From Syntrophales bacterium (GTDB lineage Bacteria; Desulfobacterota; Desulfobaccia; Desulfobaccales; 0-14-0-80-60-11), in assembly GCA_028688935.1 (NCBI GenBank), contig JAQTXE010000008.1, forward strand, positions 1 to 32,687: a stretch of 32,687 nt of DNA, given 5' to 3'. The notes beneath the pieces are model-generated. The model made no database searches, was not told where the DNA came from, and saw nothing but the letters and a program-made list of their open reading frames with translations. This document shows positions 1 through 32,687 of the stretch, one piece after another; position 1 is the first letter of the stretch; every line of letters begins with the position of its first letter. The translations under genes and the position numbers were made by a program.

Positions 1-1
1 T

Positions 2-1099
2 ATGCCCACCCCGCAACACATCGTGGACAAACTCGTGGAAGCCGCGGGCAAGGCCGCCAATCACCGTTACTCCGCGTCCCGGGGGATCACCAAGCTGCGG
101 CTGGCCATCTCCGACTGGTACAAGCGCCGCTTCGACGTGGATATCGATCCGGAGACCGAAGCCATCGCCACCATCGGCGCCAAAGAGGGGCTCTCCCACC
201 TGGTGCTGGCCACGGTGGAGGCCGGGGACGTGGTGTTGGTGCCCAATCCCACCTATCCCATTCACGCGGCCTCGGTGGTCATTTCCGGGGGGCAGCTGGT
301 GAGTATCCCCCTGGCCCACGACCGGGATTTTTTCGAGGATTTGGAGACCATTACCGAACTCATCCGGCCCCGGCCGAAGATGCTCATCATCTCCTTTCCC
401 CACAATCCCACCACCAAGTGTGTGGACCTGGATTTTTTCAAGCGCATCGTGGAGTATGCCAATAAATACGGGGTGTTGATTATCCACGACTTCGCCTATG
501 CGGACCTGGTCTTCGACGATTATAAAGCCCCCAGCTTTCTCCAGGTGCCCGGAGCCAAGGAAGTGGGGGTGGAGCTCTTTTCCTTAAGCAAGAGCTACAA
601 CATGCCGGGCTGGCGCATGGGCTTCGTGGTGGGCAACCAGCGCCTGGTTCACGCCCTGACCCGCATCAAGAGCTACCTGGATTACGGGGTCTTCCAGCCC
701 ATCCAGATCGCCTCCATTATCGCCTTAAACGGGCCTTACGACTGCGTGCAGCAGATCGTGGCCACTTACAAGGAGCGCCGGGACGCGCTCTGCCGGGGAC
801 TGCATAATATCGGCTGGCGGGTGGAGCCTCCCAAGGGCACTATGTTCGTCTGGGCCCGCATCCCCAAGAAGTTCCGGCATCTCCTTTCCATCAATTTCTC
901 CCTGATGCTCATTGAGGAGGCCAAAACCGCGGTCTCCCCGGGCTTAGGGTTCGGGGAATGGGGCGATGAATACGTGCGCTTCGCCCTGGTGGAAAACGTG
1001 CAGCGCACCAACCAGGCCATCCGGGGCCTCCGGAGAGTGATGCGCATGAGCCCGGAAGAGATCGAAGTCATCACCCAAAAATACCAGAAAAAGGAATAG
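2..1099 (+). CDS. PLP-dependent class I/II aminotransferase (AlaC-like), N-terminus truncated by the window edge
   Basis: ORF with the aminotransferase PLP-Lys region ([21 protein letters not shown]) and PNPTYP motif. It begins at an internal '[11 protein letters not shown]' that normally follows about 30 residues of N-terminal sequence. Confidence 0.9.
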
Positions 1100-1103
1100 C
1101 CCC

Positions 1104-2423
1104 TTGGTCAAAGTGGGACTCATCGGCCTGGGCACCGTGGGCTTAGGCGTGGCGCGGCTTCTTTCCGAGCGCCGGGAGATGCTGGCCCGGCGTCTGGGCC
1201 GGCAGCTGGTCCTGAAAAGGGCGGCGGAAATCGACCCAGAGCGCCGCAGCAAAGCGCCCCTGGCCCCGGGACAACTGACCGCCAGGGATAAAGATATCCT
1301 GGAAGACCCGGACATCGACATTGTGGTGGAACTCATCGGCGGCACCGACGTGGCCCGGGACCTGGTGCTTTCCGCCATCTCCCGGGGCAAGCACGTGGTT
1401 ACCGCCAACAAGGCCCTGCTGGCGCTGCATGGCAACGAGATCCTGGCCGCCGCGGCCCAAAAAGGTGTGGAAGTGGCCTTCGAAGCCGCGGTCTGCGGGG
1501 GGGTGCCCCTCATTCTGGCCCTGCGCCAGGGTCTGGCCGCCAACCGCATCCAGGAGATGTTGGGCATCTTAAACGGCACCTGCAATTACATCCTCACCCA
1601 GATGTCCCAATCCGGCATGTCCTATGACCAGGCTTTGGCCGAAGCCCAGGCCCAGGGCTTCGCCGAAGCCGATCCCACTCTGGACCTGGAGGGCATCGAT
1701 ACCGCCCATAAGCTGGCCATCCTGGTGAGCCTGGCCTACGCTACACCTTTGAACCTGGACCCCATTGCCGTGTCCGGCATCAGCAACCTGGACCCCCTGG
1801 ACCTGCAATTAGCCTGGGAGTTCGGCTACGCCATGAAACTTTTGGCTATCACCAGAAACGATGGCTCCCTGATCGAGGCCCGGGTGCATCCCACCTTGAT
1901 CCCCAAAGACCACATGCTGGCCAACGTCAGCGGCGCTTTCAACGCGGTTTACCTCACCGGCGACGCGGTGGGGCCCATCTTGCTTTACGGCCAGGGCGCC
2001 GGCATGATGCCCACGGCCTCGGCGGTGGTGAGCGACCTCCTGGATCTGGCCCGGAACCTGACCCGGGGCGCCAACCGGCGAGTGCCTCCCCTGGGGAGCG
2101 AAACCGCCCTGGAAACTCCCCGGGTGATCAAGCCCTTGGATGAAGTGGTGACCAATTACTACATCCGCTTCGCGGCGCTGGACCGCCCCGGGGTCCTGTC
2201 GCAAATCTCCGGCATTCTGGGAAACCACAACATCAGCATTGCCGCGGTGATTCAAAAAGGCCGGGAGGTCAAGGGCGCAGTGCCCATCGTCATGATCACC
2301 CACGAAGCCAAAGAAGCCAACGCCCGGCAGGCCCTCCGGGAGATCGACCTACTGCCGGTAGTCTCACCGCCCGCGGTCTTTTACCGCATCGAGGACCCCC
2401 ACCTCCACGCGGCCCAGATATAG
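1104..2423 (+). CDS. hom: Homoserine dehydrogenase with C-terminal ACT domain (TTG start)
   Basis: VGLIGLGTVGLGVARLL Rossmann motif, 'GILNGTCNYILTQM' and 'GFAEADPTLDLEGIDTAHKLAIL' signatures, C-terminal ACT-like 'YYIRFAALDRPGVLSQISGILG'. Confidence 0.95.
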   Translation: MVKVGLIGLGTVGLGVARLLSERREMLARRLGRQLVLKRAAEIDPERRSKAPLAPGQLTARDKDILEDPDIDIVVELIGGTDVARDLVLSAISRGKHVVTANKALLALHGNEILAAAAQKGVEVAFEAAVCGGVPLILALRQGLAANRIQEMLGILNGTCNYILTQMSQSGMSYDQALAEAQAQGFAEADPTLDLEGIDTAHKLAILVSLAYATPLNLDPIAVSGISNLDPLDLQLAWEFGYAMKLLAITRNDGSLIEARVHPTLIPKDHMLANVSGAFNAVYLTGDAVGPILLYGQGAGMMPTASAVVSDLLDLARNLTRGANRRVPPLGSETALETPRVIKPLDEVVTNYYIRFAALDRPGVLSQISGILGNHNISIAAVIQKGREVKGAVPIVMITHEAKEANARQALREIDLLPVVSPPAVFYRIEDPHLHAAQI

Positions 2424-2496
2424 AGTAGCCAGTAGCCAGTGGTCAGTAGCCAGGAGGTGTGGCCGGTCTTCTTCTGGCTACTGACTACTGGCCACT
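2424..2496. repeat. Heptamer-type array forming an inverted repeat (hairpin) directly after the hom stop codon
   Basis: AGTAGCC AGTAGCC AGTGGTC AGTAGCC AG. The 23-nt left arm (2431-2453) pairs with CTGGCTACTGACTACTGGCCACT (2474-2496) at 21 of 23 positions. Confidence 0.9.
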
Positions 2497-2511
2497 ATTA
2501 GAGGAGGCAAC

Positions 2512-2808
2512 ATGAAAGACTTTCTGGCCTTCCGCACCATGCTTACCCCCATCCTCATCCAGGCCGTCTTCTGGATGGGAGTGGTGATCTGCGTGATCGC
2601 CGGCCTGATCTACATTCTTTCGGGGGTCGGTCAATACGGCGGCGGTCCCAATGTCATAAAAGGAGTCATCCTGCTGTTCTTGGGGCCCATCGCCGTCAGG
2701 ATTTATTGCGAAATCCTGATTATCTTCTTCAGGATCAACGAGACTCTGACGGAGATCCAGCATACTTTGGAAGAAAAACGGGCTCCCCGGCAGGAGAAGC
2801 TATTTTAA
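2512..2808 (+). CDS. Small membrane protein, DUF4282-like
   Basis: Two hydrophobic helices and 'GPIAVRIYCEILIIFFRINETLTEI', typical of DUF4282. Preceded by a GAGGAGG Shine-Dalgarno sequence. Confidence 0.75.
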   Translation: MKDFLAFRTMLTPILIQAVFWMGVVICVIAGLIYILSGVGQYGGGPNVIKGVILLFLGPIAVRIYCEILIIFFRINETLTEIQHTLEEKRAPRQEKLF

Positions 2809-2824
2809 GCAGGATGAACCGCAA

Positions 2825-3292
2825 ATGCCTAAGGGGCCTAAATGGATCATACTGGTGGTTTTGGCGGGGTTGACCTTCGCCTGGGCCGCCCTGGCCCTGG
2901 CCGGAGATTTTCAACCCTATCCGGGGGCCCGGGTGGATGAGGCCGCCACCCGGAAAGCCCGCCAGGCCGCGCCCCAAAGCCCGCTGCAACCGGCCTCCTT
3001 GGTCCCCACCATCTATCTGACCGGCGCCCCTTTTGAGAAAGTCGCGTCCTTCTACCGGGGTCTGGCCCGGGAATACAAGATGCCCGGCAGCCGGGGCCCC
3101 CAAAAGCTCCCCGGCGGCCGGGAGCTTAAGCAGGCTTATTTTATCTTTGACGGCGCCAAAGACCTGACTACTTCCAGGCGTTGGGCCAAGGTGCAGCACC
3201 CCTATATCGGGGGGATGAAGATGGTGGGCCGCACGCCCCAATTTGAGGATATCCGGGAAGTAACGGTGATCATTTTCGCCGCAGGGAAATAA
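2825..3292 (+). CDS. Putative exported protein of unknown function
   Basis: N-terminal signal-like hydrophobic segment (WIILVVLAGLTFAWAALALAGDF). No recognised domain. Confidence 0.65.
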   Translation: MPKGPKWIILVVLAGLTFAWAALALAGDFQPYPGARVDEAATRKARQAAPQSPLQPASLVPTIYLTGAPFEKVASFYRGLAREYKMPGSRGPQKLPGGRELKQAYFIFDGAKDLTTSRRWAKVQHPYIGGMKMVGRTPQFEDIREVTVIIFAAGK

Positions 3293-3350
3293 GCAAACGT
3301 GAGGCAATTTAAGGGATTATTTTACCATTGAAGATAATTGAGGGTGCATA

Positions 3351-4586
3351 ATGCCGGGTTTAATAAAGAGACGTGAACAGGAAATAGCTGACGAACCGGG
3401 AATCAATAGTATCTTTTCTGATCGTATCTCCGACGTTCCCAGATCGTTTATTCGGGAAATACTGAAGGTGGCGGTGGATCCCTCGGTGATTTCCTTTGCC
3501 GGTGGCCTGCCGAACCGGGAATTATTCCCGGTGGCAGAAATCAAGCAAGCTGCCATCCGGGTTCTGGAAGAAAACGGCCAGGAGGCCCTGCAATACAGTA
3601 GAACCGAAGGATATCAGGAGCTGCGGCAATATATTTCCCAAAGCTATCTTGATAAGCATAATCTGGAGATCCCGGTCGAAAATATTTTGATTACCAACGG
3701 CTCCCAGCAAGGGTTGGATTTGCTGGGCAAGGTCTTGCTCAATAAAGAGGATGACATTGTTATCGAGGAGCCGGGATATCTGGGGGCCATCCAGGCTTTT
3801 ATGGTCTACCGGGCGACTTTTAATCCGGTGCCGGTCTCCGAGGAAGGCATGGATATTGGGCGCTTGGAGGCCATCATGTCCACCAAGGCCCCGAAATTGA
3901 TTTATAGCGTGCCGAATTTTTCCAATCCTTCCGGCATTTCCTACTCGGCAGACAATCGCCGGGCGGTGGCTGACCTGTTGAGAGATTCACATACCCTGCT
4001 GATCGAAGATGACCCCTATGGCGATTTACGGTTTGCAGGCCAAGAAAAACCCTCCTTTAAGCGGTTAATTCCTGACAATACCGTCCTGCTGGGCTCCTTT
4101 TCCAAAACCGTGGCGCCTTCGTTCCGGCTGGGCTGGATTGTGGCTCCGGACCGGATCATGGAAAAACTGGTGATCCCCAAGCAGGCGGCGGATCTGCATA
4201 CCAATAATTTTGCCCAGCACGTGATCTATAGGTATATTAAAGACAATGACTTTGAGGAGCACATCAAAAAAATTACTGTCGTCTATGGCAGCCAAAGAAA
4301 TGCCATGATCGAGAGCATCAGGCAATATTTCCCTGGGGAGATAAAGCATACCAACCCGGAGGGCGGCATGTTCCTGTGGGTCACTCTGCCGGAGCAGATG
4401 TCCTCCATGAAGCTGTTCGAAAGAGCTATTCAAGATAAGGTGGCGTTCGTTCCCGGGCATCCTTTCTATATCGATAGAAAGGAAGTTAACACCTTGAGGC
4501 TAAATTATTCTTGTGTAGATGCAGAAACCATCAAAATAGGCATCCAGAGACTCGGTCAGGCGATCAGGGAACAATTGGCGGCCTGA
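3351..4586 (+). CDS. PLP-dependent aminotransferase of the 2-aminoadipate/MocR-like fold type I group
   Basis: SFAGGLPNRELFP, QYSRTEGYQELR, NGSQQGLDLLGK, YSVPNFSNPSG, LLGSFSKTVAPSFRLGW motifs. Confidence 0.9.
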   Translation: MPGLIKRREQEIADEPGINSIFSDRISDVPRSFIREILKVAVDPSVISFAGGLPNRELFPVAEIKQAAIRVLEENGQEALQYSRTEGYQELRQYISQSYLDKHNLEIPVENILITNGSQQGLDLLGKVLLNKEDDIVIEEPGYLGAIQAFMVYRATFNPVPVSEEGMDIGRLEAIMSTKAPKLIYSVPNFSNPSGISYSADNRRAVADLLRDSHTLLIEDDPYGDLRFAGQEKPSFKRLIPDNTVLLGSFSKTVAPSFRLGWIVAPDRIMEKLVIPKQAADLHTNNFAQHVIYRYIKDNDFEEHIKKITVVYGSQRNAMIESIRQYFPGEIKHTNPEGGMFLWVTLPEQMSSMKLFERAIQDKVAFVPGHPFYIDRKEVNTLRLNYSCVDAETIKIGIQRLGQAIREQLAA

Positions 4587-4704
4587 CCCCTGAAGCCGCC
4601 GGGTCCCGCCGCCGCGGCCATTTCTTGCCTGAATAAGATACCAACACCCGATGCTTCGCCTCTGATCAGTTTCCTAATTGGCGTCCTAAAAAAAAGATGG
4701 AATC

Positions 4705-6015
4705 GTGGCCTTGAAGTATAAATTTTACAGTCCTTTTATTATTTGGTTCGGCATCTGGGTTTTTATCTGCCTGGTAATGTTTCTGATTGCCTCACAGGTG
4801 GAAAAATTCAACCAGCAAAGCAGCTTGGCCAGGGAGAGGTTGTTATGTTCCAGCCAACCATCCGGGCCATTTTCCCAACAGTTCGGTTTTTCTGCAGAAT
4901 CTCCGGGGCGCGGGCTAATTTTCCCGGATTACCGGCATCTGTTGAGACCGGAGCCGGGTTCCCCCCCCTTATCCATCTTGGAGTCCCCGGGCGCCAGCGG
5001 TAATGGGAGGAGGGACTTTTCCGCCGGGTCGCCGGAGTTGCCTTCTTTCCGGGAGAATTCGGGGGCACGGCGCTTTCTCTTGCAGGATTGGCAGAGTGCG
5101 ACCAGCGCCAAGCAAATTTTTACTTTCCTTAGTTATCTTTTGTTTGTGGTGGGCCTGGGGGCCATCTGTTTAATCTCCGCCATTTATCAGAATCATTTCC
5201 GCCGGGCCCAGGAAGAACAGTTCGAGGCGGAAATCGAAGTCCGGAATCTGCGCATCCAGGTGCTGGAACAAGGCCGCGAGGCCCTGGATCTGAAATTAAG
5301 ATTGCTGGACCAGGACCACGAGCGGGCTCTTCTTGCTGTCCAGGAGGCCCAGGAAAACATTCGGGACCTGGAAGAGAGGCTGCAATCCGAGACTGAACGG
5401 AACGAAGAGTTGCAGGTAGAGCTGCGCAAGGCCCTGCGTCAGGAAAGCCAAGCCCAAAAATTGCTCCTGGCCCTGGACCAGGACCGGCAAAAGCTGGCCG
5501 CGGAAAAGATGGACATCGCCTTCCGGCTGGCGGAAGCGGAAACGTCCGAGGAGGAAGACCGGTATAGCCGGAAACTCAAAAAGGTCAGGGGCAGGCTCCG
5601 GCTCCATCCCATTTGGCTCACTTCCCTGTACCCGGAATTGTCCTTTTCCCCCCGGGCCCTGCAAAATATCGGGGAAATTCAAGAAGTGACCGAAATTTTC
5701 CCCTCTCTGCCCGATGCCCTGGCCAAGATCAATAAAATCAGCCTCCAGGGTCTGTTGTCCGGAGAGAAGGTGCCCCCCAAAAGCGTGGCCCGCTTCGCCA
5801 CCCAGGAGTTGGAGTACTTCCAGGGATTTTTCTGGGAGTACCGCTTCTCCAGCGATGGGCGCATCTTTTTCGGGGTATCCAGATCCCGGACCTGGAACAT
5901 CGATACCATTTTGCTAAAGAGAAGATTTCCTGATAAAAAAGAGAAATACGACCGCTTTCTGGCCACGACCCTGGGTAAAGATAACCCGGACCTGCTGCCT
6001 GAGTTAATTTCCTGA
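4705..6015 (+). CDS. Membrane-anchored coiled-coil protein of unknown function (GTG start)
   Basis: Two hydrophobic segments (residues about 8-28 and 135-155) followed by a long heptad-rich Glu/Leu/Arg coiled coil and a C-terminal globular part. Confidence 0.7.
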   Translation: MALKYKFYSPFIIWFGIWVFICLVMFLIASQVEKFNQQSSLARERLLCSSQPSGPFSQQFGFSAESPGRGLIFPDYRHLLRPEPGSPPLSILESPGASGNGRRDFSAGSPELPSFRENSGARRFLLQDWQSATSAKQIFTFLSYLLFVVGLGAICLISAIYQNHFRRAQEEQFEAEIEVRNLRIQVLEQGREALDLKLRLLDQDHERALLAVQEAQENIRDLEERLQSETERNEELQVELRKALRQESQAQKLLLALDQDRQKLAAEKMDIAFRLAEAETSEEEDRYSRKLKKVRGRLRLHPIWLTSLYPELSFSPRALQNIGEIQEVTEIFPSLPDALAKINKISLQGLLSGEKVPPKSVARFATQELEYFQGFFWEYRFSSDGRIFFGVSRSRTWNIDTILLKRRFPDKKEKYDRFLATTLGKDNPDLLPELIS

Positions 6016-6033
6016 GACTGTGAGTTACTTAAC

Positions 6034-7230
6034 ATGAAATATGTCATTCTGGTGGGCGACGGCATGGGGGATTACCCCATTGCCGAACTGGGGGGGCGCA
6101 CCCCTTTGGAGGCCGCGGCTACGCCTCATCTGGACGAACTGGCCCGGCAAGGGGAACTGGGCTTGGCCCGCACCATCCCTGACGGCATGGAGCCGGGCAG
6201 CGATATCGCCAATCTCTCCATTATCGGCTATGATCCGGCCCGCTACCACACCGGCCGGGCGCCTTTGGAGGCCGCGGCCCTGGGGGTGGCCCTGGGGCCG
6301 GAGGAAGTGGCCTTCCGCTGCAATCTGGTGACCCTGCGGCAGGAAAAAACCGACATCTTTATGGAAGATTACGCGGCCGGGCACATCAGCAACGAAGAGG
6401 CCAAGGAACTGATCACCGCCCTGGACGCGGCTTTGGGCAAGGACGGCCGCCGCTTCTATCCGGGGGTGAGCTACCGGCATCTGTTGGTCTGGCGGGAAGG
6501 CCGGGCCGACTGGCGCACCTACCCTCCCCATGACTGGACGGGCCGGGAAGTGGGCCAACTAATGGTGGAAGACGGGCCGGAGCGCCCTTTGTGGAAGTTG
6601 ATCCGGGAGTCCTGGGCCGTTCTCCAGGACCAGGAAGTCAACCGCCGCCGCCTGGCCCAAGGCAAAAAACCGGCCACCTCCATCTGGCTCTGGGGCCAGG
6701 GCCGCCCCCCGCAGCTGCCCACCCTGGAGGAGCACTTCGGGCTCACGGGCGCGGTGATCTCGGCGGTGGACCTCATCCGGGGCATCGGCCTCTACGCCGG
6801 CCTGAAGCCCATCCTGGTGCCCGGCGCTACGGGGTACCTGGACACCAATTACGCCGGTAAAGTGGCCGCGGCCCTGGAAGCGCTCAAAACCATGGACCTG
6901 GTCTTCATCCACGTGGAGGCTCCGGACGAAGCGGGCCACAGCGGCGAGCTGAAATTAAAGCTCCAGGCCATTGAAGATTTTGACGCTAAAGTGGTGGGGC
7001 CTTTGGCGAACGGCCTCAAAACTTTGGGAGACCATCGCCTCCTGGTGCTCTGCGACCATTTCACTCCTATTGCCGTGCGCACCCACACCATGGAGCCGGT
7101 GCCTTTCGTCCTGTTCGACTCCCGCATCAACGGGGACCAACTCCAGTTTTACACCGAAAACGATGCCCGGGAAACCGGGCTGCTCCTGGAACAGGCCGCG
7201 GACTTGCTGCCGCGCTTGCTGGAGCGGTAA
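6034..7230 (+). CDS. Cofactor-independent phosphoglycerate mutase, archaeal ApgM-type; candidate alternative homoserine kinase by genomic context
   Basis: Alkaline-phosphatase superfamily motifs: MKYVILVGDGMGDYP, GSDIANLSIIGYDP, VFIHVEAPDEAGHSGE, LLVLCDHFTPIAVRTHT. Confidence 0.9.
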   Translation: MKYVILVGDGMGDYPIAELGGRTPLEAAATPHLDELARQGELGLARTIPDGMEPGSDIANLSIIGYDPARYHTGRAPLEAAALGVALGPEEVAFRCNLVTLRQEKTDIFMEDYAAGHISNEEAKELITALDAALGKDGRRFYPGVSYRHLLVWREGRADWRTYPPHDWTGREVGQLMVEDGPERPLWKLIRESWAVLQDQEVNRRRLAQGKKPATSIWLWGQGRPPQLPTLEEHFGLTGAVISAVDLIRGIGLYAGLKPILVPGATGYLDTNYAGKVAAALEALKTMDLVFIHVEAPDEAGHSGELKLKLQAIEDFDAKVVGPLANGLKTLGDHRLLVLCDHFTPIAVRTHTMEPVPFVLFDSRINGDQLQFYTENDARETGLLLEQAADLLPRLLER

Positions 7231-7241
7231 AGAATCTCACG

Positions 7242-7273
7242 CCAAGGCGCAAAGACGCCAAGGCGCAAAAATT
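7242..7273 (+). repeat. Short 16-nt tandem repeat (ACGCCAAGGCGCAAAG-type)
   Basis: Two adjacent copies of (c)ACGCCAAGGCGCAAA(G/A) just after the apgM stop codon. Confidence 0.7.
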
Positions 7274-7330
7274 AAAACAGGGACACAGCCAAACTGAGCC
7301 CCTGCTTTTTCATCCAACTTTATAAATGTG

Positions 7331-7352
7331 GAACAGCCGCCCTCGGCTGTTC
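7331..7352. repeat. Perfect inverted repeat GAACAGCCG-CCCT-CGGCTGTTC
   Basis: 9-bp perfect arms with a 4-nt loop, between convergent apgM and the cache-domain gene. Confidence 0.75.
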
Positions 7353-7359
7353 ATGGTCC

Positions 7360-7821
7360 TTATCGATAGACCCCCACGCCGATATAGAGGTCTCCCACCC
7401 GCTGCAAATAGGTGGATTTTTTCTCGATTTTCTTGGTGATGGGGTTCAGGTATTTATAGGTCTGCCAGGTAGGGTTGCTTTTTCGGAGCAACTTCAGGCG
7501 CTCCTTGGTGATATAACGGCCATCCGGGTCTTTAAGGTCCATCAGGTCCTTGCCGACCAATTCGGGCATGGTGCAATGGGCCAGGCAGTGGCCCTGCATA
7601 TCGCCGGCGAAGACATAAAGGTCCTTGTCATGGAATTGCCCCTTGGGGTTGTTAAACTCCGCCAGGGCCTTTTCCCGGCCGTGGGTTTTAAGATAGGCTA
7701 CCGCCTTCTTCACCATGGCCACGGCTTCCTCTTTGGTGCCTTTATCGGCAGCCGGGGCCGGGTGTACGCCCCAGGCCAAAACCAAAAGGCCCAGTAGAAC
7801 CGCGATCTTTTTCAAACGCAC
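7360..7821 (-). CDS. Exported cache-domain protein (single Cache, sCache_2-like)
   Basis: Signal peptide; 'VKKAVAYLKTHGREKALAEFNNPKGQFHDKDLYVFAGDMQGHCLAH...VGKDLMDLKDPDGRYI' is characteristic of single-cache domains. Confidence 0.85.
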   Translation of the reverse strand: MRLKKIAVLLGLLVLAWGVHPAPAADKGTKEEAVAMVKKAVAYLKTHGREKALAEFNNPKGQFHDKDLYVFAGDMQGHCLAHCTMPELVGKDLMDLKDPDGRYITKERLKLLRKSNPTWQTYKYLNPITKKIEKKSTYLQRVGDLYIGVGVYR

Positions 7822-7873
7822 CTCCCCTCCTGGCCGGTAAAGACCTCCATCCTGCTGGTGGCCTCTATCCTTG

Positions 7874-8997
<1,124 letters not shown>

Positions 8998-9009
8998 AAA
9001 GCTTTATTT

Positions 9010-9061
9010 GGTGGAACAGGCTTTCCAGCCTGTTCCGCCCAGGAGGGACGCCTGGGCCACC
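9010..9061. repeat. Compound palindrome: outer stem GGTGG/CCACC enclosing two perfect hairpins
   Basis: GGAACAGGCT-TTCC-AGCCTGTTCC (9013-9036) followed by GCCCAGG-AGGGACG-CCTGGGC (9037-9057). Confidence 0.75.
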
Positions 9062-9180
9062 AGAGCAAGTGGCGAAGAATCAATCTTTAAATACGAGATT
9101 CTTCACTTCGCTACGCTCCGTTCAGAATGACACGCAAATGACTTTTTACAACTTTTCTGAATAATTAATAATTTTTCTTA

Positions 9181-9231
9181 CTGCCACTAACTACTGACTA
9201 CTGACCCCTAACCCCTGATCCCTGTCCCCTA
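9181..9231. repeat. Degenerate heptamer array abutting the secDF stop codon
   Basis: ACTAACT ACTGACT ACTGACC CCTAACC CCTGATC CCTGTCC CCTA. The last CTA is the complement of the secDF TAG stop. Confidence 0.85.
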
Positions 9232-11904
9232 CTTCTTCCCGCTCTTCTTGCGTTTGCTCCCGGCTTTGGCGGCCTTGGGGGGTTTCTTTTCTTGCGCTTC
9301 CGGCTTCTTGGGCGTCTGCACCGGTTCCGCCGCCCTCTTTATCACGATCCGTTTGGATTCCTTGCGGAAGGCGTAGACGATGGGGCTGGCCACGAAGATG
9401 GAGGAATAGGTGCCCACCAGGACCCCCAGGACCATAGCCAGGGCGAAGTCCTCCAGGACCACGCCGCCGAAGAAGTAGAGGGCCAGGACCACCAGAAAGA
9501 CGGTGCCGTTGGTGACAATGGTGCGGGATAGCACTTCGTTGACGCTGAGGTTGATAATCTCCCCCAGCTTGCCCCTTTTGTAGGCCAGGTTTTCCCGGAT
9601 GCGGTCGAAGACCACCACCGTGTCGTTGAGAGAGGAACCCGCCAGGGTCAGGAGCGCGGTGACTACCAGGAGAGTGATTTCTTTATCCAGGAGCCAGAAG
9701 ATACCCAGGACCGCCAAGACATCATGGAAAGTGGCCACAGTCGCGCCGATGCCGAAGATCAGCTCAAAGCGCCAGCTCAGATAAAGGATGATGCCTATAA
9801 AGGAAATAATAATGGCGATGATGGCCTTGTCTCGCAGGGACTTGCTGATGGAGGCCCCGATCTCTTCGGTGCTGGCCACGGTGAACTTATTCTGAGGCAG
9901 GCTCTGGTTGAGGATGGCCGTGAGTTTTTCTCCCATCTGCCCCACGGACTCCTCACTCTTCTTAACCTTGACCATCAACCCCCGGCCCCCTTCCAGGGAC
10001 TGAATTTCGGCCTGACCCCACCCTTCCTTGTCCAAAGCCTGGCGCACCTGGGCCACGGTGAAGGCCTCTTTGGCGCTGAGCTGCACCATGGCGCCGCTGC
10101 TGAATTCCACGCCCAGGTTGCCGTGGCCCCGGCTCAACTGCACAAAGGCCACCAGTCCCAAGATGCTGAGTGCCAGGGAGAAGACGAAGGCGTATTTCCG
10201 GACGCTGATGAAGTCGATATTGGGTTTTTTAAAGAGTTCGAAGAAACTGAGCTTTTTCAGCCAACGCTTCAGGATCAGCCAGTCATAGACCACCCGGGTG
10301 CCGAACAGGGCGGTGAAGAGGTTGAGGGTGACGCCCAGGCTTAGGGTCACCGCAAAGCCCTTGATGGGGCCGGTGCCGAAGAGGAAGAGGGCGCAGGCGG
10401 TGATCAGGGTGGTGACGTTGGAGTCGATGATGGTCCCGAAGGCTTTGCCATAGCCGCCGTCGATGCCGGACTTCAGGGGCTTGCCGCTATGAAACTCCTC
10501 CCGCATGCGTTCGTAGATGAGGACGTTGGCGTCCACGGCCATGCCGATGGAGAGGATGATACCGGCGATGCCCGGCAGGGTCAGGGTGGCGTTCAGCAGG
10601 GACAAAACTCCCAGGAGCATGATGGTATTTAAGATCAGGGCATAGTTGGCTATCACCCCGGAGAAGCGGTAGTAGAAAATCATGAAGAACACCACCAGGA
10701 AGGTTCCCACAAGGCCGGAGATCAGCCCGCTGCGGATGGAGTCCGCGCCCAGGGTGGGGCCCACGGTGATATTCTGGACGATCTTGACGGTGGCCGGCAA
10801 GGCCCCGGCCATGAGCACGATGGCCAGGTCATGGGCCTCTTCCGGGGTGTAGGAGCCGGTGATCTGGGCCCGGCCGCCGCCGATGCGTTCCTGGATTACC
10901 GGCGCGGAGCGCACCACCCCGTCCAGGATGATGGCCAAGCGGCGCTTGACGTTTTCGCCGGTGATGCGGGCAAACTCCGCGGCGCCCCGGCGGTTGAAGT
11001 CCACGGAGACGTAGGGTTCGTTATAGTCGCCGATGCGCACCGCGGCGCTCTTCACCGCGTCGCCGGTGAGGAGGACCTTCTTTTTCAGGAGCAGGGGCTT
11101 GCTCGTCAAGCGGCCGGTTTCCCGGTCGATACTTTTCTCGATATAAATCTCATCACCCGGGGGGATCTTATCCGCCAGGGCCTGATTGAGCTCCTCCCGG
11201 GTATAACCGGGTTTCAGCTTCCCTTTTTTGAGGGCCTGGTCGATCAATTCCGGCAGATTGAGGCTGGCCTGGTCGTCCACCAGCTTGAATTCCAGTTGCG
11301 CAGTCTTGCCGATCAAATCAATGGCCCGCTGGGGGTCCTGGATGCCGGGAAGCTGCACCACGATCTGGGTGGCGCCCTGGCGGACGATGACCGGCTCGGT
11401 GACCCCGAACTGGTCGATGCGGTTGCGCATCACTTCCAAACTCTGACTCAGAGTCTGTTCCTGGAGCCGCTGCTTTTCCTTAGGTGTCAAGCTTAAGGTA
11501 TAAAGCAGGGCGCCGCCTTGGCGCTGGGGACCCTGAACCTCCAGATGGGGGAATTCTTCTTTCAGCAGTTTTTGCAGAGGCGACTGTTCATCGGCATTGA
11601 GCAGGGTGAGCGGCAAGGTATCCTTGGAGACGTCCCCCACCTTGACGGCCAGGCCCCGCTTTTCGGCGATCTCTTTGAGTTCCGGAATGGTCCGGTTCAG
11701 GGAGTTGGCAATGGCCGAATCCATGTCCACTTCCAGGACCAGATGCATGCCCCCTTTTAAGTCCAGGCCCAGGTTCAGGCCCCGGCTCACGTGTTGCTGC
11801 CACCAAGCCGGCAGCCCCACGGGAAAGGAAGGCAGGACAAAGAGGATGGCTACGATGGTAAGGAGGAAAAGAAATAAGAATTTCAGACGCACCGCTCGCA
11901 ACAT
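9229..11904 (-). CDS. secDF: Protein translocase subunit SecDF (SecD-SecF fusion)
   Basis: GLNLGLDLKGGMHLVLEVD, DANVLIYERMREE (SecD) and SLNDTVVVFDRIREN (SecF) in one 891-aa ORF. Confidence 0.95.
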   Translation of the reverse strand: MLRAVRLKFLFLFLLTIVAILFVLPSFPVGLPAWWQQHVSRGLNLGLDLKGGMHLVLEVDMDSAIANSLNRTIPELKEIAEKRGLAVKVGDVSKDTLPLTLLNADEQSPLQKLLKEEFPHLEVQGPQRQGGALLYTLSLTPKEKQRLQEQTLSQSLEVMRNRIDQFGVTEPVIVRQGATQIVVQLPGIQDPQRAIDLIGKTAQLEFKLVDDQASLNLPELIDQALKKGKLKPGYTREELNQALADKIPPGDEIYIEKSIDRETGRLTSKPLLLKKKVLLTGDAVKSAAVRIGDYNEPYVSVDFNRRGAAEFARITGENVKRRLAIILDGVVRSAPVIQERIGGGRAQITGSYTPEEAHDLAIVLMAGALPATVKIVQNITVGPTLGADSIRSGLISGLVGTFLVVFFMIFYYRFSGVIANYALILNTIMLLGVLSLLNATLTLPGIAGIILSIGMAVDANVLIYERMREEFHSGKPLKSGIDGGYGKAFGTIIDSNVTTLITACALFLFGTGPIKGFAVTLSLGVTLNLFTALFGTRVVYDWLILKRWLKKLSFFELFKKPNIDFISVRKYAFVFSLALSILGLVAFVQLSRGHGNLGVEFSSGAMVQLSAKEAFTVAQVRQALDKEGWGQAEIQSLEGGRGLMVKVKKSEESVGQMGEKLTAILNQSLPQNKFTVASTEEIGASISKSLRDKAIIAIIISFIGIILYLSWRFELIFGIGATVATFHDVLAVLGIFWLLDKEITLLVVTALLTLAGSSLNDTVVVFDRIRENLAYKRGKLGEIINLSVNEVLSRTIVTNGTVFLVVLALYFFGGVVLEDFALAMVLGVLVGTYSSIFVASPIVYAFRKESKRIVIKRAAEPVQTPKKPEAQEKKPPKAAKAGSKRKKSGKK

Positions 11905-12160
11905 TAACTTATCTCCTTGACGCCAGCTGCGCCGGCGCGGATTATCCGGGATTTACGCTTGGCGGCTCCGGGAGGGAAGTCCGGCGCAGGGAATCACTGT
12001 CCCGCCTTGGCGTGGCCAATCAAGTAAATCTAACGTAGAGTTCGGGGACTGTCAAGGCTAATGGGGGGAAGGCGATAAGCCCCAATGGCAGGCAATCTTT
12101 AGTTTTCCAGGGGACAAGAATCCGCCTCGGCGGGAACTTAAGTCTGCCTCGGCCGGGGTC

Positions 12161-13963
12161 TTACATCATGCTTTTGCCATGATAAAAACTGATGATGTCC
12201 CGTTTGGAGATCATGGAGACGATTTCGTCGGGCTTATCCTCCCGGACCACCGGCAGCTCATCCACCTGAATTACCGCCATTTTGTCCAGGGCCTCCTGGA
12301 GGCTGTCGTTCCAGAAAACCCGCACCACGTTAGGGGTGGCCACATCCTTGGCCAGAATCAGTTGGGCCACGGTCTCTTCGAACATGATCTCCCGGATATC
12401 GTTGATGGAGAGGATGCCGGTCATCTTCCCCCCGGTATTCACTACGGGAAAATAGATATCGCTGGAATGGGTGACCGTGACCACCAGTTCGCTGAAGCGC
12501 ATGTCTTCCGGGATGGTGGTCACCCGCCGGGGCACGATGGCTTCGTGGACGCGCATTTCCTCCAGCACCCCCCGGGCAAATTCGAACATATGGGCCGGGG
12601 AGGCCAGGCGGGTGAAGACTTGTTTTTCATAAAGGCTGACATTCCGGCCCAGAATGATCAGGGCGATGGCGGAAACCAGCATCAAAGGGACCAGGAGGGT
12701 ATAGCTGGCGCTCATCTCGCAAGCCATGATGATCCCGGCCAGGGGGCATTTGGCCACCCCGGCGAAAAAGCCGCCCATGCCCACCAGCACGAAGGCATAG
12801 GGATAGACCACCCAGCCCGGGAAGAGAAGATGGCCCAAATAGCCGAAGCCGCCGCCCAACATGGCGCCGATGAAGATGGAGGGACCGAAGACGCCGCCGC
12901 TGCCGCCGGAGCCGAGGGTACAGGAAGTGGCCACGATTTTCATGGCGGCCATGATGAACATGACGTACCACAGCATCTTGCCTTCCAGGGCCATCTGCAC
13001 CCAGCCGTAGCCGCCGTCCATGACATGGGGGTAAAAGAAGAGGATGAGACCGCACATCAAGCCCCCCAGGCTGGGCTTCAAAACCCGGGGAATCGTCAGG
13101 CGATCAAAGAAATAATGCTGCATGCCGTGAAAGACCTTGATCCAGACATATCCCACCACGCCGCAGAGAATTCCGAAGATGGCATAGGGCAGTAACTCCT
13201 TGGGCAGGGCGAAATCCACCGCGCCGGGAAAGAAGATGACCGCCCGCCCGTAAAACTCGGAAAACACGGCATAGGCGATGATGGAGGAGACCACGCAGGG
13301 CAAGATGGCCTCAAACTCGAATTCCGTGTCCCGGTAGAGCACTTCCGGAGCGAACAGGGCTGCTCCTAAGGGAGCCCGGAAGATGGCCCCGACTCCGGCC
13401 GCGGCCCCGGCCAGGACCAGAATGCGGCGTTCCCGGGGCTTGAGCTTCAAGGTGGTGGCCAAAAACGACCCGAAGCCGGCGCCGATCTGGGAGATGGGCC
13501 CTTCTTTACCGGCGGAGCCACCGGTACCGATGGTGATGGCCGAGGTGAGGATCTTGATGTAGGGCGTCCGGGGGCGAATGAAGCCGCCCTTCTTGTGAAA
13601 GGCGTCGATCATGGCTTCGGTGCCGTCCCCCGCGGTCTCGGGCGCGAGGTAATTGACGATCAGCCCGGAGACGAGGCCCCCCAGCGTGGGGATGACAATC
13701 ATCAGGTAGTGGTAGGGCGAAACAAACCCCAGCACCTGGGCGGCGGCAGCCCAGCGGTGGGGTTCGGTGTAACCGGTGAAAAAGGTGATGGTGTACTTCA
13801 GAATCAGATGCAGCAGCTCGTCAAAAACAATGGCGCCGATGCCGGAGACGATGCCCACGGCGATGCTTAAGACAAACCAGCGGAAATGAAAGGACCAACG
13901 GCGTTTTCTGAAGGAGTCCAGGGCCGATTTCCATGAAGGTAGTTTTTTGGTGCCAGAACTCAT
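12161..13963 (-). CDS. ClC-family chloride channel/antiporter with C-terminal CBS domains
   Basis: GSAGKEGPISQIGAG, GAAAGVGAIFRAPLGAALFAPEV, GSGGSGGVFGPSIFIGAMLGG motifs; paired CBS motifs at the C-terminus. Confidence 0.95.
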   Translation of the reverse strand: MSSGTKKLPSWKSALDSFRKRRWSFHFRWFVLSIAVGIVSGIGAIVFDELLHLILKYTITFFTGYTEPHRWAAAAQVLGFVSPYHYLMIVIPTLGGLVSGLIVNYLAPETAGDGTEAMIDAFHKKGGFIRPRTPYIKILTSAITIGTGGSAGKEGPISQIGAGFGSFLATTLKLKPRERRILVLAGAAAGVGAIFRAPLGAALFAPEVLYRDTEFEFEAILPCVVSSIIAYAVFSEFYGRAVIFFPGAVDFALPKELLPYAIFGILCGVVGYVWIKVFHGMQHYFFDRLTIPRVLKPSLGGLMCGLILFFYPHVMDGGYGWVQMALEGKMLWYVMFIMAAMKIVATSCTLGSGGSGGVFGPSIFIGAMLGGGFGYLGHLLFPGWVVYPYAFVLVGMGGFFAGVAKCPLAGIIMACEMSASYTLLVPLMLVSAIALIILGRNVSLYEKQVFTRLASPAHMFEFARGVLEEMRVHEAIVPRRVTTIPEDMRFSELVVTVTHSSDIYFPVVNTGGKMTGILSINDIREIMFEETVAQLILAKDVATPNVVRVFWNDSLQEALDKMAVIQVDELPVVREDKPDEIVSMISKRDIISFYHGKSMM

Positions 13964-14142
13964 AGAGCCACGGGGAAGAGAGATTTAGCGCCTGGGGCCA
14001 GGAAGGAAACCGGGCGAATTTTATTGATTACTTTCAATTATATACCATTTCTCCCGCCTCAATCAAGCTCGCTAATGCAGAAATTTTGTCGGGGGAGTTG
14101 CAGGGCCGCCAGGAAATTGCGGCCAGCGCGGCTGCGGTTGCT

Positions 14143-14679
14143 TCAAAACCAATATTCGGGATAACTTCTGGTCCGGGGAATATTGTTGACCAGCAGGGCC
14201 ACCGCCAACATAATCAAGGCGCCCAGGCCCGCAGGGACCAGGACATACCAATACCCCAGGGAGTGGATCTTGGCGCCGCCGATGACGGCAATCAGGGCGG
14301 TGGCGCCCCCCGGTGGGTGCAAGGTGCGGGTGGCGTGCATCACGGCGATGGCCGTGGCCACGGCCAGGGGGGCCGCCATCCAGGGAGCGGCAGGCAGTAA
14401 TTTATAGACCGAGACGCCGATTATCGCGGAAAAGACATGGCCGCCCATAAGATTCCGGGGCTGGGCCAGAGGACTCTTGATGGCCCCGTAAATGAGCACC
14501 GCGGACGCGCCGAAAGAACCGATCACCATCACTAAAGTGGTGCCCGAGAGGATTTGATAGTTGAGATAAGCCACAGCCAGGATTCCCAGAAAGGCCCCCA
14601 GCCAGGACCAGGCAATCTCTACGAGGCTCACCCGGGGCGGACTTTTGGTGGTTCCCCGCATTTTTTGCCAATATTTCAT
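14143..14679 (-). CDS. HPP family membrane protein
   Basis: HATRTLHPPGGATALIAVIGG with GSFGASAVLIYG and QPRNLMGGHVFSAIIGV, signature of the HPP family. Confidence 0.9.
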   Translation of the reverse strand: MKYWQKMRGTTKSPPRVSLVEIAWSWLGAFLGILAVAYLNYQILSGTTLVMVIGSFGASAVLIYGAIKSPLAQPRNLMGGHVFSAIIGVSVYKLLPAAPWMAAPLAVATAIAVMHATRTLHPPGGATALIAVIGGAKIHSLGYWYVLVPAGLGALIMLAVALLVNNIPRTRSYPEYWF

Positions 14680-15299
14680 CAGGCTTTGCCGCCCCTGAAA
14701 GGAGCCAGGTTCAGGAGATCTCCCCGGGAGACGATACCCGCCAGGCGGCCCTGGGCATCCAACACCGGCACCCGGTTTATGGCCTTTTCTTTAAATAATC
14801 TGGCGATTTCCAGGACCGGGGTATCTTCCCTGACGGTTACCGCCGGAGAGTTCATCAGATCATCAGCCTGCCGCCCCCGGATGCCCACGGCTTTGCAGCC
14901 CTTGTCCCGCAAGCATCCCGCCACCACCGCCATAAAATTGGTGATTCCCTGGCTGCTCATGCGCTTAAGGAAGTCTTTTTCGGAAATGACCCCCACCACC
15001 CGGTTAGCGCCATCCAGCACCGGCACTCCGGAAACTCCCCGTTGGGCCATGAGTTCCGCCACCTCTTGCAAAGGGGTGTCCACCCTCACCCAAGCCACCT
15101 CCCGGGTCATGATTTCTTTGGCCGTGGCCCGGTGCAGGAGACGCTCCTGGGCCTGCCGGTAAGCCAGGACATAGACCTCTTTGAAGTCGCCGGGAGTGAT
15201 GTCCAGATACCCGGGAATCTCCTTCATGGCCTCGTAAATATCCTCATCCGAAATATCCGGGGCCGTCTTCCCCTGATCTGCGGTTAGCCTCTCTACCAC
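14679..15299 (-). CDS. CBS-domain protein (two CBS motifs), overlapping the HPP gene start
   Basis: ATAKEIMTREVAWVRVDTPLQEVAELMAQRGVSGVPVLDGANRVVGVISEKDFL and a second CBS repeat. TGATG overlap with the downstream gene. Confidence 0.9.
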   Translation of the reverse strand: MVERLTADQGKTAPDISDEDIYEAMKEIPGYLDITPGDFKEVYVLAYRQAQERLLHRATAKEIMTREVAWVRVDTPLQEVAELMAQRGVSGVPVLDGANRVVGVISEKDFLKRMSSQGITNFMAVVAGCLRDKGCKAVGIRGRQADDLMNSPAVTVREDTPVLEIARLFKEKAINRVPVLDAQGRLAGIVSRGDLLNLAPFRGGKA

Positions 15300-15524
15300 T
15301 GCCCCTACCTCTCTGCAGAAATTTTGGGCCTGGGGGTAAAACTCAAATATGGGGAAAGATATTCACGGGACCTGAAAATGCAAGCTATCTCAAAACAGTT
15401 TTTCTGTCGTTCCGAGCCGGAGGCTAAAGGACCTGCATTTGAGATTATGGGATTCTTATACCAAGTTCGGTTTCTGCTGCAACAAAATTAACTTGTAAGT
15501 TATTGATAATTTGATATCTTTCTA

Positions 15525-15555
15525 CCGAAAACCGAAAACCGAAAACTGAAAACGG
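15525..15555. repeat. GAAAACC-type heptamer array
   Basis: CCGAAAACCGAAAACCGAAAACTGAAAACGG; reverse complement family of the TTTTCGG array at 8711. Confidence 0.85.
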
Positions 15556-15611
15556 TATTAGCTGCACCCGGAATGATAAATGGGGGTGAAATTGAGGTTT
15601 GGCAATGACTG

Positions 15612-16268
15612 CTAGCCTTTACGGAAGAATTTCTTTTGCGGCAATTTCAGGCAGGTGAGGAAATTGCCGTAGACCGCGCCGGTGTCGATGCCGATCTTGT
15701 TGGGGAGCACCAGCGGCTGATTGAAGGGGGTATGGCCGAAAATCACCAGGCGGCCGAAATCCTCCATGGAGGCGATGAATTGCCCCCGGATCCACAGGAG
15801 GTCTTCTTCCTGCTGCTCTGCTAAAGGCACTCCGGGCTTCAGGCCCGCGTGGACGAAAATATAATCCGGGGTCTCATAATAGGGCCGCAATTCCTGGTAG
15901 AACTCTTCATGCTCCGGGGGCAGCAGCAACCGGGGCAGACCTTCCCAATTCTCCCCCCAATAATTCCGGATGGTGCTCAAGCCGCCGTTGAACATGAACA
16001 TGGCCCGCTCCCGGTCCTGGAGAAAATCGAAGAGCATAGCCTCATGATTGCCCTTCAGACAGATGATATGTTCCCGGGGATATTTTTGCCGCAGCGCCAG
16101 GATGTAATCCACCACCCGCCGGGAATCCGGCCCCCGGTCGATATAATCCCCCATAAAGAGGAGAACGTCTTGCTCCAGGTCGGGCTGGACCTCGTCGAGC
16201 AACTGCTGCAACAGGTCCAGGCAGCCGTGGATGTCTCCCACTGCGTAAATGTTGGCGCCGCTCATCAA
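15612..16268 (-). CDS. Calcineurin-like metallophosphoesterase (PrpA/serine-threonine phosphatase type)
   Basis: YAVGDIHGCLDLLQQLL, LLFMGDYIDRGPDSRRVVDYI, CLKGNHEAML, FVHAGLKPGVPL, IFGHTPFNQP. Confidence 0.95.
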   Translation of the reverse strand: MMSGANIYAVGDIHGCLDLLQQLLDEVQPDLEQDVLLFMGDYIDRGPDSRRVVDYILALRQKYPREHIICLKGNHEAMLFDFLQDRERAMFMFNGGLSTIRNYWGENWEGLPRLLLPPEHEEFYQELRPYYETPDYIFVHAGLKPGVPLAEQQEEDLLWIRGQFIASMEDFGRLVIFGHTPFNQPLVLPNKIGIDTGAVYGNFLTCLKLPQKKFFRKG

Positions 16269-16283
16269 ATATCCCGGGATTGC

Positions 16284-16330
16284 CAGTGATCAGTAATCAG
16301 TAATTTTTGGTACCTGATCACTGATCACTG
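16284..16330. repeat. Heptamer-array hairpin
   Basis: CAGTGATCAGTAATCAG (16284-16300) pairs with CTGATCACTGATCACTG (16314-16330) at 16 of 17 positions. Confidence 0.85.
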
Positions 16331-16352
16331 TCCTCCGGCCCTCCTCTCCAAA

Positions 16353-17288
16353 TTACAACCACCGGAATAATTTTTCCCGGTGGTCCAGGCGGGTGAGGCC
16401 CGCTTCCCGGGCCATCTGTTGGGCCTGGGCGTGTTCCACGCCGGTGAGGAATTTACGCAAAGACGGGTGGTCGTTGGCCCGGCCGCAGGGGCGGTATTGG
16501 CCCATGACGTTGACGTAGGTGTCCGGGGAGATCTCCCGGACCAGAAATTCCATCACTTCCTTGGTGCCGGCCAGACCGTCGGGGAGTACCAGGTGGCGCA
16601 CCAGCAGGCCACGCCGGGCCACCCCGTCATTGTCGATCACCAAGTCCCCCACCTGGCGGTGCATTTCCTTCAGGGCCTGGCGGGCGATCTCCGGATAATC
16701 CGGGGCCTCGCAGACCTCCACGGCCACCTGAGGGTCCCAGAACTTGAAGTCCGGCATGTAGATATCGATGATCCCGTCCAGCAGCCTCAGGGTCTCAAGA
16801 GCGTCGTAGCCGCCGGTATTATAGACCAGGGGTACGTTCAGGCCGGAGCCGATGGCCAGGGGCAAGGCTTCCAGAATCTGGGCCACCTGATGGGACGGGG
16901 TGACGAAATTGATGTTGTGGCAGCCTTTCTTCTGGAGATAAATCATGATGGCCGCCAAATCGTCGCTGGAAATTTCCTCGCCTTCGCCCCCATGGCTGAT
17001 CTCGTAGTTCTGACAAAAGATGCAGTAGATATTGCAGTGGGTAAAAAAGATGGTGCCCGAGCCCCCTTGCCCCACCAGGGGGTCTTCTTCCCCGAAATGG
17101 GGGCCGTAAGAAGAGACGAAGGGCTGGTCCCCGGTGCGGCAGAGGCCCCGCTCCCCGTGATGCCGGTCCACCAGGCAATTGTGCGGGCAAAGGTTGCACT
17201 GGCTCAGAATGTCGTACGCAGCCTGAATCTTTTCAGTGAGCAGTCCTCGACGCTGCGTCTCCAAGTAAGCAGGTTCCCATGTGGCCAT
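16353..17288 (-). CDS. Radical SAM protein, PflA-like (COG1313 type)
   Basis: CNLCPHNCLVDRHHGERGLCRTG and CNIYCIFCQN (CxxxCxxC) motifs. Confidence 0.9.
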   Translation of the reverse strand: MATWEPAYLETQRRGLLTEKIQAAYDILSQCNLCPHNCLVDRHHGERGLCRTGDQPFVSSYGPHFGEEDPLVGQGGSGTIFFTHCNIYCIFCQNYEISHGGEGEEISSDDLAAIMIYLQKKGCHNINFVTPSHQVAQILEALPLAIGSGLNVPLVYNTGGYDALETLRLLDGIIDIYMPDFKFWDPQVAVEVCEAPDYPEIARQALKEMHRQVGDLVIDNDGVARRGLLVRHLVLPDGLAGTKEVMEFLVREISPDTYVNVMGQYRPCGRANDHPSLRKFLTGVEHAQAQQMAREAGLTRLDHREKLFRWL

Positions 17289-17298
17289 GGCGCTACCT

Positions 17299-17330
17299 CA
17301 GTGAGCAGTGAGCAGTGAGCAGTGAGCAGT
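17299..17330. repeat. (CAGTGAG)4 CAGT heptamer tandem array followed by T7
   Basis: Exact 7-bp repeats read directly. Confidence 0.95.
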
Positions 17331-17411
17331 TTTTTTCGCTGCTCCCAAGTCGTCTTTTGCGGGTGGAAGTGGAAGCCAAGCTCAATTTGGCCGAGTAGGA
17401 CTCGTTTTTCT

Positions 17412-17442
17412 CTGACCACTGACTACTGGCTACTGATCACTA
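17412..17442. repeat. Degenerate ACTGNNN heptamer array downstream of the uvrD-like gene
   Basis: CTGACC ACTGACT ACTGGCT ACTGATC ACTA. Confidence 0.85.
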
Positions 17443-17447
17443 TCTTT

Positions 17448-19400
17448 TCACCACTCCTCCACCTCCGTCCGCCAAGTTTCCAGCAGCTTGGGGGGAAGGT
17501 CGGCGATGAAGCGGGAAGGGCTGTTATAGGTCATGCCCAATTGTCTATTATAGCCCACTGCCGGGAAAAGGACAGCCAAATAGCGCCGGGCCCGGGTGGC
17601 GGCCACGTACATCAGGCGCCGTTCTTCTTCCAGTTCCTCTTCCTTCTCCAGGGAGTAGAAGGCCGGGAAGCGGCCTTCCGCGGCCCAGATGATGAAGACT
17701 GCATCCCATTCCAGGCCCTTGGCGGAGTGGATGGTGGACAGGGTCAGGAAGTCGTGGGTGGGGTGGGATACGTCCGCCAGGCTGGAAGGCGGGTCCAGGG
17801 AGAGGTCGTTCAAAAAGCTCCGGAGTTCTTTGTAGCGGGCGGTGATGGTCAGCAGGTGTTCCAGGTCCCGGACCCTCTTGGGGTAGTCGTCGTAGCGCTG
17901 GGTCAAGAGCGGTTCGTAGTAGGCCAGGGCCAGGTTCATGCGGGATACCAGGGTTTGGCCCGGATTCTGGAGGCTGACGAGCAGTTCCGCCAAAGGTTTA
18001 AGACCGGCCTGGGGGCGCATTTTGCCCAGGGCGGCCACGGCTTTTTCCAGGGTGAAACCCTCTTTCAGATTGCCCTGAAACTTTTTGGCGGTCTGCTTGC
18101 CCACTCCCGGCACCAAGAGCAGCACCCGGTTCCAGCTCATGGCGTCCCGGGGGTTGGCCACCACCCTCAAGTGGGCCAGCAGGTCCTTGATGTGGGCGCT
18201 CTCCATGAATTTGAAGCCCCCGAACTTCATGAAGGGCACTCCCTGGCGCACCAGTTCGATCTCCAGGTCGAAGGAATGGAACGCGGCCCTGAAGAGCACC
18301 GCCATCTTATTTAAGGGAGTCCCCCGCTCGTGCAGGTCCTGGACCTGGGCCACCACCAGCTGGGATTGCTCGTTTTCGCTGGCGGGCCGGAAGAGCCGGG
18401 GCTTTAAGCCGTCGCCCTTGCGGGTAAAGAGGCATTTGGTGTACTTCTCCCGGGCCCCGGCGATGATTTCGTTGGCCAGGTCTAAAATGGGCTGGGTGGA
18501 ACGGTAGTTTTCCTCCAGTTTAATGACCCGGGTGCCGGGAAAGAGAGTGGGGAAATCCATGATGTTGCGGAAATTGGCCCCCCGGAAGGAATAGATGGAC
18601 TGGGAGTCGTCGCCCACGGCCATGACGTTGTCGTGGGTATAGGCCAAAAGGCGCACCATTTCGGCCTGCAAGCGGTTGGTATCCTGGTATTCATCCACCA
18701 TCAGGAAACGGAACTGCTCGGACAACCGGCGGCGCACCTCCTCCTCTTCCCTGAGCAGGCGTCTGCCTTCCAGGAGCAGGTCGTCATAATCTAAAAGGGC
18801 ATGGCGCCGTTTTTCTTCCTGGTAGGCCAGGCCGATTTGCAGCAGGTCGGCCTGATGCGGCACAACTTGGGGATAATCCCGGTAGAGCAAGTCCTCCAGG
18901 GAGAGGTCCTTGTTGACCGTGGCTCCCAGGATTTCCGCCAGGGTCTCCTTCCGGGGGAAGGGGCCCTCGATCTTTTTCAATCCCAGGCGCTCCTTCAGCA
19001 TGTTCAGGAGATCACCCTGGTCGGCCCGGTCCATGACCGTGAAACCGTCGGTATAGCCCAGGCGCGCCCCGTAACGGCGCAGCCACTGATAGCAGATACC
19101 ATGGAAAGTCCCCCCCATCACCTGGCCCAGGGGCTGGTGGATGAGGTGGGCCGCCCGGTTGAGCATCTCCTGGGAGGCCTTGCGGGTAAAGGTGAGAAGC
19201 AAAATGGAGCCGGGGTCCACTCCCTGCTCCACCAGATAGGCCAGGCGATAGACCAGGGTGCGGGTCTTGCCGCTGCCGGCGCCGGCAATGACCAGGACGG
19301 GGCCCTCCTGGGTGGTCACCGCCTCATACTGCGCCGGGTTAAGGTCTTGTTGGTAGTCGATCCGGGGACCGGCCCCTATGGCTGGAAATATATGTGTCAT
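17448..19400 (-). CDS. UvrD/PcrA/Rep-family ATP-dependent 3'-5' DNA helicase
   Basis: LNPAQYEAVTTQEGPVLVIAGAGSGKTRTLVYR, FLMVDEYQDTNRLQ, VGDDSQSIYSFRGA, LEENYRSTQPIL, LSTIHSAKGLEWDAVFI, ERRLMYVAATRA. Confidence 0.95.
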   Translation of the reverse strand: MTHIFPAIGAGPRIDYQQDLNPAQYEAVTTQEGPVLVIAGAGSGKTRTLVYRLAYLVEQGVDPGSILLLTFTRKASQEMLNRAAHLIHQPLGQVMGGTFHGICYQWLRRYGARLGYTDGFTVMDRADQGDLLNMLKERLGLKKIEGPFPRKETLAEILGATVNKDLSLEDLLYRDYPQVVPHQADLLQIGLAYQEEKRRHALLDYDDLLLEGRRLLREEEEVRRRLSEQFRFLMVDEYQDTNRLQAEMVRLLAYTHDNVMAVGDDSQSIYSFRGANFRNIMDFPTLFPGTRVIKLEENYRSTQPILDLANEIIAGAREKYTKCLFTRKGDGLKPRLFRPASENEQSQLVVAQVQDLHERGTPLNKMAVLFRAAFHSFDLEIELVRQGVPFMKFGGFKFMESAHIKDLLAHLRVVANPRDAMSWNRVLLLVPGVGKQTAKKFQGNLKEGFTLEKAVAALGKMRPQAGLKPLAELLVSLQNPGQTLVSRMNLALAYYEPLLTQRYDDYPKRVRDLEHLLTITARYKELRSFLNDLSLDPPSSLADVSHPTHDFLTLSTIHSAKGLEWDAVFIIWAAEGRFPAFYSLEKEEELEEERRLMYVAATRARRYLAVLFPAVGYNRQLGMTYNSPSRFIADLPPKLLETWRTEVEEW

Positions 19401-19499
19401 AATCTAAGTTTGAGTTCCGGAAGGTTAGAGGCCCGCAGCCCTCTATCCCAGCTTTTCCGGGGCGGCAATAAGAAGTTGCCGTAAGCCGCCGGTGGGTGA

Positions 19500-20819
19500 C
19501 TAGTTAGGCAAGGCGCCCGCGGGCTTTAATCTTGCAAATTTACTGTGCCGGCTGATTTCTTCAATAATATAATCAGCTAGTATTTGATAACCTTTCTTAT
19601 TAAAATGGCAGCAATCATCGCTATAGACGGTTTCCTTGGTATGGGCAAAAATCATGGTGGCATCAAAGAAATTGACCTGATTTTTTACCAGCATCTTACC
19701 CCGGGCAATGAGCAGGGGATAGCCGATGATGACCGGCCGCCGATATACATGCTTCTCATTAAAGGCAAGGTGTTTCTCTTCCCTGGTTAACTGTTTTGAC
19801 CCTTGTAAGTATTGGTCCGGCTGGAGAACATGGTAGTAGGCAAAACCGTTTTTTGGGGCCAGGTCGTTGATCAGCAGGGAACATCTGTACCAGAAATCCG
19901 CGGCTGCTTCAAACATCTTCGTGTCATTAGCATAATGTTCCACCGGCCCGGATTCGGCAAAGCGTTTCTTCGATTTCATTTGCAGCTCCAAGAGCGCCAT
20001 GGAGCTTTTATAAATATCTTTATTGTTTATCATCAGTTGCACCATTTTGATGAGACCATAGGTGGCACTGAAATTAAATACGCTGGTGGCCAAGGCGGCC
20101 AACCTTTCTCGTTTAATATCTTGAAAATATTTTAGTTTGCCTATCGCCGCCAATACCCGGGGAGGGGGATTGTCGCTGATTCTTAACTCCCAGCTACGGG
20201 GGAAAAAGGGGTTGACGCCGGCCACGTAATTTTCCACATAAGGGAGCACAATATCATTGAACCCGTCCAGGTTAATTACCAGGTCGTATTGCGCCCCCAA
20301 AGCGAGGAAATAAGTAAGGGCCATCAGTTGTTGGGGCTGCTTGAAACCGGGGCAGGCCAGGTTGATCAGACGGGGAGCGGCCTTAAAAGTCTTTTTCCAG
20401 GCCTGCTCAATAGGTTTCACCAACCCGTTAGCCACTGAACCTCCCAAGATCACAATATTTACTTTTCCCGCTTCTTTTTTAACCACCGGTGAAATATCGG
20501 TTAAAAAACCCTGGCCGGTAAAATTTTTCTTCTCATCCCCGGAATCCAAGACATAGCCGACATAAGGATGAATGACTTCCTGGTTTAAAAAGTTGGCGCT
20601 CTGGTCCGTGATATCATATTTATGGACCACATAACTTCTAAGATTCCCGGGGGAATATCTTTTCCCAAAAATAATCAGGAAAGTAACCTGAGATAGTAGT
20701 TCAATACTAAGAACCACTATCAAAAACATGACGCCATAAAATAAGTAAATTCTAAATTTGTTGTCTTGTCCGTGCTTCATTGAGCTTGTTCCAAGTTTTC
20801 CGTCACTCTTTGTGGTCAT
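19500..20819 (-). CDS. Membrane-anchored SGNH/GDSL-like hydrolase family protein
   Basis: Single N-terminal TM; 'VNIVILGGSVANGLV' block I-like, 'YDLVINLDGFNDIVLPY', C-terminal 'YSDDCCHFNKKGYQILADYI' (DxxH-like). Confidence 0.7.
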   Translation of the reverse strand: MTTKSDGKLGTSSMKHGQDNKFRIYLFYGVMFLIVVLSIELLSQVTFLIIFGKRYSPGNLRSYVVHKYDITDQSANFLNQEVIHPYVGYVLDSGDEKKNFTGQGFLTDISPVVKKEAGKVNIVILGGSVANGLVKPIEQAWKKTFKAAPRLINLACPGFKQPQQLMALTYFLALGAQYDLVINLDGFNDIVLPYVENYVAGVNPFFPRSWELRISDNPPPRVLAAIGKLKYFQDIKRERLAALATSVFNFSATYGLIKMVQLMINNKDIYKSSMALLELQMKSKKRFAESGPVEHYANDTKMFEAAADFWYRCSLLINDLAPKNGFAYYHVLQPDQYLQGSKQLTREEKHLAFNEKHVYRRPVIIGYPLLIARGKMLVKNQVNFFDATMIFAHTKETVYSDDCCHFNKKGYQILADYIIEEISRHSKFARLKPAGALPN

Positions 20820-20904
20820 AAAAAATAAGCTTTATATTTAGTTGTTAGCACATATAACCAGATTTATAAGGACGAACCTGGGTTTCGCCCCTACCTGTCT
20901 TTCT

Positions 20905-22419
20905 TCAGGTAAGAATCTTGAAATGATCGATGATCGCCGCGGCCAGGGCGGGTATGGTAAAATCCTGGGGCTGAATCTGGGGGGTGGGGCCGTATTCCTG
21001 GAGCGTGGCCCCGGTGATGGGGCCAATGGCGGCCACAACCGCCTTCTTTGCCAGGGCCTGGAAGCGTTCCGGACCCAGGAGTCTCACAAAGTTATGCACC
21101 GTGGCGGAACTGGTGAAGGTGAGGATATCCACCCGGCCTGCTTGTAAGGCAGCTTCCGCTTCCGGGGGAATCCCCCCTGGAGGCAGGGCCTGATAGACCG
21201 GGGCCACGTCCACCTGGGCGCCCAGTTGCGCCAGACCCTGGGGCAGCACCTCCCGGGCCACCTGGGCCCGGGCCAGGAGAATCCGGTCGCCGGAGGCGAT
21301 ATGAGGTGAGAGGGCCTCCAGGAGCACTTCCGCTTTGAACGCGGCCGGCACCACGTCCGCCGTCAGCCCCCAGTTTTGTAGAGCCTGGGCCGTGGCCGGG
21401 CCGATGGCCGCGAGCTTGGCACTCCCCAGGGCCCGCACGTCCTGCCCCTGACCAAACAAACGCTGCATAAACGCAGCCACGCCGTTGGCGCTGGTGAAAA
21501 CGATCCACTGATACCGGGAAAGGTTTGATAGGGCCTGATCCAGGGGGGTGAAATCATCCGGGGGGCCGATCTCCAGGGTGGGTACCTCCAGGCAGCGGGC
21601 CCCGGCGGCGGCCAGCAGAGCCACCAGCGCCGAGGCCTGCTCCCGGGTGCGGGTGACCACCACGGTTTTGCCCCACAGGGGCCTGGTCTCCCACCACTTC
21701 AGGCTCTCCCTCAGGGAGGCTGCTTCCCCCACCACCAGGATGGCCGGGGGCTTGATGCCGGCTGCTTGGGCGACGGCGGCGATATTTTCCAACACCCCGG
21801 TGACCGTACGCTGTTCCGTGGTGGTGCCCTTCTCGATCACCGCCGCCGGGGTCGTAGGAGGCCGGCCGCCTGCGAGCAAGCGGCGGCAGTTGTCCGCCAA
21901 ATTTTTCACCCCCATGAGAAAGACCAGGGTCCCCTGGGTCTGGGCCAGCACGTCCCAGGGGATGGCGCTGGTCTCCTTGGTGGGGTCCTCGTGGCCGGTG
22001 ATGAAGGTCACCAGGGACGCCAGCCCCCGGTGAGTCACGGGGATGCCCGCATACGCGGGCACGGCCACGGCCGCGGTCACCCCGGGGACTACCTCGAAGG
22101 GTAGCCCCGCGGCCGCCAGGGCCAGGGCTTCTTCGCCCCCCCGGCCGAAGACGAAGGGGTCGCCGCCCTTAAGGCGCACCACCGTGAGGCCGGAGCGGGC
22201 CTTGTCCACCAGGAGCTGGTTGATGCCCTCCTGGGGCAGGGCATGGGCCCCGGCTTTTTTGCCCACGTAGATAATTTCTGCGTCCGCCGGGGCCTCTTTG
22301 AGCAACTCCGGGGAGGCCAACTGGTCATAGACCACCACCTGGGCCTTTCTGAGGACTTCCCGGCCCTTCACCGTGATCAACCCCGGATCTCCGGGCCCCG
22401 CACCCACCAGATAAACCAT
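20905..22419 (-). CDS. Fused uroporphyrinogen-III C-methyltransferase / uroporphyrinogen-III synthase (CobA-HemD)
   Basis: VYLVGAGPGDPGLITVKG, VRLKGGDPFVFGRGGEE, VVPGVTAAVAVPAYAGIPVTHR (CobA); C-terminal HemD-like domain (VVVTRTREQASALVALLAAAGARCLEVPTLEI). Confidence 0.95.
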   Translation of the reverse strand: MVYLVGAGPGDPGLITVKGREVLRKAQVVVYDQLASPELLKEAPADAEIIYVGKKAGAHALPQEGINQLLVDKARSGLTVVRLKGGDPFVFGRGGEEALALAAAGLPFEVVPGVTAAVAVPAYAGIPVTHRGLASLVTFITGHEDPTKETSAIPWDVLAQTQGTLVFLMGVKNLADNCRRLLAGGRPPTTPAAVIEKGTTTEQRTVTGVLENIAAVAQAAGIKPPAILVVGEAASLRESLKWWETRPLWGKTVVVTRTREQASALVALLAAAGARCLEVPTLEIGPPDDFTPLDQALSNLSRYQWIVFTSANGVAAFMQRLFGQGQDVRALGSAKLAAIGPATAQALQNWGLTADVVPAAFKAEVLLEALSPHIASGDRILLARAQVAREVLPQGLAQLGAQVDVAPVYQALPPGGIPPEAEAALQAGRVDILTFTSSATVHNFVRLLGPERFQALAKKAVVAAIGPITGATLQEYGPTPQIQPQDFTIPALAAAIIDHFKILT

Positions 22420-22468
22420 CTTGAAATATTACCATATTTTCAGCAGAGAGGCACGGCGGACACCGAAA

Positions 22469-22545
22469 AGTGGCCAGTGATCAGGGGTCAGTGGTCAGCG
22501 AAAATACCAAGCAGTTAACCACTGGCCACCGGCCACTGACCACTA
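22469..22545. repeat. Heptamer-array inverted pair between the cobA-hemD and hemerythrin genes
   Basis: AGTGGCC AGTGATC AGGGGTC AGTGGTC AG ... ACC ACTGGCC ACCGGCC ACTGACC ACTA. Confidence 0.85.
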
Positions 22546-22594
22546 ATTCTTCCCTGTGCCTCTGCGCGCTCTCCGTGTCTTAGTGGTGAATCTT

Positions 22595-23176
22595 TTATTT
22601 ATGATCATGATGGCAAGATTTCCGGTTCTCGATCCCTTCCACTATGCCCCGGTATTTCTCGTGGATAATCTGCCGGTCAAATTCGTACATGGCCTGGAGC
22701 ATATCCGCCTTTTCGGGGCCACTGAAATAGGTCATGCAGGGGATAAAAAAATGTTTATCCTCTTTTTCGATGTGCCGGGGATAAAATTCCACCAGTTTGT
22801 CCAGATTTTCCAGAATTTTCTCCAGCGCGCCCTCTTTTACCAGGAGATAGTCCTCCTTGGCCCACACCAGCGCCAGGGTGGTCTCCCGGCCCCAGACGTG
22901 GTCCTGGATCAACTCTTCCATCATCTGGCGATGCTCGGCGGCTATGTCTTTTTTAGCCAGAGCCGCGAAAAGGATTTCTTCCTCTTTGCCATGGTGGACG
23001 CGGTCGGCGTAAAAACGGATGAAATCCACCGCGGTGTCGATGAACACCGGGTCCACGAAGGCGAACTCCGGGTCCACCGCCACGTTGTCTTTGATCCGGG
23101 TTAATTCACAGCGCATGAGCTGGATCATGCGCTCGATGAGGCGATGTTCGATCATTAAAGGGCCGATGGGCTGCAT
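22595..23176 (-). CDS. Hemerythrin HHE-domain protein
   Basis: MIEHRLIERMIQL, HHGKEEEILF, HIEKEDKHFFIPCM motifs. Start placed at MQPIGPLMIEHR because the longer ORF start lies in repeat DNA. Confidence 0.9.
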   Translation of the reverse strand: MQPIGPLMIEHRLIERMIQLMRCELTRIKDNVAVDPEFAFVDPVFIDTAVDFIRFYADRVHHGKEEEILFAALAKKDIAAEHRQMMEELIQDHVWGRETTLALVWAKEDYLLVKEGALEKILENLDKLVEFYPRHIEKEDKHFFIPCMTYFSGPEKADMLQAMYEFDRQIIHEKYRGIVEGIENRKSCHHDHK

Positions 23177-23195
23177 AATGTTTATTTCCTTTTTT

Positions 23196-23259
23196 AACCG
23201 CGGATGAACGCCGATATACGCCGATAACAATCTGCGTCCATCTGCGTTTATCGGCGGTT
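23196..23259. repeat. Intergenic inverted repeat with internal direct repeats (AACCGCGGATGAACGCCGATATACGCCGATAA ... CTGCGTCCATCTGCGTTTATCGGCGGTT)
   Basis: Outer arms AACCGC/GCGGTT-type pairing, with internal direct repeats CGCCGATA x2 and TCTGCGT x2. Confidence 0.75.
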
Positions 23260-24401
23260 CAGATTTTTATCAACTCATACTCCCGGCTTCCCAGGCCCAG
23301 TTCTTCGGCGTAGGCCAATTTCAGGGGCCAGTCCACCTGGGGGTAGATATCCTTAAATTTGTCGCTGCCCGGGCCCATCTCTTTTAGGGCCGAGCCCTCC
23401 AGGCCCCGGGCCCGGTTTACCAGGTCCGCGGCCGCCTGGTCGATGGCCACCGGGTCCTTAGAGGCCAGGATGCCGATATCGCCGACGATGGGCGCGTCGT
23501 TGTGTCCGTAGCAGTCGCAGGCCGGAGAGACCTGGGTGACGAAGCTTAAGAACACGGCCCGGTCCTTTTTGCTTTGCATCACTCCGTAGGCGTACTCCGC
23601 CAGCTTTTCCAGGAAGACGGGGATGGATTCGTTCCATTGGATCTGGATGTTGCCATAGGGGCAAACCAGGATGCACTCGGCGCAACCGATGCACTTGGCG
23701 GTATCGATCACCGCTTTCTGGGTCTCCGGATTGATCTGGATGGCCTCCTGGGCGCAGTGGGCCACGCACTCCCCGCAGCCGGTGCACTTTTTGTCTAACA
23801 CTTTAGGGGAGATGTTGGAGTGTTGGGCCAGCTTTCCCCGGCGGGAGGCGCCCCCCATGGCTAAATTTTTGATAGCGCCGCCGAAACCGGAGAGCTCGTG
23901 GAGCTTGAAGTGGGTCATGGCCACCATCCCTTCTGCTTCCACCAGCCCCTCGGCCAGAAAAACGCTCTGGAAATGTTTTTTGTTGATGGGGAGTTCCACC
24001 TCCGCCTTGCCCGTGAGACCGTCGGCAATCACCAGGGGAGCCTTCACCACCGCGTAGGCGAAGCCGTTTTCAATGGCCGTGGTCAGGTGGCTTACCGCCT
24101 CGGACCGGGTGCCCACGTAGACGGTGTTGGCGTCGGTTAAGAAAGGCCGGCCCCCGTGCTCCCAGAGGGCGTCCACCACCCAGCGCACGAAATTGGGGCG
24201 GATAAAGGCGGTGTTGCCCTTCTCCCCGAAATGGAGCTTCACGGCCATCAGGGGCCGCTTTTTCTTGCGCTGAACGATGGACTTCAAATCCACCGCGGCC
24301 AACAACTGCTGGAATTTTTTGACATTGGGCTCCTTGACGGAAGCGCGTAAATCCATGAAGAAAACCTGGCTGGGCATAATATTCCTCTTAGAAATTGGCA
24401 A
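23259..24401 (-). CDS. DUF362 domain protein with two 4Fe-4S ferredoxin motifs
   Basis: CTGCGECVAHCAQEAI and CIGCAECILVCPYGNI; N-terminal DUF362-type sequence (VKLHFGEKGNTAFIRPNFVRWVVDAL). Confidence 0.9.
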   Translation of the reverse strand: MPISKRNIMPSQVFFMDLRASVKEPNVKKFQQLLAAVDLKSIVQRKKKRPLMAVKLHFGEKGNTAFIRPNFVRWVVDALWEHGGRPFLTDANTVYVGTRSEAVSHLTTAIENGFAYAVVKAPLVIADGLTGKAEVELPINKKHFQSVFLAEGLVEAEGMVAMTHFKLHELSGFGGAIKNLAMGGASRRGKLAQHSNISPKVLDKKCTGCGECVAHCAQEAIQINPETQKAVIDTAKCIGCAECILVCPYGNIQIQWNESIPVFLEKLAEYAYGVMQSKKDRAVFLSFVTQVSPACDCYGHNDAPIVGDIGILASKDPVAIDQAAADLVNRARGLEGSALKEMGPGSDKFKDIYPQVDWPLKLAYAEELGLGSREYELIKI

Positions 24402-24451
24402 AAAATAGAAACTTTTGTTTAAAAACTATGTCGTCGATAAGTATATTTTTA

Positions 24452-25327
24452 TCAAAGATATTTCTTCAAGAAACCATATCTTTTATTATCTTTATAATAA
24501 AAATAGCGAGCTATTTCTGTTTTTGCTTCTATAGGAGATTTATTAACTACGGAAATTATAAAAGATTTTTGTGAATTCAATATTTCATTTTTTTTGCCAG
24601 AGCCTAAAGCTTCAGCTTGTTGAAATAAATCATCTCCTTGTTTAATTTTTCCTTTATCAATGTAAATGGCTCCAAGTAAGTTATATGGATAAAATGATTC
24701 GTCGTACTTTAGAGCATCCCAGGCGCATTTTTCAGCTTTTGGTAAGTTACCATCATCACGTAAGCATGCCCCATGAGCTGTAAGAACAGCTGCCATAAAC
24801 TTTTTGAAATCTTTATGTTGATTGAACCTATCCTGCTGAATATTTTCAATGTTAGTTAATGCCAACCCTTTGTCCACCAAACCAGCTTTTCGATAATATT
24901 TGGCTGCGGTAACAATATGCCATTTATCATCACCAATATTTTTTTCATAATATTTTCCTAATAATTCATAGGCATTTCTTTCCAATATAAAATTAATATC
25001 GTCACCGTTTAGATTAATCCCATCATGGATTTTGAATATAATATCTAGAAATCTGTCCTTTAAATGAAGATTTTTGTATTTTAACTTTTCTTTTAATGAA
25101 ATTGGTAGTTGGTCTATAAATGAATTGTCAAAAAGTACAGAAAATTCGTTGTATTTATATTTACAATTAGGTCTGTTTTCAAAACTAATATAAATGCGTT
25201 CATCATCTATCTTATTAATAATTCCATACTGATGTACTTTTTTGTTAAATATCTTAATCCCACATAATTGATGTAAAATGGACTCGTCATATTTTGCTAA
25301 AGAAAAAATAAGCTTCCATAAATTCAT
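24452..25327 (-). CDS. AT-rich TPR-like protein of unknown function, probably horizontally acquired
   Basis: Long ORF with TPR-like helices (AEKCAWDALKYDESFYPYNLLGAIYIDKGKIKQGDDLFQQAEALG). Visibly AT-rich against GC-rich flanks. Confidence 0.7.
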   Translation of the reverse strand: MNLWKLIFSLAKYDESILHQLCGIKIFNKKVHQYGIINKIDDERIYISFENRPNCKYKYNEFSVLFDNSFIDQLPISLKEKLKYKNLHLKDRFLDIIFKIHDGINLNGDDINFILERNAYELLGKYYEKNIGDDKWHIVTAAKYYRKAGLVDKGLALTNIENIQQDRFNQHKDFKKFMAAVLTAHGACLRDDGNLPKAEKCAWDALKYDESFYPYNLLGAIYIDKGKIKQGDDLFQQAEALGSGKKNEILNSQKSFIISVVNKSPIEAKTEIARYFYYKDNKRYGFLKKYL

Positions 25328-25408
25328 TGAATTAACCGTTAACTAAATAATATTGGCGGGCCATGCTCATCTTACAATGGATTATCTTGCCAACAGAGCC
25401 TAAAACTG

Positions 25409-25792
25409 TCAACGCTCAACTCCCTCTCCCCCCGGCGGGGGGAGAGGGCCGGGGTGAGGGGGGAGGTCTTCGAGGGTGTCGAAAATTGTATCCATAATCG
25501 CATCCGTCTCCTGCAAGACCTCATGATTCCAAAACCGCAGGACATGATACCCCATTTTATTTAAGTAAGCGGTGCGCCGCGCATCTACCTCTTCATTCTC
25601 TCCATGTTGCCCGCCGTCCAACTCAATGACAACTTTTTTCTCTAGACAGATAAAATCTACGATGAATGGTCCCACCGGGTGTTGCCGCCGGAATTTCCAG
25701 CCGCCGAGCTGGCGATCCCGAAGATGATACCAGAGCCTGCTTTCTGCATCGGTCATGTTCTTCCGCAGGACCCGGGCGAGCTGCGTGGTCAC
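25409..25792 (-). CDS. DUF559 (PD-(D/E)XK/Vsr-like) endonuclease-domain protein whose C-terminus is encoded by a palindromic repeat
   Basis: LARVLRKNMTDAESRLWYHLRDRQLGGWKFRRQHPVGPFIVDFICLEKKVVIELDGGQHGE...RTAYLNKMGYHVLRFWNHEVL is canonical DUF559. Tail PPHPGPLPPPGGEGVER lies in the repeat. Confidence 0.9.
   Translation of the reverse strand: MTTQLARVLRKNMTDAESRLWYHLRDRQLGGWKFRRQHPVGPFIVDFICLEKKVVIELDGGQHGENEEVDARRTAYLNKMGYHVLRFWNHEVLQETDAIMDTIFDTLEDLPPHPGPLPPPGGEGVER
25417..25463. repeat. GC-rich palindromic repeat copy 1 (overlaps the 3' end of the DUF559 gene)
   Basis: CAACTCCCTCTCCCCCCGGCGGGGGGAGAGGGCCGGGGTGAGGGGGG. Confidence 0.9.
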
Positions 25793-25796
25793 TTAC

Positions 25797-25836
25797 GCCC
25801 CCCTCACCCTAGCCCTCTCCCCCGAGGGGAGAGGGG
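25797..25836. repeat. GC-rich palindromic repeat copy 2 (inverted, immediately upstream of the DUF559 start)
   Basis: CGCCCCCCTCACCCTAGCCCTCTCCCCCGAGGGGAGAGGGG; reverse-oriented relative to copy 1. Confidence 0.9.
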
Positions 25837-26010
25837 ATTAATGCAGGAATATCCATGAGATAAATAAAAACCCGAGGGCAATGAACAGCCTTAAAATGAG
25901 AGGATCAGATCGACTATGATATATCTCATTCCTTTTTACTCACTACATACTGCTTGCCGTTCCTTCTCTTCCTTGTTTTTCTAAGCAATGGAATCCAAGA
26001 AAGCCAGCCA

Positions 26011-26060
26011 TCAACTCCCTCTCCCCCCGGCGGGGGGAGAAGGTTGGGGTGAGGGGGGCG
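26011..26060. repeat. GC-rich palindromic repeat copy 3 (same orientation as copy 1)
   Basis: TCAACTCCCTCTCCCCCCGGCGGGGGGAGAAGGTTGGGGTGAGGGGGGCG. Confidence 0.9.
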
Positions 26061-26228
26061 TCCGCCCAACGCCACTGTTGCAGGCTAAAGCTTGGGCTAC
26101 CCTGATATTGCACTACTAAAAAACTGGCCCCTAATCCTTAATGAATTGGTGGGATAGATTAACTCTTGTTGATGGGATCGGACACGGGCGGGCGAGACGC
26201 CCACCCTACCAGACCATCCCAAATTCTT

Positions 26229-26261
26229 ATCCCTGACCCCTGTTCCCTAATCCCTATCCCT
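26229..26261. repeat. Degenerate CCCTNNN heptamer array containing the pyrC stop codon
   Basis: Minus strand reads GGGATAG GGATTAG GGAACAG GGGTCAG GGATAAG; the first TAG is the pyrC stop. Confidence 0.85.
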
Positions 26262-27537
26262 CCTCCTCCCAGACCACCTCTCCCCCCACAATAGTCATCA
26301 CGGCTTTGCCTTTCAAGGTCCAGCCGTTAAAGGGGCAGTTCCGGGATTTGGAGGCGAAGGCGCTGGCGTCCACGGTCCACTCCCGGTTTAGATCAATGAG
26401 GGTGATGTCCGCCGGGGCCCCCGCTTTCAGGGTGCCTCCGGGCATGCCCAGGATACCCGCGGGATTGGTGCTGAGAGCGCCGATGGCCTGGCTCAGGTTA
26501 AGGGCGCCGTCGTGCACCAGTTTCAGGGTAAGGCTTAAGGAGGTTTCCAGGCCGATGAGGCCGAAGGCGGCGGCGGTGAATTCCACTTCTTTTTCCAGGG
26601 AGCTGTGGGGCGCGTGGTCGCAGGCCACCGCGTCCAGGGTGCCATCTCTGATGGCTTCTTTAATGGACTTCACGTCCATTTCGGTCCTCAAAGGCGGGTT
26701 AACCTTGGCATGGGTGTTATAGCCCAGGACCGCCTCTTCCGTCAGGGTGAAGTAATGGGGCGCGGTCTCGGCAGTGACGGGCAGGCCCATGGCCTTGGCT
26801 AGGCGAATGATGGCTACGCTGCCCGCGGTGCTGACGTGGGCGATATGGAGCCGCGCGCCGGTGAGGCGGGCCAGGGTCAGGTCCCGGTAGACCATGACCT
26901 CTTCCGCGGCCGCGGGGATGCCTTTCAGGCCCAATTGCAGGGAGACGGCGCCTTCGTGCATGACGCCGTCCGCCGCGAGGTCCAGGTCCTCGCAGTGGGA
27001 GATGACGGGGAGATCGAAGGTGCGGGCGTATTCCAGGGCCCGGCGCATGAGCATGGAGTTGCTCACCGGGCGGCCGTCGTCGGTCACGGCCACCACGCCC
27101 GCGGCCTTGAGATCGCCATATTCGCTGAGGGCCTGCCCCAGGGAGCCCACGGATACGGCTCCCACCGGGTAAACCCGGGCGTGGCCCGCGGCTTTGGCCT
27201 GGTCCAGGATGAGGCGGGTCACCGCGGCGTTGTCGTTCACCGGCTTGGTGTTGGGCATGCAGGCCACCCCGGTGAAGCCTCCCTGGATGGCGGCCCGGGT
27301 GCCGGACTCAATGGTCTCTTTGTATTCCTCCCCCGGTTCCCGGAGATGAACGTGCATGTCCACCAGACCCGGGGTCACCACCAGGTCCGAAGCGGAAATG
27401 ACCCGCCGTCCTTCGGCCGGGATCCGGCCCGGGGGCTCCAGGGCTACGATTTTGCCCCGTTCCACCAGCAGGTCCAGGGGGTCCTCCAGATGTTGGGAGG
27501 GGTCCACCACCAGCCCGCCTTTAATTAACAGGCTCAC
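26254..27537 (-). CDS. pyrC: Dihydroorotase PyrC (GTG start overlapping the pyrB stop)
   Basis: [77 protein letters not shown] overlap with pyrB. Confidence 0.95.
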
Positions 27538-28460
27538 CCTTTTTCTCCTCCGATCAAGAAATAGAGCACGGCCATGCGCACCGCCACCCCGTTGGTCACC
27601 TGTTCCAGGATCAGGGAATGGGGGCCGTCGGCCACTTCCGGGGAAATTTCCACCCCCCGGTTGAGGGGACCGGGGTGCATAATGATCACGTCTTCTTTGG
27701 CAAGTTTCAGGTGTTTGGGGGCCAACCCGAAGAACTGGCTGTACTCCCTTAAGGTGGAGAGGAACATCTGGCCCATGCGCTCCAGTTGCAGTCTGAGCAT
27801 CATAATTACATCGGCATCGCGCACGGCTTCCACCAATGAAGTGGTAACCTGAGCGCCCAGGGTCTCCAGGTAAGGGGGCAGCATGGTGGCGGGCCCGGCC
27901 ACCGTTACCCTGGAGCCCATCTTGGTGAAGGCGTAAATATTGGAGCGGGCCACCCGGGAATGGGCGATGTCCCCGATAATGGCCACCTTCAGGCCGTCTA
28001 AGCGGCTCTTGGCCTCCCGCACGGTGAGGAGGTCCAAGAGGGCCTGGGTGGGGTGCTCGTGCAGTCCGTCTCCGGCGTTGATCACCCCGCACCGGAGGCG
28101 TTGGGCCAGGTAATGGGGGGCGCCGCTGGCGGCATGGCGGATAACCAAAACGTCCGGGGCCATGGCCTCCAGGTTATGGGCCGTGTCCGCCAAAGTCTCT
28201 CCCTTGACCGCGCTGGAGGCCGACACCGTCAGGTTCAGGGTGTCGGCGCTGAGGCGTTTGGCCGCGATCTCAAAGGACATGCGGGTGCGGGTGCTGGGTT
28301 CATAAAACAGGGTCACCACCGTCTTGCCCCGGAGGGTGGGCACTTTCTTGATGGGCCGGGTGGAGATCTCCTTGAAGGAAGCGGCGGTGTCCAAAATAAG
28401 GCTGATCTCTTCGGGTTCCAGGTCAGCGATGCCCAGCAGGTCTTTATGCCGGAATTCCAT
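27534..28460 (-). CDS. pyrB: Aspartate carbamoyltransferase catalytic subunit PyrB
   Basis: [58 protein letters not shown]. Confidence 0.97.
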
Positions 28461-28483
28461 AAACCAATCCTTCCTTGGGCGGC

Positions 28484-28513
28484 AAAAAAAAACCTCCTTA
28501 GCGGATAAGGAGG
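28484..28513 (-). terminator. Rho-independent terminator-like hairpin in the pyrB leader (attenuator candidate)
   Basis: Minus strand CCTCCTTA-TCCGC-TAAGGAGG followed by T9, 23 nt upstream of the pyrB ATG. Confidence 0.8.
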
Positions 28514-28633
28514 CGGTTTGCTATTTGGGAAGCTAGCAATCGAGTCATAGGGTTGCCCCTGGCGGCTATTATCTTCTACCATCCTTCGGCGGTGAATTCA
28601 AGAATATTCTCCGTCAATTTTCCGGTGTACGAG

Positions 28634-28662
28634 TTGACAGGCCAGAGGCTTATCACTATTAA
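28634..28662 (+). promoter_or_regulatory. Sigma70-like promoter for the hsp20 gene
   Basis: TTGACA - 17 nt - TATTAA, about 45 nt upstream of the hsp20 ATG. Confidence 0.55.
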
Positions 28663-28707
28663 TTTTAATAGAATGCTACTATCATAAGGCAATTTTGGAG
28701 GTGTCTT

Positions 28708-29157
28708 ATGCCTGATATCATGGAATGGAAGCCGTTTCGGGAAGTCTCCCGCCTGCGCCGGGAAATGGATCGTTTGTGGGATGATTTCTTCGGACCCGGC
28801 CGCCGGGCCTTCCGGCCCCTGGAAGCGGAATGGGCCCCCGCGGTGGATGTCTCGGAAACCGCAGACAAGGTGGAGATCAAGGCTGAAGTCCCCGGGATGG
28901 AGGCCAAGGATATCGATATTTCTCTTTCCGGCGACATCCTCACCATCAAAGGAGAAAAGAAGTCGGAGCGGGAAGAGAAAAAAGAGAACTATCACCTGGT
29001 GGAAAGAAGCTACGGCTCTTTCTCCCGTTCCCTAAAGCTGCCCGCGGCCGTGGAGGCCGACAAGATCGAGGCCAGCTATAAGCAAGGCGTCCTGAGCATT
29101 TCCTGCCCCAAAAAAGCAGAGGCCAAACCCAAGGCCATCGAAATTAAAAGCACTTGA
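28708..29157 (+). CDS. Hsp20/alpha-crystallin family small heat-shock protein
   Basis: WAPAVDVSETADKVEIKAEVPGMEAKDIDISLSGDILTIKGEKK...YGSFSRSLKLPAAVEADKIEASYKQGVLSISCPK. Confidence 0.95.
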   Translation: MPDIMEWKPFREVSRLRREMDRLWDDFFGPGRRAFRPLEAEWAPAVDVSETADKVEIKAEVPGMEAKDIDISLSGDILTIKGEKKSEREEKKENYHLVERSYGSFSRSLKLPAAVEADKIEASYKQGVLSISCPKKAEAKPKAIEIKST

Positions 29158-29163
29158 GGCTCT

Positions 29164-29199
29164 CCTGGGAGGGCTCCCCGGCCAGGGAGCCCTCCCAGG
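29164..29199 (+). terminator. Strong hairpin downstream of hsp20
   Basis: CCTGGGAGGGCTCCC-CGGCCA-GGGAGCCCTCCCAGG: 15-bp perfect stem, no T-tract. Confidence 0.6.
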
Positions 29200-29258
29200 G
29201 TTCTCTGGGACCGGAAATTCACCAATCTAGGCTAACCCACTAACTAAAAGGAATAATT

Positions 29259-29708
29259 ATGGACACTGAACTGCTCGCGATCATCAACAACGCCATTGCC
29301 CAGGAAGAGCTGTCCCATGAGTTTTACCTGCGTATGGCCAAGCTGGTGAGTCACGCGGATACCAAAGAAACCTTCGAATTCCTGGCCAAGGATGAGCTGG
29401 AGCACAAGGCCTTTTTGCAGTCCTGCTTCACCGCCGAGGGCTGCAAGTTGGTGGGCCAGGCCCAGAACGTCCACCTGGCGGAGATGCTCAAGGCCCCGGC
29501 CTTCACTGATGAGCTGTCACCTAAAGAAGCCCTGGTGATTGCCATGAAACGGGAGGAGGGCTCTTATAATTTTTACCGGACCCTGGCCGCGCTCCAGCCG
29601 CCGGGAGAGATCCGGGATTTCCTGGAGAAAATGGCCCAGATGGAGTTGAGCCACAAGGAAAAGGTGGGATACATCTATGATAATGTGGCCTTCCCCGAAA
29701 TCTGGTAG
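29259..29708 (+). CDS. Ferritin-like/rubrerythrin-type diiron protein
   Basis: Two ExxH-type segments: AIAQEELSHEFYLRMAKL / KDELEHKAFLQ and REEGSYNFYRTLA / QMELSHKEKV. Confidence 0.85.
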   Translation: MDTELLAIINNAIAQEELSHEFYLRMAKLVSHADTKETFEFLAKDELEHKAFLQSCFTAEGCKLVGQAQNVHLAEMLKAPAFTDELSPKEALVIAMKREEGSYNFYRTLAALQPPGEIRDFLEKMAQMELSHKEKVGYIYDNVAFPEIW

Positions 29709-29720
29709 CGGCGCCTAAAG

Positions 29721-30338
29721 ATGGGGCGGGGATTTCTCCTGGCCCTGGAAGGGGTGGACGGCTCGGGGAAGACCACCCAGGCCCAGCTCCTGGCCTTATC
29801 CCTGCTCCAGCAGGGCCGGGATGTGGTACTCACCCAGGAGCCCACCACCGGCCCGGTGGGGCAAAAACTGCGCCATTATCTACAAGGACCTACCCGGCAC
29901 CTGAGCCCCTTAGAAGAGCTGGACCTTTTCCTGACTGACCGCCGGGAACACGTGGAGATGGTCATCAACCCCGCCCTGGCTGAGGGCCGGATGGTCATCA
30001 GCGACCGCTATTATTACTCCACCGTGGCTTATCAGGGGGCCCTGGGCCTGGACCCCGGGGAGATTTTGGCTGCCAATGAAGCCTTTGCGCCCCAGCCCGA
30101 TCTGGTCTTTCTCCTGCTGATACCCGTGGCCCAGGCCCTGGAGCGTCTGCAAAGAAAACGCCAGGTGAGCGAATTGCTTCCTTATCTGGAACGGGTGGCG
30201 GCCATTTATGAGAGCTTGGCGGACCAGCGAATCCAGCGGGTGGACGCCGCCACCTCCTCCCAGGCGCTGCATGCCACCCTCCTGACCCGGACGCTGGCGG
30301 CTTTGGAGGGGTTTGAGGGAGGGGGCCGGAGGTCCTGA
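29721..30338 (+). CDS. tmk: Thymidylate kinase
   Basis: FLLALEGVDGSGKTTQAQLLA, VLTQEPTTGPVGQKLR, ELDLFLTDRREHVEMVINPAL, VISDRYYYSTVAYQGA. Confidence 0.95.
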   Translation: MGRGFLLALEGVDGSGKTTQAQLLALSLLQQGRDVVLTQEPTTGPVGQKLRHYLQGPTRHLSPLEELDLFLTDRREHVEMVINPALAEGRMVISDRYYYSTVAYQGALGLDPGEILAANEAFAPQPDLVFLLLIPVAQALERLQRKRQVSELLPYLERVAAIYESLADQRIQRVDAATSSQALHATLLTRTLAALEGFEGGGRRS

Positions 30339-30378
30339 TTCTTTGCTCTTCTCCCTAAAAAACCTGTCCCCGATACTC

Positions 30379-30407
30379 TTGACAAGTTTTTTGGCAGAGG
30401 TTAAAAA
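30379..30407 (+). promoter_or_regulatory. Sigma70-like promoter for the tRNA genes
   Basis: TTGACA (30379-30384) - 17 nt - TAAAAA (30402-30407), ending about 10 nt before the tRNA-Lys 5' end. Confidence 0.55.
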
Positions 30408-30417
30408 TATAAGGTTT

Positions 30418-30493
30418 GGGCCGTTAACTCAGTCGGTAGAGTATCTGCCTTTTAAGCAGAGAGTCGTTGGTTCGAATCCAACACGGCCCACCA
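30418..30493 (+). tRNA. tRNA-Lys (anticodon TTT), CCA encoded
   Basis: GGGCCGT/ACGGCCC acceptor stem, TCTGC-CTTTTAA-GCAGA anticodon arm, GTTGG-TTCGAAT-CCAAC T-arm, ACCA end. Confidence 0.97.
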
Positions 30494-30581
30494 GATGGTT
30501 ATTTACGGAAATAAAAGAGAAAGCCTGAGGTAAACAGTTTCTAAAACCATCAGCGAATTGTCAGGAAAAACACCCGCCCAC

Positions 30582-30659
30582 GTCCCCATCGTCTAGCCTG
30601 GTCCAGGACACCGGCCTTTCACGCCGGCAACACCGGTTCAAATCCGGTTGGGGACGCCA
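30582..30659 (+). tRNA. tRNA-Glu (anticodon TTC), CCA encoded
   Basis: GTCCCCA/TGGGGAC acceptor stem, CCGGC-CTTTCAC-GCCGG anticodon arm, ACCGG-TTCAAAT-CCGGT T-arm, GCCA end. Confidence 0.97.
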
Positions 30660-30713
30660 CACCAACTAGCTGTTTCTTCTCACAATTTCTGTAGCAGCAC
30701 CCACCAAAAAAGC

Positions 30714-30764
30714 TGTCCCCAGACTGTCCCCAGGGTTGTCCCCAAGATTGTCCCCACGTGGGGA
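30714..30764. repeat. Four TGTCCCC direct repeats (11-12 bp spacing) ending in a perfect 14-bp palindrome
   Basis: TGTCCCC starts at 30714, 30725, 30737 and 30749; TCCCCACGTGGGGA (30751-30764) is self-complementary. Confidence 0.85.
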
Positions 30765-30913
30765 GGCATTTCCCCGACTAATTTTGGATCGACCCTCCTG
30801 AGAAAGTTTTTTTCGGTCTTTCTCTCTGTAGATTTTTTTCATGTCCCTTTTCTCAGAATACGGTTAGCGGCTGCAATGGCAGCGCAAACCGAATATGTGC
30901 TTGTTTTGCTAAC

Positions 30914-30953
30914 AATCCCCAGGTGGCAGCGTGCCATCTGGGGATTTCTTTTT
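30914..30953 (+). terminator. Rho-independent terminator
   Basis: AATCCCCAGGTGGCA-GCG-TGCCATCTGGGGATT (15-bp stem, one G.U pair) followed by TCTTTTT. Confidence 0.85.
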
Positions 30954-30983
30954 GGAATCACGAATTGGAAGACGTGGAAATAA

Positions 30984-32168
30984 ATGAAGTGGTTTGAACA
31001 CCAGGCGGACGCCGCTGAGAACAAGAAGATCAGGAAGATCGAAGCCTGGGGCGCCAAGCTGAATCCGGAGTATGGGGCTATGGCCGCAGTGGGCTGGTAT
31101 TTCCGCCTGTTGGAAGTGATAACCCGCCACGGGCGGGTCTTCAGGCTGCCGGATGACTATGGGCTGGACCTCCTAACACAGGACCTCAGGACAAGCGAAG
31201 AAACCATGATGCCGTTTCTGAACCTTCTGGCAGAGATCAACGCTATAGACCGGGTGGCCTGGCTGTCCAGGGTGGTTTTTTGCCCCAAGCTGGCGAAGCG
31301 GGCAGACCGCTACTCTGAAGAGTTGATCAAAAAGGAAGTCGACGCCCTCCTGGGAAGTTCAGAGAAAACCATCAGCTACGAGCTGTACCGGACCATCGAA
31401 ATACTGGCACAGCACCCTGATCCCCGCAAAAGAAAGAGTTACGGGCAGATTCTGTGCAGACTGGAGGGCTTCTCCAGGCAGGCTCCGCACAGCCAATGCA
31501 CAGAACCGTGCAGCCTCCGCACGGACGATACACATATCTGCGCAGAGCCTGCACATATCTGCTCCTACCACACCACACCATACCACACCACACAAACCAG
31601 AGAGGCTAGCGCCTCTGTCGCCGACCGGGCTACGCTGGTCGACGACGCGGCGCCCCCTCCCGACCCCGTTGATTCGGTTGCAGTCAACGATGGCGAGCCG
31701 GAGAACGAGCCGCAGCCGACCCAAAAAAAGTTCGGGCCAGCAGGCCTGGTGAAGCTCTGGAACGACATGGGCTGCAAGCCCAAGGTCTCCGAACTCACCG
31801 ACGAGCGCCGCAAGAAGGCCGGACTTCGCCTCCGCAAGCGGGGCGATCCCGAGTGGTGGCGAGGACTTTTCGAGAAGGTCCGGGTGCTGAACAAGCCCTG
31901 GCTGACCTTCGACTTTCTCATGCGCAGCGACACCAACTGTTTGAAAGTGCTGGAGGGCAACTATGACCACGACTTCGGAACCGGAGGAAACGGCGGTAAA
32001 GACAGGCTCCGGTTTGGAGCTCATCAAAAACCGGATCGGGCGCATCCTAGAAAATATGCCGCCATCGGCCGCACCTTCGCCACCGACCCCGGAACAGGAG
32101 GAGCAGGCTCTGCAACGGATTCTCCTGGACAAGAGGGTGTTCCCGGTCCACCTGAAGGCCCGGCTTAG
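30984..32168 (+). CDS. Phage-type replication initiation protein, DUF4373/Lin1244-like N-terminus (functionally O-like)
   Basis: MKWFEHQADAAENKKIRKIEAWGAKLNPEYGAMAAVGWYFRLLEVI start; C-terminal 'LVKLWNDMGCKPKVSELTDERRKKAGLRLRKRGDPEWWRGLFEKVRVLNKPWLTFDFLMRSDTNCLKVLEGNYD'; followed by a DnaC-like gene. Confidence 0.75.
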   Translation: MKWFEHQADAAENKKIRKIEAWGAKLNPEYGAMAAVGWYFRLLEVITRHGRVFRLPDDYGLDLLTQDLRTSEETMMPFLNLLAEINAIDRVAWLSRVVFCPKLAKRADRYSEELIKKEVDALLGSSEKTISYELYRTIEILAQHPDPRKRKSYGQILCRLEGFSRQAPHSQCTEPCSLRTDDTHICAEPAHICSYHTTPYHTTQTREASASVADRATLVDDAAPPPDPVDSVAVNDGEPENEPQPTQKKFGPAGLVKLWNDMGCKPKVSELTDERRKKAGLRLRKRGDPEWWRGLFEKVRVLNKPWLTFDFLMRSDTNCLKVLEGNYDHDFGTGGNGGKDRLRFGAHQKPDRAHPRKYAAIGRTFATDPGTGGAGSATDSPGQEGVPGPPEGPA

Positions 32169-32634
32169 CGACTTTCACAACCCTCCGGAAACGCCCCCCG
32201 TATTTATTTACGGCGGCGCCGGGGTGGGGAAGACCCACCTGGCCGTGGCCTACCTGGTGCGAGAAATCCAGGCCCGGGGAGAGGCCAGCAAGGTCTTTAT
32301 CAGGAGCGTCGATTTGATGAACCGGCTGCGGGACTCTTTCCGCAGTTCTTTCAACCAGGCGGCGTCGGAAATCATCAGCGCCTTTTCCCGCCATCGCTTC
32401 CTGGTGATCGACGACTTGGGCGCGGAACGGCACACCGACCTGGTACAGGAAGCCCTTTACGACGTTCTGGATTTCCGGGCCGGCCATAGGTTGCCCACGG
32501 TCATCACCAGCAACTTCTCCCTGGACAGGGTGGCGGAACACTACGGGGATTTCGGGGACCGCATCACTTCCAGGATCGCCGGCATGGGAGAAATCCTGGC
32601 CCTGAAGGGCCGGGACCGGAGGTGGCAGCGATGA
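31963..32634 (+). CDS. DnaC/IstB-like AAA+ helicase loader; start may be internal
   Basis: Walker A FIYGGAGVGKTHLAVAYLV, Walker B HRFLVIDDLGAERHTDLVQEALYDVLDFRAGHRLPTVITSNFSLDRVAEHYGDFGDRITSRI. Confidence 0.88.
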   Translation: MTTTSEPEETAVKTGSGLELIKNRIGRILENMPPSAAPSPPTPEQEEQALQRILLDKRVFPVHLKARLSDFHNPPETPPVFIYGGAGVGKTHLAVAYLVREIQARGEASKVFIRSVDLMNRLRDSFRSSFNQAASEIISAFSRHRFLVIDDLGAERHTDLVQEALYDVLDFRAGHRLPTVITSNFSLDRVAEHYGDFGDRITSRIAGMGEILALKGRDRRWQR

Positions 32635-32687
32635 AGGAGTGCCCGCATTTTCATTGCCGGGAACCGGAGCTTTTTCGCCGGGACCAC
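32631..32687 (+). CDS. Start of a downstream ORF truncated by the window edge (MKECPHFHCREPELFRRDH...)
   Basis: ATGA overlap with the DnaC-like stop codon; in-frame to the window end. Confidence 0.5.
   Translation, partial: MKECPHFHCREPELFRRDH

Follow-up and report, generated by a model that had tools for sequence, protein, structure and literature searches.

The stretch of DNA analysed here, further called the window, comprises 32,687 nucleotides of a Syntrophales bacterium contig (JAQTXE010000008.1) and contains a small gene of the DUF559 family accompanied by three copies of one repeat (Table 1). In a Pfam scan the product of this gene matched PF04480 with an E-value of 8e-44 and a score of 148.4 bits, versus the curated cut-off of 20.6. 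Each of the three repeat copies is composed of a GC-rich hairpin, a short spacer and then a third arm, which mirrors the purine arm of the hairpin. Copies 1 and 2 are inverted (92% complementarity over 26 nt), and the cassette has the layout (hairpin–third arm)–DUF559–(third arm–hairpin), with the third arms directed toward the gene at both ends, which is the meaning of "inverted" throughout this text.

Table 1. Features of the DUF559 locus, in positions of the window
Feature	Position	Strand	Remarks
DUF559 (PF04480) single-domain Vsr-like PD-(D/E)XK nuclease gene	25409-25792	-	GTG start, 127 aa; assigned by ORF, Pfam scan and structure model
Triplex-motif copy 1	25422-25463	+	Hairpin 25422-25448, third arm 25452-25463 toward the gene; lies in the ORF, at its 3′ end
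C-terminal protein tail PHPGPLPPPGGEGVER	25412-25463	-	About 17 last codons; encoded by copy 1
Triplex-motif copy 2	25798-25835	-	Hairpin 25813-25835; begins 5 bp before the DUF559 start codon
Triplex-motif copy 3	26017-26058	+	Oriented like copy 1; about 180 bp from copy 2, on its upstream side; one hairpin base changed
pyrC (dihydroorotase)	26254-27534	-	Neighbour; served for presence/absence comparison
Hypothetical protein gene, downstream of DUF559	24452-25327	-	Without Pfam match; context only

A preliminary description of this locus stated that the gene is flanked by opposite-orientation copies of one repeat, one at its 3′ end and the other five bp upstream of its start; orientation and both positions were confirmed, and the listing needed to be completed with the third copy, which was missing from it. 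The repeat was also described as a palindrome. This holds for the hairpin part, whereas the whole is asymmetric and, with its extra third GGGGTGAGGGG arm, constitutes an intrastrand triplex motif. The PHPGPLP-type tails on DUF559 proteins are translated repeats. A second upstream copy resembling copy 3 is located at 172-228 bp in five further loci (L018, L035, L052, L056, and L059). The window contains also dispersed intergenic repeats of a family separate from the triplex motif, AGTAGCCAGTGATCAGTGG (TGACTACTGGCTACT), at 2423-2496, 9172-9230, 17404-17441 and 22469-22544, some of them in inverted pairs, as well as short tandem runs of GTTTTCG type at 8711-8744 and 15524-15553, in inverted orientation and about 6.8 kb apart.

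In the genome from which the window originates, 39 exact hairpins of the form CCCTCTCCCC-n-GGGGAGAGGG are present, while the reversed-pattern control gave 0; among those on the assembled contigs, a single pair lies less than 1 kb apart, and this pair brackets the DUF559 gene. Markov shuffles of the window produced 0-3 weak triplex-like matches. The second, and only other, DUF559 gene of this genome (contig C180) is bracketed as well, by a repeat of a different family, CCCCCCTTTnnnAAAGGGGGG-TTA-GGGGGGATT, that has the same architecture.

Judged by its sequence, the repeat of the window (family A) is the intrastrand triplex motif TM_ECO, one of the TM/PIT elements: it contains a hairpin with GC-rich purine arm, a short second loop and a mirror-related third arm, and it matches the TM_ECO list. 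The same definition (hairpin, short second loop, mirror-related third arm) was used to build the triplex-motif detector applied in this work. TM_ECO is present in 23 copies in E. coli MG1655, with TTA and CCG as second loops (Holder et al., 2015; PMC4666352), and its loci in E. coli are unstable and contain hairpin remnants, for which a "palindrome effect" was described (PMC4666352). In that report physical triplex formation is described for TM_ECO and no associated gene is named, the terms "DUF" and "endonuclease" being absent from its text. The Rfam matches were to microRNAs, all sub-threshold, and were taken as chance.

The structure model of the window protein (pLDDT 82.6) matched first the DUF559 structure 3HRL, then the catalytic domain of homing endonuclease I-Bth0305I (3R3P; TM-score 0.75 by target length, E-value 6e-5) and, lower, Vsr (1VSR/1CW0; probability 1.0). 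I-Bth0305I is the closest solved structure outside DUF559, and sequence comparison agrees with it; the likeness to Vsr is structural only, with no Vsr family match of the window protein in the Pfam scan. The protein is modelled as a Vsr/homing-endonuclease-like nuclease, and the model, together with the PF04480 match, agrees with the earlier placement of DUF559 in the PD-(D/E)XK/Vsr-like group; YcjD of E. coli was listed as a member of the PD-(D/E)XK superfamily already in 2005 (PMC1189080). Residues E57, D59, and H63 do not vary among 59 diverse DUF559 members. The protein is under purifying selection, since dN/dS amounts to 0.05-0.23 between close pairs and to about 0.1 for the window gene compared with its orthologues. 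In Caulobacter, a DUF559 protein (VsrA) is required for DNA-damage response in vivo, in cells devoid of a cytosine methylase (PMC12907096), a role that fits an active nuclease. A defence-system reading was dismissed, as the similarity to DpdF in PADLOC is weak and nothing more was found.

Is the arrangement of the window a property of DUF559 genes in general? Named loci (80) were retrieved through protein peptides alone and represent best matches, not a random sample; they come from Desulfobacterota, Pseudomonadota, Chloroflexota, Nitrospirota, Planctomycetota, cyanobacterial relatives and others. In a repeat-agnostic test, in which the upstream flank was aligned to the reverse complement of the downstream flank, inverted flanking repeats were detected at 58 of 77 DUF559 genes (75%) and at 5 of 537 neighbouring ORFs of the same loci (0.9%; p 2e-58), while about a quarter of the sampled DUF559 genes have no clear inverted flanks in this strict test. 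The enrichment over other genes, suggested as a check in the preliminary description, is therefore present. The density of motifs reaches 8.2/kb within 100 bp of the gene versus 0.03-0.08/kb beyond 500 bp, i.e., it is about 100-fold higher, and at least one motif lies within 260 bp of 125 out of 134 DUF559 genes. The orientation of copies, expected to be non-random relative to the gene, is indeed so: the third arm is directed toward DUF559 in 104 of the 122 nearest copies and away from it in 18 (p 7e-16). A minority of DUF559 genes has outward third arms (L033, L034, L048, L065, L098, L117, L157, and L245). Among 52 DUF559 genes from relatives most have flanks of this kind, belonging to at least three main repeat families, and the bracketed layout is seen also in named isolates. 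By comparison, one weak flank match was obtained in twelve loci coding for long proteins in which a related nuclease domain is no more than a part. Bracketing is close to universal among the single-domain DUF559 genes sampled. The association between DUF559 and the triplex motif, its direction and its specificity are established, in a material that includes many loci from metagenome assemblies and with coarse repeat-family labels. The bracketing is not exclusive to DUF559 genes, as in one genome (G021:C77) two convergent motifs, separated by 426 bp, enclose none. Two particular arrangements were noted, namely a tandem pair of DUF559 genes with family C motifs between them (G001:C111; L052) and a triplex-like motif array, alternating with a period of about 281 bp, downstream of the DUF559 homologue of Neisseria gonorrhoeae (L243), the species of 3HRL.

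The repeat family follows the protein clade. On a tree of 133 proteins, which has few columns and many weak forks, repeat families require 39 changes versus 70.6 for shuffled labels, and 0 of 200 shuffles were as low; the family C clade is well supported, and so is one family B clade, whose members come from several classes and phyla. Genome G004 carries three repeat families. Copy number is related to the presence of the cognate gene as well: the median number of family A copies is 40.5 in genomes with the gene and 0 in those without it (p 1e-6), the corresponding values for family C are 39 and 0 (p 2e-9), and the contrast is retained inside the taxonomic family of the window (p 0.007 for family A and 3e-4 for family C), gene absence being uncertain in incomplete genomes. 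Some genomes contain many copies and yet no detected cognate gene (family C in G009, G016, G027, G044, G083, and G094; family A in G002), and there one has to assume gene loss, cross-mobilisation or another agent. DUF559 genes number 1-4 in most genomes, against tens to about 120 motifs, which implies that the spread of the repeat greatly exceeds that of the gene. No Y1 transposase (Y1_Tnp) was found at E-value ≤1e-12 in genomes G000-G013, which include that of the window and carry from 1 to about 120 family A copies, and RAYT was accordingly rejected as the agent in the repeat-rich genomes of this set.

Coding genes that are uninterrupted in some genomes contain the cassette in others. While it is free-standing in most loci, in three genomes it is located in frame at one linker of the gene coding for DUF1156 DNA methylase. 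Several other genomes have this gene uninterrupted, with no palindrome of the cassette kind at the site, and in G012 only a solo-hairpin scar is present at the same point, with matching flanks on both sides. A scar of this kind recalls the "palindrome effect" described for unstable loci of E. coli (PMC4666352); simple recombination of one palindrome with another could produce it as well. A second insertion is seen in Synechocystis B12, where a DUF559 cassette lies in a gene of the DUF1156 family at a different point, at which the gene of Planktothrix is uninterrupted. In two further loci (L202 and L203) the linker used elsewhere by the cassette holds different palindromic repeats (GGTCGCCC types), translated in frame, and constitutes an insertion hot spot. 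Next to pyrC, G000, G005, and G008 carry the DUF559 gene with its repeats and G004 a truncated form of it, while other genomes have none; this pattern of presence and absence is clear, but repeats are so abundant in the spacer that they obscure the exact junctions, and the site was not retained as a clean empty site. The search for empty sites proposed in the preliminary description thus revealed occupied, uninterrupted and scar states in DUF1156 genes and presence/absence next to pyrC. The claim of a mobile cassette gained comparative support from these DUF1156 genes, and we infer mobilisation itself. No clear target-site duplication is visible at the junctions, where palindromic ends make a duplication hard to tell. 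The DUF559 gene is seldom found on plasmids (44 of 72,556 records) or on phages (3 of 50,697), and carriage by either was rejected. In G008 and G016 there are motif pairs at a fixed spacing of 81 or 115 bp, which are near-identical dispersed elements with third arms outward, opposite to the gene cassette; kinship with the cassette flanks was rejected, the motif alone being in common.

The E. coli gene ycjD belongs to the same family, and its product is 45% identical to that of the window gene. Downstream of ycjD, at a distance of 168 bp, there is a TM_ECO copy, and a partial hairpin is present at the 3′ end of the gene, whereas, unlike in the window, there is no upstream copy; the E. coli cassette looks degraded. 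In Enterobacter (L148) the full facing motif is kept at the 3′ end of DUF559. The ycjD region occurs in 3,365 of 5,426 E. coli genomes, and among 60 sampled E. coli records the mean number of further motif matches is 3.3 with this region and 1.7 without it, a difference confounded by lineage. In the fabI-sapF interval of E. coli (L067), ycjD, together with its triplex motif, alternates with the eefRABCD efflux operon from lineage to lineage (PMC12817139).

The interpretation toward which we lean is that of a compact nuclease-plus-repeat cassette, comparable to REP-RAYT but not homologous to it. The nuclease would act on the triplex repeat and drive its spread via break repair; catalysis and mobilisation we infer. 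DUF559 would be a structure- or sequence-selective nicking or cutting enzyme and its putative substrate the folded triplex motif, or the cruciform of it, both on its own flanks and at dispersed copies. Breaks at or near the motif would be repaired by copying from another motif-bearing locus, a process that would multiply solo and paired motifs and occasionally carry the gene along. A Vsr/homing-type nuclease with host repair would in this way stand in place of the tyrosine transposase in an otherwise REP-RAYT-like system, and the triplex-motif loci of E. coli could be hypervariable because break repair copies motifs. The wider proposition, that DUF559 proteins are dedicated mobilising enzymes of bacterial triplex repeats and form a multi-phylum selfish nuclease-repeat class, independent of RAYTs and relying on cutting of folded DNA and host break repair, is given slightly less than an even chance.

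Some of the data may be read differently. DUF559 might be a host-serving Vsr-like repair nuclease that resolves triplex or cruciform structures or mismatches, with the flanking motifs as binding sites for self-regulation and motifs spreading otherwise. Its Vsr-like fold, the strong purifying selection, motifs that come within a few bp of the start codon and cover the stop codon, the rarity of the gene on plasmids and phages and the ties of Caulobacter VsrA to methylation and DNA damage (PMC12907096) agree with such a role, which we nevertheless consider unlikely, as it explains neither the higher cognate copy number in gene-bearing genomes nor the occupied and uninterrupted states inside coding genes, and regulation alone would need no bracket at both ends. 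The uninterrupted DUF1156 genes, lacking any such palindrome at the site, and the excess of motifs over DUF559 genes in most genomes make it quite improbable that the unit is a homing-endonuclease cassette, i.e., that a selfish DUF559 cuts solo hairpins or motif-bearing alleles and is copied in by homologous repair, dispersed motifs being its targets and remnants, even though I-Bth0305I is the nearest solved structure, cassettes lie in frame in a protein linker and G012 has a solo hairpin at the same point.

Another mobile element (RAYT or other transposase) or replication slippage could have spread the motifs, and DUF559 genes could insert adjacent to them or ride along. Triplex-forming DNA is reported to be unstable by itself (PMC4666352) and some repeat-rich genomes have no detected cognate gene, as such hitchhiking would allow; it is however quite improbable, given that no Y1_Tnp was detected in the repeat-rich genomes among G000-G013, and given neighbours without comparable bracketing and almost none at related nuclease domains in longer proteins, while clade-specific repeat identity and facing orientation would not be expected. 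Finally, the genome of the window is assembled in 384 contigs, which might suggest chance or an assembly artefact in a GC-rich metagenome-assembled contig. The probability of this is negligible: the artefact reading is contradicted by the orthologous loci, as gene and repeats lie beside pyrC also in G005 and G008 and in truncated form in G004, the layout recurs in named isolates and shuffles yield almost none.

The triplex motif and DUF559 are each known separately, and no published report of their pairing was found in the open-access literature, though an earlier one elsewhere is possible. DUF559 is a widespread family without an assigned function, and the pairing joins two orphans, each of which gains a testable role; it suggests an overlooked enzyme-plus-repeat system that spreads triplex repeats. 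Among known systems, the repeat shares with TM_ECO/PIT its inverted pairs, its high copy number and its form, the sequence of the MG1655 copies being CCCTCTCCCTGTGGGAGAGGGCCGGGGTGAGGGC, with hairpin, a loop of TTA or CCG and third arm, like family A. It differs from TM_ECO/PIT as published in that the motif brackets a nuclease gene and goes beyond it with further motif families (B, C, and E), which have the same architecture and are tied to DUF559 clades. Homing endonucleases are encoded in introns or inteins and cleave the empty allele; the DUF559 gene appears to lie in neither, being free-standing in most loci and in frame inside a gene in three.

The preliminary description compared the layout with REP/RAYT units, but a REP-like nature of the repeat itself is not supported. 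REP sequences are defined by a palindrome one end of which carries a tag, GTAG or CGTC (PMC3733652), and no such tag was found in the copies and the 28-bp flanks inspected; as this tag and RAYT association are both missing and a triplex motif is present instead, the repeat is not a strict REP, and its third arm sets it further apart. The parallel drawn with the RAYT layout, with a nuclease replacing the Y1 transposase, was in turn borne out by the bracketing frequency and facing orientation. REP-RAYT, REPtrons and REPINs likewise consist of dispersed palindromic repeats and of a small chromosomal gene bracketed by inverted copies, and repeat-specific enzymes and paired non-autonomous units are common to REP-RAYT/REPINs and the DUF559-triplex unit. 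Of the features that define a REPtron, a gene bracketed by an inverted dispersed repeat is present, and a Y1/HUH gene and the tag were not detected, the enzyme being a PD-(D/E)XK nuclease. The two are not homologous, and the DUF559-triplex unit may be a second system, unrelated to REP-RAYT, that follows the same way of life.
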